Shown: positions 1-64,000 of the stretch, piece by piece
Layout: every line of letters starts with the position of its first letter
How positions within the stretch are numbered: the first letter of the stretch is position 1
Source: Candidatus Brocadia sinica JPN1
Lineage (GTDB): Bacteria; Planctomycetota; Brocadiia; Brocadiales; Brocadiaceae
DNA length: 64,000 bases
Assembly: GCF_000949635.1 (NCBI RefSeq)
Contig: NZ_BAFN01000001.1
Location: 1,302,001 to 1,366,000 of the forward strand
Direction of reading: 5' to 3'
The notes under the pieces: generated by a model
The model's database searches: none
Told to the model about the DNA's origin: nothing
The model's input: the letters and a program-made list of their open reading frames with translations, nothing else
Made by a program: the position numbers and the translations under genes

Positions 1-326
1 CCCATTACAGAACAATGCATCTTCTGCTCCGGCAATCCATCGAGGTACGCTGCGATGTCGCTATCAGTGATCTTACCCGCCTCGTCCAATGTCTTTCCTT
101 TAATCATCTCCGTCAAGGCGCTCGCAGAAGCAATGGCGCTTCCACACCCAAATGTCTTAAATTTCACATCCACAATACGGCCTGATTTATCCAGTTTCAG
201 CATCAATTTTAAAGCATCTCCACAGGCCAAACTGCCCACCTCACCTACAGCGTCTGGATTTTGAATTTCACCCACATTCCTTGGATGAAAGAAATGGTCT
301 TTCACTTTTTCAGAATAATCCCACAC
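1..326 (-). CDS. nifU: Iron-sulfur cluster scaffold, NifU/IscU type (3' end outside window)
   Basis: This is the N-terminal IscU-like domain of an Fe-S assembly scaffold, on which a [2Fe-2S] cluster is built from sulfur delivered by a cysteine desulfurase. Reading leftward from a GTG at 326, the protein begins [20 protein letters not shown], the typical NifU/IscU opening. The three cluster-ligating cysteines are visible in the motifs ACGD, GCGSA and HCSVMG. About 108 codons are present and the frame is still open at the window edge, so length and any C-terminal NFU or ferredoxin-like domain cannot be judged. GTG is the only start that fits the family N-terminus. The upstream gap (327-639) suggests its own promoter. 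Identification is firm; choice between NifU and IscU is not. Confidence 0.9.
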
Positions 327-639
327 CCTATATTCCTTTCCAAACTAATTGTTGAAAAGCCTCAACGCCTTGATTCCTTAGTCAGTTCTTTCAGAATAAC
401 ACGGATAATACTTGCAAAGAGTGCAATATGATTCAATATTATCATCATAAATATATTCTTTTATACCTTGAATGTCAAGCATTGCTACTGTTTGTTGATG
501 CCTGGCATAAAAGAGAAATAGGGAGGAGATATGTGTAAAAATTTTTCAGGAATAGTGGGGAGCGATGGAAGGAAAAAGGCAATTTTCAAATAAAAAAGTA
601 AACAAACAGACAAGAATATGACTTGCTTATTCACAGTCA
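327..639. other. Intergenic region, no gene seen
   Basis: This 313 bp AT-rich gap lies between the nifU-like start and the end of the next leftward gene. It should carry the nifU promoter, but no convincing -35/-10 pair stands out. A perfect 10 bp inverted repeat (TTATTCACAG at 627-636 and its complement at 644-653) straddles the stop codon of the neighbouring gene at 640-642. It may help end that transcript, although no T-run follows it. Confidence 0.5.
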
Positions 640-1182
640 CTAACTGTGAATAATATTTTTATAGAAACCCAAAGGATAATTTAGTTTATGTGTTTCTTTT
701 TTTAGCCATTGGATATTTCTCGTGATTTTTTCTGATACGCGCCCAAAAGCATATGCAATAATATTCAAGATGATTTCGGATTTCAAGAACGGAGTGTAAG
801 CAAAAAAAGCGTAGAACATCGAAAAAAGAAACTTATTGTACAGTTTCTCGATCTGTTGATTCTGAGGTAATTCGAGCTTTTCAATTTCCTTGGCAGATGT
901 TTTGAGATCCCTGAAATGTTTTAATAACTTTCTCATATCGAAAATAGCTGTTTTATATTCATTATAGTTATGAATTGTTGAATTAAGTATGGTAATTAAA
1001 TTCCTTACAGAAAAATACTCGTCTCTGCTGAGATTAAAATTTTTTTCTGCTAAAATACTAATCGCTTCCCGTCTGAGCTGACAAAATTTATATAGAACAA
1101 TATCGTGCTTTTTTAATTTACGTAAATAAATAATCATATAGAATAATAAAAGTAACAACGGAACCATAAATACATAAAACAT
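640..1182 (-). CDS. Hypothetical protein with N-terminal membrane anchor
   Basis: Not recognised. The 180-residue product opens with a strongly hydrophobic segment (about residues 2-19, MFYVFMVPLLLLLFYMIIYL) followed by a basic stretch (RKLKKHD), so the remainder is probably cytoplasmic. A second moderately hydrophobic patch (about residues 119-145) could be membrane associated. The body is rich in Lys, Asn and aromatics and looks helical. The start is supported by a strong purine-rich ribosome-binding site (AGGAGGGGGG) just ahead of ATG 1182. It lies 17 bp downstream of another small membrane protein gene and may be cotranscribed with it and uvrA. Confidence 0.65.
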   Translation of the reverse strand: MFYVFMVPLLLLLFYMIIYLRKLKKHDIVLYKFCQLRREAISILAEKNFNLSRDEYFSVRNLITILNSTIHNYNEYKTAIFDMRKLLKHFRDLKTSAKEIEKLELPQNQQIEKLYNKFLFSMFYAFFAYTPFLKSEIILNIIAYAFGRVSEKITRNIQWLKKETHKLNYPLGFYKNIIHS

Positions 1183-1199
1183 ACCCCCCTCCTCTTTTT

Positions 1200-1469
1200 C
1201 TATCCTTTTTCTTTCTCTTTCCCGTGCTTGCTTTTTGGCGGAATATAATTAAACTTTTCGTCATAAAAAGCAAGAAATCTTTCGCGATACTCCCTATTTT
1301 CCGCTGCAAGCCGATCAATTTCTTTTTGTCTGTCTTTTATCCTTCCTTTGTACAGTAAAAATATCCAAAGGTGCATAATGAAAAAGAAAGCAAAAAATAA
1401 GCCTTTTATTAAACCCAAGGCTAAGATAATATCTTTTGTGTTATTCAGGATTTGTTTGATAAAATCCAT
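1200..1469 (-). CDS. Small membrane protein with coiled-coil tail
   Basis: Not recognised by family. The 89-residue protein has one long hydrophobic segment (about residues 15-41) and then a charged helix (KGRIKDRQKEIDRLAAENRE) with heptad-like spacing that is probably a short coiled coil. The C-terminus is Lys/Glu-rich. It starts 41 bp after the uvrA stop and ends 17 bp before the next gene, so the three may share a transcript. No clear Shine-Dalgarno precedes ATG 1469, so the start is uncertain. The architecture (TM plus cytoplasmic coiled coil) resembles small scaffold or septum-type proteins, but nothing specific supports a role. Confidence 0.55.
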   Translation of the reverse strand: MDFIKQILNNTKDIILALGLIKGLFFAFFFIMHLWIFLLYKGRIKDRQKEIDRLAAENREYRERFLAFYDEKFNYIPPKSKHGKEKEKG

Positions 1470-1510
1470 AAATAAATTAAGGACATTTAGGATAACTATA
1501 CATTTTTTAT

Positions 1511-4321
1511 CTAGCTTATGTTTATCGGTTTTTTCTCCACGATATTTAGGACTTTTTTTAAAAACAACCCCGTGTAGGACCGTTCGACTTTTGCAACCTG
1601 TTCAGGGGTGCCTGCTGCAACGACCTCACCGCCACTCACGCCGCCTTCCGGGCCTAAGTCGATCAGGTAATCTGCCGTCTTGATAACATCCAGGTTGTGC
1701 TCTATGACCAGCACCGTATTGCCCAAATCGACTAATCTGTGTAACATCTTTAACAACTGCTGTATGTCAGCAAAATGCAGGCCGGTGGTAGGTTCATCCA
1801 GGATATACAGTGTTTTTCCTGTAGCCTGTCTGGAGAGTTCTGCGGCAAGTTTGATCCTTTGTGATTCCCCGCCGGACAGCGTGGTGCTGGACTGCCCTAA
1901 TTTAATATATCCCAGTCCGACATCGTTGAGTGTGCTTAAAATACGTTCGAGTTTTGGAACGTTTTTGAAAAACTGATGAGCCTCTTCGATGCGCATGTCA
2001 AGCACATCCGAGACGCTTCTCTCCTTATAGGTAACTTCCAGTGTTACTTTGTTATACCTTTTCCCCTTGCATTCTTCACAAACGACGTACATATCGGGCA
2101 AAAAATGCATTTCTACTTTTTTGGTACCTTGTCCCTTGCATACCTCACACCGTCCACCGCTGATATTGAAACTGTATCTTCCCGCAGTGTAACCACGAAC
2201 CTTTGCCTCCTGCGTCTGCGCAAAGAGGGAACGGATCAGATCAAACGCCTTGGTGTATGTTGCAGGATTCGAACGCGGGGTTCGCCCAATGGGTGATTGA
2301 TCGATTTCTATAACTTTATCGATATATTCCGCGCCCAGGATTTTCGTATGTTCCCCGGGTGTCTCATAGCTGCCATAGAACAACTTCGCAAGGGCACGAT
2401 GCAGGATATCATTCACGAGGGTGCTTTTCCCGGAGCCGGAGACACCGGTAACACAGCAAAAGGTTTTTAAAGGGATTTTTACGTCGATGGATTTCAGGTT
2501 ATGGGCACGGGCGCCTCGTATTTCAAGAGAGTTCTTCAGATTAATATCCCTTCTCCTGGCGGGAAGTTCGATTTTCAGGATTTGGCTGAGATACTGCCCG
2601 GTTAATGAATCAGGGTTATCAGTAATTTCTTTCAACGTGCCATGGGTAACAATACTGCCGCCACGTTCACCAGCCCCGGGGCCAATATCGATGATATAAT
2701 CAGCATCACGAATGGTATGCTCATCATGCTCCACGAGGATGACCGTGTTTCCGTTGTCACGAAGTGTCTTTAAAGTCCTCAGAAGCCGTTCATTATCCCT
2801 TGGATGAAGCCCTATGGTGGGTTCGTCCAGCACATAACAGACCCCGACAAGACCCGATCCGACTTGTGTGGCAAGCCGGGTTCTCTGAGCTTCGCCGCCT
2901 GAGAGGGTGTCGCTGCTGCGTCCCAAAGTTACATAATGTAGTCCGACATCTATCATAAAACGAAGCCTGTTTTGAATTTCCTTCAGAATTTGTTTGGAAA
3001 TGATCGCCTGTTGTCCTTCCAGTTTCAACGCTGTAAAAAATCCAAGGGTCTCTTCTATGGTCAGATCCATGATCTCATGAATTGATTTATGATTGATTTT
3101 TACCGAAAGGGAGTCTGGTCGCAGTCTGGCTCCGTTGCAGACAGTACAGGTCCTGTAACTCATGTATCCGGAAAGGCGTTTCAGGATGCGTTCGCTGGCC
3201 GTTTTTTCATAGATGCGTTTGAGGTTGGGAATCACCCCTTCAAAGTCCTTTGTGCCAAAGAGCAGGGCATCCATGATCTCTTTCGGTAATTTTATAAAAG
3301 GTGTGCCCAGAGAGATGGAAAAGATTTTTGAAAACATCTTGACCTGGTTATCATAGTGAGTTTGGGTTAATGACCCCCAACCTCGCCAGGCATCGATAGC
3401 CCCGTCCCTGATACTGATGTGTTTGTCAGGAACAATCAGGTCCGGATCAAAATCCAGGGTATTTCCCAGGCCATTACAACCAGGACATGCACCATAAGGA
3501 CTGTTAAATGAAAACATGCGCGGCGTCAATTCTTCATAGCCACTCCCGCATTCCTGGCAGGCATACCGCTCGCTCAGGATATGGTCCGTCCAGCCCTTTT
3601 CGCATTCCTGACTTACCAGCATAACGCCTTCTCCTAATTTGAGACAGGTTTCGAGGGAATTGTACAAGCGTGTTTGGATATCCTCTTTTATGACCAGCCG
3701 GTCCACAATTACATCAATTTCGTGGGTTTTATATCTCGCCAATTTGGGAATGGTTTTAAGGTCTATAATACTATTGTCAACACGTGCGCGTACAAAGCCC
3801 CTTTGTACTATCGACTGAAATATCTCCCGGTGTTCACCCTTTTTCCCCTTAATAAGCGGTGCAAGAAGCATAATTCTGGTTCCCTGCGGGATTCCCGTGA
3901 TTCTCTGTATCATCTGGTCAACGGTTTGGCGGGAAATGATACATTTACACCGGTGACAATACGGGGTGCCAATTCTTGCGTACAACAAGCGTAAATAGTC
4001 ATAGATTTCAGTAACGGTTGCCACGGTGGAACGCGGACTCGGCGGACAAGTACGCTGTTCAATGGCAATAGTGGGAGGCAAACCCTCAATAAGTTCTACA
4101 TCCGGTTTTTGTATCTGATCTAAAAATTGCCGTGCGTACGAGGAAAGACTTTCAATATAGCGGCGCTGCCCTTCTGCATAAACCGTATCAAATGCAAGGG
4201 ATGATTTTCCTGAACCACTGACACCCGTAATAACCGTGATTCGGTCACGTGGAATATTGACATTGATCCCCTTAAGATTGTGTTCCCTGGCGCCACGAAT
4301 GACGATGACATTATTATTCAT
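1511..4321 (-). CDS. uvrA: UvrABC excision nuclease subunit A
   Basis: UvrA is the damage-recognition ATPase of nucleotide excision repair and loads UvrB onto DNA lesions. The 936-residue length is typical. Two ABC modules are visible: the first Walker A is GVSGSGKS at residues 33-40, the second lies near residue 640, and each has an LSGGE signature (TLSGGEAQR, TLSGGESQR) and a DEPT Walker B. CxxC pairs of the zinc modules are seen (CHRC, CQEC, CPGC, CTVC, CEVC, CEEC). I place the start at the second Met, MNNNVIVIRGAREHN, because UvrA proteins begin there; an in-frame ATG 33 bp upstream adds unlikely residues. pepA lies upstream across a gap containing a dispersed repeat. Confidence 0.97.
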   Translation of the reverse strand: MNNNVIVIRGAREHNLKGINVNIPRDRITVITGVSGSGKSSLAFDTVYAEGQRRYIESLSSYARQFLDQIQKPDVELIEGLPPTIAIEQRTCPPSPRSTVATVTEIYDYLRLLYARIGTPYCHRCKCIISRQTVDQMIQRITGIPQGTRIMLLAPLIKGKKGEHREIFQSIVQRGFVRARVDNSIIDLKTIPKLARYKTHEIDVIVDRLVIKEDIQTRLYNSLETCLKLGEGVMLVSQECEKGWTDHILSERYACQECGSGYEELTPRMFSFNSPYGACPGCNGLGNTLDFDPDLIVPDKHISIRDGAIDAWRGWGSLTQTHYDNQVKMFSKIFSISLGTPFIKLPKEIMDALLFGTKDFEGVIPNLKRIYEKTASERILKRLSGYMSYRTCTVCNGARLRPDSLSVKINHKSIHEIMDLTIEETLGFFTALKLEGQQAIISKQILKEIQNRLRFMIDVGLHYVTLGRSSDTLSGGEAQRTRLATQVGSGLVGVCYVLDEPTIGLHPRDNERLLRTLKTLRDNGNTVILVEHDEHTIRDADYIIDIGPGAGERGGSIVTHGTLKEITDNPDSLTGQYLSQILKIELPARRRDINLKNSLEIRGARAHNLKSIDVKIPLKTFCCVTGVSGSGKSTLVNDILHRALAKLFYGSYETPGEHTKILGAEYIDKVIEIDQSPIGRTPRSNPATYTKAFDLIRSLFAQTQEAKVRGYTAGRYSFNISGGRCEVCKGQGTKKVEMHFLPDMYVVCEECKGKRYNKVTLEVTYKERSVSDVLDMRIEEAHQFFKNVPKLERILSTLNDVGLGYIKLGQSSTTLSGGESQRIKLAAELSRQATGKTLYILDEPTTGLHFADIQQLLKMLHRLVDLGNTVLVIEHNLDVIKTADYLIDLGPEGGVSGGEVVAAGTPEQVAKVERSYTGLFLKKVLNIVEKKPINIS

Positions 4322-4430
4322 GAATTCCAAAAGCCACAAAGACACAAAAAACACAAAGAAAAGGGAATTTATGATTTACAAAGTACGATTCGTAAAATCC
4401 TTCTTCATTTATAGTGAACGACTTACATTA

Positions 4431-4556
4431 GTCCTTCGGCAACTTAAAATATCTATTTTCACAATGACAGTCCACCCCCTTCACCTTCGCCGACGGGAGA
4501 CAGTTGTTTGTCCCTCTCAATGAGGGGGATTAAGGGAGAGGAAATTTTTGTTTGAA
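4431..4556. repeat. Dispersed ~120 bp intergenic repeat, copy A
   Basis: This segment, beginning with CCTTCGGCAA and running through CAGTCCACCCCCTTCACC to GATTAAGGGAGAGG, matches 10151-10275 along almost its whole length with scattered substitutions. It sits between uvrA and pepA and encodes no plausible protein. The internal part, GGGGGAC/GTCCCCC-like in copy B, can form a hairpin. It is probably one member of a non-coding repeat family. Confidence 0.7.
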
Positions 4557-4560
4557 ATTT

Positions 4561-6066
4561 CTATGAAAACCTATTCCAATTCCGGATTAATTCCACAAGC
4601 AATCGAACCCCAATGCCTGACGCCCCTTTCTGGGTATATGCGCTGTTTTTTTCACACCAGGAAGTGCCCGCAATATCGAGGTGCACCCAGGGATATTTTT
4701 CGGTAAACTTACTTAAAAAGCAGGCGGCTGTTATTGCCCCCGCATACGGCCCCCCCACATTCTTTATATCTGCAATATCACTCTTGATCTGTTCCTGATA
4801 TTCCTCCCAGAGTGGTAGCTCCCAGACCCTTTCCCATGATTTTTCACCGGCAATTTTAACCCTTTTTTTCAACTCTTCGTTGTTTCCCAACATGCCTGTA
4901 ACGACAGTCCCTAAGGCTACCACACAAGACCCTGTCAGCGTCGCAAGATCAATTACAGCGCTGGGTTTATATTTCTCCGCGTACGCCAGGGCGTCCGCCA
5001 AAATTAAACGCCCTTCTGCGTCTGTATTTGCGACCTCGGCGGTCTTACCGGAATAAAACCGAATAATATCGCCGGGTTTAATCGCCGAACCGCTGGGCAT
5101 ATTTTCAGCACACGGTATGAGACCAACAACATGCTGCGGGAATTTCATTCCGGATATCGCCTTCATGGCTCCCATCACGGCAGCGCCGCCGGCCATATCA
5201 CTCTTCATGATATCCATGTCCTTGGCCTGTTTCAGACAAATTCCTCCTGAGTCAAAGGTAATTCCCTTTCCAACAAATACAACCGTATCCTGGTTTTTCG
5301 CATGTGCATTGTATTCAAGTATGATAAATTTCGGGGGCTGGGCGCTCCCCTGCGCAACACCCAGCACCCCCCCCATCCCGAGTTTTTTTAGTTCCGGCAG
5401 GGATAATATCTTACACTGAATACCAGCTTCCCCACCCAATTTCTTTGCAGTATCAGCCAAAACTCCAGGGGCCTTATCCTGAGACGGCGTGTTGATAAGG
5501 TCTCGGGTAAAACAGACGGCATCAGCAATAATTTGCCCGTGCTTAACGGCCTCCTGGACAGGCCTCAGATCCTCCTTGCCGGACAAAAGAAGCGTAAGCG
5601 CCCTGAGTTCCTGCCGCTCTTCGGGCGGAATAGTTTTATATTTCTGGTACCGGTAAAGGGCGAGCAGGGCGCCTTCACTATAAGCCTGATACCATTCACT
5701 TATTGGAAAAGGAATATCAATCGGGTCCATCACGCTGGCGCCCTCACTGATGCCCATATCACGTATCGTACAGGCGGCAGTGCCTGCCGCCTGTCTTATT
5801 TTGTCAAGTGTTGCATCCTTTTTCTTTCCCAGGCCCACGAGCATGATGCGTCTCGCCGGAATCTTTCCATATGTAGGCAGGATAATTGTCTTATTCAGTT
5901 TAGCAACAAATCCCTTTTCTTTTATTATTTCAGAAACAATATTATCCAATACCTTATTACAACGGCCAAGCGATTCGCTCAGGGTTTTGACGTCTTCGTA
6001 TAAATAAAAAACTACCACCTCTGCGGGTTCTTTTTCAACAGTTCCAATTTTGATATTAATATCCAT
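4561..6066 (-). CDS. pepA: Leucyl aminopeptidase (M17 family)
   Basis: PepA is a cytosolic two-metal exopeptidase that removes N-terminal residues from peptides and in some bacteria also binds DNA. The 501-residue length matches the family. The M17 signature NTDAEGRL lies around residue 350, and the metal/catalytic stretch ITFDSGGICLK with MKSDMAGGA is intact. An N-terminal regulatory half (residues 1-170) is also present. I start at MDINIKIG because AAGGA lies 7 nt upstream of ATG 6066; the longer frame begins 57 bp earlier without a ribosome site. It is followed by the ~240 bp gap before uvrA. Confidence 0.96.
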   Translation of the reverse strand: MDINIKIGTVEKEPAEVVVFYLYEDVKTLSESLGRCNKVLDNIVSEIIKEKGFVAKLNKTIILPTYGKIPARRIMLVGLGKKKDATLDKIRQAAGTAACTIRDMGISEGASVMDPIDIPFPISEWYQAYSEGALLALYRYQKYKTIPPEERQELRALTLLLSGKEDLRPVQEAVKHGQIIADAVCFTRDLINTPSQDKAPGVLADTAKKLGGEAGIQCKILSLPELKKLGMGGVLGVAQGSAQPPKFIILEYNAHAKNQDTVVFVGKGITFDSGGICLKQAKDMDIMKSDMAGGAAVMGAMKAISGMKFPQHVVGLIPCAENMPSGSAIKPGDIIRFYSGKTAEVANTDAEGRLILADALAYAEKYKPSAVIDLATLTGSCVVALGTVVTGMLGNNEELKKRVKIAGEKSWERVWELPLWEEYQEQIKSDIADIKNVGGPYAGAITAACFLSKFTEKYPWVHLDIAGTSWCEKNSAYTQKGASGIGVRLLVELIRNWNRFS

Positions 6067-6173
6067 AAATATCCTTAATTCAGGTAATACATTGTTTTGA
6101 TAATAAGGTGTAATGTTAATCAATTAATTTAGCATTAACCTGTCAGGTGTGTCAAACGAATAATCAGGGGAGG

Positions 6174-6209
6174 TTAAAAATATTCTGTCTTATTCGAGAA
6201 AACAGAATA
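6174..6209 (-). terminator. Candidate Rho-independent terminator
   Basis: Read leftward, an 8 bp stem (TATTCTGT and ACAGAATA at 6202-6209 and 6181-6188) is followed at once by TTTTTAA (6174-6180). It lies about 80 bp after the small gene at 6293-6520 and before pepA, so it would separate these two transcripts. Confidence 0.5.
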
Positions 6210-6292
6210 GTAACAAGAAAGACCCCGGAAGGGGAGATGCCAAAAGATTTATAGGGGAAAAACTGGGGAAATCCGGTACGCAAGGAGATTTA

Positions 6293-6520
6293 CTAAACTT
6301 CTTTACATTGAAAGGCTATGATGTACTGGACGTATTCTTCCAGAATCTTTGTCTGCTCCTCTGTTGATAACAAACGGTAAGGCACAACGGCATCTTTTGT
6401 CCAGAAGCATGTATTTTTGATAATCATGCTGAGGTGGAGGATGCGAGGGAGATGCTCTGCAGGATATTTTTTCAAATCGATTCCATTAACACCAATAGAT
6501 TCCAGAAATTTATTATTCAT
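6293..6520 (-). CDS. Small hypothetical protein, 75 aa
   Basis: Not recognised. The product has no hydrophobic segment long enough to span a membrane and has two Cys (NTCFW and QCKEV). I choose ATG 6520 (MNNKFLESIG) because AAGGAG sits 7 nt upstream; a longer in-frame extension of 21 residues lacks such a site. It is followed by a hairpin plus T-run, consistent with a separate short transcript. It lies between gspE and pepA but nothing in it links to either. Confidence 0.6.
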   Translation of the reverse strand: MNNKFLESIGVNGIDLKKYPAEHLPRILHLSMIIKNTCFWTKDAVVPYRLLSTEEQTKILEEYVQYIIAFQCKEV

Positions 6521-6717
6521 AATTACTCCTTCCTTAGATTCGCCACTGCCAGGAACAGCCGTTTGACCGCAATCCGGTATCAATAGCCATTTTTACGATT
6601 CTGTCTTAACATTCATAATTATCGGCACAAATGGTGATTAATTTAATAAAAAAGGGAGGGAGGAGCAGAGCATTTAGGGTGAATCCTTTCCTTGCGATGG
6701 AAAGGAAAGGCGGGTGG

Positions 6718-8379
6718 TTATATGTCTGATGATACGCGCAATAATTCTTCCAGTGTTGTTTCTCCCCTGCGAACAGATTCGAGTCCATCCTCCCACAAGT
6801 TCTTTGTCCCCCTCTTTTGAGCTTCTTTCATGATCTCACTGGAATCTTTATGGGCCAGGACAAGCCGCCGTATGGCATCATCCACACATAAAAACTCGGC
6901 AATACACTTTCTGCCTTTAAATCCCGCATTATTACAGTCATCACAGCCCCTGGGTTTATACAAATACTCCCCTTCTTTTAATCCTACCGTCTTGCGTATA
7001 TCCTCCCCTGGCAAATACGGTTCACGACACTTTCCGCACATCTTTCGCACCAGACGCTGGGCAAGGACACCAATGACGCACGAAGAGATCAGATAGTCCT
7101 CCATCCCCATATCCATTAACCGGGTAAATGCAGACGCCGAGTCATTTGTGTGAAGCGTCGACAAAACAAGGTGCCCGGTTAAGGCGGCCTGTATGGCAAT
7201 CGACGCCGTTTCCCGGTCTCTGATTTCACCAATAAGAATAATGTCGGGATCGTGCCGTAAAATGGAGCGCAGTCCGGAAGCAAAGGTCAAATCTATCTGA
7301 GGATTTACCTGGATTTGATTCACTCCATCCATGCTATATTCCACAGGGTCTTCCACCGTTACAATCTTTACCTCCGGTGAAACTACCTCCTTCAGCACCG
7401 CGTAGAGCGTGGTCGTTTTTCCGCTCCCCGTCGGACCGGTCACAAGCAACATACCCTCAGGCTTATTCACCATACGCCGAAACCTCCCCAAAAATTCCTG
7501 GCTGAATCCCAGTTTTTCCAAATCGAGCGTAACCGCAGTCCGGTCCAGGATCCTCATTACTACACCTTCACCATGGCTCATGGGAATAATCGAGACCCTC
7601 AAATCTACCTCCTTGCCTGCCACCTTCATCTTAATCCGGCCATCCTGAGGCAACCGTTTCTCTGCAATGTTCAACTTTGCCATAATCTTGATACGGGAAA
7701 TAATGCCATTGTAAAGCTCCCGGGGAGGAGGCGTCAGCTCCCGCAAAACCCCATCCACACGGTACCGCAACCGTGCATTCCTCTCAAAAACCTCCAGGTG
7801 CACGTCGCTTGCCCCTATTTCGATCGCCTTCGTTAACGTGCTATTTACCAGCCGTATAACGGGAGCCTCGGAAGCCATGTCCCGCAAGTGCTCCACGTCT
7901 TCCATTACTTCAATACTGGATGTCGCCGTGTCTTCCTCTTTAACCTCACCCTCATAAATAGTTTCGAGAGAGGCCAGAATATCTTTTTCACAGCCGGCAA
8001 AAATCTGTACCTGTTTATTCGTGGCCAACGCAACGGTCTCCACCAGCAAAGAATCCTGCGGGTCCGCAAGGGCAATATCCAGGGTCCCATCACGCAGACT
8101 GAGCGGGAGCACACGGTTTGTCATCAGAAATACCTTCGGCATATTTTCCACCAGCGGATACCGGTCATCCTTTTTCTTTTCCCAAACCGGTATCTGCAGT
8201 AATTTACTATACGCGAGCCTGAGGTCTTCTTCTGAAACAGTTCCCAGATCGATCAGGATGCGGCCCAGCTTCTGCCCTGTTTGCCTTTGCACCTCGATGG
8301 CACGGTCCAAATCAGCGCGAGTCACTCTCCCAATATCGAGTAATACGTCTCCAATATTGTTAATCGTTGCTTGATCCAT
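6718..8379 (-). CDS. gspE: Type II secretion / type IV pilus assembly ATPase GspE
   Basis: A cytoplasmic hexameric ATPase that powers pseudopilus or pilus extension. The 553-residue protein has an N-terminal MshEN/GSPII_E domain (about residues 1-145), the N2 domain, and the ATPase core with Walker A GPTGSGKT at 315-322, an Asp box and Walker B IILIGEIRD, followed by a His box (LSTLHTND). A tetracysteine zinc module (CGKC...CDDC, about 449-483) marks the GspE/PilB group rather than the retraction ATPase PilT. It is preceded by two pseudopilin genes reading the same way, which favours a type II secretion or related transport role. No inner-membrane platform (GspF) or secretin is in view. Confidence 0.93.
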   Translation of the reverse strand: MDQATINNIGDVLLDIGRVTRADLDRAIEVQRQTGQKLGRILIDLGTVSEEDLRLAYSKLLQIPVWEKKKDDRYPLVENMPKVFLMTNRVLPLSLRDGTLDIALADPQDSLLVETVALATNKQVQIFAGCEKDILASLETIYEGEVKEEDTATSSIEVMEDVEHLRDMASEAPVIRLVNSTLTKAIEIGASDVHLEVFERNARLRYRVDGVLRELTPPPRELYNGIISRIKIMAKLNIAEKRLPQDGRIKMKVAGKEVDLRVSIIPMSHGEGVVMRILDRTAVTLDLEKLGFSQEFLGRFRRMVNKPEGMLLVTGPTGSGKTTTLYAVLKEVVSPEVKIVTVEDPVEYSMDGVNQIQVNPQIDLTFASGLRSILRHDPDIILIGEIRDRETASIAIQAALTGHLVLSTLHTNDSASAFTRLMDMGMEDYLISSCVIGVLAQRLVRKMCGKCREPYLPGEDIRKTVGLKEGEYLYKPRGCDDCNNAGFKGRKCIAEFLCVDDAIRRLVLAHKDSSEIMKEAQKRGTKNLWEDGLESVRRGETTLEELLRVSSDI

Positions 8380-8400
8380 AATTTAACGCTTAAGAAATTT

Positions 8401-8460
8401 CCGATTTACGAATTACGATTTGAGATTGAAAAAATCGCAAATCTGAAATCGTAAATCTAA
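8401..8460. repeat. Inverted repeat between gspG and gspE
   Basis: GATTTACG (8403-8410) and CGTAAATC (8450-8457) are perfect 8 bp arms, with further pairing inside (GATTTG with CAAATC). This could form a stem-loop ahead of gspE. No coding potential is seen. Confidence 0.45.
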
Positions 8461-8535
8461 AATTTTAATTCAGTCCCTGTTTGGTTCTGACTCATCCAGG
8501 TTAGGAATATTCTCCTGACATTTCGAACAGCACTC

Positions 8536-8973
8536 TCACTCCCAACTTACCACATCCTTGTCCTCACCATCTCCCCCGGAATTACCATCTGCGCCGTATG
8601 AAAGGATATCGTAATCTCCATGCTCACCAGGATAGGTATAGACATAATTATTCCCCCAAGGGTCTTTGGGAATAATCTTTTTCTTTAAATACGGGCCCTT
8701 CCAGTTAAGAGCCCCCTGTGGCTCGGCTACCAGCGCCTCCAAACCCTGCTCCTGTGTGGGATATTTTGTCGTATCGAGTTTATACATCTCCAGGGCGCTT
8801 GAAAACCCTTCTATCTGCTGCTTGGCAACGGTTTGCCGGGATTCACCAACACGACCGATCATCTTGGGACCTATCAATGCGGCAAGCAACCCAATAATAA
8901 TCATAACAATCAACAGTTCCAGCAAGGTGAAACCGCCTTGCCTCAACAATTTCAACTTCAGCTTTTCTTCCAT
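8536..8973 (-). CDS. gspG: Major pseudopilin GspG
   Basis: GspG is the main subunit of the type II secretion pseudopilus. The 145-residue precursor has a short basic leader ending in Gly, then the processed start FTLLELLIVMIIIGLLAAL, with Glu at position 5 of the mature protein and a roughly 20-residue hydrophobic helix. The C-terminal part has the GspG-type pattern (TKYPTQEQGLEAL, GPYLKK, PKDPWGNNYVY, YDILSYGADG with a GGDGEDKDV calcium-site-like loop). This is a strong family match. A prepilin peptidase must be encoded elsewhere. gspE follows 156 bp downstream. Confidence 0.95.
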   Translation of the reverse strand: MEEKLKLKLLRQGGFTLLELLIVMIIIGLLAALIGPKMIGRVGESRQTVAKQQIEGFSSALEMYKLDTTKYPTQEQGLEALVAEPQGALNWKGPYLKKKIIPKDPWGNNYVYTYPGEHGDYDILSYGADGNSGGDGEDKDVVSWE

Positions 8974-9079
8974 TTTCAGTCACTCCATAAAATTTAATAA
9001 AAGGTTACACGTTCACAAAGGGGGGAATTCAAAAAGTCTCCCCTGGTTTTAATAATCAGGAATTTTATCTTGTATAATT

Positions 9080-9151
9080 CCCCTCTTTCTAGAGGGGATA
9101 CAGGGGTGTGTAAACCATCCGTAACACACCCCCGGCCCCTCTTTTTAGAGG
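9080..9151. repeat. Imperfect inverted repeat with nested hairpins
   Basis: The left arm at 9089-9111 (CTAGAGGGGATACAGGGGTG then TGT) pairs with the right arm at 9124-9148, and CCCCTCT/AGAGGGG forms a smaller hairpin at 9080-9097. The motif CCCCTCT-N-AGGGG...CAGGGG recurs near 62951-62977 upstream of the response regulator, so this is probably a genome-wide repeat family. Confidence 0.6.
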
Positions 9152-9257
9152 AGAGCTTAAAGGTTGCTGCCAAAGGCAGCCTAATTTAATGTATAGGAAT
9201 TTCAAAGTTGTTGCAGATCGAAGAGCTTCTTCGCTCTCCATTGAAAAGAGGTACGCC

Positions 9258-9344
9258 GAATATCGAATATCGAACAAAGAATGTTGAATGATGAAGTATT
9301 TTTACTTCACTATTCGATATTCCTTGTTCTGCGGTTCGACGTTC
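9258..9344. repeat. Long palindromic repeat (~41 bp arms)
   Basis: The left arm 9258-9298 and right arm 9303-9344 are reverse complements at most positions, with a 4 bp loop of T residues. Both arms contain GAAC-type and ATTCGATATT-type blocks (TATCGAATATCGAAC; TATTCGATATTCC). It lies in the non-coding gap between the two pseudopilin genes and looks like a mobile or palindromic intergenic repeat. No ORF or transposase is attached. Confidence 0.7.
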
Positions 9345-9452
9345 TCTTTAAATAAGTCGCCGAAGGCCTAATTTAATAAAGGAGGTAAGATTTTTGCGCT
9401 TCATACTGCCTCAAAATCGCATAAACAAAATGAAAATTCCTATACAATCAAG

Positions 9453-10124
9453 TCATTCATCTTCCACATCCATATCTTCGTCACCTTCTTCACCATCAGA
9501 AAATTCTGTTTCGTCATCACCCTCTTCATAATCCTCCTCCTCATACTCAGCATCGTTTATATACGCCTCGTCAGTCTGCACGTCTTTCGTTAATGTATCA
9601 GAATCTTTCCATTTATCAATAACTTTTTCAATATCCTCATCACTCAGTTCCCCGCCGTTTCTTCCATAACGAACGACCTGTTCCATTTCTTCACCGATTT
9701 TATAATAAGCTAACCCACCCAGGGGTTCCACATGCAATACAGCCACCCTTGTATCACAGACAAATCCGATTTTTTCCGCCAAAGCAGTCCCATTTGGATA
9801 AAATGTAAATGTCTTTATCTGGTCGTCCCGCGCTTCAATCGTGTTAATAAACACCTCTATGTTGGCGGGTAATCTGAGTACCTTTCTATCGTCATTCCAG
9901 CAAAAACCTCTATACAGATCAATTGTCACATGCGCCGCCTGGGCGTTCGACATAGCCTTAATACGCGCCTCCCTGAGAAAATATACCAGTTCTGACATTG
10001 TTTTCCTGAATTTGATCGTGTCAAAAGAACCTGCGTATCTGGGTACGGCCACGCCGGCAATAATGCCCATAATCGCCAAAACAACGATCAACTCAATAAG
10101 TGTAAAACCTTTGTTACTTCGCAA
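9453..10124 (-). CDS. Pseudopilin (GspH-like) with highly acidic C-terminal tail
   Basis: A type IV pilin-like precursor with leader MRSNKG, processed start FTLIELIVVLAIMGIIAGVA and Glu at mature position 5. The globular part (about residues 40-165) resembles minor pseudopilins of the GspH/FimT class (KTMSELVYFLREARIKAMSNAQ). The last ~45 residues are mostly Asp/Glu (EYEEEDYEEGDDETEFSDGE, then more acid), which is not usual for pilins and suggests a calcium-binding or cationic-partner tail. The start is TTG at 10124, with AGGA about 12 nt upstream and no ATG available. A 479 bp repeat-bearing gap separates it from gspG. Confidence 0.85.
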   Translation of the reverse strand: MRSNKGFTLIELIVVLAIMGIIAGVAVPRYAGSFDTIKFRKTMSELVYFLREARIKAMSNAQAAHVTIDLYRGFCWNDDRKVLRLPANIEVFINTIEARDDQIKTFTFYPNGTALAEKIGFVCDTRVAVLHVEPLGGLAYYKIGEEMEQVVRYGRNGGELSDEDIEKVIDKWKDSDTLTKDVQTDEAYINDAEYEEEDYEEGDDETEFSDGEEGDEDMDVEDE

Positions 10125-10150
10125 TGGAACTGACTTCCTGTATAGAATTA

Positions 10151-10275
10151 GGCCTTCGGCAATTTAAAATATCTATTTTCGCAATGGCAGTCCACCCCCT
10201 TCACCCCCGCCAGCGGGGGACAGTTGTTGTCCCCTGCAGTGATGGGGAATTAAGGGGGAGGCGCTTTTATCTGAA
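10151..10275. repeat. Dispersed ~120 bp intergenic repeat, copy B
   Basis: Second copy of the element at 4431-4556. It shares CCTTCGGCAA, TTAAAATATCTATTTTC, CAGTCCACCCCCTTCACC, CAGTTGTT and GGGGAATTAAGGGGGAGG. Here an inner inverted pair (CCCCCGCCAGCGGGGG) is sharper. It lies immediately upstream of the pseudopilin start. Confidence 0.7.
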
Positions 10276-10342
10276 ATTGCACATATAAACTAAAACTCTT
10301 ATTTTACTACATTTTCTGATTGTTTACAATCATTTCAAAAAG

Positions 10343-10380
10343 AAAGGGGCGCCACGTCTTTTGACATGACACCCCTTTTT
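10343..10380. terminator. Bidirectional terminator-like hairpin
   Basis: The arms AAAGGGGCGCCACGTC (10343-10358) and GACATGACACCCCTTTT (10363-10379) pair with a few G-T wobbles around a TTTT loop. T-runs follow on the rightward side, and a T-rich stretch follows on the leftward side. It sits between the S-layer-like gene and the next leftward gene. Confidence 0.65.
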
Positions 10381-10419
10381 TATACTATATAAAATTCCTG
10401 ATACAACGTGCATAAAAAA

Positions 10420-10450
10420 CATGGGGGCGAACTTTTAATTCGCCCCCATG
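10420..10450 (-). terminator. Strong Rho-independent terminator of the S-layer-like gene
   Basis: Perfect 12 bp GC-rich stem (CATGGGGGCGAA at 10420-10431, complement at 10439-10450) with a 7 nt loop. On the leftward strand it is followed by TTTTTTATG. It lies 44 bp after the stop of the 1,552-residue secreted protein. Confidence 0.85.
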
Positions 10451-10493
10451 GGAACTACTCCTGTCCCTGCGTTTTTTTGCAGGACTACTTCTC

Positions 10494-13400
10494 TTACTTC
10501 TTCCTTACCTTCACGGTAATAGTGTCTTTCACTTCCTTCCTAGCCGCATCCCGGAATCTAACCTTTGCATTACCGGTCTTCTTCGTCGCAGTAATCGTAA
10601 ACTGCGCCTGACCGTTAGCATCCGTTAATGCACTTGGAGGAGACACGACTATTCGTTTCTTACCACTTGTCGTCGTAGCAGTAATCAAGCGATTTGGGGA
10701 TGCCTCGCCATTGCTGCATGTCACCGTTACCGTTTCCGTTGCGCTTTCTTCTCTCAACAGCTTCAGAGGCTCCGGTTCAGCATCTAATTCTACCGGTTCG
10801 CAAGGCGGCGTTGGAGTTGGAGTAACTCCAGGAGTTAATTCTATTCTTCCATCAGCGACGCCACCATCTGTCACCGTGACGGTCTTTGTGTTCGTGATGT
10901 ACCCTGTCGCAGCCGCAGTTATCGTTCGGTCTCCAACAGCCACATCATTGAATGAATAAACACCATCCTGACCTCCAACTGTGCTAGTGACAGTCTGTTC
11001 GCCTGTATCGAGGGACACAGTAGCGCCGTTGATACCTGCACTTGTTTCAGAGTCAGTTACCTGACCCAGAATTCTACCAACTTGTGGCGGAGGTGTTGGC
11101 GAAGCCACAGGCGATGGCGTCACAATCACTTCAGGAGTTAATTCTATTCTCCCATCAGCGACGCCACCATCTGTCACCGTAACGGTCTTTGTATTCGTGA
11201 TGTATCCTGTCGCAGCCGCAGTTATCGTTCGGTCTCCAACAGCCACATTATCGAATGAATAAACACCATCCTGACCTCCAACTGTGCTAGTGACAGTCTG
11301 TTCGCCTGTATCGAGGGACACAGCCGCGCCGTTGATACCTGCGCCTGATATAGAGTCAGTAACTTGACCTAAAATTCTACCAACCCCGGTTGGTGTCGGT
11401 GTAACGCCCGGCGTAGGCGTGACTCCTGGTGTTGGCGAAGCCCCTGGTGTCGGAGTTGGAACTGCCTCACCTACCAAAGAGGTATCCGTAACTGTAGAAA
11501 CCCCTCCGTCTGCATTTGGATTATCAGTGAAAGTAGTTGTCAGTGTATCGCCTACTGCAGCTCTTATCCTCGTATTGATCAAGGTGCTATCTGAACTGAC
11601 AGCAATTGTACCCAGGAACGATCCAGTATCGACACCCGTCTCTGTTAAACGCAATGTAGTTCCGCTTGAATCCGTCGTAGATTTAATATTTACGTTAACA
11701 AGATTCGCCGTTGCGATTGATGTATTTGTTTCTGGATCAAACAGCGATACAACTGCATTACCACCCAACCCAACATTGTCGGCTGCAAATTCCAGAACAG
11801 CGCCAAAGTTCTTGGTGCTTGCCTCTTTTGTGACATCCTGCAGCGGTGATGCATCATTATAGGTGGCTATTACTGTGCCATTTGCCACCGCCCTTATTAC
11901 TTGAGGCGTGGCATTTTGATTTGTTGATGCTCCCGTGGAGAATGTCCCTTGGAATATACCAGAATTCCCGGTTGTTTCAGTTAAATTTAAATCAAATCCT
12001 GTTGTATCGGACGAAGATGTGATTTTAACCTGAGCGCCATCCAGCCCACCAGTAGTATTTAGATCATTATCCTCGAGTGTGACTACTGCTGAATCGCCAT
12101 TCAAGAAAAGCTCTTGTTTGCTAAGGTTTAATGAACCAACACCACCGGCGCCTACCACTGACACCGTTGTGTATGAAGAAAGATTATTCTCTGTGGTGGC
12201 ATTTGGCGAGTCATTGTAGAATACTGTGATATTATCTCCATTAGAGACTTTCAGAACAGGAGGTGACACTCCATTATTTGTCGAAGAACCTGTAACATTC
12301 GTAAGTTTAAATGTCCCTCTGAACGTGCCTGAATTTGCGCCTGTTTCTACAAGCTGGAGAGATACTGTATTCGCTGTATTGCTAAAATCACTGCCTGACA
12401 CACTGGCGGCCCGGCTAGCAAAGATTTGCTTCGCGATGAAACCGTTCTTAAACGTTGAATTGTTCGCTGTGGTGCCAGTTCCCGGCAAACCTAAACCAAC
12501 TTCATTCACGTTCGTTATACTAGCCGTATTATTGAAGGTTGTCTGCGGCGTTGAAACACTGATATTCAAATCATTATCAACCAACGTAACTTCGATCGTG
12601 CTGTTCAACCCAACAGTACCCGATGGAGACACAGACAGGCTTCCTGTATTTGTCTGGAAAGCAACATTAGATGCCGTTGTCGCCAGGGTAGCGCCACCAC
12701 TATATTCGCCACTGGAATTTAATGCATCATTATAACGGATGCGATATGTGCCGCCTGTAAACCCACCAATTCTGAACAGCTCTGATCCCGATACCGTGTC
12801 AAGGCGTCCTGTGCTCATATCGTTGCCGATTACCTGAACGAATGTCTTCCAGGGCGTGTAAAAACCCGTGTTAGTCATCTTTGTTACTGTCAGCCTATCG
12901 CTAGCCACACCGGTAATTTCCCGGATATCACTGAAAGAGCCGTCCGATACCCTTACAACAGAACCTGTGCCAAATACACTTGCTAATGCGGGATAATCTG
13001 TGCCCGCAGTACCCTGGAATATAATGGTTGACGTTCCCGTAGAATCAGCAAAAATAGATGTGCTATTCAAAGTCGATGTATTCGTTGTTACCCGCGCAGC
13101 TGTGCCATCAAAACCAATTGTACCTACAAACGTGCTGGAATTTGCGCCGGTCTCTACTATGGGCACTGCAATCCAGGATGTGCCATCTGGTGATATTTCC
13201 ACCGTATTGTCAACGGCATCCGTCGTTGCAGTAAAGGACGCTGTCGATGCAGTGCTAAGGAAACTATCAGCAGTGGATGATTGTCCTCTTACAAGAGGTA
13301 TTGCACTCGTTGACTCAGTACCAAGACTAAACGTGGAACTACCAAGAGACAACGGACTTCCAAATCCAGAGCCTGTCAATCCACTCCCGCTTGTTGGGAT

Positions 13401-15152
13401 TACCCATACGAGGGAGTTATCACTATTAGAGATTCTAACAGACTGTGTGCCAATCGCAGAACCATCCGGATGAGACAAGCTAACTGTATTGCTCCCAATG
13501 CTTGAGAGACCTGTCCTTGAATATGCTTTTACGGATAGACGATCTCCCCTGCTGTTAGTCGTTGTTCCGTTCCATGATCCTGATGCGATTGATTCCCTGG
13601 ATGAAGATGTGGAATTCAAGTTTCCATCAACAACGGTAATCACAAGGAAGTCGTTGATATCCACTGTGGTATTATCTACCGAAACAACCCCTGTCTCACC
13701 TGTTAAACCAAAGACCGTGCTGCTGGTAACGGTGCCTAAGGAACCGCCGCTATTCAGCTCATCCAAATATGAGGCCCTGATTGTATCGTTTGTACGAGGA
13801 CCGGTCAAAATGAAACTACTAATTGAGGTAGCTGTGCCCGAGATTTCTGAGCCTGCTGTGCCTGTCGTCGTAGAAGTGCCTAAACCAGTGATTTGAACAA
13901 GGCAGAAGTTAGAACCATCAATTAACTTTTGCAGACCTCCGATAGTTGTTCCCATGCTAGAACTTGATGCGAGATCGCCGAAAGCAGAGGTATTTGTTCC
14001 GATGGCGACAACCCTTGTGGGTCCTAAAGAAGACGTTCCAAAACCTGTAAAATCACTACTCGCAGTAAATGCCAAAGCTTCGCTGACACTACTTCCAGTA
14101 GCTGTTCCTATTTTTATAAGGCCCAATCTACCTGAAGCGGCGTTTGTTTCAATAACACGAAAGGAAACAAACGGCGAAGTTCCCAAGGTGATAGTGCTAC
14201 CGCTATAATCGGGCGTGGACCCCACTGTCAGATTACCCTGAGTTGTCACAGTTGTTGACCCATAAATCTTACCTGAAGCTGAGAAGATACCCGTATTTAG
14301 TCCCGTCTCAACAAGAAAGATGTTTTGGGTGAACACATCGTCTAATCTATTGCCGGTGGAAGGGTCAATAGCCTCGATCTCCACACGAGACGTAGCGGTG
14401 CCTGTAAGACCCAAAGTAAACCCATCCTGAAGACCAATAACATCTTTTATCCTTGGGTTTAAGTTTTTATCAGGGTCATTAACGTTTATGATAACGTTTT
14501 CGGGAATGGTGCCATTGTCAGGCCAATTATCACCCCATCCGGCGCCTGTTGTAAATGTTATTGTAGAATTAGGGGCGCCATGATAACTAACAGAGGCCGT
14601 GTCAAGGGTGGTTCCGCCATAAAGAAGCGCCAACGTGTCGCCTTCAGATACCTGGAGTATACCATCTTCAGAAGTCGTTGCATTTCCACCCTGGTTGCCA
14701 AGGCTCTTCAGATTCAGCCCGGTGACCCCGCTAGCGCTGTTAAGGAAACCAAACGCCGGAAATACATAGCTGCCTTCATAGGCCTCTACATATCCGGTGC
14801 TTGTGCCAATCCCTGTTTGGGTAGGCTGAGCATTGCCACTCGTAGTAAATACCGTTGTCGTAGCGCCTGTCTCCCTTAAAACAAATGCGATTGAGTTTGA
14901 ACCTGCTTTTGCTGTAACTGTGATGGTATCTCTGTCTCCGGAAGTAACAGAACTATCTGTCACAGAAATAAATGCACGATCAAAATCGTTTGTGTTATTT
15001 TTTGGGGGCAAATAACTTTCCCTATCAAAACTACCCGTCGCTGCCATCGCATTTGAGACTATACTCAAGGCAAAGGCAACCACCAGCAAAAATACGCTGG
15101 CCATACAAAACCAACTTTTCTTTTTGCCACTTAATATTTTCGGTCTTTTCAT
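10494..15152 (-). CDS. Giant secreted repeat protein, probable anammox S-layer protein
   Basis: The 1,552-residue product has a Sec signal peptide (basic KKK, hydrophobic core about 16-31, cleavage near AMA-A at 37). The body is Thr/Ser/Gly-rich with few Cys. It has recurring modules around an ETGxNxGxFxGT motif (VETGLNTGIFSASG, VETGANSSTFVGTI, VETGANSGTFRGTF, TETTGNSGIFQGTF, TETGVDTGSFLGTI). Near the C-terminus come Pro/Thr linkers (PTPGASPTPG), two near-identical carboxypeptidase-regulatory-like domains, and a final Ig-like (Big-type) domain. Size and style resemble the described Kuenenia S-layer glycoprotein (Kustd1514, about 1.6k residues); this is from memory, not an alignment. Start ATG 15152 follows GGAG by 11 nt. 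Strong terminators lie downstream, fitting an abundant monocistronic product. Confidence 0.8.
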   Translation of the reverse strand: MKRPKILSGKKKSWFCMASVFLLVVAFALSIVSNAMAATGSFDRESYLPPKNNTNDFDRAFISVTDSSVTSGDRDTITVTAKAGSNSIAFVLRETGATTTVFTTSGNAQPTQTGIGTSTGYVEAYEGSYVFPAFGFLNSASGVTGLNLKSLGNQGGNATTSEDGILQVSEGDTLALLYGGTTLDTASVSYHGAPNSTITFTTGAGWGDNWPDNGTIPENVIINVNDPDKNLNPRIKDVIGLQDGFTLGLTGTATSRVEIEAIDPSTGNRLDDVFTQNIFLVETGLNTGIFSASGKIYGSTTVTTQGNLTVGSTPDYSGSTITLGTSPFVSFRVIETNAASGRLGLIKIGTATGSSVSEALAFTASSDFTGFGTSSLGPTRVVAIGTNTSAFGDLASSSSMGTTIGGLQKLIDGSNFCLVQITGLGTSTTTGTAGSEISGTATSISSFILTGPRTNDTIRASYLDELNSGGSLGTVTSSTVFGLTGETGVVSVDNTTVDINDFLVITVVDGNLNSTSSSRESIASGSWNGTTTNSRGDRLSVKAYSRTGLSSIGSNTVSLSHPDGSAIGTQSVRISNSDNSLVWVIPTSGSGLTGSGFGSPLSLGSSTFSLGTESTSAIPLVRGQSSTADSFLSTASTASFTATTDAVDNTVEISPDGTSWIAVPIVETGANSSTFVGTIGFDGTAARVTTNTSTLNSTSIFADSTGTSTIIFQGTAGTDYPALASVFGTGSVVRVSDGSFSDIREITGVASDRLTVTKMTNTGFYTPWKTFVQVIGNDMSTGRLDTVSGSELFRIGGFTGGTYRIRYNDALNSSGEYSGGATLATTASNVAFQTNTGSLSVSPSGTVGLNSTIEVTLVDNDLNISVSTPQTTFNNTASITNVNEVGLGLPGTGTTANNSTFKNGFIAKQIFASRAASVSGSDFSNTANTVSLQLVETGANSGTFRGTFKLTNVTGSSTNNGVSPPVLKVSNGDNITVFYNDSPNATTENNLSSYTTVSVVGAGGVGSLNLSKQELFLNGDSAVVTLEDNDLNTTGGLDGAQVKITSSSDTTGFDLNLTETTGNSGIFQGTFSTGASTNQNATPQVIRAVANGTVIATYNDASPLQDVTKEASTKNFGAVLEFAADNVGLGGNAVVSLFDPETNTSIATANLVNVNIKSTTDSSGTTLRLTETGVDTGSFLGTIAVSSDSTLINTRIRAAVGDTLTTTFTDNPNADGGVSTVTDTSLVGEAVPTPTPGASPTPGVTPTPGVTPTPTGVGRILGQVTDSISGAGINGAAVSLDTGEQTVTSTVGGQDGVYSFDNVAVGDRTITAAATGYITNTKTVTVTDGGVADGRIELTPEVIVTPSPVASPTPPPQVGRILGQVTDSETSAGINGATVSLDTGEQTVTSTVGGQDGVYSFNDVAVGDRTITAAATGYITNTKTVTVTDGGVADGRIELTPGVTPTPTPPCEPVELDAEPEPLKLLREESATETVTVTCSNGEASPNRLITATTTSGKKRIVVSPPSALTDANGQAQFTITATKKTGNAKVRFRDAARKEVKDTITVKVRKK
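10831..11081 (-). repeat. 251 bp direct repeat inside S-layer-like gene, copy 2
   Basis: Encodes the second carboxypeptidase-regulatory-like domain (GRILGQVTDS...GRIELTP). It is almost identical in DNA to 11134-11384, offset by 303 bp (101 codons), implying a recent in-frame duplication or homogenisation. Confidence 0.85.
11134..11384 (-). repeat. 251 bp direct repeat inside S-layer-like gene, copy 1
   Basis: First copy of the duplicated domain, with only scattered differences from 10831-11081 (for example SISGAGINGAA versus SETSAGINGAT in the protein). A Pro-rich linker separates the two copies. Confidence 0.85.
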
Positions 15153-15188
15153 ATCTGTCACATCTCCTTTTTCTATTAAGACCATCAA

Positions 15189-16367
15189 GACCTAAACCAG
15201 AAACACATCAAAACCTTTGTAAAATCTTTTTCTATTCTTTAAACATCGAAAATACTACAAAAATACCTTTAAATCTCCCAATCAACTTTGACCCCTATTC
15301 ATCTCTCCACCAACTCCTTTCCCTGAAAATTGATAGAACAAGAGATGGGAAAAACCAGCGCTGACTTGCTGCAAAAATTGCCATTCACTACAGAGTGCAA
15401 AGGCATGAATGAGCTGTAGCAAACGCTATAAATAAGCTGACATTGAACGCTTATCATTCCGAGCAAAGCAAGGAATCTTAGGATTTCTCAGTCGCTCTGC
15501 TCCTTCAAAATGACAACTTTCTTTTGTCGCGCACTATAAATAGCCTGATACACTTCTTTCCTTCGAGCTTGCTTATGGCTACCTTTGCAGGAGAATCAAG
15601 TGTTGTTTTCCCTATAGATACCTCCTTTCTTTAATAATATTCCCTAACGATCTAAATAAAATTTTTCATAAATACTATGGTACAGGCTATAATTGGTCAC
15701 GGAAATATATCATGCAAATATATTACAGTCAACAAAAAAATTAAAAATTTCCACAGTAATGAGTTATGTTAGTTTTCTTTTAGTATTGGCACTTCATAAT
15801 AATATTATGGTTTGACTTATCCTCGTCTTCTTGGTATTATTCCCCCCGGAGTTTTTTAAAGGTAAGCGATCTTTTCGCGGGGAGTAAGGATTCTCTTCGT
15901 TCTCCGACTGCGGTTTTAAAACTCCTTCACGCCCACTCAGACTATTTTCTGACATAGGCCTTTTATTCGTTTATTCCAAAATTCTGCTTGGAAACAAGTA
16001 AAAAACGAGACCCATTTGTAAAGACAAATTATACATTAATATCTTTTCAAAAATATTTTAATATTTTCAGCAAAAACCGGAATACCAGGTAATATCAAGA
16101 CTTATAAGCTAATTTGTAATGTGACGAACTTTTAAAGTTTTTAGAAGACTAATCCGAACGAATCGAAAGAAAACCTATTATAATACAGGAGATTCCGAAA
16201 CAAGTTCGGAATGACAAAACACGATTCGGAATGACAAAAGCGGAAAATGTCATGCTGAATCCTGATCTTCATCAGGACATGCTTATTTCAGCATCTTCTA
16301 TCAAAAATACTCTTCCGATTCGTTCGGATTAGGGTATTTTATGAACAATGTTGTATAACTTTGTACA
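15189..16367. other. Divergent intergenic region, candidate replication origin
   Basis: This 1.2 kb AT-rich gap separates a long run of leftward genes from a long run of rightward genes that begins dnaA-dnaN-dciA-gyrB, the usual oriC setting. Only one DnaA-box-like site is seen by eye (ATTTCCACA near 15747), not a cluster, so the call depends on context. The gap also holds genome-type repeat remnants: CATTCCGAGC...GGAATCT near 15457; GGAGTTTT and AAAACTCC arms at about 15850-15925; and the inverted-repeat element at 16149-16332. Promoters of the S-layer-like gene and dnaA must lie here. Confidence 0.45.
16149..16332. repeat. 184 bp element bounded by perfect 17 bp inverted repeats upstream of dnaA
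   Basis: CTAATCCGAACGAATCG at 16149-16165 and its exact complement at 16316-16332 bound a segment with two direct copies of TTCGGAATGACAAAA (16205-16219 and 16225-16239, 20 bp period) and a small CCTGAT/ATCAGG hairpin. It encodes no transposase and ends 35 bp before dnaA. It may be a MITE-like element or a regulatory/origin structure. Confidence 0.7.
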
Positions 16368-17747
16368 ATGTTAGACGCATCAGCACAAAAAGTAACCATC
16401 TCTGAAGTTGAGAAGAATTTCATACTTAAGGGAATATTGTCGGTAATAAAAAAGGTTGTCACTGCGCAGCAGTTTGATATATGGTTTTCCTGCCTCAGTG
16501 TATTTTCTCTTACAAACAATAGTATTACGTTTGTTGCGCCAAACAATTTTATCAGGGATTGGCTTAACAGTAATTACAGCGACCTTTTTTCCAGCGCCGT
16601 TTATAAGGTATTAAACTCTTCCCGGGAAGTAATTATTTCCACCGAAGACGAGGTCTTTGAACAACCGCCAGTACTTTCGTTTTTTTCAAATGGTTCTGTT
16701 CATGATGCTATGGGTATTTCTGATGAGCATTACTCGATACCACTAAACAAATACTATAGCTTTGAGAACTTTGTTGTGGGACCATGTAACAGGCTCGCAC
16801 ACGCTGCAGCAGTTGCAGTATCAGAGTCCCCCGGTCATGCGTATAACCCTTTATTTATTCATGGAGCCTCAGGTTTGGGAAAGACACACCTTCTTCACGC
16901 CATAAACAATGTATTAGCTTCCAAATATACCATGAAGACTCTTTTTTTGTCATGTGAACGCTTTGTAAATCATTATATATCCACGATACGGTCAAATAGC
17001 TGGGATTCATTCAGGGAATTATACAGAAATGCTGATGCGCTCCTTATAGACGATATACAGCTCTTTGAAAATTCGCAGGGAAGCAGGGAAGAATTTTTCC
17101 ATACCTTTAATACCCTTTACAACGCAAAAAAACAAATAGTCATCACCAGTGACTGCCTCCCGGAATCTATAGCATCCCTTGAGGACAGACTTGTCTCCCG
17201 TTTTAAATGGGGGCTCCTCTGTGGCATAGATAGTGCAACCATAGAAACCCGCATTGCAATTGTAGAAAAAAAGGCATCTCTCTGGGGCATCAATCTATCT
17301 CATGAAGTTGCGTCGTATCTGGCAGAAAACCTGTCCGGCAACATCAGGGAACTTGAAGGCGCTATCGCACGGCTAAATAAAGAAGAAAAGGTAACAAAAA
17401 ACAGTATTACGCTGGACCTTGCCAAAAAAGTTATTCAGGGACTTTCGGGAAATAAAAAAGCGGTTAGTATTGAGGCTGTTATTGAAGCTGTTTCCAGGAG
17501 GTTCCATGTAACTGTATCGCAACTTCAATCAAAACGCAGAACGAGAAGCCTGGCACTACCAAGACAAATAGTGATGTATCTTTCAAGAAAGCTAACAAAT
17601 ATGTCGCTTGTGGAAATTGGGGGTTATATCGGCGGAAGGGACCACTCAACCGTAATCCATGCAGATGAAAAGATAACACAAATGTTAAAAAAAGATAAAA
17701 ATCTCCTCTTTATTTTACAAAAATTGGAAAATGAATTACAAAAGTAA
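16368..17747 (+). CDS. dnaA: Chromosomal replication initiator DnaA
   Basis: DnaA binds origin boxes and melts oriC as an ATP-bound filament. The 459-residue protein has domain I (about 15-85, QQFDIWF...FIRDWLNSNY), a short linker, and the AAA+ core with Walker A GASGLGKT at 166-173 and Walker B LLIDDIQ. The C-terminal helix-turn-helix signature is clear (LPRQIVMYLSRKLTNMSL, GGRDHSTVIHA). It opens the replication block, with dnaN next. There is no clear Shine-Dalgarno before ATG 16368, so initiation may be weak or start nearby; domain I alignment supports this start approximately. Confidence 0.97.
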   Translation: MLDASAQKVTISEVEKNFILKGILSVIKKVVTAQQFDIWFSCLSVFSLTNNSITFVAPNNFIRDWLNSNYSDLFSSAVYKVLNSSREVIISTEDEVFEQPPVLSFFSNGSVHDAMGISDEHYSIPLNKYYSFENFVVGPCNRLAHAAAVAVSESPGHAYNPLFIHGASGLGKTHLLHAINNVLASKYTMKTLFLSCERFVNHYISTIRSNSWDSFRELYRNADALLIDDIQLFENSQGSREEFFHTFNTLYNAKKQIVITSDCLPESIASLEDRLVSRFKWGLLCGIDSATIETRIAIVEKKASLWGINLSHEVASYLAENLSGNIRELEGAIARLNKEEKVTKNSITLDLAKKVIQGLSGNKKAVSIEAVIEAVSRRFHVTVSQLQSKRRTRSLALPRQIVMYLSRKLTNMSLVEIGGYIGGRDHSTVIHADEKITQMLKKDKNLLFILQKLENELQK

Positions 17748-17998
17748 CAGGTTTATAACATGTAGAAAGTTCGTAATGTTTTCCGGAGACTAAACGCCGG
17801 GAATCGGATGCTGATAAAATCAAACCCTGTATATACGATACTTACAAACCATGGTTTCTACAGGTTTTCTACAGGTTACCAGGTGATTTATCTCTATGTT
17901 TTATTAGTTGTTATGACATTTAATTCTGGTTTTAGTCATCGTATAATAGTTTTACGATGTTTCTTTATATAAAAAAATATAAAACTTAGGAATAACAT
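17748..17998. other. dnaA-dnaN intergenic region with direct repeats
   Basis: Contains a perfect tandem duplication of TTTCTACAGGT (17855-17865 and 17866-17876) that resembles degenerate DnaA boxes, and a palindrome overlapping a TATAAT (see 17937-17959). No ORF fits. It could hold additional initiator sites and the dnaN promoter. Confidence 0.45.
17937..17959 (+). promoter_or_regulatory. Candidate dnaN promoter -10 within a palindrome
   Basis: A perfect TATAAT (17942-17947) is embedded in an inverted repeat, CATCGTA (17937-17943) and TACGATG (17953-17959), about 50 bp upstream of dnaN. The -35 region is poor. The palindrome could be an operator. This is from sequence appearance only. Confidence 0.35.
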
Positions 17999-19099
17999 AT
18001 GAATTTAATTTTTTCTGGAAATGATTTATACAATAATTTTAATTTAGTAACTGGTATAGTGCCATCTTCAACAATAAAAAATATACTGAAGGGAGTGAAA
18101 GTCGAAGTTAAGGATAACCGTGTAAAACTAACTGCAACTGATTTGGAGGTTTTGGTTAAGTGTTTGGCGCCAGTGAAGGAATGTGCCGGGGACGGTAGTA
18201 TTGTTTTACCGGCGCTTCGCGTTAATAACATTCTGAGGGAATGGGCAGGTCATGATGAAGTAATAATGTCCATAGAGGGTAACGGTTGTGTGTTAAGGTC
18301 AAAAGGTGGACATTTTAAGATAGCTGGAGAAGATTCTGGGCAGTTTCCGGATGTCACCGTGACAGAGATAAGGGATTTTGTTGAGGCAGATGGTGCAGTT
18401 ATTGGCGATATGGTGGGAAAAGTGGTTCATTCGGTGTCTACGGTAAAGGCAAGAAGTGTATTAAGTGGTGTTTTTGTAAGGATTTCCGGGGATGATATTA
18501 TTATGGTGGCGGCGGATGGAAATAGAATGTCTTGTGTAAAACGTAAGGTGGATAATCCGGGTGGGGTCTCGATGGATGGTGTGATTGCGGTAAAGTGTTT
18601 GATGTTTCTGCAACGATTTGTGTCTGAATGTAAGGGTCCTTTAAGGGTGGGAATAGGGGAATCACGAATCTGTTTTGTTGGTGAAACGGGTGAGGTTATA
18701 TCACAGATCATAGAAGGTCAGTATCCAAGATATGAGGATATTATACCAAAAAAGGATGGGAGGGTAGTGGAGGTAAATAGAGATGAGTTATTATCAGGGG
18801 TGAGGATGGCTTCGTTTATGACGAGTGAGGGATACCGGATTGTGAAGTTTGCCATTACCGGTGGAAAGCTGATGCTTACATCGAGGGCTGCGGATGTTGG
18901 GGAGGCCGAATTGGAGATTGTTGCCAGTTATGAAGGGCCTGATTTTGAGATAAGTTTTAATCCGGATTACGTCATGGATGCACTGAAGGTTTCTGATGGT
19001 GATACGATTGTTATGAAGTTCAGCGACGGTGAAGGGGCCGCTGTGTTCAAAACAGGCTATGAACAGATGGATGTTATTATGCCTATTGAGCCGAAATGA
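17999..19099 (+). CDS. dnaN: DNA polymerase III beta sliding clamp
   Basis: DnaN forms the ring-shaped dimer that tethers Pol III to DNA. The 366-residue length and three-domain layout fit the family, including a typical N-terminus (NNFNLVTGIVPSSTIKNIL), an internal LRVNNILREW/KSGG-like region (VLRSKGGHFKIAGEDSGQFP) and the C-terminal YEQMDVIMPIEPK. AGGA lies 8 nt before ATG 17999. The coding strand is conspicuously G-rich (22 G against 6 C in the line 18781-18840), as expected of a leading-strand gene near the origin. Confidence 0.96.
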   Translation: MNLIFSGNDLYNNFNLVTGIVPSSTIKNILKGVKVEVKDNRVKLTATDLEVLVKCLAPVKECAGDGSIVLPALRVNNILREWAGHDEVIMSIEGNGCVLRSKGGHFKIAGEDSGQFPDVTVTEIRDFVEADGAVIGDMVGKVVHSVSTVKARSVLSGVFVRISGDDIIMVAADGNRMSCVKRKVDNPGGVSMDGVIAVKCLMFLQRFVSECKGPLRVGIGESRICFVGETGEVISQIIEGQYPRYEDIIPKKDGRVVEVNRDELLSGVRMASFMTSEGYRIVKFAITGGKLMLTSRAADVGEAELEIVASYEGPDFEISFNPDYVMDALKVSDGDTIVMKFSDGEGAAVFKTGYEQMDVIMPIEPK

Positions 19100-19140
19100 T
19101 TAGTGATTATTGAAAAATAAAAAACAAGATGTAAGTTTAG

Positions 19141-19210
19141 TAAAATGGCTAATAAATGGTTATATGGTTAAGTGATTAGTTATTCAACATATAACTATTT
19201 AGCCATTTTA
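19141..19210. repeat. Long hairpin between dnaN and dciA
   Basis: TAAAATGGCTAATAAATGGT onward (19141-19166) pairs with 19188-19210 (ending TAGCCATTTTA) to give a roughly 23 bp stem with a ~21 nt loop. It is AT-rich and lacks a T-run. It may be a palindromic repeat unit or an RNA structure that separates dnaN from dciA. Confidence 0.6.
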
Positions 19211-19235
19211 CCATGCATTTAAGGAGACGCACACT

Positions 19236-22026
<2,791 letters not shown>

Positions 22027-22055
22027 TTTTTTGGAATGGGAGTTACGGTGATTTC

Positions 22056-22541
22056 ATGCAGAAGAAAGAATTAAAACAGATGGAAAATGTTCTTTTGAAC
22101 AGAAAAGAAGTATTGTTGCGGGAACTTGAAGAACGGGTCGAGAAATATCGAGACACCAATAGCGGAAAGATGACAGATATTGCAGAAATCGCATCAAGCT
22201 CTTCAACCGATGAGTTGGAGATTACCGTTGCGGAAGAAGACGCACGGGAGCTGAAACAAATAGAAGATGCCCTGGCACGGATTCGGGCGGGTCATTATGG
22301 AGTTTGTGAACAGTGCGGCCAAATGATAAAAAAGGCGAGACTGAAGGCTATCCCGTTTGCCACTTTGTGTGTAAGCTGCAAGGAGGAAGAAGAAAGGGAG
22401 TATGACGAGAAAGCTACGCAGATGCGATATGATGCCGAGGATATAATTGACAAACCGGAACACGGAGAGACAGACGAAATAGACCGCAGATACCTGGGAA
22501 AAAAGATCATAGAACTCGAACGCGATGATAACAGAAACTAG
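22056..22541 (+). CDS. DksA/TraR-type zinc-finger regulator
   Basis: Members bind the RNA polymerase secondary channel and modulate transcription, often with ppGpp. The 161-residue protein has an N-terminal coiled-coil half and a C4 zinc finger (CEQC ... CVSC, about residues 89-110) with the TraR/DksA signature GHYGVCEQCG. A ~45-residue charged C-terminal extension follows. It starts 29 bp after gyrB, and its last 17 bp overlap the next gene, indicating one operon. Whether it is a true DksA cannot be told; the acidic tip residues of DksA are not obvious. Confidence 0.88.
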   Translation: MQKKELKQMENVLLNRKEVLLRELEERVEKYRDTNSGKMTDIAEIASSSSTDELEITVAEEDARELKQIEDALARIRAGHYGVCEQCGQMIKKARLKAIPFATLCVSCKEEEEREYDEKATQMRYDAEDIIDKPEHGETDEIDRRYLGKKIIELERDDNRN

Positions 22542-23997
22542 CGCATCATTCCATACACTGGTTGGAACTTTCCTAAGCACATGCAAAAAATACGCCTGGA
22601 AAACCGCCATTATAGATCAAAACGGGGCACTCACGTATAACGACCTCCGCCGGGAAGCTATAAAGTGTGCGGCACGACTCTTATCAGGGAAAGCCGGAAG
22701 GAACGTCGGAATACTTCTTCCCAACGGGAGGGAATTTGTAACCGCATTCTACGGCATCCTCATGACGGGGAAAACGCCCGTCCCATTAAATTACCTGCTT
22801 TCACCAGCGCAATTGCTTTATGTAATCCAGGATGCAGGTATCAACACCATCTTCACCAACAACCTGTTTGCCCCACTGCTGGGGAATCAGATAAAACAGA
22901 TTCTTCCCGGAGAAGATGAACAGTCTCCCGCATCGTTTGATGAAAGGGATATTAGGCAGGGAGATGCGGATGAACAGGCAGCCTTGCTCTATACTTCCGG
23001 CACTAATGCCAACCCGAAAGGGGTAATGTTGACACACGGGAATTTTCTGAGCAACCTGGATGGATGTATACACGCCTTCCATTTTACCGAGAAAGACGTA
23101 TTGTTAGGCGTTCTTCCCCTGTTTCATACCTATGCATTGACCACAACCCTGATCCTGCCAATCTGCATCGGCGCAACAATCGTCTACCTCCCACGGTTTT
23201 CAGGGCCAAAGGTCCTGGAAATGATTGAAAAATTTAAAGTCACGGCCTTGTTTGCCATTCCATCCATGTACCGGGCGCTTTTGCGAACTGCTGAATCAAC
23301 CAATCACGACCTAAGCACATTAAAGCTCTGTACGTCAGGGGGAGAACCCCTGCCGGGAGACGTTTTGGAGGCATTTAATAAAATATTTCCGGTACCATTG
23401 ACCGAAGGCTACGGACTAACCGAAGCCACGGCAATCGTTTCTGTAAATCTTCCTGAAAAGTGCAAACCAGGCAGCATCGGCCCTCCGTTGAGCAACCTCG
23501 AAGTGAAGATCGTAAACGATAACGGCCAGAAGCAGCCTGTAAATAAAGAGGGCGAGATATGGGTAAAGGGGCCAAATGTGATGAGGGGGTACTACAAACT
23601 GCCACGGGAGACGGCGGAGACCACTACTACAGACGGCTGGCTGAAGACAGGGGATTACGGCAAACTGGACGAGGAAGGATTCCTTTGGATTACGGGCAGA
23701 AAAAAGGAGTTGCTTATTATCAGCGGGGAAAACGTGTCTCCCAATGAGATTGAACACGTCATCAGCAGTTATAAGAAGGTTTTTGAGGTAGCCGTTGTTG
23801 GGGTGCCTGACAAAGTTCGCGGTGAGGCTCCCAAGGCATTTATTGCGCTGCATGAGAACGTAACATGCAGCGAGGAAGAAATTAAGGACTACTGTATGCA
23901 GCGATTGCCACATTACAAGATACCTAAATATTTTGAATTCCGCAAGGAGTTGCCACACGGCCCCACCGGCAAGGTCTTAAAAAGGGCATTGAAATAA
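22525..23997 (+). CDS. AMP-dependent acyl-CoA synthetase/ligase
   Basis: An ANL-superfamily enzyme that activates a carboxylate, probably a fatty acid, through an acyl-adenylate. The 490-residue protein has the P-loop motif YTSGTNANPKGVMLTH (about residues 154-169), the adenine motif TEGYGLTEA, the hinge TGDYGKLDEEGFLWITGRKK and the C-terminal catalytic Lys in GPTGKVLKR. It overlaps the DksA/TraR gene by 17 bp. Its substrate cannot be told from sequence; a long- or medium-chain fatty acid is the usual assignment. Confidence 0.9.
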   Translation: MITETSASFHTLVGTFLSTCKKYAWKTAIIDQNGALTYNDLRREAIKCAARLLSGKAGRNVGILLPNGREFVTAFYGILMTGKTPVPLNYLLSPAQLLYVIQDAGINTIFTNNLFAPLLGNQIKQILPGEDEQSPASFDERDIRQGDADEQAALLYTSGTNANPKGVMLTHGNFLSNLDGCIHAFHFTEKDVLLGVLPLFHTYALTTTLILPICIGATIVYLPRFSGPKVLEMIEKFKVTALFAIPSMYRALLRTAESTNHDLSTLKLCTSGGEPLPGDVLEAFNKIFPVPLTEGYGLTEATAIVSVNLPEKCKPGSIGPPLSNLEVKIVNDNGQKQPVNKEGEIWVKGPNVMRGYYKLPRETAETTTTDGWLKTGDYGKLDEEGFLWITGRKKELLIISGENVSPNEIEHVISSYKKVFEVAVVGVPDKVRGEAPKAFIALHENVTCSEEEIKDYCMQRLPHYKIPKYFEFRKELPHGPTGKVLKRALK

Positions 23998-24216
23998 CGC
24001 ATTTCAGATTGAACAAAGCGTGAATCTGAAAGTATAACCTCTCTCTAAAACACATGCATGCTGAATGATTTTCTTCATATTTTCACCACCTTTATGACAA
24101 ATAACCGGTGAAAGACTTCCCCTTTCTCCTGTTAGATAAATTTTACCATCTTTTAAAATGTTAAATGGAAAAGGTATATTTTTCCATACCGGTCAGCGTA
24201 ATTTAAAGAGTAACTG

Positions 24217-25326
24217 ATGATACGCAGTATAAGTCCCAAAAATTTTGATTGGTTCATGTTCCCCATAATATGTCTCATTTTGACCGTGGGGATATTTTTT
24301 ATCTGGAGTGCATCATCCGAGAAGTTCGTATTCAAACAGCTCGTTTGGGTACTGATGGGATTTACCATTTTCTTTACCCTCCTTTATTTTGACTATCTCT
24401 CATTCGCCCACTACGCTTATATTATCTACGCCTGTGTCCTTTTCCTCTTATTACTCTTGCTAGTCCTTGGAGGTTCCGTGAAAGGCTCACAGAGGTGGTT
24501 TTCCATCGGTTCCTTTTCAATTCAGCCTTCGGAGTTCATGAAAATCACCCTGGTTCTCACCCTCGCAAGATTTCTCAGGTACAAGAAATACGGTCTCGGA
24601 CTATTTGATATCGGAATTTCCCTCCTTTTAACCTTCATACCCATGGCGTTTATTATAAAGCAGCCGGATTTGGGCACAGCGCTGGTCATGGTTCCTATTT
24701 TACTTTCTATTCTCTATACTGCAGGTATCCGGCTCTCTCACCTCCTGATGTTCATCTGCACCGGGCTAGCCGTCTCACCTTTACTCTGGATGTTTCTGTT
24801 AAAGCCGTATCAGAAAATGAGGATCATAGGATTTCTCTGGCCTGAGAAAACCAATGATTGGGGCGCAGGCTATCACAGGCTCCAGTCCCTTATTGCCATC
24901 GGTTCCGGTGGTTTTTTTGGAGCCGGATGGGGAAATGGCACACAGAACCAAATGAAATTCCTGCCGGAACGGCATACAGATTTTATCTTTGCCGTTATTG
25001 CCGAAGAGTGGGGGTTTTTACGGACGTGTTTTGTCCTGTTTCTTTATATTGTTTTCATTACCTGCGGCATTGGTATTGCCAGGAGCACACGCGAGCCCTG
25101 CGGTCGACTTATTGTCGTAGGACTGGTTACCATGTTTGCGACTCAAATCGTAGTCAATATCTGCATGACTTTGGGAATAGCCCCCATTGTAGGAATCACG
25201 CTTCCCTTTATCAGTTACGGAGGTTCTTCCATGCTCACTTCATTTATCGCCCTTTCTATTATCTTTAATATTAAAATGCGTTCGAAGATAGACCTTGCTT
25301 CTCAGTATCTCCACGAAATACGGTAA
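24217..25326 (+). CDS. rodA: SEDS-family cell-wall glycosyltransferase, RodA-like
   Basis: SEDS proteins polymerise peptidoglycan from lipid II together with a class B PBP. The 369-residue protein has about ten membrane segments, the conserved KGSQRWF and QPSE motifs (about residues 89-108), the GWGNGTQ loop and the C-terminal FISYGGSSML signature. Residue pattern favours RodA over FtsW, but no mreB/pbp2 neighbours are present to confirm. Its presence fits reports that anammox planctomycetes do make peptidoglycan. An exporter operon begins 6 bp downstream. Confidence 0.9.
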   Translation: MIRSISPKNFDWFMFPIICLILTVGIFFIWSASSEKFVFKQLVWVLMGFTIFFTLLYFDYLSFAHYAYIIYACVLFLLLLLLVLGGSVKGSQRWFSIGSFSIQPSEFMKITLVLTLARFLRYKKYGLGLFDIGISLLLTFIPMAFIIKQPDLGTALVMVPILLSILYTAGIRLSHLLMFICTGLAVSPLLWMFLLKPYQKMRIIGFLWPEKTNDWGAGYHRLQSLIAIGSGGFFGAGWGNGTQNQMKFLPERHTDFIFAVIAEEWGFLRTCFVLFLYIVFITCGIGIARSTREPCGRLIVVGLVTMFATQIVVNICMTLGIAPIVGITLPFISYGGSSMLTSFIALSIIFNIKMRSKIDLASQYLHEIR

Positions 25327-25332
25327 TAAAAA

Positions 25333-26487
25333 ATGAATTTTGTTGCGTTAAAAATGCTTGTTGGAAATCGCGCCAAATACCTTGGCATTATTGTCGGACT
25401 GACCTTCGCTTCACTGCTTATTACCCAGCAGTCAGCCGTCTTCGTGGGGCTGATGACGCGGACGTTCGGCTTCCTGACGGACACGGCGCTTCCTGACATC
25501 TGGGTAATGGATCCGAAAGTGCAGTATATTGACGATCTCAAACCGCTAAAAGAAACGGAATCGCTTCGCGTTCGCAGCGTGCAAGGGGTTGCGTGGGCCG
25601 TGCCTTTGTACAAAGGGTTGCTGAAGGCGAGGCTGCCAAACGGAACCTTTCAGACATGCAACGTCATTGGTCTTGACGACGAGACGTTAATTGGAGGCCC
25701 CCCGAAATTGTTACAGGGGCAACTGGCCGACCTCCGCCGCAGTGACGCCGTAATCGTCGATAGTGTTGGCGCCACAGGTAAGCTGGCCAGGGTTATGCCA
25801 GACGGCAGGCGCGTGCCCATGAAAATAGGTGACACCATGGAACTCAATGATCATCGTGCCGTTGTCGTTGGAATTTGTGAAGTACAGCGAACGTTCCAGT
25901 CACAGCCGGTCGTTTACACAACTTTCTCGCGGGCAACGACTTTTTCACCGCGCGAGCGCAAACAGATGTCTTTTGTGCTGGTAAAAGCGAAACCGGGTCA
26001 GAATCTTCAGGCGTTGTGCCAGCGCATTCGCCAGACAACGGGTTTGGCTGCCTATACGAAGGACGAATTCAAAAAGCTTACTATCAGGTATTACAGGAAA
26101 TACACGGGCATTCCTATCAATTTCGGGACTACGGTGGTGCTGGGCTTTATCGTTGGTGTTGCCATTGCAGGACAGACGTTTTACAACTTCACCCTTGATA
26201 ATCTCCGTTATTTCGGAACGCTCAAGGCAATGGGCGCTTCGGATTTTCTGTTGTTGCGAATGATCTTGCTTCAGGCGGCAATGGTCGGAAGCATCGGATA
26301 CGGACTCGGAGTCGGCGCCGCCTCGGTGTTCGGCATGCTGTCCGGCCGCACGGAACTTTCCTTCCAGCTGCCATGGCAGCTCCTGCTCTTCAGTGCGCTT
26401 GCCATCATGCTGATCTGTGCCATCTCTGCTGCCCTCAGCATGTGGAAGGTAGTGCGACTGGAGCCTGCAATTGTTTTTAAGAGCTAG
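25333..26487 (+). CDS. ABC exporter permease, DevC/MacB (FtsX) type
   Basis: The 384-residue membrane protein has one N-terminal TM (about 17-38), a large extracytoplasmic MacB_PCD-like domain, and three C-terminal TMs (about 265-290, 313-340, 350-375), the FtsX-type permease layout. The motif ALKMLVGNRAKYLGI at the N-terminus and TLKAMGASDFLLLRMIL before the later TMs are typical of DevC-like permeases. It is followed by its ATPase and HlyD-type adaptor, forming a tripartite exporter. Local GC is visibly higher than in rodA (39/60 in the line at 26281 against 27/60 at 24421), suggesting transfer. Confidence 0.88.
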   Translation: MNFVALKMLVGNRAKYLGIIVGLTFASLLITQQSAVFVGLMTRTFGFLTDTALPDIWVMDPKVQYIDDLKPLKETESLRVRSVQGVAWAVPLYKGLLKARLPNGTFQTCNVIGLDDETLIGGPPKLLQGQLADLRRSDAVIVDSVGATGKLARVMPDGRRVPMKIGDTMELNDHRAVVVGICEVQRTFQSQPVVYTTFSRATTFSPRERKQMSFVLVKAKPGQNLQALCQRIRQTTGLAAYTKDEFKKLTIRYYRKYTGIPINFGTTVVLGFIVGVAIAGQTFYNFTLDNLRYFGTLKAMGASDFLLLRMILLQAAMVGSIGYGLGVGAASVFGMLSGRTELSFQLPWQLLLFSALAIMLICAISAALSMWKVVRLEPAIVFKS

Positions 26488-26501
26488 CAGGCGAAAAAAA
26501 T

Positions 26502-26547
26502 GGTTCAAGCCGCTTAAACGGCTTAAGCCGTTTAAACAGCTTAAACC
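26502..26547. repeat. Palindrome between exporter permease and ATPase
   Basis: The core TTAAACGGCTTAAGCCGTTTAA (split here only by position: 26514-26535) is a perfect 22 bp palindrome. Flanking GGTTCAAGC and GCTTAAACC blocks extend the symmetry. It interrupts an otherwise operon-like order and has no coding role. Related TTTAAGCGGC-type sequence occurs at about 52280. Confidence 0.55.
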
Positions 26548-26612
26548 GTGTATCCAGGATGGGAACTGAAACTTATTGTAATAATAAATCATAGAGAAAG
26601 TACCTGTTCATT

Positions 26613-27359
26613 ATGTCAAATACGGATAACATTGCGGTGCTTTGCCGGGGTGTAACCAAAACGTATGGGAGCGGGGGTACCCGGGTCCGAGCCTTGAGTG
26701 GCGTAGATCTGGAGGTGCGTACGGGAGAACTGCTGATGCTCGTTGGCCCGTCCGGCAGCGGTAAGACAACACTGATTTCTGTCATCGCCGGCGTCCTGGA
26801 CCGGGATGGCGGAGAATGTCTGGTATTTGGCCATGATTTCCAGCGTATGACCCATTATGAAAAGACGCAATATCGCGGACGAAACATTGGATTCGTTTTC
26901 CAGATGTTCAATTTGATTCCTACCCTGACGGCGGCTGAAAACGTAGCGGTTCCTCTGATCATCAATGGCACCAGACGGCGAGAGGCAATAGGCAGGGCGC
27001 GTGATATCCTCTGCCGTGTGGGTCTCAGCGATCGTACAAACTCACTCCCCTCGGAACTTTCAGGCGGACAGCAGCAGCGAGTCGCCATTGCACGGGCAAT
27101 GTTACACAACCCGAAGCTCATTGTATGCGACGAACCCACCAGTGCGCTTGACCATGAGACTGGCCACAGGGTCATGGAACTGTTGCGCGAGGTGGCGGTT
27201 GGTATTGACCGTGCATTTGTTGTCGTTACCCACGATGCCCGTATTTTTGAATTCGCTGACCGCATAGCCAAAATGGATGACGGTCAGATCATTAGCGTGA
27301 CAAATTCTCAGCGTAATTCGTCAGATCAAAAAAAGGAATCAGGAGAAGCCCATTATTAG
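26613..27359 (+). CDS. ABC exporter ATPase, DevA/LolD/MacB type
   Basis: The 248-residue ATPase energises the exporter encoded on both sides. It has Walker A GPSGSGKT at 45-52, Q-loop FQMFNLIPTLTAAENV, signature LSGGQQQR (about 147-154), Walker B LIVCDEPTSALD and the H-loop VVTHDARI. This subgroup works with FtsX-type permeases and exports lipids, peptides or drugs through an adaptor. The stop overlaps the start region of the adaptor gene. GC is higher than in surrounding housekeeping genes. Confidence 0.92.
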   Translation: MSNTDNIAVLCRGVTKTYGSGGTRVRALSGVDLEVRTGELLMLVGPSGSGKTTLISVIAGVLDRDGGECLVFGHDFQRMTHYEKTQYRGRNIGFVFQMFNLIPTLTAAENVAVPLIINGTRRREAIGRARDILCRVGLSDRTNSLPSELSGGQQQRVAIARAMLHNPKLIVCDEPTSALDHETGHRVMELLREVAVGIDRAFVVVTHDARIFEFADRIAKMDDGQIISVTNSQRNSSDQKKESGEAHY

Positions 27360-28296
27360 AAAATACCTCCTCCCTGTCCTGGCGGCCTTAGGTGTTGGGT
27401 TTGCCGTGTTAACCGTCATTAAAGGCAGTAGATCCGTTCCACCGTCTCCACCTGTTGTGGATCCGAGTGCGCCGCCCTTCGGGTCATCTGTGGCCGGAGC
27501 TGGTATTGTGGAGGCAAACACGGAAAACATTGCTATCGGCACGCTCATTCCTGGTGTTGTCTCTGAAATTTACGTTTCCGTGGGCGGCAGGGTCAATGCC
27601 CGTGATCCTTTATTTAAGATCGACGACCGTGATCTGAAGGCCCAGCTGGCGATACGACAGACGGCGCTAAGAGTGGCAAAGGCAAAAGTCAGCGTGGAAA
27701 AGGCACAATTGGATGATTTGAAAGACCAATTGGCCAAGGCTGAAATCTTGTCTTACAAAAAGGTTATCAGCGTCGATGAACTGGACAGGCGCCGTTATGC
27801 GGTGCAAACCGCTGAGGCGAAACTGGCACAGGCAAGAGCAGAGGTCGCTTCTGCCAAAGCACAAGTGAATGAAACAGAAACCAATCTTGACCGGGTGATT
27901 GTACGGGCGCCATGCAATGGCAAGATCCTGCAGTCTAAAATCCATCCTGGGGAGTTTGCCCCTGCGGGCATCACCCAAACGCCGCTCATGCTCTTTGGTA
28001 GCACAGAACCCCTGAACGTGCGTGTTGATGTGGATGAAAATGACGCATGGCGCGTGTATCCGGATGCTCCGGCAGTGGCCTTTCTGCGCGGCAACCGGGA
28101 AATTAAAACGCCCCTAAAATTCGTGCGTTTCGAGCCGTATGTTGTTCCCAAAAAGTCGCTTACCGGCGACAGCACTGAGCGCGTTGACACGCGTGTGTTG
28201 CAGGTCATTTACCGCGTTGAACACAACGATCTGCCGATTTTTGCCGGTCAACAGATGGATGTATTCATCGAGGCGGCTGATCAGATTACACCATAA
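27352..28296 (+). CDS. HlyD/DevB-type membrane fusion protein of the exporter, apparent ATT start
   Basis: The periplasmic adaptor links the inner-membrane exporter to an outer-membrane channel. It has an N-terminal signal anchor (RKYLLPVLAALGVGFAVLTV), a lipoyl/barrel-sandwich half (AIGTLIPGVVSEIYVSVGGR), a coiled-coil hairpin (about 100-180) and a beta-barrel. The conserved N-terminal anchor lies upstream of the first GTG (27406), and no ATG, GTG or TTG precedes it in frame. The ribosome site AGGAG (27341-27345) is spaced 6 nt from ATT 27352, followed by a second ATT, so initiation at AUU is inferred. It overlaps the ATPase stop codon region. Conventional callers will start at 27406 and lose the anchor. 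Confidence 0.82.
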   Translation: MIRKYLLPVLAALGVGFAVLTVIKGSRSVPPSPPVVDPSAPPFGSSVAGAGIVEANTENIAIGTLIPGVVSEIYVSVGGRVNARDPLFKIDDRDLKAQLAIRQTALRVAKAKVSVEKAQLDDLKDQLAKAEILSYKKVISVDELDRRRYAVQTAEAKLAQARAEVASAKAQVNETETNLDRVIVRAPCNGKILQSKIHPGEFAPAGITQTPLMLFGSTEPLNVRVDVDENDAWRVYPDAPAVAFLRGNREIKTPLKFVRFEPYVVPKKSLTGDSTERVDTRVLQVIYRVEHNDLPIFAGQQMDVFIEAADQITP

Positions 28297-28351
28297 ATTT
28301 CAAAACGAAACAACGCTTGCTTAATATCAGATTTCATATTATCATTAAAAC

Positions 28352-30196
28352 ATGAATGCCTTAAAACTGTTCATAACAGGAAATATACTACCCCTGGTGG
28401 AAATGCCCGGACAATATATCGGTGGGGAGTGGAACTCCGTTGTGAAGAATCATGACGATATTGATATAAAAATCGCATTGGCATTTCCCGATACCTATAG
28501 TATCGGTATGTCTCATCTTGGTATCCAGATTCTTTACGGGTTGCTCAACGAACGAACGGACACTGCTTGTGAAAGGGTATTTGCCCCTCTGGATGACATG
28601 GAATCACTTCTCAGGAAACAGAAGATTCCTCTCTTTTCCCTCGAAACCTGTACCCCTTTGAAAGAATTCGACATAATAGGTTTCTCTCTTCAGTATGAAT
28701 TATCGTATACCAATGTCCTGAATATGCTGGATCTCTCAGGGATTCCTGTCATGGCATCTGAACGCAATGAAACAGACCCGCTTATTATTGCCGGGGGGCC
28801 TGCAGCCATTTCTCCCGAGCCATTGGCAGATTTTATTGATATCTTTCTTGTTGGAGACGGAGAGGAGTGCCTGCCACAATTCATTGAATTATTTAAGGAC
28901 ATGAAGCAGAGAAAACTCCCTCGCAAAGAAAAGATTGTTTCCATAGCACAAACCATGAGGAACTCCTATGCGCCATCTTTCTATGAAGTCTCTTATCATA
29001 AGAATAATACGGTAAAAGCTATATATCCAGGAATATCTGGTCTGCCGTCGCTCATCCGGTCGGCATCGGTAAAGGATCTCAACAAGACCTATTTTCCAAC
29101 CAGGCCGATTGTGCCGTATGTAAAAACGATTCATGACCGCATTACTATTGAGGTCATGCGTGGATGCACACAGGGGTGCAGATTTTGCCAGGCCGGCATG
29201 AGTAAACGGCCTACCCGACCCCGTACTGTAGAAAACATTTTACACCTTGCGGAAAGCTGCTATACCAATACCGGACATAACGAAATATCCCTTGCATCAC
29301 TTTCTATTAGTGACTATCCCTTTTTAAAACAATTAATGGACCGGATGAACCGCATCTTCCGTCCCCGCTATGTAAACATCTCTTTTCCGTCTTTACGGAT
29401 AAATGAACAACTTGTCTTTTTGCCTTCCATGCTCAATACCGTTCGCAAGTCAGGACTCACCCTTGCGCCCGAGGCGGCAACGCAAACGCTGAGAAAGATT
29501 ATTAATAAAAATATCACCGATGAAGATCTCTATACAGGCATCGGGGAGGCGTTTAAACAAGGCTGGAATCTGGTGAAACTCTACTTTATGGTTGGTCTCC
29601 CTACAGAGACAGACGACGACATCGATGCCATTGCAAGGCTTGCCTATAACGTCTCCGACTTGAAAAAGAATATGAGTGGTTCTTTCGGGCAGGTGAATAT
29701 CAGCATAGCGCCCTTTGTGCCCAAGGCGCATACTCCCTTCCAATGGCACCCCATGGTTACCCTCCAGCGGATAAAAGAGATCAGAAACAGATTATTTGAC
29801 CGGGTTCGGCGAAAATGTATTCATATCAAGTTTCACAATGCAGAACGCAGTATTTTAGAAGGGATATTTGCCCGCGGAGACCGAAGGTTGGGAAAGGTTC
29901 TTTATCAGGCATGGAGGGATGGATGCAAATTTGATGCATGGGAAGAACATTTCCATTTTCAAAAGTGGATGGATGCGTTTCAAAAGGCTGGGATTGATTG
30001 GAACTTTTATGTCCACCGCCAAAGAAACGACGATGAGGTCTTCCCTTGGGACCACATCAGCTGTGGTGTTGTAAAGCCATTCCTTATGCAGGAAAGGCAG
30101 AAATCTTTCGATGAGAAAATTACAGCCGATTGCCGCCTGGATACATGTCCGGAATGTGGAAGCTGCGCGCGTTCCAGGAATTTTTGCACAGTTTAG
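28352..30196 (+). CDS. B12-binding-like radical SAM protein, TIGR03960 family
   Basis: A radical SAM protein of the TIGR03960 type, whose partner TIGR03936 lies at 35767; in many genomes the two are adjacent or fused. The 614-residue protein has an N-terminal cobalamin-binding-like region (IALAFPDTYSIGMSHLGIQI; no DxHxxG is evident) and the [4Fe-4S] triad C272-x3-C276-x2-C279 (CTQGCRFCQAG). A C-terminal CPECGSC adds possible metal ligands. The exact reaction is not known to me; association with RNase E/G and ribosomal genes hints at RNA or ribosome modification. folK follows 69 bp downstream. Confidence 0.9.
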   Translation: MNALKLFITGNILPLVEMPGQYIGGEWNSVVKNHDDIDIKIALAFPDTYSIGMSHLGIQILYGLLNERTDTACERVFAPLDDMESLLRKQKIPLFSLETCTPLKEFDIIGFSLQYELSYTNVLNMLDLSGIPVMASERNETDPLIIAGGPAAISPEPLADFIDIFLVGDGEECLPQFIELFKDMKQRKLPRKEKIVSIAQTMRNSYAPSFYEVSYHKNNTVKAIYPGISGLPSLIRSASVKDLNKTYFPTRPIVPYVKTIHDRITIEVMRGCTQGCRFCQAGMSKRPTRPRTVENILHLAESCYTNTGHNEISLASLSISDYPFLKQLMDRMNRIFRPRYVNISFPSLRINEQLVFLPSMLNTVRKSGLTLAPEAATQTLRKIINKNITDEDLYTGIGEAFKQGWNLVKLYFMVGLPTETDDDIDAIARLAYNVSDLKKNMSGSFGQVNISIAPFVPKAHTPFQWHPMVTLQRIKEIRNRLFDRVRRKCIHIKFHNAERSILEGIFARGDRRLGKVLYQAWRDGCKFDAWEEHFHFQKWMDAFQKAGIDWNFYVHRQRNDDEVFPWDHISCGVVKPFLMQERQKSFDEKITADCRLDTCPECGSCARSRNFCTV

Positions 30197-30265
30197 GCTA
30201 TGCTTCGTTGAATTTGGTTAACTTTAGCAAAGTATTTTTATTAATCCGGTTAGGAAAGATGAATT

Positions 30266-30745
30266 ATGGTACATGTTTTTCTCGGTCTTGGCTCAAATGT
30301 GGGAGACAGGGCAAGGAATCTGTTCTCCGCTCACGACCATATTATCACCACGAAGGGGATACAGCCTTTAAGGCTTTCCCGCTTTTATGAAACAGCGCCC
30401 ATAGGCGGACCATCCCAGCCGATGTTTTTGAATGCCGTTCTCAGCATGGAGACTGTACTGTCTCCTCATCAATTACTCGATCGGTTCCAAAGCATCGAAA
30501 CCGCCATGGGCAGAATCCGTTCGGTAAAATGGGGGCCCAGGAATATAGATATTGATATCCTGCTCTATGGCGATGAAATTGTTGATGACCAACAACTGAA
30601 AATACCTCATCCCCTGATGCATACACGGTTATTTGTCCTGGAACCATTTGTTGAAATCGCTCCCGGCGTCGTTCATCCCGTTTTCAAAAAAACTATTCTT
30701 CAGTTATATAAGGAACGCCAGGCCTCATTATTGGTTACAACATAA
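30266..30745 (+). CDS. folK: HPPK, 6-hydroxymethyl-dihydropterin pyrophosphokinase
   Basis: FolK transfers pyrophosphate from ATP to 6-hydroxymethyl-7,8-dihydropterin in folate synthesis. The 159-residue length is normal. It has the start FLGLGSNVGDR, the substrate loop FYETAPIGGPSQPMFLNAV and the HPPK signature WGPRNIDIDILLYGD, with IPHPLMHTRLFVLEP following. AGGAAAG lies about 9 nt upstream of ATG 30266. It precedes an LptF/G-type permease by 4 bp. Confidence 0.95.
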   Translation: MVHVFLGLGSNVGDRARNLFSAHDHIITTKGIQPLRLSRFYETAPIGGPSQPMFLNAVLSMETVLSPHQLLDRFQSIETAMGRIRSVKWGPRNIDIDILLYGDEIVDDQQLKIPHPLMHTRLFVLEPFVEIAPGVVHPVFKKTILQLYKERQASLLVTT

Positions 30746-30749
30746 CAGC

Positions 30750-31823
30750 ATGTTCTCAAGACTCGACAACTACATATTGAAGGCCTTTATTCCGACATTC
30801 TTCATGTGCCTCCTCATTATCTCAGGAATATACATTGTTGTTGACCTGCTTCAAAAACTGGGTGAATTTGTGGAGATGGGAGGAGATGCCCTCGCCACAG
30901 GGACACGTTACTATATGTATCTCTTTCCCGTAATTGTCTTTCAATTTTTTCCTGCCATCATTTTGGTAGCGGTAAGTATTGTCCTTGTGCGGCTCTGTAA
31001 AAATCGGGAGATCCTGGCTATGCAGGTCGCCGGCATCTCACTTTACAGGATATTACTCCCTATCTTTGTTGTTACCGTATTTATGTCCTTTGCTTCCTTT
31101 GGTGACCAGGAATGGCTTATACCAAAATTTGCAGAGAAGTTAGAAACCTTACGGCAAAACTCGTTCAGTGATAATATCCAGCGAAATCTTCTTTTAGATG
31201 ATAAGGAAAATAATGCCTTAATTCGTATCTGGAAATATAACAACAAAACGCAAAACATGCAGTCTGTATTTATCCTTGCTCGATATGAAAACAAAAAAAA
31301 GAAATTTACCATCAGCGCCGATGAAGGCAGGTGGCTGGGAGATAATACATGGCTGCTTACCAAGGTAGTAAAACATATTTATAATGAACGGGGAAAGTGG
31401 GTTGCACCCATACAACAAATTGATAGTATGGAATTTGAGTCTGCGATAACACCCGCGGATATTGGTAAAATAAAGCTGGACCCCAGTTTATTAAATTTTG
31501 AGCAATTAAAGGAACTCTGTAAAAACGAACCTGATAATCCGAGAAACAGGGTATTGTTTCATTCCAGGATTGCCTATACCCTTACGCACTTTGTGTTACT
31601 CCTGCTCGGTATACCACTTGTGGTAGGGTTTGAAAGATTAAGCAGAAATTTATTTTTGCGTGTTGGTCTGTGTGTCCTGATCTGTGGTATTTTTTATGCC
31701 ATGTCTTTTGTCTGTTCCAACCTCGGCAACACGGGAATGATCCATCCCATATTGGCAGCGTGGTTACCCATAGTTATTTTTGGAACTGTCGGGTTGTTAT
31801 TTTTTGATATGATGCATATGTAG
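30750..31823 (+). CDS. LptF/LptG-family permease
   Basis: LptF and LptG form the membrane part of the LptB2FG transporter that extracts lipopolysaccharide from the inner membrane. The 357-residue protein has three N-terminal TMs (about 13-37, 57-85, 97-120), a periplasmic jellyroll-like domain (about 125-265) and three C-terminal TMs. It begins MFSRLDNYILKAF, the family opening. The frame extends 39 codons further upstream inside folK, but family alignment and the gene junction favour ATG 30750. Only one of the usual pair is here, so F versus G is not assigned. Confidence 0.88.
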   Translation: MFSRLDNYILKAFIPTFFMCLLIISGIYIVVDLLQKLGEFVEMGGDALATGTRYYMYLFPVIVFQFFPAIILVAVSIVLVRLCKNREILAMQVAGISLYRILLPIFVVTVFMSFASFGDQEWLIPKFAEKLETLRQNSFSDNIQRNLLLDDKENNALIRIWKYNNKTQNMQSVFILARYENKKKKFTISADEGRWLGDNTWLLTKVVKHIYNERGKWVAPIQQIDSMEFESAITPADIGKIKLDPSLLNFEQLKELCKNEPDNPRNRVLFHSRIAYTLTHFVLLLLGIPLVVGFERLSRNLFLRVGLCVLICGIFYAMSFVCSNLGNTGMIHPILAAWLPIVIFGTVGLLFFDMMHM

Positions 31824-31899
31824 TATAGGCGATAGAGACGGGCGGCCGTTCGCCCTCGCAAGAGCAGTATTTTCGGATATGGCAATGGGGGAGTGTACT

Positions 31900-32643
31900 A
31901 TGGCCATAGGTGAATACATCCATGCCTTTTTAGACCTTTTTTATCCCCGATCCTGTTTGCATTGCAACTGCAATTTAAATAATTCGTATGAACTGTATCT
32001 TTGTGAGCATTGTAAAAGAAAAATCCCCTATATTAGTCATTCTTGTTGCATCCGATGCGGAGCTATCCTGGGACCCCATATCACGCCCAGGGCAAAAGAA
32101 GGTTGTGCGGCATGCAAAGGAAAATATCTCCCCTTTAACACCATTACCTCTGTTACTTATTACGACGACGCTATGAAAACATTAATCCATAAGTTTAAAT
32201 ACGCCAGGCAAAAATTCTTAGCCAGTGTGTTGAGCGATATTCTGATAACCCACGAAAGATTGAAAGAGGTCGTTCCGGATACTGATGTCATCGTGCCCGT
32301 GCCTCTTCATTGGTTAAAACAAATGCTTCGGGGTTTCAACCAGTCCGAGCTTTTGTCGCAGGGAATTCAGAGACATTTTTCAAAACCCGTGGCAATAAAC
32401 AATCTCTGTCGTATTAAAAACACAGCGTCACAGACCCAACTTTCAAAAAATCAACGACAGAGAAATATCCACAATGCGTTTTTTATTAACCATCCTGGGT
32501 CGTTTAAGGGGAAAAAGGTGTTGCTCGTAGATGATGTATTAACCACCGGAGTAACCGCATCTGAGTGTTCAAAAAAACTAAAAGAAGCAGGCGCCGTTGC
32601 TGTTCATTTACTTATCCTGGCAACGGCGAGGCATCCTGAATAG
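31900..32643 (+). CDS. comF: ComF-family phosphoribosyltransferase-like protein
   Basis: ComF proteins have an N-terminal zinc-binding part and a type I PRTase fold; in competent bacteria they aid DNA uptake, elsewhere their role is unclear. The 247-residue protein has four CxxC/CxC-type pairs (CLHCNC, CEHC, CIRC, CAAC) in the first ~75 residues and a PRPP-binding loop VLLVDDVLTTGVTASE near residue 210. GGGGGAG is spaced 6 nt from ATG 31900; an ATG at 31879 has no ribosome site. Confidence 0.9.
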   Translation: MAIGEYIHAFLDLFYPRSCLHCNCNLNNSYELYLCEHCKRKIPYISHSCCIRCGAILGPHITPRAKEGCAACKGKYLPFNTITSVTYYDDAMKTLIHKFKYARQKFLASVLSDILITHERLKEVVPDTDVIVPVPLHWLKQMLRGFNQSELLSQGIQRHFSKPVAINNLCRIKNTASQTQLSKNQRQRNIHNAFFINHPGSFKGKKVLLVDDVLTTGVTASECSKKLKEAGAVAVHLLILATARHPE

Positions 32644-32745
32644 ATAATACAATCTTAATTTCCTTGACTGACAATTTTTAAAGAAGTACAATTATGCGTT
32701 TGAATGTATTAAGAGACTTTCACCTTTTCACGAAAGGATTCTCCC

Positions 32746-33108
32746 TTGGACAACATCACAATTGTTGCAAGGCATTTAAATATAACAGAAGCTATTAAAA
32801 ATTATGCCCTGCAAAAAGCGAATAAAATAAAAAAGTTTTTTGAGCGGATTCTGCAGATACAGATTACCCTGGATATTGGTGGGGACAATGGTCATATTGT
32901 CGAAATGATTGTTTCAGTTTCGAAGGGACCTACGCTTGTTGCAGAGGTATCGAATCCCGATATGTATCGGGCAATTGATCTCGTGGTGGATAAGATCGAG
33001 GCCCAGCTGAAAAAGCACAAGGGTAAAATCCAATCCAGAATTGTCCGGAGAAAAAAACCTGCGATTACTGAAACGGAAGGTTTTGAAGGTATACCAGAAA
33101 CAGAATGA
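32746..33108 (+). CDS. hpf: Ribosome hibernation promoting factor, HPF/YfiA (short form)
   Basis: HPF binds the 30S decoding region and stabilises inactive ribosomes. The 120-residue protein has the fold pattern (ITIVARHLNITEAIKNYALQ, KANKIKKFF, DMYRAIDLVVDKIEAQLKKH KGK). It lacks the C-terminal extension of long HPF. The start is TTG 32746, with AAAGGA spaced 7-8 nt upstream; the protein N-terminus (DNITIVAR) fits it. ptsN follows 31 bp downstream, the same pairing seen downstream of rpoN in proteobacteria, although rpoN is absent here. Confidence 0.93.
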   Translation: MDNITIVARHLNITEAIKNYALQKANKIKKFFERILQIQITLDIGGDNGHIVEMIVSVSKGPTLVAEVSNPDMYRAIDLVVDKIEAQLKKHKGKIQSRIVRRKKPAITETEGFEGIPETE

Positions 33109-33139
33109 AAAATAATTCGATCGGGAGGAGTTTTCTAGC

Positions 33140-33610
33140 ATGAAATTAACTGATTTTATTGTGGAAGGCGCTATTATCACGGAAATAAAGGCCGCGGAAA
33201 AAGAGGCTGTAATTCGGGAGATGGTTTGCTCCCTTAAGGATGCAGAAAAAATCAATGCCAGGGATGTTGAAAATATCATTAAATCTCTCATGAAAAGGGA
33301 GGAATTGGGGAGCACCGGCATAGGGAAGGGCGTCGCTGTTCCTCATACAAAACATGATTCCGTAAAAAAGATTATGGGGACGATTGCGCGGTCAATGCAA
33401 GGCGTTGACTTTAATGCGCTGGACGGTGAACCAGTCCATCTCTTCTTTCTCCTGCTTTCCCCAAATGATTCTGCCGGGTCACATCTTGCTGCATTAGAAA
33501 GGATATCTACCGTTATAAGGGATAATGATTTCCGCCGATTTATGCGCGAGGCTAATGGCAAAGAGGGTATGATTGAAATATTGCACGAGGTCGATGGGAT
33601 TCAGATTTAG
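33140..33610 (+). CDS. ptsN: PTS EIIA-Ntr-type phosphoacceptor
   Basis: A fructose/mannitol-type EIIA domain used mostly for regulation in the nitrogen-PTS. The 156-residue protein has the phosphorylatable His69 in GVAVPHTKH and the downstream LFFLLLSPNDSAGSHLAALE helix region. It sits between hpf and an HPr-EI fusion with no EIIB/EIIC permease in view, so a regulatory phosphorelay is more likely than sugar import. A GGGAGGAG site precedes ATG 33140. Confidence 0.92.
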   Translation: MKLTDFIVEGAIITEIKAAEKEAVIREMVCSLKDAEKINARDVENIIKSLMKREELGSTGIGKGVAVPHTKHDSVKKIMGTIARSMQGVDFNALDGEPVHLFFLLLSPNDSAGSHLAALERISTVIRDNDFRRFMREANGKEGMIEILHEVDGIQI

Positions 33611-33632
33611 TTACTCCTGGTAATAACACAAC

Positions 33633-35687
33633 ATGGATATTTACGTTAAAAATTCCACATTATTAGAGCGAAAAGTAAAAATCTCGAATTCTAACGGGAT
33701 GCACGCGCGACCTGCCACCAAATTCTCGGAAATTGCAAATAAATATACTTCAGAAATCCGTATTAGAACAAAGAGTAAAGAGGTCGATGGCAAAAGCATT
33801 ATTGAACTTTTAACCCTTGGCGCGGAGAACGGCACAGAAATAATCATTAGCGCAAAAGGACCTGATGCAGCAGAGGCGCTGGATGCCCTGGAGGGATTGG
33901 TTAAAAGCAAATTTGAAGAAGAATTTATGGAAATCAGAAAAGGGATCGCAGTCTCTCCGGGTGTAATTATCCGTGAGGCCTTCATGTTTGAAAGTGAAGG
34001 ATACCGCATTCCCCGCCATATTATACGAAAAGAAGAGGTCGAGGGTGAAGTATACAGGCTCGAAAAGGCCATCGAAGATTCAAAAAAGGAAATACATGAT
34101 TTAGAGCAGAAGGTTTCTGAAAATTTAGGTTCTGAAATCGGGTCGATCTTTGGCACCCACCGAATGGTATTACAGGATGTCCGTTTAAAAAATGAAATTA
34201 TTGAAAAAATAAAGAAAACCAACTTTACACCGGAATTTGCCGTATCGCTTGCCTTGCGTGTATACATCAGAAAATTTCAGGACGTTCATGACTCTTATCT
34301 GGCAGAAAGAGTGACGGACATCTTTGATATTGAGCGGCGACTTTTAAGAAATTTGTTAGGAGAAAAGAGAGAGGAACTAAAGAATCTTGCTGAAGAAGTG
34401 GTATTGGTGGCACACGACCTTACCCCTTCTCAAACTGCTTCGCTCGACACGGAAAAAGTCAAGGGATTTGCCACTGACGTAGGCGGAAGGACCTCTCATA
34501 CTGCTATCGTTGCCCGCGCCTTAGGCATACCAGCTGTTGTCGGGCTTGGCACTATCACCACAGACGTCTTTGGGGGTGATACGGTAATTGTAGACGGTAA
34601 TAGTGGCATTGTTATTGTCAGGCCAGACGCAGAAACCCTGGCAACATACCAAAGCAAGGTCAAGAGCATACATGTCTTTGAAGAAAAATTAGCCACTGAG
34701 CTTAAGGATCAACCTTCAACCACGCGGGATGGCAAGCATATTTCCATTTTCGGCAATATCGAATTCCCAAAAGAAACCGGTCTGAACGTAAAATATGGCG
34801 CCGAGGGAATAGGCCTTTATAGGACGGAATTTCTCTATTTAGGCGCATCCAGTCCTCCAACAGAAGAGGAGCATCTCGAGGCATACACTGCTGTCGTGCG
34901 AGAATTAAAGGATAAGCCTGTTATCATTCGAACACTCGATCTTGGCGCCGACAAATTCGATTATTTGGATGACCGGAAGGAAGGAAACCCTTTCCTGGGA
35001 TGTCGTTCCATACGTTATTGCTTCGAAAATCCATCCATATTTAAGATACAACTGAGAGCCATTTTAAGGGCTTCTGTGCTGGGTAATGTGAAAATATTAT
35101 TTCCCCTCATTTCTTCTCTCCAGGAGTTGCGGCGCGCAAAGCAAATAGTTTGGGAAACTATGGAAGAATTAGATAAGGAAAATATCCCCTTTAATAAAAA
35201 CATTGATATGGGAATTATGCTCGAAGTCCCTTCCTCTGTCATTATTGCAGATACCTTAGCAAAGGAATGTGATTTCTTCAGTATCGGCACCAATGACCTT
35301 ATCCAATACTCTTTGGCTGTCGATAGAAATAATGAACGGGTGGCGTATCTGTATTGCCCCGTGCATCCTGCCATCTTGAGACTTTTAAAACTTGCAATAA
35401 CGGCAGCAGAAGAGAATAACATCCCGGTTGGAATATGCGGGCAAATGGGAAGTGAGATTGAATATACCGCTCCCCTTATCGGGTTGGGACTTACCGAGTT
35501 TAGTGTAGCCCCAGCAACGATTATACCGGAAATAAAAAAAATTGTCCGTTCGATTACTTTTGAAAAAGCAAAAGAGATAGCAGAAACGGCTTATCACTTT
35601 GACGACCCTGAAAAAACCATTAATTATCTCAGAAATATTGCTATTGACATATTGCCGGAGATTTTTGAGGGACAAAAATATCCTTGA
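33633..35687 (+). CDS. ptsI: HPr-Enzyme I fusion phosphotransferase
   Basis: One polypeptide of 684 residues combines HPr (about 10-95; active His24 in NGMHARPA; KSI Ser-46-equivalent retained) and Enzyme I (about 105-684). EI passes phosphate from PEP to its own His289 (GGRTSHTAIVARALG), then to HPr. The EI PEP-binding half is intact (GIGLYRTEFLYL, IGTNDLIQYSLAVDRNN, GICGQMGSE). Fusion of HPr to EI is not the commonest arrangement. It starts 22 bp after ptsN, so the whole PEP-HPr-EIIA chain is in one operon. Confidence 0.93.
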   Translation: MDIYVKNSTLLERKVKISNSNGMHARPATKFSEIANKYTSEIRIRTKSKEVDGKSIIELLTLGAENGTEIIISAKGPDAAEALDALEGLVKSKFEEEFMEIRKGIAVSPGVIIREAFMFESEGYRIPRHIIRKEEVEGEVYRLEKAIEDSKKEIHDLEQKVSENLGSEIGSIFGTHRMVLQDVRLKNEIIEKIKKTNFTPEFAVSLALRVYIRKFQDVHDSYLAERVTDIFDIERRLLRNLLGEKREELKNLAEEVVLVAHDLTPSQTASLDTEKVKGFATDVGGRTSHTAIVARALGIPAVVGLGTITTDVFGGDTVIVDGNSGIVIVRPDAETLATYQSKVKSIHVFEEKLATELKDQPSTTRDGKHISIFGNIEFPKETGLNVKYGAEGIGLYRTEFLYLGASSPPTEEEHLEAYTAVVRELKDKPVIIRTLDLGADKFDYLDDRKEGNPFLGCRSIRYCFENPSIFKIQLRAILRASVLGNVKILFPLISSLQELRRAKQIVWETMEELDKENIPFNKNIDMGIMLEVPSSVIIADTLAKECDFFSIGTNDLIQYSLAVDRNNERVAYLYCPVHPAILRLLKLAITAAEENNIPVGICGQMGSEIEYTAPLIGLGLTEFSVAPATIIPEIKKIVRSITFEKAKEIAETAYHFDDPEKTINYLRNIAIDILPEIFEGQKYP

Positions 35688-35766
35688 CAGCAAGAAACGG
35701 CATGATTAGAATTTTACATAAGTAGTTTGAATTATTAGAGTTGAACTTTTTTTGAACGGCTGATTA

Positions 35767-36396
35767 ATTATAGCAAAGATACGTATTCGATTTCATAAAT
35801 TAGGCGATATTCGCTTTATTTCTCATCACGATTTGATGAAGGTCTTTGAACGGGCTATTAGAAGGGCTAACATACCTATCGCGATGTCCAAGGGTTTTAA
35901 CCCTCACCCGAAATTGTCTATCCCCATAGCATTGAGTGTTGGAATAGCCGGCAAAGATGAAGTTTTGGAACTAGAATTGCCTGAATCGATGCCTCCTGAG
36001 ATTTTGGCCGAGCGTTTAGGTCGGCAGCTGCCAAAGGGTATTCATATTCTTTCAGGGGAGGCTATGCCATGTTCCCCAAGGAGTTCGGTTTGTGATGTAT
36101 TGTATGAGGTTGTTTTTAAAGATCCGGGCCTTCCCACGACGGAAAGGATTAGCGAATTTTTACAACAATCGTCGATTATTGTAAACCGCACAAAGGATGG
36201 ATATTCAAAACCTTTTGATATTCGACCTTCTATTCAGGAAATCACGGTAACGCCCAACGGGTTAATTTTGTCGATAAAAATGGAATCAGAAGGCATGGCA
36301 AGACCAGAAGAGGTAATCCATTCCTTATGTGGAAACGAGAAAAAAGGGCTCTTTGAAATTACGAGGATAAAGGTCAACCTGTCTTCTTCTGCCTAG
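35767..36396 (+). CDS. TIGR03936/DUF2344 protein, partner of TIGR03960; noncanonical start
   Basis: DUF2344 proteins accompany the TIGR03960 radical SAM protein. The family N-terminus, KIRIRFHKLGDIRFISHHDL, is encoded here but is upstream of the first TTG (35833) and ATG (35836). The in-frame stop TGA at 35761 leaves only TTA, ATT (35767) and ATA (35770) before it, so translation must begin at AUU or AUA; I give ATT, and ATA (ATA-GCA-AAG) is equally possible. The 208-209 residue product contains the conserved RRANIPIAMSKGFNPHPKLS. It is followed by an RNase E/G gene 15 bp downstream. Standard callers would truncate the protein by 22 residues. Confidence 0.85.
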   Translation: MIAKIRIRFHKLGDIRFISHHDLMKVFERAIRRANIPIAMSKGFNPHPKLSIPIALSVGIAGKDEVLELELPESMPPEILAERLGRQLPKGIHILSGEAMPCSPRSSVCDVLYEVVFKDPGLPTTERISEFLQQSSIIVNRTKDGYSKPFDIRPSIQEITVTPNGLILSIKMESEGMARPEEVIHSLCGNEKKGLFEITRIKVNLSSSA

Positions 36397-36411
36397 CAAA
36401 GGGAAATAATC

Positions 36412-37932
36412 ATGGATAAGAGGATGCTTATTAATGCAGTTGAACCTGAAGAATGCCGCATTGCCATCTTAGAAAATAATATTCTGGAAGAACTTTACAT
36501 TGAAAGGAGTTCACGGGAACAAATTGCAGGCAATATTTACAAGGGAAGGGTTGTTAATATTGAACCCAGTATTGAAGCGGCTTTTGTTGATATCGGACTC
36601 AAAAAAAATGGATTTCTCCATGCATCGGACATTTTGATTCCCACCGAGAACGGGAGCCATGCATCAGATGCTGATACCCATGCCAGACCCCATCGGGAAT
36701 TCCGTAAGATAAGGGATATTTTGCATCAGGGACAAGAAGTGCTGGTTCAGGTGACAAAGGAAAGTATCGGCACAAAGGGTCCTAGTCTGACAACGTATAT
36801 CAGTCTGCCGGGAAGGTATCTGGTCTTGATGCCGGATGTGCCCCGCCACGGAGTTTCCAGAAAAATTGCGAGTGAAGAGGAACGGCAAAGGTTAAAAAAA
36901 ATACTTGAGGGATTGAATCCTCCCGCTAATGTCGGTTTCATCATACGAACGGCAGGGGCGCAGCAGACCAAAAAAGAGATCCACAAGGACTTTCATTATC
37001 TGTTAAAACTATGGAAAAACATTGAAAAACGATCAAAAAGCGTCAGTACCCCGGCAACTATTTATCAGGAAAGTGATCTGGTAATTCGGGCTATCAGAGA
37101 CATATTTTCACCTGACATACAGGAAATCATCGTAGACACGGAAGCCGTATATGAAAGAACACGTGATTTCCTTCGCATGATTATGCCCAAATATGAAAGA
37201 CATTTGACCCTTTACAGTGAGGATAAGCCATTATTTCATAAATATAATATTGAAAAAGAGATTGAGGAGATAAACTGTAAAAAAATCCGCTTGCCTCGCG
37301 GGGGCTCAATCGTGATTGAACAGACTGAGGCGCTTGTTGCAATTGATGTCAATAGCGGCAAATTTAAAGAAGAAAGCGACCCGGAGGAAACGGCCTTTAA
37401 AACCAATCTCAAAGCTGCAAGGGAAATTGCGCGTCAGATACGATTAAGGGACCTGGGCGGTGTAATTGTAATTGACTTTATTGACATGAGGACGGAATCG
37501 CACAATCATGCTATTGAAAAGGTTGTTGCAGAAGCCCTGAAAAGGGACAAGGCGCGAACAAAGATGCTGAAGATGTCAAAATTTGGCACCATTGAACTTA
37601 CCCGTCAAAGGATCCGGTCGAGTCTGCGGGATGTCCTTTTTGAGGAATGTAAGCTTTGCGGCGGCACCGGCTATGCCAAAACAGTTGAAAGCCTTTGTTT
37701 AAATGCCATGAGAGCCCTGAAGTTTGCTATCCATTCGCCTCAGATTGCCAGAATTGAAATCATTGCGAACCATGAGGTCGCAAATTATTTGCAAAATCAA
37801 AAAAGGAAGCAAATGATAGAAATCGAAGAGTCCTATAATAAAAAGATACATATTTTTAGCACAACGAATCACGAATACGGTAAAATAGATATTCGTTACT
37901 TCAATCAGAAAGATGAACTTGTTACCATATAA
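36412..37932 (+). CDS. rng: Ribonuclease E/G
   Basis: A single-strand-specific endoribonuclease for rRNA maturation and mRNA decay. The 506-residue length is that of RNase G or the catalytic half of RNase E. It has the S1-like domain (GNIYKGRVVNIEPSIEAAFV), the catalytic region with VAIDVNSGKF and VIDFIDM (metal Asp pair), and the Zn-link CKLCGGTGY. It lies immediately before rplU-rpmA, an order common in bacteria, where RNase G/CafA-type genes neighbour the L21-L27-Obg operon. Confidence 0.93.
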   Translation: MDKRMLINAVEPEECRIAILENNILEELYIERSSREQIAGNIYKGRVVNIEPSIEAAFVDIGLKKNGFLHASDILIPTENGSHASDADTHARPHREFRKIRDILHQGQEVLVQVTKESIGTKGPSLTTYISLPGRYLVLMPDVPRHGVSRKIASEEERQRLKKILEGLNPPANVGFIIRTAGAQQTKKEIHKDFHYLLKLWKNIEKRSKSVSTPATIYQESDLVIRAIRDIFSPDIQEIIVDTEAVYERTRDFLRMIMPKYERHLTLYSEDKPLFHKYNIEKEIEEINCKKIRLPRGGSIVIEQTEALVAIDVNSGKFKEESDPEETAFKTNLKAAREIARQIRLRDLGGVIVIDFIDMRTESHNHAIEKVVAEALKRDKARTKMLKMSKFGTIELTRQRIRSSLRDVLFEECKLCGGTGYAKTVESLCLNAMRALKFAIHSPQIARIEIIANHEVANYLQNQKRKQMIEIEESYNKKIHIFSTTNHEYGKIDIRYFNQKDELVTI

Positions 37933-37962
37933 TTTTTTAACAGGGAAAGGAGAAATGAATAA

Positions 37963-38283
37963 ATGTACGCAATAGTAAAAGACAGAGGGAAACAATACAA
38001 GGTAAGGGCCGGTGAGCATCATCTCATCGACCTGAAAGCTGATACCCAAATCGGACAAATTTTGGAATTTCATGACGTATTAGTATGTTCAAATGATGAG
38101 GGGAACACGACCTTTGGGGCTGAAGCTAATAAAAATGCAAAAGTTATTGCGGAAGTTGAAGGCATAAAAAAGGGGGTAAAATCTATGACCATAAAATTCC
38201 GCAGGAGGAAGGAATCGATGAGCAGAAGAGGGCACCGGGAAAAATATACCCGGATAAAAATTAAAGAAATCATCTGTGGGTAA
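37963..38283 (+). CDS. rplU: 50S ribosomal protein L21
   Basis: L21 binds 23S rRNA domain I. The 106-residue protein starts MYAIVKDRGKQYKVRAGEHH and has the C-terminal basic motif KFRRRKESMSRRGHREKYTR. An AAAGGAG site lies about 8 nt upstream of ATG 37963. It begins the rplU-rpmA-obgE block. Confidence 0.96.
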   Translation: MYAIVKDRGKQYKVRAGEHHLIDLKADTQIGQILEFHDVLVCSNDEGNTTFGAEANKNAKVIAEVEGIKKGVKSMTIKFRRRKESMSRRGHREKYTRIKIKEIICG

Positions 38284-38334
38284 ATCAGTTGTTGTTACGA
38301 GTATTTACATATATTTCAAAACGGAGGGAGTAAC

Positions 38335-38583
38335 ATGGCACATAAAAAGGGACAAGGTTCCTCAAAGAACGGAAGAGACAGTAATCCGCAAATGCGGGGC
38401 GTAAAAAGATTCGGCGGACAATTTGTTACTGCCGGCTCTATAATCGTCCGCCAATGTGGAACAAAGTTCAAACCTGGAATGAATGTTGGCATTGGAAGAG
38501 ATGACACCCTTTTTTCCAAGATAGACGGTACGGTAAAATTTGAAACAAGACACCGTGTAAGCGTCTATTCAAAGCCCAATTAA
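38335..38583 (+). CDS. rpmA: 50S ribosomal protein L27
   Basis: L27 reaches the peptidyl-transferase centre with its N-terminus. The 82-residue protein begins [20 protein letters not shown], the short form lacking the Firmicutes-type cleavable leader. CGGAGGGAG precedes the start. A terminator-like hairpin follows, so obgE may have separate transcription in part. Confidence 0.97.
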
Positions 38584-38613
38584 TTATCGTTCAATACAAG
38601 GAGTTTTTATAAT

Positions 38614-38643
38614 AGGGTGCCCTGGCGTGCACCCTTTCTCTTT
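38614..38643 (+). terminator. Terminator-like hairpin after rpmA
   Basis: AGGGTGC (38614-38620) and GCACCCT (38629-38635) form a perfect 7 bp GC-rich stem, followed by TTCTCTTTTC. It lies between rpmA and obgE and may attenuate readthrough into obgE. Confidence 0.6.
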
Positions 38644-38648
38644 TCTAA

Positions 38649-40427
<1,779 letters not shown>

Positions 40428-40441
<14 letters not shown>

Positions 40442-40868
40442 TTTTCTCAATCAATTTTTGATACCGAACATCTTCTCTTAGATAAGCCAGATCCTTGTCC
40501 CTTTCCAGATGATAGATATCTTTATAACCTAACGCAATTGCCTTTTCCAGTACTTCAAATGCGGCGTCAATATTTTTCAGCAGCGCATAACTACAAGCAA
40601 GGTTATAGTGGACCAGAGGGTCGTTTGGTCTAAGGCGACTTAACTTCTGATCTACCGAAAGGCCTTTTTCATACATACCATGTGTCGTATACGCATTGCC
40701 TAAATACAGAAGGCAATCTACATAATTTGGATTCTTTTCAAGGATACCTTCAAAAAACCAAATAGTAAATTCCTCCCCTTCTTTTTTAAATTCAGGCGCG
40801 GTAATGATAAACTCATAATTCGGCAGTGTAATCGAGTTGAGAAATCTGTTTTTCGTTTCTGTTTTCAT
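40428..40868 (-). CDS. TPR-repeat protein
   Basis: A 146-residue protein with tetratricopeptide helices (YVDCLLYLGNAYTTHGMYEK, DPLVHYNLACSYALLKNIDA, AFEVLEKAIALGYKD), so probably a protein-interaction module. No signal peptide is seen. Its 3' end overlaps the coaX stop on the other strand by 14 bp. No specific partner is indicated. Confidence 0.8.
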
Positions 40869-40998
40869 TTGTATGCTTATTTATTATTATTGCTTATAAT
40901 TGTTGCTCTTGAATAAATATATGTATAAAATATGCAATTGTCAAGTCTCAGTATGCATATTTTTATTTTGTTTCGTTGACGAAACGGAGGAGCAAAAA

Positions 40999-41565
40999 AT
41001 GCCCATCGATAAAGAGCTCATAAAAAGCAAAATCCACAGCAAGGAAGACATCACACTGAAGACAATAACCGATATGGTAGCATATAAAATACACGAAAGC
41101 CCGGAAAATATGGGTCCGGAGGCAAATTTTCTTGCAGCGACTGAGGCGGTCGCCCAATATATATCCGAAAAATTTAAGGATTTTGATTCATTGAAAACCC
41201 ACGTATCTCAACGTGATAAGGGGATGAAATCGATTAATGACATTGCCGATACGGTGTATAATTATTACCAGGATAAGCAGCTTTTAAGCTTTGATATCGT
41301 CAAAAACATGATTTCAAAGGTAAAAGATGTCAACGTAAAAATGATCACCGACATTGTCGCATATAAAATTTACCAAAGTCCGGACGACAAGGGCCCGGAG
41401 CTCAATTTCATATCCGCAGAAACGTTTGTTGCCCAGTATCTGTCAGAAAATTTTAAAAATCTCCGTGAATTTAGGAGATGCCTTTCAGATCTTGGAAAAG
41501 GTTCATATGCGCTGGAGGCATTTGCTGATTTAGTGTACAAATATTATTGTCAAAAGAAAAACTAA
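40999..41565 (+). CDS. Unknown protein made of two copies of one ~85-residue domain
   Basis: Not recognised. The 188-residue product contains two homologous halves (about residues 7-92 and 98-184) with spacing 92. Both have ITD-(M/I)-VAYKI-x-SP-x3-GPE-x-NF, then VAQY(I/L)SE(K/N)FK and a final (D/Y)xVYxYYx motif. It is soluble, Lys-rich and likely helical. I start at ATG 40999 because GGAGG is spaced 8 nt upstream; the longer frame from 40900 has a hydrophobic Cys-rich leader that looks artefactual. The SWIM-SNF2 helicase begins 6 bp after its stop, so the two are probably one operon. Confidence 0.7.
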   Translation: MPIDKELIKSKIHSKEDITLKTITDMVAYKIHESPENMGPEANFLAATEAVAQYISEKFKDFDSLKTHVSQRDKGMKSINDIADTVYNYYQDKQLLSFDIVKNMISKVKDVNVKMITDIVAYKIYQSPDDKGPELNFISAETFVAQYLSENFKNLREFRRCLSDLGKGSYALEAFADLVYKYYCQKKN

Positions 41566-41570
41566 TTACC

Positions 41571-42269
41571 ATGAAGATATCCAGAACGCACAAACCAGAA
41601 GACCTTAGCCTAGAGGAGTGGCAGCGAATTCTCAGAAAGCAGTATGGTGAACAGCAAAAGTATAAGCTCGATAATACCGGCAACCATCCCCTCTTTTCGG
41701 AATTTAAACTCACCAATTCCGAATCCGGGAAGGTATATAAAATCGCCATTCGGGGAGACGCTCCCGGAGACAATTATTGCTCCTGCCCCGATTACAGCAT
41801 CAACAACCTTGGAACATGCAAGCATATCGAGTTCACCCTCTCCAGATTGATGGAAAAAAAAGGTGCAAAGAAGGCACTCAGGGAGGGATATACTCCGCCA
41901 TATTCCGAGGTCTATTTGCGTTACGGGCTTAAGCGAGATGTCCGATTTAAGGCAGGGAAAGATGCGTCACCTGAGGTGCTCTCCCTGGTAAATAAGTATT
42001 TCGATCCAAACGGAATGCTCAAAGAGGACTATATTCTTCATTTTCACCAATTTCTTAACAATATATCACAAAAAAATGGCCACGAAATACGATGTTATGA
42101 CGATGTAATGGCCCATATCGCTGAATATCAGGATGCCGAACATCGGCGGAATATCATCAAGTCTCAGCTCAAAGGAGGGATTAACAGCCCAATTGTTAAA
42201 AATATTCTGAAAACGAAATTATACCCCTATCAGCGTGAAGGGGCATTGTTTGCTGTGAATGCAGGGTGA
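41571..42269 (+). pseudogene. SWIM zinc-finger N-terminal part of an SNF2-family helicase, ends at in-frame TGA
   Basis: The 232-residue fragment has a SWIM finger (C70-x-C72 ... C83-x-H85 in NYCSCPDY and GTCKHIE), which usually mediates nucleic-acid or protein contact in SNF2-SWIM proteins. It ends KLYPYQREGALFAVNAG, then TGA (42267-42269), and the same frame immediately continues CLIGDDMGLGKT, the Walker A of the helicase. Family members normally have a sense codon, often Arg, here, so one C-to-T change (CGA to TGA) explains the break. Marked pseudogene provisionally; readthrough or a sequencing error is possible. Confidence 0.75.
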
Positions 42270-42287
42270 TGCCTCATCGGTGACGAT

Positions 42288-43988
42288 ATGGGACTGGGGA
42301 AGACGATCCAGGCGCTCGCTGCGGCAGAATTAATGGCGAAACTATTTAATATACAGAAGGTCTTGATCGTTTCTCCCACCTCTCTGAAACATCAGTGGAA
42401 AACAGAAATAGAGAAATTTACCGATAGATCGGTTCAAGTAATTGAAGGTCTTAACCATCTGAGGAGACAATTCTACCGGAATGAGTCTTTTTACAAGCTT
42501 ATCAATTATGAGCTGGTCTTCCGGGATATTGATATGATCAAAGGTTGGGCACCAGACCTGATTATCCTTGATGAGGCACAGAGGATTAAAAACTGGAAGA
42601 CGAGGACCGCGCAATACGTAAAACAACTGAATTCTACCTTTGCCATCGTACTTACTGGGACCTCCATCGAGAACAGGATTGAAGAATTGCACTCTATTAT
42701 GGAATTCATCGACCGGCGACATTTTGGTCCTTTATATCGGTTTGTCCATAACCACAGAATTGTAGATGAAGGGGGAAAGGTAATCGGATACCAAAACCTG
42801 CAATCCATCAGGGATTCCCTGAAAAATGTCATGATGCGGAGGAAAAAAGAAGAGGTTTTAAAGCAGCTTCCGGAACGAATCGACAAAAACTTCTTTGTCC
42901 CCATGCCAAAAGAACAACGGGCCATCCATGATGAAAATTACGATATTGTGGCAAAACTGGTAGCCAAGTGGCGACGTTATAAATTCCTGTGCGAGGCGGA
43001 TCAGAGGCGGCTACAAATAGCCTTAAATTATATGCGAATGGCAGCCGATAATACCTATCTCGTTGACAAGAAAACGATTCATGGCCCAAAGATTGAAGAG
43101 TTAGAAATAATCCTGAAAGAGATAATCATCGAGGGTGGAGAAAAGGCTGTTATCTTCAGCCAGTGGCTCAGAATGACGGAACTAGTGGAGCATGTCCTGA
43201 AGAGGAACGGGATTGGATACGTCCACTTGAATGGCAATATCCCTTCAAAGCAGAGGGCAGGGTTGATGTCGCAATTCATGGAAAACCCTGAATGCAAGGT
43301 CTTCCTATCCACAGATGCAGGCGGGGTAGGATTGAACCTGCAAAGCGGATCAACGGTAATTAACATGGATATCCCCTGGAACCCTGCTGTTCTTGAACAG
43401 CGCATCGGCCGTGTGCATCGGCTCGGCCAGCAAAAAACGGTTCGCGTCATCAACTTTGTCACTGTCTCTTCCATTGAGGAAAGAATGCTGGATCTCCTTA
43501 AATTTAAAAAATCATTGTTTGCAGGGACACTCGACAGTGATGGAGAAAATGTCGTAATGATTGGAGAATCCCAGCTCAAAAAATTCATGCAGTCTGTGGA
43601 GACGTTAACAGATAATTTAGAGAAGGTGGATTCTGCCTTGGAAAGGCAGGATCAAAGAGAAACGGAACTGGATGAGGAGGCGGCTGACATAAAAGAACTC
43701 ACCCTGGAGGAAGGAGGCCATGCCGTAAGTGCGGCAGATGGGGATAGAAAAGGATTGGATCATTTGAATAACCTCCTCAATAGTGGCGCTCAATTCCTGA
43801 TGAATCTCAGTAAAGTTATAACACAGCCTGATCAATCCATCGAAAAACACTTGGACACAGCCATCAGCAGAGATGAAAAAACAGGAAAGGTTTATCTGAA
43901 AATACCCCTCCCCGAAACAGAGGTCGTGAAAACCCTCTTTTCAACCTTGGGTGAATTGATATCGAACACATTACAGATGAAAAATTGA
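42288..43988 (+). pseudogene. SNF2-family helicase core, downstream part of the interrupted SWIM-SNF2 gene
   Basis: Continues in the same frame directly after the TGA at 42267-42269. It carries helicase motifs I (DDMGLGKT, with its start codon inside the motif), II DEAQ, III LTGTSIENR, V STDAGGVGLNLQ and VI QRIGRVHRLGQ, so the DNA-translocase core is intact. If translation begins at ATG 42288, the P-loop beta strand is lost and activity is unlikely. The tail (about 430-566) is charged and unassigned. Such bacterial SNF2-SWIM proteins are presumed dsDNA translocases. The remaining sequence shows no other damage, which argues for a recent or recoded stop. Confidence 0.78.
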
Positions 43989-43998
43989 AAGGTTTTAC

Positions 43999-45339
43999 AT
44001 GACGACAAAAAACTATCCTTGCGTCCGCACCAAACTCCCCGGACCCAACGCAATTCAATACCTAGAGAAGGAAAAAAAATTTGTCTCACCATCTTCAACA
44101 AAGAGTTATCCATTAGTGGTAAAAAGCGCAAAAGGCACGGTTGTTACGGATGTCGATGATAACACCTTCCTTGATTTTACCGCTGGTGTTGCGGTTTGTA
44201 ATACCGGACACAACCACGACCAAATTATCTCATCGATCTCCAGTCAGGCAGACACCCTTATCCACATGTCTGGCGCAGATTTTTATAACCCCCTGCACAT
44301 CGTATTGGCCGAAAAGCTCTCTGCGATTTGCCCGGGGTCTCATACAAAGAAAGTCTTCTTCGGTAATTCCGGTGCAGAATCTGTAGAGGCTGCATTTAAA
44401 CTGGCACGCTACCATACAAAGCGCAGCATCGTCATTGCCTTTTACAATGCATTTCATGGAAGAACGATGGGGGCGCTTTCTCTGACTGCCAGCAAACTAA
44501 ACCAACGCAAGCATTTTTTACCCTTAATTCCTGAGGTCATCCATATTCCGTATGCATATTGTTACCGCTGTCATTATGGCCTGACTCCCGACAACTGTAA
44601 TATGGCCTGTGTAACGTGGATTCGGGAAGAATTATTCAAAACAAAGGTGCCACCCGAAGATGTGGCAGCGATTTTTGTGGAAATTATCCAGGGAGAGGGT
44701 GGATACATTGTGCCTCCAAAAGAGTTCCACAATGCCCTGTATCAATTGACACGCGATTTTGGCATCCTTTACGTTGCTGATGAAGTACAATCAGGTATGG
44801 GTCGTACAGGTAAAATGTTTGCCTCCGAACATTTTGACATAATCCCGGACGTTATTACTATTGCAAAGGGTATTGCGTCCGGCCTCCCCTTATCTGCCAC
44901 GGTTGCATCAGAGGAAATAATGGACTGGGTGCCTGGCAGTCATGCAAGTACGTTTGGGGGGAACCCCATCAGTTGTCAGGCTGCGCTCACAACTATTAAG
45001 CTTCTTGAGGATGGACTCATAGAGAATGCGGCCAAACAGGGTGCTTATATGATGCAAGAATTAAAGAAATTAGAACGCACCTATCCCATCATTGGTGATG
45101 TCAGAGGCCTGGGACTTATGCTTGCCATTGAAATGGTGAAAGATAAAGAAACCAAGGCATATGCATCAGAAGAGCGGGATAGTATCATCCAGAAGGCGTT
45201 TTCAAAAGGACTTTTGCTGTTGAGTTGCGGACGCAGCGCCATCCGCTTCTGCCCGCCTTTGATACTTTCGAAAGACGACGCAGATATTGCTTTGTCCATA
45301 TTTGAAGAGTGTTTGAAAGAAACCTTGGAAAATAAATGA
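43999..45339 (+). CDS. Class III PLP aminotransferase (4-aminobutyrate/ornithine type)
   Basis: A fold-type I aminotransferase of the GabT/ArgD/LAT group. The 446-residue protein has the substrate-cofactor region NTGHNHDQI, FFGNSGAESVEAAFKLAR, AFHGRTMGALSLT, the cofactor Asp in ADEVQSGMGRTG, and the Schiff-base Lys in TIAKGIASGLPLSA. The length and TGKMFASEH pattern resemble GabT. Substrate is not determined; no catabolic neighbours are present. It starts 10 bp after the helicase gene. Confidence 0.9.
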   Translation: MTTKNYPCVRTKLPGPNAIQYLEKEKKFVSPSSTKSYPLVVKSAKGTVVTDVDDNTFLDFTAGVAVCNTGHNHDQIISSISSQADTLIHMSGADFYNPLHIVLAEKLSAICPGSHTKKVFFGNSGAESVEAAFKLARYHTKRSIVIAFYNAFHGRTMGALSLTASKLNQRKHFLPLIPEVIHIPYAYCYRCHYGLTPDNCNMACVTWIREELFKTKVPPEDVAAIFVEIIQGEGGYIVPPKEFHNALYQLTRDFGILYVADEVQSGMGRTGKMFASEHFDIIPDVITIAKGIASGLPLSATVASEEIMDWVPGSHASTFGGNPISCQAALTTIKLLEDGLIENAAKQGAYMMQELKKLERTYPIIGDVRGLGLMLAIEMVKDKETKAYASEERDSIIQKAFSKGLLLLSCGRSAIRFCPPLILSKDDADIALSIFEECLKETLENK

Positions 45340-45461
45340 TATCGCACAAATAAAATAACATGTCAGAACAAAGTTCTCCTCGCCTTCGCAATCTAATAGA
45401 GATAAATATTTTGAACAGTTCCATTTAGATGGAAGATAACGGGCAAAAGGTAAAACCCAAC

Positions 45462-45581
45462 ATGTCAAAAATTAACAATACCACAGACCCAAAGGTTATT
45501 GAGAGTGATGGTTTTATAATTACCACGTATTTTACGAGCAAAATTAAACTTGAAAGAGAAGCAATTGTATGGCAACGGTAA
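45462..45581 (+). CDS. Possible 39-residue small protein
   Basis: A short frame (MSKINNTTDPKV..., ending IVWQR) overlaps the next gene by 13 bp and has AAGG about 10 nt upstream. No family is recognised. It may be the lead gene of a small two-gene unit with the DUF2283-like protein, or a chance frame. Confidence 0.35.
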   Translation: MSKINNTTDPKVIESDGFIITTYFTSKIKLEREAIVWQR

Positions 45582-46165
45582 AGATGGAAAAAACCCTGAA
45601 AGAAGTAAATGGACTTATTTCACATATTATAAAAATGCCCGAGACCAAAATGTGGATTGATTATGATAAAGAGGCCGATGTGCTTTACCTGAGCTTCAAA
45701 AGGCCGCAGCATGCTGGGATAAAAAATAGGTTTCCTTTTGGTACTTCTTGGAGTCTTTTGCTAGAGAGTGATGCGATGTGGGGGATATATTCTCAAGAAA
45801 AAATGGGGGTACAGATTCAAAGTTCTGTGGAAAAATTGGAAAGTGCATTAAGTAGAGTTGAGTTTCCAAAAGAATATCTTGTGATAGAAGGCTATTTTGA
45901 TATTAAGTATGTAATTGGAAAAATTGATTATAACCTGGCTGATAATCTCAATGATCTTGAACACTTTTTAATAAAAAAGGAAGCATTTAAACATGAAGAG
46001 GAAATCAGAGGATTGGTTAAATTTTCTGTAACAGATGATCGTCAACGTTTTGCCAACTTCGACCTTCAATTAAACATTAAGATAAACACCTTTTTTCGAG
46101 GTGGTATCTATCCACCCTGGATGCGGCTGCAAGGAGAGGAAGTTAAAATTAAAAATAACTATTGA
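45569..46165 (+). CDS. DUF2283-like protein with unusual C-terminal region
   Basis: Residues about 6-45 match DUF2283 (KMWIDYDKEADVLYLSFKRP QHA). DUF2283 proteins are usually ~70 residues long, but here the typical continuation is replaced by an unrelated 150-residue stretch (GIKNRFPFGTSWSLLLES onward) ending in DRQRFANFDLQLNIKINTFF. I checked the other two frames just past QHA and they meet stops, so this is not a simple frameshift; a recombined or extended form is more likely. ATG 45584 is an alternative start. Function unknown. Confidence 0.65.
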   Translation: MATVKMEKTLKEVNGLISHIIKMPETKMWIDYDKEADVLYLSFKRPQHAGIKNRFPFGTSWSLLLESDAMWGIYSQEKMGVQIQSSVEKLESALSRVEFPKEYLVIEGYFDIKYVIGKIDYNLADNLNDLEHFLIKKEAFKHEEEIRGLVKFSVTDDRQRFANFDLQLNIKINTFFRGGIYPPWMRLQGEEVKIKNNY

Positions 46166-46279
46166 GTGATACGTATAGAATGTCTACTTAACATAACCAT
46201 CTTTGATTTTACTTTCATTTTTTATTAATGCTATATTATTGTCGATTTTAAAGATATCTTCTAATAAAAATAATTGTTT

Positions 46280-46462
46280 ATGCATAAGAAAAAACTTATT
46301 CACTCAGTTAACATCGAAGATATTCAAAACGTTGCTGAACAGGAATTAGGGAGAGAATTAACAAAAGAAGAGTTAAAATTAGTCGAAGACAAACTCGGCG
46401 ATTATGTGGGCTGGTACGAAGCAATTCTTCATGCAATTGATGAATTAAACCTTAAACCCTGA
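46280..46462 (+). CDS. Small hypothetical protein, 60 aa
   Basis: Not recognised. A 60-residue acidic, helical product (IEDIQNVAEQELGRELTKEE, then LVEDKLGDYVGWYEAILHAI). ATG 46280 is preferred over a TTG 6 bp earlier. It lies 15-18 bp before the hydrolase gene and may be translated with it. Confidence 0.6.
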   Translation: MHKKKLIHSVNIEDIQNVAEQELGRELTKEELKLVEDKLGDYVGWYEAILHAIDELNLKP

Positions 46463-46477
46463 AATATTAAGGAGAAG

Positions 46478-48331
46478 ATGATGGATGGAAAAGAGAAAAA
46501 GGTATTTTACGATATCCATTGCCATGCACTGAATTTGAGCCATGCAGGACTCCTCGCCTTCCTGAATCGCTTTTTAAAGGACAGGACGGTATCTTTCTCA
46601 GGCCTGCTGGGAAAAGGAAAATTTCTCCAAATTATCTGCCGGTTATTGGGGATAAATTTCAGCGTTAAACTAATCAAAATACTATTGATTATCTTAAGTG
46701 GCGCCCTCTCCGGAATCGTATTGCTTGCGATAAGTAAATATGAATATTTCCTGTCGGCCAAGGTAAGCAATATCATTTTGTTTTGCGCTTTTGCAGTTGT
46801 TTTCGCCGCATTGATTTTCACTTTATGGATTCTGAGAAAGATCTCTTTAGGGGGAAGCGACCTGGTAACAGATACTCTTAGAAAAAATATAAACCTTTTA
46901 TCAGTTATTGAAAATGATGCGGGTAGTTTGTTTCTCTCTATGGAATTGGACATCCTGGCAGCAGATGAAAGATACAAAGGATTAATAGATAAGTATCGTA
47001 CTGCATCAACAAATAAATATTCGTCTTTTATAAAAAATCTCGAGGAAAAATGGAAAGAAAACGGGAATGAAATACAGATTAAAACAAAAGAGGGAGAACT
47101 ACTAACATATAACAAGGTAGTTATCACTCCTCTGATAATCGATTTTGGTTACAAAGATTTTGACATACCTGGAATTCACTACAACAAACCACCCAGGAAA
47201 CCCGTTGTGGAGCAGGTTGTAGACGTTTTTAACGGTATAAGAGATTATCGGGAAAGAAGTCCGGTAAAAATACTCGACATCTATCCCTTCCTGGGAATTA
47301 ATACGAGAAATTATGACCTGGGAACTGTGAGTGTAGCTCCAAAAGGGATAAAAGATACATTGTATAGCTCTCTCAAGAGCAGGAAGATCCCGCAAAGCGT
47401 AAAAGAGAATGTTAGAGATACTTTAGAAAATAAAGTTACTTACATCGAAAAGACGGGGAAGTTGGTAATTTATAAGAGAGCTACAAACATAGGAAATGAT
47501 TTGCGCACGGTCTCCTCCCATGTGCAAATAGATGAAAATATCCTTAATAAAATCGGTGCAATGTCCGACGAAACTCATGACCTTGATGAAAGAAATAACA
47601 TCCCCAAGATGCTGGAAAAGTATTTTGGTGAATATAATAATACAAAATATGGAACATTTACTAAAAAAAGCAGAGAGCATTATTTCCCGGATGAGAAAGA
47701 TGCCAAAAAGAGGGAAAAAATGATACCGGTGAGAGGTATTGATGACCTGCGCAGTCATTTCTTTGCTGGAATCAAGTTATATCCCCCTCTGGGCTTTGAT
47801 CCATGGCCAGACTACGATGACAGACCAGCCGATACAGCTACTGAATTTGACAAGGTAAATTATCTCTACCAATTCTGCAGTGAGAAGGGCATTCCAATAA
47901 CCGTACATTGTTCACCCGGCGGGTTCAAGGCCGCTCATCATGGCATTGAATATACCAATCCAGAAAAGTGGAGAAAGGTGCTTTCAGTATATAATAATCT
48001 CAAAATCAATTTTGCCCATTGTGGGTTTGATATCAATAAGCCTTACAAAGTATGGTTAGATACCATACTGGCATTAATGGGTGAATATAAGAATGTTTAC
48101 GTGGACTTTTCGTATATAGGGAATAATAAGGATTTTTATAAATTCTTGAAGGAACGAATTATTGACAAAGGGTATGAGGATCGTATACTCTTTGGGAGCG
48201 ATTTCCCGATTAACCTGTTTGGTATTGATTCGCATGAAGATTATTTGAAAAATTTCTTTCGTTCTTCTCTGGATGCGAATCTTAAACACAAATTCTGTTC
48301 TGAGAATCCCCAGAAATTTCTCTGGATATAG
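46478..48331 (+). CDS. Amidohydrolase-like metal-dependent hydrolase with inserted membrane hairpin
   Basis: A TIM-barrel hydrolase of the amidohydrolase_2 type: the metal motif H14-x-H16 (YDIHCHAL), a probable Lys near 433 (FAGIKLYPP), H477 (ITVHC), H514 (NFAHCGF) and D575 (FGSDFP). Unusually, two strong transmembrane segments (about 65-85 and 97-119) lie between the N-terminal HxH strand and the rest of the barrel, which does not start until about residue 430. A 300-residue intervening region of unknown nature follows the membrane hairpin. GGAG precedes ATG 46478 by 3 nt and ATG 46481 by 6 nt, so 46481 is equally likely. A bacteriohemerythrin gene follows 6 bp downstream. Reaction unknown. 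Confidence 0.8.
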   Translation: MMDGKEKKVFYDIHCHALNLSHAGLLAFLNRFLKDRTVSFSGLLGKGKFLQIICRLLGINFSVKLIKILLIILSGALSGIVLLAISKYEYFLSAKVSNIILFCAFAVVFAALIFTLWILRKISLGGSDLVTDTLRKNINLLSVIENDAGSLFLSMELDILAADERYKGLIDKYRTASTNKYSSFIKNLEEKWKENGNEIQIKTKEGELLTYNKVVITPLIIDFGYKDFDIPGIHYNKPPRKPVVEQVVDVFNGIRDYRERSPVKILDIYPFLGINTRNYDLGTVSVAPKGIKDTLYSSLKSRKIPQSVKENVRDTLENKVTYIEKTGKLVIYKRATNIGNDLRTVSSHVQIDENILNKIGAMSDETHDLDERNNIPKMLEKYFGEYNNTKYGTFTKKSREHYFPDEKDAKKREKMIPVRGIDDLRSHFFAGIKLYPPLGFDPWPDYDDRPADTATEFDKVNYLYQFCSEKGIPITVHCSPGGFKAAHHGIEYTNPEKWRKVLSVYNNLKINFAHCGFDINKPYKVWLDTILALMGEYKNVYVDFSYIGNNKDFYKFLKERIIDKGYEDRILFGSDFPINLFGIDSHEDYLKNFFRSSLDANLKHKFCSENPQKFLWI

Positions 48332-48337
48332 GGTAAT

Positions 48338-48745
48338 ATGGAAAAGATACTATGGGGCGAAAACTTTAGTGTCGGCGTCCTGGTCCTGGATAAACAACAC
48401 CAGCAAATCGTCATGCTGGTAAATACCTTGATTGAGATGAATGACACAAAAGTTGATTCAGAAATTATCTCGGATACATTGACTAAAATGACCCAATATG
48501 CCAGCGATCATTTTAGGACAGAGGAGCAATACATGCTCGATTATGATTATCCGGAGTATCCGTCACAAAAAAAACAACACCAGGAATTCAAGAAAAAGAC
48601 CGTTGATTTCTGCGTGGAAACTATGGTGCATAAAGTAACTGTCCCAGCGGAAATATTCACGTATTTAAAATCGTGGTGGACAAATCATATCCTGAAAGAA
48701 GACATGAAATACAAAGAATTCTTTAATGCAAGAGGCCTGAGGTAA
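48338..48745 (+). CDS. Bacteriohemerythrin
   Basis: A four-helix diiron protein that binds O2 (or NO) reversibly. The 135-residue protein has the ligand set seen in the family: LDKQHQQI, HFRTEEQYM, KKQHQEF and WWTNHILKEDMKY. Start WGENFSVGVLVLD is typical. It is flanked tightly by the membrane hydrolase (6 bp) and an O-methyltransferase (stop and start overlap as TAATG). In an anaerobe it could serve oxygen sensing or scavenging. Confidence 0.93.
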   Translation: MEKILWGENFSVGVLVLDKQHQQIVMLVNTLIEMNDTKVDSEIISDTLTKMTQYASDHFRTEEQYMLDYDYPEYPSQKKQHQEFKKKTVDFCVETMVHKVTVPAEIFTYLKSWWTNHILKEDMKYKEFFNARGLR

Positions 48746-49809
48746 TGAAAAACCAGGCAACCCGCAAGTTCTCCCAGAAAGATCAAATACCATTGCAACT
48801 GCACATGATGCATCTGGCAACCGGCCACTTTCGAACCCAAGCCATTTATGTTGCCGCAAAGCTAGGCATTGCCGACCTGCTCAAGGACGGATCAAAGACC
48901 GTTGATGAACTAAGCAATGCCACGAAAGCTCATGCTTGCTCACTTTACCGACTCCTGCGTGCCCTTGCCAGCATTGATATTTTTCGAGAAGAGGAAGACG
49001 GCCGCTTTTGTCTGACTCCACTTGCAACCACACTCCGGAGCGATAGCATGAATTCCGTATTGCCGGGTGTGCTCCTGGCAGGTTCAGAGTTTCATTGGGG
49101 AGCCTGGGGCAATCTGTTCTATTCAGTAATGACCGGAGAAAGCGCATTTGAACATATACACGGTATGCGTTTCTTTGACTATCTCCCCAAAAATCCGGAT
49201 GACGGAGCGACCTTTGATGCATGGATGACACGGTCATCGGAAATGCAGATTTACGCAATCATGAATAGCTATGATTTCTCCATGTATCAAACAATTGTAG
49301 ATATTGGAGGCGGCCATGGCAGCCTCCTTGCCGCAATTTTACAGACAAATCCGCATCTGAAAGGCATTTTGTTCGATATGCCTGAGGTTCTAAAAGCAGC
49401 AAAGAAATTCAGAAATGCCGGAATCGATACACGATGTGAAATGACCGGAGGTGATATGTTCAAGTCTATACCACAGGGTGGCGACCTTTATATACTCAAA
49501 ACCATTATACACGACTGGAGTGATGAATTATCGATAAAGATCCTTAGAAATTGCCATACTGCGATGACAGACCACGCCCGGTTGCTGGTAATTGAGTCTA
49601 TCGTCCCCACGGGGAATCAGCCTCACCTCAGCAAATTCATGGATTTGAACATGTTGGTATTGAACCACGGCGGCCGGGAACGCACCGAATCTGAATATCG
49701 GACACTATTCCATGCAGCCGGCTTCAGACTTACGAATATTATTAAAACACCTTCACCGTTGAGCTTAATTGAAGGTATATGGATAGCGGAAGGATTTTCT
49801 TCAATTTAG
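48745..49809 (+). CDS. SAM-dependent O-methyltransferase, dimerisation-domain family
   Basis: A 354-residue class I methyltransferase of the HIOMT/CrtF/plant OMT type. It has an N-terminal helical dimerisation/winged-helix domain (about 12-100; AAKLGIADLLKDG) and a Rossmann fold with the SAM motif DIGGGHG at 186-192 and the catalytic-region motif LKTIIHDWSDE. The substrate is unknown. The gene overlaps the hemerythrin stop by one base and is followed by a convergent paralogue. Confidence 0.9.
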   Translation: MKNQATRKFSQKDQIPLQLHMMHLATGHFRTQAIYVAAKLGIADLLKDGSKTVDELSNATKAHACSLYRLLRALASIDIFREEEDGRFCLTPLATTLRSDSMNSVLPGVLLAGSEFHWGAWGNLFYSVMTGESAFEHIHGMRFFDYLPKNPDDGATFDAWMTRSSEMQIYAIMNSYDFSMYQTIVDIGGGHGSLLAAILQTNPHLKGILFDMPEVLKAAKKFRNAGIDTRCEMTGGDMFKSIPQGGDLYILKTIIHDWSDELSIKILRNCHTAMTDHARLLVIESIVPTGNQPHLSKFMDLNMLVLNHGGRERTESEYRTLFHAAGFRLTNIIKTPSPLSLIEGIWIAEGFSSI

Positions 49810-49843
49810 ATTTTTAGAAAGGCCGACAGCCGGAGATACCTGA

Positions 49844-50905
49844 TCACACCTTTCTTCCTTCCACGATACTCGTTCCGAAGTTGTCGTTGAGTGACGTAAT
49901 GGATACAATCTTAAAGCCCGCAGCTTTGTAAAGAGCCTCCCATTGATTTCGTGTCCGTTCCTTGCCAGGATGAAAGACCATCATGTTGATGTCAAGGAAT
50001 TTGGCTAAATCTCCCCCTGTATCACCCATCGGCGGAAGCACTGTATCTATGCAAATCATGCGGCCATCGCCAACCATTGCTGAGTAACAGTTTCTGAGAA
50101 GCCTGATGCAGTGGGTATCGTCCCAATCATGGATAATGTGTTTTAAGATATAGACATCTGCACTGGGTACCCCATCAAACATATTTCCTCCGACAAACTC
50201 TACCCTGGAGACAATATCCTTATCCTCCCCAGCAAGACGCCTCTGAGCAATAGGAATGAGGTCTGGCATTTCAAGAACGATACCATACAGATTCCGGTAC
50301 TTTCTGAGAAGCTCAATCGTAAGATGACCAAAACTACCCCCGATGTCTGCAACTTTTCTGACACCTGACAAGTTGCAGTATTCAAGCACACCGCGTATGG
50401 AATTGTGGCTGTTTGATTTCATTGCTTCTCCGAAGTCTTCCATTTCCTTCGGGTTGGCTTTACAGTAATCCCAGTAATCCATACCGAGTTGTGCACTTGC
50501 TTGTGCGTGCCCCGTCCTCAATGCATCATGCAATCCTGACCAGACCTTCCACCAGGAGTTACCAAACACTTCGGTGAATTTCTTGACAGATACCGGAGAA
50601 CTTGAAGTAAGGACATCCGAGAGTGCGGTTGGCCCAAAAATCCCCTGGGTGTCCTCAGTAAAAATCCCTACGCTGGCGCAGGCGCGCAGCACACGTTCAA
50701 GGTGGTCTGGTTTTGCATCAACACCATACTCTTGAATTAACTTTAAAGCAGTTTGTGGACCATGTTTTTTGAAGAGGTCGGGAATATCGAGACGGGTTAC
50801 TGACGAAATTGTCTGCGATATCCATGCGCCAACAACCATCTGCATGACAACCGCTTGGGGTGGAAGTGCACTTCGTTCACTATCTTTATTTTGTGTTTCA
50901 GTCAT
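49844..50905 (-). CDS. SAM-dependent O-methyltransferase, second paralogue
   Basis: A 353-residue paralogue of the neighbouring enzyme, with the same layout: dimerisation domain (about 5-95; LDIPDLFKKHG), the SAM motif ADIGGSFG, ILKHIIHDWDD and FHPGKERTRNQWE. The start is ATG 50905 (MTETQNK) because GGGAG is spaced 8 nt upstream; the frame extends further to 50995 without support. It reads toward the first OMT, with 34 bp between the stops. The two are diverged in sequence, so probably not a recent duplication. Confidence 0.88.
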   Translation of the reverse strand: MTETQNKDSERSALPPQAVVMQMVVGAWISQTISSVTRLDIPDLFKKHGPQTALKLIQEYGVDAKPDHLERVLRACASVGIFTEDTQGIFGPTALSDVLTSSSPVSVKKFTEVFGNSWWKVWSGLHDALRTGHAQASAQLGMDYWDYCKANPKEMEDFGEAMKSNSHNSIRGVLEYCNLSGVRKVADIGGSFGHLTIELLRKYRNLYGIVLEMPDLIPIAQRRLAGEDKDIVSRVEFVGGNMFDGVPSADVYILKHIIHDWDDTHCIRLLRNCYSAMVGDGRMICIDTVLPPMGDTGGDLAKFLDINMMVFHPGKERTRNQWEALYKAAGFKIVSITSLNDNFGTSIVEGRKV

Positions 50906-51092
50906 ATTTTTTTCTCCCATTTTAATGATTCGTTTTCGCTCAATTAGAAAAACACCTGCTTGAAAAGTCAATAACAAATATTCGAAAACAGGCAATCTGT
51001 AACTTGAATACTTAGCATATTTTTATTGTAATATTAGAGCCGGATTGTTAAAAGATGGACAGTGAAGAAAAGGAACTCCTCGTCCATGAAAT

Positions 51093-52274
51093 GTGGCTGG
51101 TGGCCTTATTCTGACTGAACTTTTGAGAAAGGGGGAAGATGTGTTCATTACTATTACAGACCGGGAAGAGAAGACGACAGGAAAAGAAGAGTTGTTTTTG
51201 GACAACCAATTCAGGGTTGCATCCCGTTCTGGTTTGAATGTTACCGAGATACAAATTATTGGAGTTCTCAAAGAACTTTCCAGTCCGAAAAGAATTCTTT
51301 TTCTTGAAAACAGGACCGGCGTGTGTGGAATTGTTGCAAGTGCCTTATATCCTGAAGCAGAGACAACAATCCATTGTCTGGATTTATATTATGCCAATAA
51401 AATAAAGAGGAATCTGTCAAAAAACGGTGTTTCCTCTGTAACGGTTTGTTGTAAGCCATATGTGGAGCAGAGAGAGAGTTTTGACGTGATTTTTCTCCAA
51501 TTATCTAAGGGAGGCGCCACAAAGGAATTGGTGCTGGATTTCATTCAGCAAATCCATCAAGCATTGCAACCAGGAGGGAAAGGCTTTTTTTCTCTGGAAG
51601 GGAATGACCCCTGGATGCAAAATCAGATGAAAAGGATCTTTGGCGGCTTCACTTTTTATTCCCGGAGTAAAACAGGTTGCTGTATCGTTGCAAAAAAGAA
51701 GGAAAGGCTCAAACGAGTAAGGAATTTTCAGGCAGAGCTTACCATGACGATTTTTGGGAAAAAGCCCATCCAACTCCTCACGATTCCTGGCGTTTTTTCG
51801 CACAGGGAAGTAGATCAGGGCACATTGGCCCTTGCGGAAATTGCGGTTGGAGAATCTCAAAAAAACGATGCGGCACTGGACATGGGCTGTGGATGCGGGG
51901 CTGTTGGGATTTCGGTTGCTGTAAATCAGGACGTAAGTAAAGTATGCTTTATAGATTCAAACTCGCGTGCCGTATACATAACGGAAAAGAATTGCAAGCT
52001 CAACGGCCTGGAATGTTATGAAGTGTTGTTGCAAGATACAGGGATAGAGGAAGAACAGGAATTCACCCTTTTTACGGGTAATCCACCCTATTTTACTCAT
52101 TACAAAATTTCTGAACTCTTTATTAACACAGCATACAAGGCACTGAAACCGGGCGGGAGGGCTTATATTGTGGCAAAAACAGCAACATGGCACCATACCT
52201 GTATGAAAAATATTTTTGGTAACGCAGAACGAATCAAAAGAAGAGGTTATGAGATTATAAAATCGCTGAAGTAA
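51093..52274 (+). CDS. RsmC/RlmG-like double-domain rRNA guanine-N2 methyltransferase
   Basis: RsmC-type enzymes methylate G1207 of 16S rRNA and have two tandem Rossmann domains. The 393-residue protein has an N-terminal degenerate methyltransferase (about 50-200) and an active C-terminal domain (about 215-393; MGCGCGAVGISVA and the catalytic motif TGNPPYF). The start GTG 51093 has no good ribosome site, and the in-frame stop at 51087 rules out a longer frame, so either the N-terminus is short or a base is missing upstream; a small open frame (51055, MDSEEKELLVHEM) precedes it in another phase. Confidence 0.82.
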   Translation: MAGGLILTELLRKGEDVFITITDREEKTTGKEELFLDNQFRVASRSGLNVTEIQIIGVLKELSSPKRILFLENRTGVCGIVASALYPEAETTIHCLDLYYANKIKRNLSKNGVSSVTVCCKPYVEQRESFDVIFLQLSKGGATKELVLDFIQQIHQALQPGGKGFFSLEGNDPWMQNQMKRIFGGFTFYSRSKTGCCIVAKKKERLKRVRNFQAELTMTIFGKKPIQLLTIPGVFSHREVDQGTLALAEIAVGESQKNDAALDMGCGCGAVGISVAVNQDVSKVCFIDSNSRAVYITEKNCKLNGLECYEVLLQDTGIEEEQEFTLFTGNPPYFTHYKISELFINTAYKALKPGGRAYIVAKTATWHHTCMKNIFGNAERIKRRGYEIIKSLK

Positions 52275-52385
52275 AACGGTTTAAGCGGCGCGAAATGCAA
52301 TTTCATTTATGTTTACAAAATTCACCGTTGCCACCAAGTCACTAAGGCACAAAAGTATTTCTTTAACGGGGAGGAAAAAATACCT

Positions 52386-52622
52386 ATGAAGAAGCAGATG
52401 CCGATGATTATTGAGTTAGAACCAGGTACGTATCAGTGGTGTGCCTGCGGGAATACGAAAAACGAACCGTTCTGTGATGGCTCACACAAAGGAACTGATA
52501 AAGCACCACATATGTTCAAAATCGTACTGAAAAGAAAATATAATATTTGCAATTGCTATTTAACAAAAAATCCACCATTTTGTGATGGTATATGTCGTCG
52601 CGTCAAAATTGCTGAAGCATGA
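52386..52622 (+). CDS. Double CDGSH iron-sulfur protein, second site with His-to-Cys change
   Basis: A 78-residue protein with two CDGSH (mitoNEET-like) motifs. The first is complete: C-A-C-G-N-T ... F-C-D-G-S-H. The second reads C-N-C-Y-L-T ... F-C-D-G-I-C, so the usual His ligand is replaced by Cys, giving a possible 4-Cys [2Fe-2S] site. The standard bacterial double-CDGSH layout is otherwise kept. A GGGGAGG site lies about 13 nt upstream. It is convergent with nrdJ. Confidence 0.9.
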   Translation: MKKQMPMIIELEPGTYQWCACGNTKNEPFCDGSHKGTDKAPHMFKIVLKRKYNICNCYLTKNPPFCDGICRRVKIAEA

Positions 52623-52710
52623 AATTGCAATTCGCAGATAAAATACGGGTAGAGGTAGCCTAATGACGGTGGGAAGAACTTCGAACGGAAGAAGGAAAAT
52701 ATTGTTTTTA

Positions 52711-55020
52711 CTATTTGTACACACCAGGCGAGGCGCTTCCCGGAAGCGATCCTTCCTCCGGATCGATCTCACAGATGTTGCCGAGGCAGGCAGATTCTTT
52801 TGCCCCTGCGGTGGAATCCTCTCTCTCGTATATCACAATATGGGAAAAATCAATCCCTGGAAGATTTTTGGTCCGCATGCAGTATTCATCTGCCGTAATT
52901 TCTTCGTAGGGCGCAAGCTGATATACCGTTTTCGACTTCGGTAAGAATGATAACCCACCAAGTATGTTCCAGTTTTTGTAAAGCCAATGTGCCGTCTCAA
53001 TCCATTCATCATCTGCCACGGAAACAGTGACAGAAGGGTTGTGTTCGGTATAGTTTTCCTTGACCATTTTCCAGTATTCGAGGTGGTCAACAGCACTAAG
53101 ATCTTCCCTTGTTATGCTTCCTTCCGGAGATTGTACAGGAAATTCCAATACATATGTGGTGGCCGTTGCCACATCTTGTCCAACTTCCGGATAGCACGGG
53201 AATTTCTGTTCTTTTAACATGATAAATAACGGATCCTTTGCAGAAATACGGACCCTGCGAATATAATATCTTGCAAAACGCGGGTGCATGCCTGAGGCGG
53301 CATCTACCAGTTGAGAAACCGTTCCGGAAGGCTTAACACAGGTTACTGCGGTAGATGCATTGATACCAAACCGCCGGGCATACATGTGGTTCGTTTCGAT
53401 AGCATGGCCTCTTAATTTCATCAAAATATTTGGATCACGCACTGCAGGGGAATCCCATTGCCCGGTAATAGAGATCCCCAGAAGCCGTTCTTCTTCACAA
53501 TTCATCTTCCACTCCGGTGAGAGATAGGGAAAGTTTGTTAGCATGGATTGGTAGGTACCCAGTATTGAAGCGATCCTGATTTTTTTCAGCAATACTGTTT
53601 CCGTATCGTCCGGACGGGCAACTACCTCGCTCACATTACAAAACTGTTTCGAACGCAGGATTATCTCCCCGCACGGATTGATACCGCTTGTCATCCAGTG
53701 TGTCTCGAATTTCTTCCAGCGACGGGCAGGGACCTGTTTCGGCAGACCGCCACGATTAAACAAACCGCGTTCACCAGTCCCGGCCATTGCCAGGGCGAGC
53801 CACTCTTTCAGAAAATCGGTGGCTTTCGGTTTTGAAATATAAACGGCTGAATTGTTCGCCATCATACGTTGCGGTTCATTAATATAGAAATAGCCGCTCT
53901 TGGCCTGGCGCATGTCATCGTCGTCGAAATCCGATAAAGAAATTAAGGCAGCGCGCCGTACCCCTCCCATCTCTACTACCTCGCCGATCTTGCAGATGAT
54001 ATCATGCACATCGATGTTCCGCAAACGTTTGCCCTGGGCACCGAGGATTTTTGTGCGAGCGTAATCAAGTAAGGACAGAAGTGGCCCCGGGCCGGAACTG
54101 CGCCCACCCATAGTATGCAAACGGGACCCGGCCGGTCTGACCTGTGAGTAATCAAATTGGATATCTTTTCCTTCGTACCAGGCATGCAGTCCGATTTTGA
54201 GTGCATTTGCCCAGCCTTCCTTGCTATCTTCAACTCCATGCAGAGGAAATAATTCTCCCGTTTGCCTTTGAATTATTGGCAGTTGTTGAACATTCTGACT
54301 CTCAACAGAGAAACCTACCCCTACACCAGACATTAAAAGATACATGATTTCAGCCAAATCTTCGAGACGCGAAGGGGCAATGAACGAACAATTGTATGCC
54401 GCAACATTATTTGTCCGGGCGGCTTTGCCAGCTGACCATAAAAGCCGCATGGAGGGCATCACCTGTTGATTCAGGATTGCCTGCCTGATTTCTTCGTATT
54501 CCTGAGGGTTTAAGCGGTCGCTTAAATTTTCCTGCATGAAATGTATGTATCGGTCTACGGTTTCTATCCATGTCTCGCGCCTTCCTTCCTCCTCGATCCA
54601 GCGCGAATACGTCCGGTAATAGATAAATTCGGCAAGGGTGTTGGGGAAATACTTTTTGCTTTCTGCCTCAAGTTGCTTGACCCGGTCAGGAATGGCCAGG
54701 GCCTTCTTGCGGATTTCTGCCCGCTCATACCGATACAGAATATAGGCCTTGGCTGTTTTCGGGAATTCAAGCAGGATCAGTGTCTCTTCAACAAGGTCCT
54801 GAATTTCCTCAACATGTGGAATATGCGTTGCCGGGTAAAGACTGTTGAGCCCTGCTACAACTTCACTGGAAACCCGTATGGGGTCATTTTCCCAATCACC
54901 TTCTTTGCTTGCCTGCATAGCCCGACAGATTGCGTTCGTGATACGTGTCTGATCAAAAGGCACAATTCGTCCGTCCCGCTTTTTGACGTGAGTAAATTTA
55001 TTCTTTCCTGAGCTGGACAT
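52711..55020 (-). CDS. nrdJ: Adenosylcobalamin-dependent ribonucleoside-triphosphate reductase (class II)
   Basis: Reduces ribonucleotides to deoxyribonucleotides with a B12-generated thiyl radical, without O2. The 769-residue monomer is close to Lactobacillus-type RTPR in length. It has an N-terminal ATP-cone (about 12-105), YNCSF (reducing Cys), the thiyl-Cys motif NPCGEI and a C-terminal CX4C pair (SACLGNICE), the analogue of the RTPR redox pair. No cobalamin riboswitch is seen in the 180 bp upstream. Together these fit an anaerobe. Confidence 0.93.
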   Translation of the reverse strand: MSSSGKNKFTHVKKRDGRIVPFDQTRITNAICRAMQASKEGDWENDPIRVSSEVVAGLNSLYPATHIPHVEEIQDLVEETLILLEFPKTAKAYILYRYERAEIRKKALAIPDRVKQLEAESKKYFPNTLAEFIYYRTYSRWIEEEGRRETWIETVDRYIHFMQENLSDRLNPQEYEEIRQAILNQQVMPSMRLLWSAGKAARTNNVAAYNCSFIAPSRLEDLAEIMYLLMSGVGVGFSVESQNVQQLPIIQRQTGELFPLHGVEDSKEGWANALKIGLHAWYEGKDIQFDYSQVRPAGSRLHTMGGRSSGPGPLLSLLDYARTKILGAQGKRLRNIDVHDIICKIGEVVEMGGVRRAALISLSDFDDDDMRQAKSGYFYINEPQRMMANNSAVYISKPKATDFLKEWLALAMAGTGERGLFNRGGLPKQVPARRWKKFETHWMTSGINPCGEIILRSKQFCNVSEVVARPDDTETVLLKKIRIASILGTYQSMLTNFPYLSPEWKMNCEEERLLGISITGQWDSPAVRDPNILMKLRGHAIETNHMYARRFGINASTAVTCVKPSGTVSQLVDAASGMHPRFARYYIRRVRISAKDPLFIMLKEQKFPCYPEVGQDVATATTYVLEFPVQSPEGSITREDLSAVDHLEYWKMVKENYTEHNPSVTVSVADDEWIETAHWLYKNWNILGGLSFLPKSKTVYQLAPYEEITADEYCMRTKNLPGIDFSHIVIYEREDSTAGAKESACLGNICEIDPEEGSLPGSASPGVYK

Positions 55021-55199
55021 AATTGCCTCTATAAACGAGATTGGATTTTAAAAGACAAAAACCCAACAACTTTTTCGGACGAATTGTTGAGGATTTTTTG
55101 GAGTTGAGACGAACAGTACTGCGGAACCGGTTCTATCTCAATCGGCAAAAAAAGAAATAGTATAAGGAATTACCCTATCGGACAATATTGGATACGTCT
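55021..55199. other. Intergenic region upstream of nrdJ
   Basis: About 180 bp between two leftward genes. It holds an imperfect CAACAA/TTGTTG inverted repeat near 55064-55091. No B12-box-like riboswitch core and no ORF were seen. Confidence 0.4.
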
Positions 55200-56120
55200 T
55201 TATTCCATATCCTTTCGATTTGAACTCCTGAATTGTCTTAGTTTTCTCCCTACGTTAAATACGGACAAAAAACGAGGTAAAAATTGACCAAGGATACGAG
55301 AAGAGCCGTTTCCCCTGGAACTTCTAACTTGATTTAAATCAACTTTTTTTCTTGGATCAAAACGATCGACAGGGTCATTAAGGCGTTCATCAATGGGTTT
55401 GACCTGACGATCATCAGAAACAAGAGAAGGATTACTATCTTCGGTTGTTTCCGTACTATTTTTCCTTTTTGAACGGACTCCCACTTTCGCAATGACCTTG
55501 AAATGAAAATTTCTGGCCATTTCCGGTGTAGCGCCAAAGGCAAAGTCCATACAGTCATGATACGACACTATTAAATGAGACAGTTCTTTTAAGCCATCCC
55601 TATCAAAAGAAATAGACGTTAACTCATTTACAGGCAATATCTCAGAAAAGGGTTTTGGCGTTTGAGTTAGTTTTGCAAGCGATTCATCCAACTGGTCAAG
55701 CTTGAAAGAATGGTCTTCCGATGTACGACGCACAATATCATCTGCACCAGAAAAATCTATGCTTCTCCACGTATTTAATATATTCTCACTATCGTAGTTA
55801 GCCAATATCCACGGAAGTATAAACCAGAAATGCCTCCGGTATTCATGCGCAACACTGATCCCCTGCAAGCAGTAAATGTCACGACCATCCTTGTCTTTAT
55901 GGTTTGACAGACCACAACTCACAAGAAATGTCGATTCCGGATGGTTTAAGCAATAGAGAGGCAAAACCGATGATTTGCGAAAGGTGTCTTTGTATTTGTC
56001 ATACATATTGTACAGTTGATTTAATGCCTTAAGGCCATCCAACGACACCTTCTGTGGAACAATCATCCACCGGTAATCTTTGGAAAAGGAGCGGGAATAC
56101 AAGAGTCCTTGATATATCAT
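55200..56120 (-). CDS. Unknown protein coupled to the GTPase, GAP1-N-like
   Basis: The 306-residue protein overlaps the GTPase gene by 4 bp (ATGA), so translation is coupled. Its N-terminal half (IYQGLLYSRSF...GLSNHKDKDGRDIYCLQGIS, with GR at 79-80 and a following His) resembles, by memory, the N-terminal domain of GTPase-associated protein 1 (GAP1-N families) found beside TRAFAC-like GTPases in predicted conflict systems. A C-terminal ~90 residues are basic and low in hydrophobics (RSKRKNSTETTEDSNPSLVS and SSRGNGSSRILGQ) and may be disordered. No catalytic motif is recognised. Confidence 0.6.
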   Translation of the reverse strand: MIYQGLLYSRSFSKDYRWMIVPQKVSLDGLKALNQLYNMYDKYKDTFRKSSVLPLYCLNHPESTFLVSCGLSNHKDKDGRDIYCLQGISVAHEYRRHFWFILPWILANYDSENILNTWRSIDFSGADDIVRRTSEDHSFKLDQLDESLAKLTQTPKPFSEILPVNELTSISFDRDGLKELSHLIVSYHDCMDFAFGATPEMARNFHFKVIAKVGVRSKRKNSTETTEDSNPSLVSDDRQVKPIDERLNDPVDRFDPRKKVDLNQVRSSRGNGSSRILGQFLPRFLSVFNVGRKLRQFRSSNRKDME

Positions 56121-57190
56121 GCGATCCGTCTCACCCTTTCCAGCGCCTTATTGAGAAGCGGTTCGATATGTGGCTCAAACTGACTCAGAACCTCATAATC
56201 CTTGTTTTTTTCCTCTAAAATAGCCCTGGCAACGCTCTCCGCGTCAGGCTTACGTGTGATGAGAGACCAGATTTTATTTACCAGCCCTGCCTTTTTCAGT
56301 ACCTCCGAGAGTTCTTTTTCCCGTTGCTTTATACTCTTGTGGGCCTCTACTTTCATCTGTTTTAATGTTTGCCCCAAACAATAAAATAAGACATGTTCTG
56401 CATTCAGAGGCGCTGGAAATCCAATAATTTTATCCTCAGATTTAAAAGGATGTATCATATCTCCTGTGGGAACAACCGTCCGCCTGGCATTCCCTTCACC
56501 TACTGCAGAGACAGGAACAATACCGCCCTCCCAGGTCGGATTTTGTTTGCACAAAGACACCATCTGATTGAATACCTCCATGCCACGCTCTATCAGGGGT
56601 GCATAATTGTCACTTTTCCACTTGGGGTCAACCGTATCTGCTTTAGTCAGCATAATCACAAATGTTAAGTTTCTATTGGGATACATTCTGCTATAGGTCG
56701 TAAATATCTCATGGATCCTACGGGCTCCAGACCGGTGCCTTGCCTCTTTTATATTCGAATAATATGTTAAGACAAAGGCATCGGCAACCAGGATAACGGC
56801 GTTACTGAGTTCGATATGAGAAGCCAGGTCTGAAATTTCTGATTTTGTTGCCTCTGAAGTATCATTTGTATCAAGGGCATCCGTAATTTCGGTGAGAATA
56901 CCGCCCCTATAATCAATCCAATCAAAGTACGTTACCGGCTTTGAATTATAGTATACCGTAAAAGGCCATACCGTTGTCTGTTGCGTACCATCTGGCCATT
57001 TAAATTTATCGACAAGTGAAAATCTGCTAAAATCACCGACACTCAGTATTGCTTTATCAAATTGTTGTACTGAACGGGGGGCAAGGTAAAAACCCGCATC
57101 ATTTTGACCTGCGTCTCCTAATGTCTCGTAAAGCGAAGACATATAAGTTGTTTTGCCGGAACCTGATACACCAACCATCGTCACTTTCAT
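56117..57190 (-). CDS. P-loop GTPase-like protein of a three-gene cassette
   Basis: The 357-residue protein has Walker A GVSGSGKT at 7-14, a DxxG-like element D93-YRG and the G4 analogue TKAD at 182-185, followed by a VPVSA string. This is a GTPase-type arrangement, resembling the double-GTPase/GTPase-associated-system group named in comparative genomics. The C-terminal ~100 residues are charged and helical (AHKSIKQREKELSEVLKKA). It has no membrane segment. GAGGTG lies about 8 nt upstream of ATG 57190. It overlaps the next gene by ATGA and is preceded by a small two-TM gene. Substrate and output are not known. Confidence 0.75.
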   Translation of the reverse strand: MKVTMVGVSGSGKTTYMSSLYETLGDAGQNDAGFYLAPRSVQQFDKAILSVGDFSRFSLVDKFKWPDGTQQTTVWPFTVYYNSKPVTYFDWIDYRGGILTEITDALDTNDTSEATKSEISDLASHIELSNAVILVADAFVLTYYSNIKEARHRSGARRIHEIFTTYSRMYPNRNLTFVIMLTKADTVDPKWKSDNYAPLIERGMEVFNQMVSLCKQNPTWEGGIVPVSAVGEGNARRTVVPTGDMIHPFKSEDKIIGFPAPLNAEHVLFYCLGQTLKQMKVEAHKSIKQREKELSEVLKKAGLVNKIWSLITRKPDAESVARAILEEKNKDYEVLSQFEPHIEPLLNKALERVRRIA

Positions 57191-57302
57191 ATTTCATTCA
57201 CCTCTCATAAATTATGTAATAATCACATTGTAGTTTTTAATACACAAAAAATTACAAAAAAGATGGTTTTTACAAAGTAAAGCGGCAGTCTTATATCTAA
57301 TA

Positions 57303-57575
57303 CTACACCTTGTTCTTCTGTCTTATCATTTCAATGGCTGCGCCAAAAAATCCACCTATGAACGGCAGCATAAGCGCTAATTTTGAGAAACCAGCAATAA
57401 TCCAGATTGCCACAAAAGCAAAAAAACCTACTATCGCGCCTAAGGAAAATACATAGATAAATTGCTTGGCAGACGGCTGAATTTTACCCGGCGAGTTTTG
57501 CTCTGAGGATTTAGATTCACCCGGGATTAACACTTTTTTGCTCAGTTCTTTATGCCTTTCCATAATGTCTGACAT
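57303..57575 (-). CDS. Small two-TM membrane protein leading the GTPase cassette
   Basis: Not recognised. The 90-residue protein has a ~38-residue polar N-terminus and two hydrophobic segments (about 39-61 and 64-84), with a Gly/Phe-rich second half (LPFIGGFFGAAIEMIRQKNK). GAGGG lies 7 nt before ATG 57575. It begins 112 bp before the GTPase gene and reads the same way, so it is the likely membrane anchor of the unit. Confidence 0.65.
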   Translation of the reverse strand: MSDIMERHKELSKKVLIPGESKSSEQNSPGKIQPSAKQFIYVFSLGAIVGFFAFVAIWIIAGFSKLALMLPFIGGFFGAAIEMIRQKNKV

Positions 57576-57775
57576 TTGATAACCCTCAATATAACTAAAA
57601 ACTTTATATCTTGATTTAAGCCGAATTTTACTCTTCTCATGAGAATTTTACTATTGTCTTAACAATATCTTTCTGACATCCTATACCTGTTTTGTTATAA
57701 TTATCCACAAATTACATCCTTATAATATTACTGAATCAGGTGCTTTTTTGGCAACATTTTTTGTAGTTAATTGAA

Positions 57776-58900
57776 TTAAATGGTTCTTTTAAACGTTACT
57801 ATCGATATGATCATCATTATGATTGTAAAGACTGAAAGGAAGGTAATGTCTGTTGCAATGCTCCTTATATCTGCGCCCTTGAAAAGAATGGTTTTTAATG
57901 CATTCACGGCATACGCCTCGGGATTTATCTTTGCAAATGTCTTAAGCCAATGAGGAAAACTCGCAATCGGATAAACTGCGCCACTGGGGAAAAAAAGTAT
58001 AACATTCAGAAACCCGCTCAATATGCCGACAACCCTGGGATGATTGAACCTGCCAAGAATGACAAACATCAGACTGAGCAGACCAAGGGTAGTGAGAATT
58101 ATAATAATTAATATGCAGATATACTGTCTTACCCCTCTCAAAATAGGAATACCGGTTATCGCCATGCTCATAACAAATACTAAAACAGCAATGGCCGTTG
58201 TAATGAACAGGCCACTTACGATAAGACCGGTTACAATATCCGATTTGGAAAGGGGGGTAAGCAGATAGCTCTCATCGGCGCCGAGAAATCTGTCCATAAC
58301 AAGATTAAAGGCCCCCGTGGTCAGAGTACCCATAAAAATGGCCATGATTACAACACCGGGAACAAGGGACTGATAATAATCCACTTTCCGGTAAAGGTCT
58401 ACATCTCTGAGAAATACCTCATCAGACTTCTCTCTTACAGGGACATAATCGGAATTCATGGCAGCAAGCGCCCCTTTTACCGCAATCCTTATGGCCTCAG
58501 CTGATACACCGTCTGTATTATCAAGAAAGAGACCCACTTCAGGCCTTCTCTTCAAAGAGATGCGTTTACTGAAATCAGAAGGTATGATGAGCCCTGCCTT
58601 ATATCGCCCTTCCCTGACTCCACCGATGGCATCCTTCTGATCCTTGATACTGAAGATTTTTAGGGTCTTCGGTCCGGCTTCAATGGCTCGCAAGTTATCT
58701 ACAAGATCCCTTGAATAAGGGCCCGAGTCCTGATTTACTACCACCACGGTGACGTCCTGCAATTTACCCTGGAATGAATTCCCCAGAAATACAAGATAGA
58801 TAATAGGCATGAAAATGCTCATTGCAAGCACAACCGGATTTCTCCTGAATTTTTTCAAGTCCCTGTCTACAACAGCGAGCAGCCTCATCATATCAATCAT
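57776..58900 (-). CDS. ABC-2 type exporter permease
   Basis: A 374-residue ABC-2 permease of the YhhJ/DrrB type, with one N-terminal TM (about 26-45), a large extracytoplasmic loop (about 46-170; VTVVVVNQDSG) and five C-terminal TMs. Together with the ATPase and HlyD it forms a YbhFSR-like drug or lipid exporter. The ATPase stop overlaps its ribosome site (GGAGGT). I choose ATG 58900 (MIDMMRLL); ATG 58921 lies inside the ATPase frame. The next gene is 200 bp away. Confidence 0.88.
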   Translation of the reverse strand: MIDMMRLLAVVDRDLKKFRRNPVVLAMSIFMPIIYLVFLGNSFQGKLQDVTVVVVNQDSGPYSRDLVDNLRAIEAGPKTLKIFSIKDQKDAIGGVREGRYKAGLIIPSDFSKRISLKRRPEVGLFLDNTDGVSAEAIRIAVKGALAAMNSDYVPVREKSDEVFLRDVDLYRKVDYYQSLVPGVVIMAIFMGTLTTGAFNLVMDRFLGADESYLLTPLSKSDIVTGLIVSGLFITTAIAVLVFVMSMAITGIPILRGVRQYICILIIIILTTLGLLSLMFVILGRFNHPRVVGILSGFLNVILFFPSGAVYPIASFPHWLKTFAKINPEAYAVNALKTILFKGADIRSIATDITFLSVFTIIMMIISIVTFKRTI

Positions 58901-58908
58901 GAATTTCT

Positions 58909-59919
58909 CTACCTCCCCCATTTCTGGGGTGTTCCTGCTCCTACAAGGAAGCTCACCTTTCTGGCTTCTTCTTCCCGTATCGATTTGCCGGTATAATGAA
59001 TAAAGACGTCCTCAAGGGATTGTTCATGGATAGCGGCCGATAAAACCTTTCCTCCTGCAGATTTTATTTCCTCTATGAGCATGGGAAGGTTCTGCGCACC
59101 GCTGTCAACGTAAACCCTTATCGTATTATTTTCAAGAGTAACTCCATGTGCATATACCAGATTCTTTACCCTATTGATGATACTCTCGGAAAGATTTTCA
59201 ATCGTAAGAGAAACGATATCATTCCCCGGTATCCGTGATTTAAGCTCTCCGGGGCTTCCAAGCGCTATTATTTTTCCCGAGTCGATAATGGCAACCCTGC
59301 TGCATAGGGCCTCTGCTTCCTCCATATAATGAGTGGTAAGAAAGACGGTCATCGTATCTTCTTCCCTGAGCTTTCTCAGAAAATCCCAGACAACATGTCT
59401 GGACTGTGGGTCAAGCCCTAAAGTCGGTTCGTCTAAAAAGAGTATCTCAGGCCTGTGTACAAGCACCCTTGCAATTTCAAGTCTCCTTCTCATACCTCCT
59501 GAATATGTTGCAACAAGGTCATGCGCCCTTGCCATCAGGCCAACTGTTTCAAGAAGATAACCGATCCTCTCCTTCCTTTCCTTTGAAGAAACGCCGTAGA
59601 ATCGTCCATAAATATCCATATTTTCGTAGCCAGTAAGATCAAGATCGCTCGTCATTGCCTGGGGGACAACACCAATATGGTGTCTCACAGCATCAGGTTT
59701 TTTCACGACGTCATATCCCGCTATCCTGGCATTACCGCTTGTAGGTTTAATGAGTGTGGTAAGCATTCTGACAAGCGTTGTCTTTCCGGCTCCATTTGGG
59801 CCAAGAAATCCGAATATTTCGTCCTCAATCACATCAAAACTTACGTTAGCTACAGCAATAATCGGCCCGTATTTCTTTGTTATTCCGGAGACTTCTATGG
59901 CCTTTCTCTCTTGAACCAT
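58909..59919 (-). CDS. ABC exporter ATPase, DrrA/CcmA type
   Basis: The 336-residue ATPase has Walker A GPNGAGKT at 40-47, signature YSGGMRRRLEIAR, Walker B ILFLDEPTLGLDP and H-loop FLTTHYMEEAE. The DrrA-type C-terminal domain (about 225-310) is present. It works with the adjacent ABC-2 permease. HlyD upstream completes the exporter, with 45 bp between the genes. Confidence 0.93.
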   Translation of the reverse strand: MVQERKAIEVSGITKKYGPIIAVANVSFDVIEDEIFGFLGPNGAGKTTLVRMLTTLIKPTSGNARIAGYDVVKKPDAVRHHIGVVPQAMTSDLDLTGYENMDIYGRFYGVSSKERKERIGYLLETVGLMARAHDLVATYSGGMRRRLEIARVLVHRPEILFLDEPTLGLDPQSRHVVWDFLRKLREEDTMTVFLTTHYMEEAEALCSRVAIIDSGKIIALGSPGELKSRIPGNDIVSLTIENLSESIINRVKNLVYAHGVTLENNTIRVYVDSGAQNLPMLIEEIKSAGGKVLSAAIHEQSLEDVFIHYTGKSIREEEARKVSFLVGAGTPQKWGR

Positions 59920-59964
59920 TTTATATCCTTTTAGACCTTCAACATTTGTTCTTTCTCTAAAATT

Positions 59965-61032
59965 TTAATTCACTTCCTGTTTTGTCCCTGGCTTGTCCGG
60001 GATAAATATTTTTGCTTCAGCCGTCATTCCCGGTTTCAGGAATCCGGTCGGGTCGTCTACCGTAATTTTAACTCTGAATGTCTTTATATCCTGCCTGCCC
60101 CGTAATACATCCCGTTGTGTTGCAAATTCGGCGTACCTTCCTATCTCTGAAACCTTACCTTTAAATGTTCTGTCGGAAGCCCTTTCTGTTCTAATAATTG
60201 CTTCACCATTAAGGGTAATATTGCCAATCAAGGTTTCCTCTATATCTACCCTCACATAGAGGTTATTCAGATCAACAATCGTTAAAATTGTCGTACCCGG
60301 TGTTACCATCTCACCTTTCTCCGATGCCTTGAAAACAACTATCCCCGATAGAGGACTTTTTATTATGGTGTCTGCGTACCTGGCTTGGTTATATGATAAA
60401 TTGGCCTCCGACTCCCTGAGGCCAGCCTTGGCATATTTTAGCTGGCTTTCAGCCGTATTTAATTGCGCAGTAGTGACATTCCTTTTTGCATATGCCGCTG
60501 TGAGTTTTGCTTTTGAAGATACATAGCTAGCAACTGCTGTTTCATAATTGGCAACAGCAGTGTCACGGGATTCCTCTGAGACGGCTTCACGCTCGTAAAG
60601 CGCTTTTGCCCTGTCCATCTGCCTTTTTGTCTCCCCCATCTGAACCCGGTTTTTCTCCACATCTGCTGCGGCACTTTTTATTTCTGCATCGGCATTTGCA
60701 ATATTTGCCTTTGCACTCTCAATGGCCGCTTCTGAAACACGGACTTCGGCATTTGCCTTCTCAACTCCGGCAAATGCCTGCATTACCGATGCCCTGAAAT
60801 CTTTAGCCTCAAGTGTAATGACTCTATCACCTTTCCTGACTGCATCACCTTCTTTACAGCATATGGAGGAAATTCTACCAGGTACCTTTGTAGAAATATT
60901 GACCTCTATACCTTCAACAATACCGACTGTCCTGAGAAACCCGGCTCTCCTGCTCTTTTTTGTATAGAAAATAATTAAGACTGCTGTGATTATCACAAAG
61001 GCAATAGCAAAATAAACAAATCGTCTCTTCAT
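59965..61032 (-). CDS. HlyD-family membrane fusion protein
   Basis: Periplasmic adaptor of the exporter. The 355-residue protein has a signal-anchor TM (about 5-23), a lipoyl-like domain (STKVPGRISSICCKEGDAVR) and a long Ala/Lys-rich coiled coil (about 85-210), then a barrel region (IIKSPLSGIVVFKASEKGEM) and C-terminal MP domain. It is the first gene of the operon HlyD-ATPase-permease. No outer-membrane factor is next to it. Confidence 0.9.
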   Translation of the reverse strand: MKRRFVYFAIAFVIITAVLIIFYTKKSRRAGFLRTVGIVEGIEVNISTKVPGRISSICCKEGDAVRKGDRVITLEAKDFRASVMQAFAGVEKANAEVRVSEAAIESAKANIANADAEIKSAAADVEKNRVQMGETKRQMDRAKALYEREAVSEESRDTAVANYETAVASYVSSKAKLTAAYAKRNVTTAQLNTAESQLKYAKAGLRESEANLSYNQARYADTIIKSPLSGIVVFKASEKGEMVTPGTTILTIVDLNNLYVRVDIEETLIGNITLNGEAIIRTERASDRTFKGKVSEIGRYAEFATQRDVLRGRQDIKTFRVKITVDDPTGFLKPGMTAEAKIFIPDKPGTKQEVN

Positions 61033-61384
61033 AAATCAACTTTCATTGAACAGCTTAAAATTAGCGCCGCAAAACCGTTAAAAGATTACTGGCGATTTAT
61101 CTTCACCGACGAGCTTAGTTTTGAAGAGTAACAACAGGAACCACAGATTTACAGATTATTCATATTCTTGTCTGTGTAAATATAAGCCTTTCATTGTGTA
61201 TTTTCAAAATAAATCCAAGTAATTCCCGGGTTAAAGAAGATTAGAATTCGATAACGAAAAGAATGAGTAGCGGTGGATTTTTATTCCAGGAAGGGATTGA
61301 ACAAATGTTGCTCCGTTGGAGCTTTACTTTGATTTTTATGACTGCTTTACCACTTCTGCGGCTCGCAATAACAATGTAGAGATA
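61033..61384. other. Intergenic region with repeat-like remnants
   Basis: A 352 bp gap between the HlyD gene start and the miaB stop. It contains partly repetitive sequence (CCACAGATTTACAGATTATT; TTGCTCCGTTGGAGC hairpin near 61310) of the kind found as genome-wide fragments in such planctomycetes. No ORF is supported. It must hold the exporter promoter. Confidence 0.4.
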
Positions 61385-62743
61385 TCAGGGATAATTCTCC
61401 AGCTTACCGTATAGAGCAAGGTCTGTTACTTCATGTATCATAACATCTATCAGTCTTCCTACCAGATCCGCCGAACCATTGAAAATGACAATGTGGTTTT
61501 GCCGTGTCCGACCGGACAACTTATTTGAATCGGATTTGCTGGCGCCCTCGACAAGCACCTGCACCTTCTTGCCTATCATTTTCTGATTTTCTTCCAGGCT
61601 GATACCTTTTTGCAATTCCAACAACTTTAAATTTCTTGCTCTTTTCACCTCATCAGTCACATCATCTTCCAACCCGGCTGCCTTTGTGCCGGTACGAGGC
61701 GAATATTTAAATATGAAACAGTTTTGGAAACGGATATCTTCCATCAATTGCACTGTTTCCTGGAAATCTTCATCCGTTTCCCCCGGAAAGCCCACAATAA
61801 AGTCACTGGCCACCGCAATATGAGGAATTAATTCCCTTGCATAAGAGATCAAATCACAATAGTAACCCGCCGTGTAGCCCCGCCGCATTCTTTGGAGGAT
61901 TTGGTCAGAACCCGATTGGGCAGGCATGTGTAAATGCTCACAAACCTTTCCTAAACGGCTCATGGTACGAATGAGATCACGGGACATGTCGGCCGGATGG
62001 GAGGTCACGAACCGTATTCTTTCGAGCCCGTCTAAATCATTCAATTCGGAAAGCAGGTCGCCCAGTGTAACGTTTCCACTCAAACCTTTCCCGTAAGAAT
62101 TTATATTTTGCCCCAGCAAGGTTACTTCTTTACAACCATTCGATACAAGGGCCTGCGCCTCTTCTTTTACATCGGCGATTGTCCGGCTGATCTCCCTGCC
62201 GCGTACATAGGGCACAATACAATAGGAACAAAAGTTATCACAACCCCGCATAACCGTGATAAATGCCTGATACATATTTGCCCGGTAGGCCACTGCCCTC
62301 TTTACATTAACGATTTGATCCTCATCTATGGCAAGGACATGTGAGCCATGATTTCTGATACTTAAAAGCAGCTCCGGCAATCGTGAAAACATGCGTGTTC
62401 CGCAGACCAGGTCCACATGAGGCATACGTTTGAATATAGCCTCACCATCTTTTTGGGCCATGCACCCAAGAACACCCACAATAATCTCCGGGTGTCTTTT
62501 CTTGAGTTTTTTTAATGCTCCCAGATGGGAATATACCTTATCCTCGGCATGCTGGCGCACGCTGCACGTATTAAACAGGATGACATCGGCTTCGTCAGCC
62601 TTGTCAACAATTCTATAGCCTTCTTCCTGTAATAGCCCTAACGAAAGCTCGGCATCGAGCTTGTTCATCTGGCAACCGAAGGTTTCAAAAAAAACGGTCT
62701 TGTATTGTTGGTCTTTATGAGTAAAAATAATAGAATCCATCAT
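61385..62743 (-). CDS. miaB: tRNA-2-methylthio-N6-dimethylallyladenosine synthase
   Basis: MiaB is a radical SAM methylthiotransferase that modifies A37 of certain tRNAs. The 452-residue protein has the three N-terminal Cys (C24 in ETFGCQMN, NTCSVR, LGCMAQ) for the auxiliary cluster, the radical SAM triad CDNFCSYC, IVPYVRGREIS, and a C-terminal TRAM domain. The start could be M1 or M2; no ribosome site is obvious. The gene stands alone, with 275 bp separating it from the response regulator. Confidence 0.95.
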   Translation of the reverse strand: MMDSIIFTHKDQQYKTVFFETFGCQMNKLDAELSLGLLQEEGYRIVDKADEADVILFNTCSVRQHAEDKVYSHLGALKKLKKRHPEIIVGVLGCMAQKDGEAIFKRMPHVDLVCGTRMFSRLPELLLSIRNHGSHVLAIDEDQIVNVKRAVAYRANMYQAFITVMRGCDNFCSYCIVPYVRGREISRTIADVKEEAQALVSNGCKEVTLLGQNINSYGKGLSGNVTLGDLLSELNDLDGLERIRFVTSHPADMSRDLIRTMSRLGKVCEHLHMPAQSGSDQILQRMRRGYTAGYYCDLISYARELIPHIAVASDFIVGFPGETDEDFQETVQLMEDIRFQNCFIFKYSPRTGTKAAGLEDDVTDEVKRARNLKLLELQKGISLEENQKMIGKKVQVLVEGASKSDSNKLSGRTRQNHIVIFNGSADLVGRLIDVMIHEVTDLALYGKLENYP

Positions 62744-63018
62744 GGCGCTGATCTATACAAACGGTAAATGCATTTTCATATTTGAGTTCCGTTTTAAAAG
62801 CAAACACAAATCCTGTAAGCGGCAGCTATCAGTTGTCAGCAATCAGCATCTGTCTGACTGCACAAGGCTGGCAGTTAGGCGCTTAAAGTTGTAATTGTAA
62901 CGAACCTCGGAATGTAATCCAAGTATTTTTTGGGGTGAATAAAAAAAGCCCCCTCTTGGGAGGAGATTCAGGGGCGGGTAAAAATAGCGGAAAATTCGAC
63001 TTTATAGAATAATACTAT
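62744..63018. other. Intergenic region with repeat-family fragment
   Basis: Contains an AGCTATCAGTTGTCAGCAAT-like stretch (62825-62845) and GCCCCCTCTTGGGAGGAG...CAGGGGCGGG (62950-62978), similar in style to the inverted repeat at 9080-9151. No ORF is supported. It holds the divergent promoters of miaB and the response regulator. Confidence 0.45.
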
Positions 63019-63696
63019 ATGAGAATATTAGTCGTAGAGGATGAAAAAAAATTAGCCGCCTATATTAAAAAGGGACTGGAAGAAAACCACTTTGCCATTG
63101 ATGTGAGTCATGACGGAGAGGAATCTCTCTTTATGCTCAATACCAATGAGTACGACCTTGTTATCCTGGATATCATGCTTCCAAAGAAAAACGGCCTTGA
63201 GATATTGCGCGAGGCAAGAAAAAACGGCAAGGATATGCCGGTCCTTTTCCTGACGGCAAAGGATGCTGTTGAAGACAAGGCGTACGGATTAGATCTTGGG
63301 GCAGATGATTATCTTGTAAAACCCTTTTCTTTTATAGAGCTGATGGCACGGATACGGGCATTAATCCGAAGAGGAAAGGTTCATTACCAAACACGATTAA
63401 CGGTTGCAGGCCTTTCTCTGGATGTCGGAGCGCACCGCCTCTATAAAAATGGGCAGCCTGTAGAGCTTACCAACAAAGAATTTGCCCTGTTGGAATTTTT
63501 CATGAGAAATCTAAATACCGTACTAACCCGCACCCAGATCGCAGAACATGTATGGGATTATAATTTTGATAGCCTTACCAATGTAATTGACGTCTTTGTA
63601 AATCGCCTGAGAAATAAAATAGATAAGGACCGTACCCATAAACTGATTCATACCATTAAGGGTGTAGGGTATATCATGAAGGATGAAAAATCATGA
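63019..63696 (+). CDS. OmpR-family response regulator
   Basis: The 225-residue protein has a receiver domain with acidic pair (VVEDEK), phospho-acceptor D51 (LVILDIMLP), T/K switch (FLTAKDAVED and LVKPF) and an OmpR winged-helix DNA-binding domain (ELTNKEFALLEFFMRNLNTV, DVFVNRLRNKIDK). It is most like heavy-metal/CusR and MprA-type regulators. Its stop overlaps the sensor kinase start by ATGA, so the two form an operon. Confidence 0.95.
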   Translation: MRILVVEDEKKLAAYIKKGLEENHFAIDVSHDGEESLFMLNTNEYDLVILDIMLPKKNGLEILREARKNGKDMPVLFLTAKDAVEDKAYGLDLGADDYLVKPFSFIELMARIRALIRRGKVHYQTRLTVAGLSLDVGAHRLYKNGQPVELTNKEFALLEFFMRNLNTVLTRTQIAEHVWDYNFDSLTNVIDVFVNRLRNKIDKDRTHKLIHTIKGVGYIMKDEKS

Positions 63697-64000
63697 ATTC
63701 ATGGACAATCCGCACAAAACTTACCTTCTGGTATACCAGTATTTTCGGAGGAACGCTTGTTCTCTTTGTTTTACTAACATACCTTGCATTCTCTTACACA
63801 AATAATAAACGCATCGATGTTGGGCTTAAAGAAGAGGCCGACGGTATAGCTCATTATGAACGAATGAGCGAGAATTCCTTCAAGAAGTATGTGGAGCGTA
63901 TATCGAATGAAAGAGACGAAGAGTGGGCTTCAGGAAAATATGTTGCTATACTCAATCATGCAGGAAATCTTCAATTCCGGTCAGGAAACTTAACGGATGC
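63693..64000 (+). CDS. Sensor histidine kinase, N-terminal part (runs off window)
   Basis: Starts ATG 63693 overlapping the response-regulator stop. The first 102 codons encode a short cytoplasmic start (NSWTIRTKLTFWYTSIFGGT), one TM (about 12-34) and the beginning of a sensor region (GLKEEADGIAHYERMSEN). The HAMP, dimerisation and ATPase domains lie outside. It is the partner of the OmpR-type regulator; the signal cannot be told. Confidence 0.85.
   Translation, partial: MNSWTIRTKLTFWYTSIFGGTLVLFVLLTYLAFSYTNNKRIDVGLKEEADGIAHYERMSENSFKKYVERISNERDEEWASGKYVAILNHAGNLQFRSGNLTD

Follow-up and report, generated by a model that had tools for sequence, protein, structure and literature searches.

A conserved AUH codon as the very likely start of the TIGR03936/DUF2344 gene in Brocadiaceae

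Introduction

Where does translation of a gene begin when none of the usual start codons precedes its conserved N-terminus? The question is raised by a TIGR03936/DUF2344 (PF10105) gene that lies in a 64,000-nucleotide stretch of DNA from an anammox bacterium of the genus Candidatus Brocadia, the window (G000:C1:1302001-1366000), and for which an earlier note, made from the letters of the sequence, had proposed initiation at AUU or AUA. AUA (or AUU) is a codon that bacteria rarely use to start proteins, and the AUU or AUC start of infC is the textbook case of such a start controlled by IF3. Very few bacterial genes with noncanonical starts have been characterized by experiment (PMC5472188; this and the other papers are cited from excerpts of their text). 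Our literature searches on TIGR03936, TIGR03960, "radical SAM-linked protein", and DUF2344 together with radical SAM found no publications, and none of our searches turned up a paper on the start codon of this family. Here, AUH (ATH in DNA) stands for ATA, ATT, or ATC, and NTG for the canonical start codons.

Results

Reading frame and family membership

The open frame of the gene extends from stop to stop over 35764-36396 (table 1). After the TGA at 35761-35763, it reads TTA (35764), ATT (35767), ATA (35770), GCA, AAG, ATA, CGT, ATT, CGA, TTT, CAT, and AAA. ATG, GTG, and TTG are all absent from this TGA up to codon 35833, where a TTG, followed by the ATG at 35836, is the earliest in-frame NTG codon. 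The gene is a member of TIGR03936 and of DUF2344 (PF10105), scoring above the curated cut-offs along the model. In a search of the window's own genome, the TIGR03936 model matches at 176.1 bits (cut-off 71.9) over model positions 1-204 of 209, and PF10105 matches at 159.8 bits (cut-off 23.8; E 8.1e-47) from residue 5 of frame 35764-36396. Because the TIGR03936 match begins at contig position 1337776, which is position 35776 of the window, the family N-terminus is encoded upstream of the first canonical start. The earlier note had claimed as much, and its corollary that noncanonical initiation is required is supported, NTG being absent between the TGA and codon 35833. Its statement that only TTA, ATT, and ATA lie between the TGA and the conserved motif needs correction: all three are present, but GCA and AAG are there too. 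Additional ATA or ATT codons occur within the motif itself (35779 and 35785).

Table 1. Features of the start region and its neighborhood, in window coordinates
Feature	Coordinates	Strand	Basis
Radical SAM gene, TIGR03960	28352..30196	+	775.5 bits; canonical ATG start
Upstream gene, HPr-PtsI like (PEP-utilizing enzyme)	33633..35687	+	Frame 33627-35687, Met at 33633; Pfam matches
Promoter-like site, TTGACA-N17-TAGAAT	35684..35712	+	Overlaps ptsI stop codon; consensus match at 11 of 12 positions
Weak Shine-Dalgarno-like stretch, AACGGCTGA	35755..35763	+	Pairing of -2.2 kcal/mol
Alternative initiation codon, ATT	35767..35769	+	12 of 31 family genomes have ATH at the 35767 column
Most likely initiation codon, ATA	35770..35772	+	AUH column in the family; outgroup starts at the same column
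TIGR03936/DUF2344 (PF10105) gene	35770..36396	+	208 residues plus stop; profile matches, predicted model
Conserved N-terminal coding stretch, KIRIRFHKLGDIRFISHHDL	35776..35835	+	Upstream of first ATG; dN/dS-type ratio
TTG/ATG, first canonical in-frame start codons, judged internal Leu-Met	35833..35838	+	Shine-Dalgarno pairing absent upstream in the family; inside predicted helix 19-32
Downstream gene, RNase E/G family	36412..37932	+	PF10150, E 7.6e-105

Start codons across Brocadiaceae

Among 33 genomes labelled Brocadiaceae (family f1), 31 have a match to the gene and two (G027 and G032) have none. The loci read were L002-L031 and L056 (n = 31); L032-L054, largely repeats of the same contigs, were left out. 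Codons are numbered so that codon 0 is at 35764, codon 1 at 35767, and codon 2 at 35770. An ATH codon occupies the start position in all 31 genomes with the gene, and this comparison of relatives, which the earlier note had named as a check, supports its proposal of an AUU or AUA start. Codon 2 is ATA in 10, ATC in nine, and ATT in eight genomes (27 of 31), and codon 1 is ATT or ATA in the remaining four loci (L021, L030, L031, and L056). All 31 loci lack NTG throughout codons 0 to 14. From the upstream in-frame stop to codon 6, the frame is free of NTG in 28 genomes, that of the window included; the exceptions are L029 (TTG at codon -2), L031 (TTG at codon -1), and L056 (GTG at codons -45 and -38). 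The gene thus combines the two traits of an AUH-start gene, a conserved N-terminus free of NTG and an AUH codon kept in relatives, and judged from these alignments its initiation at AUH is very likely.

ATH is present at both codons 1 and 2 in eight of the 31 genomes, including that of the window, so the exact start codon is not fixed by this pattern alone. We favor ATA at 35770 over ATT at 35767 because codon 1, ATT in the window, is ACT in three near relatives (L003, L004, and L005), all of which keep ATA at codon 2; AUU at 35767 is the less likely start. The third base of the start codon is A in 13, T in nine, C in nine, and G in none of the 31 genomes, with at least eight changes inferred on the family tree and never to G. 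By our own estimate, such avoidance of G has a probability of about 0.08 under neutral choice and is only suggestive. At one locus (L028; G007:C107 61569-62196), the gene is in two frames in the assembly, perhaps through a sequencing frameshift.

Outgroups and other families of the order

As an outgroup control, we used 38 loci from other families of the order, class, and phylum, with families f2 and f4 treated apart. The set was drawn from the listed entries among the 131 phylum genomes that matched, with some loci of the class and order added, and the columns of distant codons were obtained by gap-free extension. An in-frame NTG lies at or before codon 3 in 37 of the 38 loci and is missing in one (L181). 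The closest NTG falls within codons -4 to 2 in 34 loci, and codon 2 itself is NTG in five (GTG in L062, L115, L180, and L193; ATG in L164). From these positions it follows that the AUH codon of Brocadiaceae sits where starts usually sit, and that the lack of NTG is a trait of this family. The exceptional outgroup locus, from a distant relative (L181; G101:C55 1658-2842), lacks ATH as well as NTG ahead of the conserved motif, its codons there being TCA CTT TTT TGG.

In f2, codon 3 is ATA (nine) or ATT (one) in all 10 loci, which come from nine genomes; NTG is absent before codon 6 in three of these loci and present further upstream in seven. An AUH start is seemingly kept in this second family of the order. 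In f4, codon 3 is TTG in 15 of 15 loci. In the f4 leaders (e.g., L138, L139, and L141), a AGAGGTTGATAAATATTT-like block is conserved about 35 nt ahead of the TTG. It resembles the Shine-Dalgarno region of Brocadiaceae despite lying so far from the start, and either the f4 start or a small leader ORF may have been misjudged. In a protein tree of 70 rows, from which three of the 15 f4 loci were dropped as too short, f1 and f2 each form one side of a branch (support of 99 and 96), and two changes are needed to place AUH and NTG starts on the tree. The simplest history has one origin of AUH before the radiation of f1, and for f2 either another origin or shared ancestry with later losses.

infC, tRNAs, and genome background

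Of the 30 infC loci fetched, 28 have ATT or ATC at the expected column and two (L104 and L105) have it one codon earlier. Two loci (L084 and L093) have an additional NTG two codons before, and one further genome (G014) was without a locus. In the window genome, infC is preceded by CGGAGGAG. The ATT and ATC starts of infC indicate that AUH initiation of the classical kind exists in this lineage or order.

With 150 of 201 tRNA candidates scored, 46 matches were obtained, covered by ARAGORN on 43 loci. Three have CAU anticodons. No UAU anticodon is present among these 46 matches, which thus give no sign of a special initiator tRNA.

To place the gene against its background, about 0.96 Mb of the window genome (about a quarter) was surveyed against 1.2 Mb (less than a third) of a second Brocadia genome (G002). 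A first version held 41 non-overlapping pairs and the enlarged version 173 homologous ORF pairs, some of which are shadows. The infC region was put into the survey on purpose, and infC and the TIGR03936 gene as a pair are not a random draw. In both genomes, 20 of the 173 pairs align over at least 10 codons upstream of the first NTG. Ratios before and after the first NTG were 0.25 and 0.05 for infC and 0.19 and 0.24 for the TIGR03936 gene, and these two are the only recognizable genes of the survey with low ratios on both sides. The 18 other pairs were set aside, mostly by eye, as apparent antisense or overlapping-frame shadows, CRISPR-like repeats, or ATG genes with a chance leader alignment.

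Three of the frames set aside also have low ratios on both sides (G000:C1 818958-819225, 0.31 and 0.16; 2404087-2404435, 0.26 and 0.47; 508598-508901, 0.20 and 0.30), and these are probably or possibly shadows. The last of them is opposite what we take to be atp genes. The first two are short, and in both Brocadia genomes they are conserved in a protein-like way ahead of their first NTG; they may be antisense shadows or further noncanonical starts. At about G000:C1 352998-357958, translated repeats (SIPYRFNE and FQFLIGSMKG) are found in both G000 and G002 and look like CRISPR arrays with similar repeats.

Shine-Dalgarno pairing, leader, and promoter-like site

In the window genome, AACGGCTGA pairs with CACCUCCUUU of the 16S tail at -2.2 kcal/mol, 6 nt before 35770. 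Pairing before the AUH codon averages about -4.7 kcal/mol across Brocadiaceae (-4.74 to -4.77), and 20 sets of shuffled leaders gave family means averaging -1.54 (SD 0.32). Seen as compensation for a weak codon, the pairing exceeds the null in the family mean (-4.74 vs. -1.54) but is only -2.2 in the window genome, where such weak pairing counts against efficient initiation.

Four promoter-like sites occur in a 301-base stretch, compared with 1.4 in shuffles. A consensus match to TTGAC-N16-20-TANNNT is present in 27 of 31 Brocadiaceae genomes and absent in L029, L030, L031, and L056. From the site overlapping the ptsI stop codon, the gene would be transcribed independently, with a leader of about 50 nt. 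Between this site and the Shine-Dalgarno region is an AU-rich leader block (window 35719-35753; consensus CATAAGTATTTTAATTTATTATATTTGAAG) that is conserved across the family (14 aligned sequences), less so in L052. The block could help 30S binding, perhaps as an S1-type enhancer.

Proposed mechanism of initiation

We put a probability of about 0.75 on the reading that the gene is translated from an AUH codon, most likely AUA at 35770, via a CAU tRNA, with an output that is low and that rises when IF3 is low or stringency is relaxed. Transcripts driven by the conserved promoter-like site that overlaps the ptsI stop codon would have a short AU-rich leader, and an AAGG- or GAGG-type Shine-Dalgarno sequence, weak in the window genome, would position the 30S subunit at the AUH codon, which the ordinary CAU initiator tRNA would then read with a mismatch at the third codon base. 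IF3 would work against this codon and output would stay low; with less stringent initiation or low IF3, output would rise, as for infC. Output is likely to be low, and control by IF3 is plausible given the type of codon. We infer the use of fMet-tRNA and, likewise, which of the two AUH codons is used in the window genome.

In an in vitro survey, the first two codon bases tolerate only Watson-Crick pairs, and IF3 acts against weak third-base pairs, including AUU with CAU (PMC10158994). The Brocadiaceae start codons, invariant in A and U and with any third base other than G, fit discrimination of this kind, the pairing named in the excerpt being AUU with CAU and not AUA with CAU. IF3 action on noncanonical starts is documented elsewhere (PMC5472188, PMC10158994). 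In Staphylococcus aureus, reporters with AUA or AUU starts yield about 10% of the AUG output when the medium is poor, and one gene reaches up to 30% when it is rich (PMC13009471).

It is quite possible, if short of probable, that the AUH start is real and sets only a low, constant level, with IF3 or stringency carrying no regulatory information. Drift of the third base among A, T, and C is expected if only weakness is kept, and the AUU of cvfC1 yields about 10% of AUG output in poor medium and has no medium effect in the published excerpt (PMC13009471). Against a constant level, IF3 represses noncanonical starts generally elsewhere (PMC5472188), and complete insensitivity is thus unlikely.

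Selection on and structure of the N-terminus

Two further explanations place the start elsewhere. In the first, translation would start at the internal TTG (35833) or ATG (35836), with the conservation upstream a relic or an RNA feature. These are the codons that a gene caller limited to NTG would pick, the ATG is at the 35836 codon in all 31 Brocadiaceae genomes, and a TTG precedes it in 20 of them. We consider such a start improbable. Within the genus (11 genomes), the ratio of nonsynonymous to synonymous change equals 0.13 over codons 4-22, compared with 0.05 over codons 24-59; the corresponding values in the four closest genomes are 0.21 (codons 3-22) and 0.06. Selection is somewhat weaker before the ATG than after it, but these ratios point clearly to protein-level selection on the stretch upstream. 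An internal start also fits poorly with the Shine-Dalgarno pattern, as pairing before the internal ATG has a family mean of 0.0 and that before the preceding codon a mean of -0.28. In an AlphaFold2 model built from 24 sequences (mean pLDDT of 89.4), residues 2-10 form strand 1 (block pLDDT of 92) and the internal Met (residue 23) is inside helix 19-32. A short form would therefore lose part of the core, namely the first strand and the beginning of the helix. Furthermore, many outgroup loci with an NTG start well upstream likewise have ATG at this Met codon.

In the second, ribosomes would reach the N-terminus by reading through a stop or shifting frame, for instance when starting at TTG 35752 and crossing the TGA at 35761. 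This in-frame TTG is three codons before the TGA, and a TGA is just before the reference codon (35764) in 10 of 31 Brocadiaceae genomes. In relatives, however, the upstream stop varies in type (TGA, TAA, or TAG) and distance, and the leader, read in the same frame within the genus, has a ratio of 1.58 and thus no protein-type selection, which makes this explanation very improbable. A sequencing error, which the earlier note had listed as a possible refutation of the noncanonical start, or a decaying gene could be suspected from the odd start and the split of the gene in the G007 assembly, but neither is credible when 31 assemblies agree and a 208-codon frame is intact and under selection.

Neighborhood and identity of the protein

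The frames after the RNase E/G gene are, as we take it from their translations, those of L21, L27, and Obg, and the radical SAM protein TIGR03960 is presumably often a partner or fusion of TIGR03936. The predicted model of the DUF2344 product matches TruA/PUS3 (Foldseek E of 1.9e-6, probability 1.00), with Z of 13.4-13.6 over 184-195 residues (1vs3: Z of 13.4 over 184). By this model, the product would share the PUS fold of the TruA-type pseudouridine synthases. It differs from TruA and PUS3 in sequence, at about 12-13% identity. TruA has its catalytic Asp in an RTD motif, and SRTDAGVH in the TruA of the window genome (L346) is presumably that motif. By eye, SRTDAGVH has no evident counterpart in the DUF2344 product, which has an invariant GFNPHP instead. 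Profile comparison between DUF2344 and the TruA of this genome yielded no usable alignment, and sequence alignments of the two were unreliable. Among 24 sequences, nearly all of them from Brocadiaceae, not one Asp is invariant, and TruA-type catalysis by the product is therefore doubtful. PseudoU_synth_1+DUF2344 is already listed as a split pseudouridine synthase domain in a clustering of Pfam (PMC7955657, excerpt), so the link between DUF2344 and the PUS fold is not new.

The predicted PUS-like fold, the neighborhood (RNase E/G, L21, L27, and Obg), and the conserved AUH start led us to consider an autoregulatory loop. The DUF2344 protein and its radical SAM partner would modify initiator tRNA or ribosomal P-site RNA and raise stringency, which the gene's own AUH start would then sense. 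This would be analogous to IF3 acting on infC, but run by an RNA-modifying enzyme. We regard the loop as a long shot.

Discussion

AUG is one base change away, yet AUH is kept in 31 of 31 Brocadiaceae genomes with the gene, so the weakness of the start itself looks selected. A conserved weak start suggests that the cell holds down or tunes the amount of this protein. The starts of Brocadiaceae also provide a comparative test of what initiation tolerates, the first two bases being fixed and the third free except for G. For annotation, a gene caller limited to ATG, GTG, and TTG would cut 21 or 22 residues from the protein, first strand included. Such truncation would spoil structure prediction and function assays of the uncharacterized DUF2344 family.

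Among known systems, infC is similar in that an AUH start is kept over the whole lineage, and it is found in the same genome and order. It differs in that it encodes IF3 and has a strong AGGAGG in the window genome, whereas the TIGR03936 gene codes for a DUF2344 protein, has AUA among its starts, and shows weaker Shine-Dalgarno pairing. The sigR gene of Streptomyces is likewise a gene other than infC with a noncanonical start conserved across relatives; unlike the TIGR03936 gene, it starts at GTC and not at AUH, has a very extensive RBS, and has an IF3 effect that was shown by experiment (PMC5472188). Closest in codon are ccpN (AUA) and cvfC1 (AUU) of S. aureus, ordinary genes whose conserved starts were shown to cut initiation; there, the Shine-Dalgarno is extended and the start was mapped by ribosome profiling (PMC13009471). 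As far as the excerpts describe them, the sigR and S. aureus cases have a strong or extended Shine-Dalgarno, as opposed to the -2.2 kcal/mol of the window genome (PMC5472188, PMC13009471). Noncanonical bacterial starts are thus already known, and what is unusual here is the wide, family-wide conservation of one in an uncharacterized gene.

Follow-up and report, generated by a model that had tools for sequence, protein, structure and literature searches.

Does a compact GTPase cassette in the 4.08 Mb genome of a Candidatus Brocadia strain belong to a reduced conflict system, or does it encode a conserved switch that operates without effectors? Anammox bacteria are bacteria of the nitrogen cycle that possess an internal compartment, and longin proteins are used by cells to control GTPases on membranes. 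We analysed the cassette within a stretch of 64,000 nucleotides, referred to here as the window, in which the following features were annotated:

57303-57575, minus strand: ORF of a two-TM protein, 90 aa, with a conserved N-terminus (MSDxIERHKELSK)
56117-57190, minus strand: ORF of a P-loop GTPase, 357 aa, with GVSGSGKT, DYRGG, TKAD and PVSA
55200-56120, minus strand: ORF of the GTPase partner, 306 aa, with a predicted longin-like N-terminal domain
56117-56120, minus strand: ATGA stop/start overlap that couples the GTPase and partner genes
Partner residues about 1-125: predicted longin-like domain
Partner residues about 166-212: second, small α/β part
Partner C-terminus: disordered basic tail (residues 216-306 with pLDDT < 50)

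The ORF coordinates agree with the original prediction, which described three leftward genes in a tight unit with an ATGA overlap between the GTPase and its partner. The 90-aa gene lies upstream and ends 112 bp before the GTPase start, and an ATGA-type overlap of the other two genes is kept in most relatives, including G350, a genome of the same order but a different family.

Distribution and genomic setting of the cassette

When searched for in up to 392 Planctomycetota genomes, the GTPase was found in 17 genomes of Brocadia's own family, with Brocadia, Jettenia, Loosdrechtia and Kuenenia as the named relatives, and in G350. Two additional weak matches from these searches proved to be other P-loop proteins. 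The G350 proteins, a GTPase of 335 aa and a partner of 295 aa, share 35% and 25% identity, respectively, with the window proteins, and their genes overlap by four bases. A scan of genome contigs beyond the phylum, for which we used strict peptide patterns that may miss other phyla, returned Brocadiales only. The pair was present in nearly all examined Brocadia, Jettenia, Loosdrechtia and Kuenenia genomes, as a single copy per genome, and in the window no second GTPase lies adjacent to it. The GTPase frame is broken in two assemblies, the B. carolinensis draft and G248, in the latter near codon 36 (L108 5342-7921 and L019 7832-8903), and in the B. carolinensis draft the two-TM frame also appears shifted; sequencing error and decay are indistinguishable as causes of these GTPase frame breaks.

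Comparison of all flanking ORFs of 13 loci from six genera and two families revealed that the GTPase and the partner were the sole ORFs common to all six genera. The two-TM gene occurred in three genera only (Brocadia, Jettenia and Loosdrechtia) and was absent from Kuenenia and G350. Since nothing but the GTPase and partner genes recurs in all six genera, we conclude that the core consists of two genes, not three: co-occurrence across relatives, originally suggested as a check on all three genes, was borne out for the Brocadiaceae, but the two-TM gene is clade-specific and there is no three-gene core. Nearly all other flanking ORFs were confined to a single genus, and the flanks of the cassette differ between genera. 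The adjacency of partner and GTPase in 13 of 13 loci, together with the purifying selection described below, confirms that the cassette is more than a chance arrangement.

We also compared the occurrence of the pair with that of hydrazine synthase alpha, represented by PF18582 (PMC12758564). The latter was present in all 12 pair-bearing genomes tested, and all seven tested genomes without it also lacked the pair. However, 13 genomes carried hydrazine synthase alpha and not the pair, which rules out that the pair tracks anammox metabolism as a strict rule. In the sampled genomes the pair is limited to the anammox lineage, and anammox is possible without it. One genome of the Kuenenia genus, G228, which is rated 100% complete, contained neither hydrazine synthase alpha nor the GTPase pair.

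In the window, the neighbours of the cassette are ribonucleotide reductase, ABC transporter, MiaB and methyltransferase-like genes. An operon encoding HlyD, an ABC-ATPase and an ABC-2 permease (window 57776-61032) lies between MiaB and the cassette, and none of the compared relatives carries it at this site. As the original prediction had noted, no large effector genes adjoin the cassette, and inspection of its window neighbours identified no FNIII/GASH component, effector or defence gene. A PADLOC scan of the cassette gave nothing above P-loop-level matches, NCBIfam and PHROG scans yielded only P-loop or spurious matches, and PDB sequence searches with the cassette proteins produced no useful match. 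Promoter-like and terminator-like sites of the cassette showed no excess over shuffled sequences.

Relationship of the GTPase and its partner to DO-GTPases and GAP1

The motifs identify the 357-aa protein as a P-loop GTPase, and hydrolysis of GTP would be expected of it. The motifs originally read from the translation (GVSGSGKT at 7-14, D93-Y-R-G and TKAD at 182-185) are exact, and across 16 members, one of which comes from another family of the order, residues G7, S9-T14, D93, R95, G96, G97, T182, K183 and D185 are invariant, such that the G1, G3 and G4 motifs are all fully kept. Pfam PF19993 (DO-GTPase2) matched the GTPase with 27.9 bits at a cut-off of 27, with an alignment restricted to the P-loop region (residues 3-46). 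As a broader comparison set, we assembled twelve DO-GTPase-type proteins from other Planctomycetota, most of which adjoin GAP1 genes. HHalign aligned the GTPase family with these DO-GTPases over 214 columns (Prob 96.6, P 6e-10, score 75.9), while a null in which the P-loop was kept and the columns after it were shuffled reached 52.2 ± 1.6, with a maximum of 60.7. Ordinary GTPases of the same genome scored far below the anammox GTPase in this comparison, and the match survived removal of the closest sequence. Most of the signal was contributed by the more divergent DO-GTPases; the ones found alongside canonical GAP1-N2 proteins matched the anammox GTPase at the P-loop only. Of the DO-GTPases tried as single sequences, the one that matched the anammox GTPase family best was a short DO-GTPase1/2-like GTPase (L107 1365-2117, G118:C200) with no evident GAP1 gene alongside.

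DO-GTPases are defined with a conserved Walker B glutamate, DxxGE (PMC7159879), and those of other Planctomycetota have GE at this position. In contrast, the anammox sequence is DYRGG, with Gly97 invariant in all 16 members, and because the Walker B position is Gly in every member we regard the GTPase as a relative of the DO-GTPases rather than as a member. Zinc ribbons at the N-terminus (60%) or a paired second GTPase (38%) accompany DO-GTPases, neither being obligatory; here the P-loop starts at residue 7, leaving no zinc ribbons, and there is no paired GTPase. The placement of the protein near the DO-GTPases, proposed earlier together with a profile check against Pfam, was upheld by the PF19993 match and the 214-column alignment, and profile comparison shows the GTPase to be a divergent relative of this family. 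No MglA-like profile matched it, and its AlphaFold model was of low confidence (pLDDT 43.7).

The relationship of the partner to GAP1 is less clear-cut. In 14 aligned rows R80 is invariant and G79 is present in all but one, and DYRW at 15-18 is likewise invariant. Of the GR motif at 79-80 followed by a conserved-looking His that had been likened to GAP1 N-terminal domains, the GR is present but His92 varies among close relatives. Searching 12 partner members with hmmscan against Pfam gave no GAP1 match, a PF20013 search of the own genome missed the partner gene, and global hhalign of the partner against GAP1-N2 was uninformative. Profile-profile comparison with GAP1-N2 gave a marginal score of 20.8 (P 0.0098), which was reached in none of 200 column shuffles and in none of 32 decoy comparisons. 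The register is collinear; in a fuller alignment YS/TS is preserved where strand 1 ends and the GR motifs come to lie near each other. By eye, GAP1-N2 sequences can be read in the order β-β-α-β-β-β, the GR lying between the fourth and fifth strands. GAP1 comprises an N, an M and a C domain, all three globular, whereas the 306-aa partner has by its size no GAP1-M/C and is folded, at confident or moderate level, only in residues of about 1-125 and 166-212; the His pair that follows GR in GAP1-N2 is absent. The assignment of the partner as GAP1-N-like is accordingly left with a marginal profile-profile signal (P about 0.01) and no profile match in 12 members. An assembly labelled Brocadia, with contamination of 4%, contains a canonical GAP1-N2 protein as a 595-codon frame (L145, G378:C136:46878-47282), which belongs either to a second system or to a contaminating contig.

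The AlphaFold model of the partner, built from a 12-sequence alignment (mean pLDDT 60.7), is of fair quality over residues of about 21-110 and 168-212 and poor elsewhere. In the 21-110 part, the order of elements is β-β-α-β-β-β-α, which is the longin order. With this model, Foldseek found TagF as the only match below 0.001 (E 5e-4). TagF was also the best fold match of a second structural aligner (Z 7.5 over 182 residues), followed by a Lokiarchaeota longin (Z 6.5), and further matches included Sec22b, sedlin, GATOR1, Lst4, C9orf72-SMCR8, TRAPP and Mon1-Ccz1 chains. Longin chains dominate these matches with Z of 4 to 6.5, although values of Z < 8 may reflect just a common arrangement. The model suggests that the N-terminal domain of the partner is longin-like. 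The TagF family in Pfam did not match any of the 12 members, and a literature search for a connection of longin domains to TagF or to anammox yielded no relevant work. Longin domains are established as binders of GTPases and as relatives of MglB-type regulators (PMC3521125).

Could the GTPase instead be an unrelated TRAFAC/P-loop NTPase and the partner a protein non-homologous to GAP1 or longin, with a likeness that is convergent or an artefact of thin alignments? The missing Walker B glutamate, the confinement of the PF19993 match to residues 3-46, the P-loop-only match of the DO-GTPases that accompany GAP1-N2, the lack of a GAP1 match in hmmscan and the middling structural Z of the partner would all fit this explanation. 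We nonetheless consider it unlikely, given that the DO-GTPase match exceeds the P-loop-keeping null and persists without the closest sequence, that the gene order mirrors DO-GTPase then GAP1, and that the partner signal lies above 200 of 200 shuffles and 32 of 32 decoy comparisons.

Selection, apparent block exchange and predicted membrane features

Within Brocadia, omega of the GTPase was 0.023-0.032, as compared to 0.07-0.15 for MiaB and ribonucleotide reductase. The partner (0.20-0.31) and especially its tail (0.3-0.6) gave higher values, and the partner and the two-TM protein evolve fast. An omega of the GTPase below that of ribonucleotide reductase and MiaB is what would be expected of a conserved switch and not of a component of an arms race.

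Relative to the nearest relative, L016, dS was 0.71 for the GTPase, 0.82 for the partner and 1.06 for the two-TM gene, as opposed to 0.29, 0.29 and 0.32 for the flanking methyltransferase-like, reductase and MiaB genes, with separate confidence intervals for cassette and flanks. Nucleotide identity was about 92% within the reductase gene but fell to roughly 55% or lower at either edge of the cassette (window 52600-57900 versus L016 3760-9200), and the intergenic edges were nearly unalignable. This dS step and the drop in identity are most simply read as a swap of all three genes, as one block, between close relatives. A second relative, L022, showed no dS step against all of its flanks, so the block exchange rests on one genome pair. 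Such an exchange is unusual for a housekeeping switch. Flanks that differ in every genus and the dS step against L016 would also be expected of a mobile or selfish cassette spread by recombination and devoid of a host role, but the very strong purifying selection on the GTPase, the single copy per genome, the lack of an integrase or transposase inside the cassette and its presence in nearly all examined genomes of the four named genera make this highly improbable.

The 90-aa protein contains two hydrophobic segments within about residues 37-84. Pfam, searched with E up to 10, returned only an irrelevant E1-E2_ATPase match (E 0.23), and the SLATT profile was unmatched. The protein is a clade-specific accessory, likely for membrane docking. 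Every partner tail is basic, with a net charge of +6 to +15, and in a test for amphipathic helices a single member surpassed its shuffles at the 1% level. As Kuenenia and G350 lack the two-TM gene, membrane attachment may not be general.

These data bear on the original reading of the cassette as a reduced GTPase-centred conflict system, in which an invader would be detected by the GTPase and a GAP1-like partner, and these would then trigger either the two-TM protein, as a small pore effector, or an effector encoded elsewhere. SLATT-type two-TM pore effectors occur in such systems (PMC7159879), the partner gives a marginal GAP1-N2 signal and evolves fast, as does the two-TM protein, and the relation of the GTPase to the DO-GTPase family and the apparent block exchange between close relatives leave this explanation some weight. 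It is weakened by the lack of an effector, GAP1-M/C, FNIII/GASH or zinc-ribbon parts, by PADLOC matches at P-loop level only, by neighbours such as ribonucleotide reductase and MiaB, by the absence of the putative pore gene from Kuenenia and G350, and by a single-copy GTPase with an omega of about 0.03. With a GTPase more constrained than its housekeeping neighbours and no defence context, the conflict-system reading was not supported, and we judge it unlikely.

A candidate GTPase switch and its likeness to known systems

We favour, at roughly an even chance, a stand-alone, membrane-associated switch composed of a GTPase and a longin-like regulator, which by descent would be sister to the DO-GTPase/GAP1 pair but operate without effectors. 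In this model, the co-translated 306-aa protein would bind the GTPase through its predicted longin-like domain and serve as a non-enzymatic regulator or platform, by analogy with MglB, TRAPP and Ragulator subunits and their GTPases. DYRW (15-18) and R80, located at the predicted strand 4/5 turn, are the likeliest contact or GTPase-activating residues. The switch may be held at the membrane by the basic tail of the partner, joined in the Brocadia clade by the two-TM protein, and GTP loading could assemble or localise something there. A wider proposal, which we put forward as doubtful, is that GAP1-N, the partner, TagF and longin share one GTPase-binding fold, giving a second, non-Ras bacterial GTPase-longin lineage with an effector-free anammox membrane switch; longin and roadblock go unmentioned in the study in which DO-GTPase/GAP1 was defined (PMC7159879). 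If the favoured model is correct, the DO-GTPase/GAP1 core can exist outside conflict systems and would be available as a minimal two-protein form open to biochemical testing, GAP1-N-like partners would gain a concrete fold hypothesis, and organelle-bearing bacteria would possess a strongly conserved GTPase switch.

Among known systems, DO-GTPase/GAP1 (PMC7159879; PF19993, PF20013) likewise places a partner gene after that of a P-loop GTPase, the GTPase profiles align over 214 columns and the partner N-terminus is marginally similar to, and collinear with, GAP1-N2. The anammox cassette differs from these conflict systems in having no Walker B Glu, zinc ribbons, GAP1-M/C, FNIII/GASH or effectors. 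TagF, a type VI secretion accessory, matches the predicted fold over nearly the whole globular part of the partner, although identity is 7-18% and no type VI genes lie beside the cassette. The longin regulators TRAPP, Mon1-Ccz1, GATOR1 and C9orf72-SMCR8 and the Lokiarchaeota longin share the predicted topology (Z 4 to 6.5), but the partner has no detectable sequence similarity to them (2-16% identity in aligned rows). MglA-MglB pairs a Ras-like GTPase with a roadblock GAP, whereas the anammox GTPase is of another lineage and its partner is larger than MglB, has the longin instead of the roadblock order and carries a long basic tail; what the two systems share in their working logic is a bacterial GTPase whose gene adjoins that of a small, non-enzymatic partner of longin/roadblock type.
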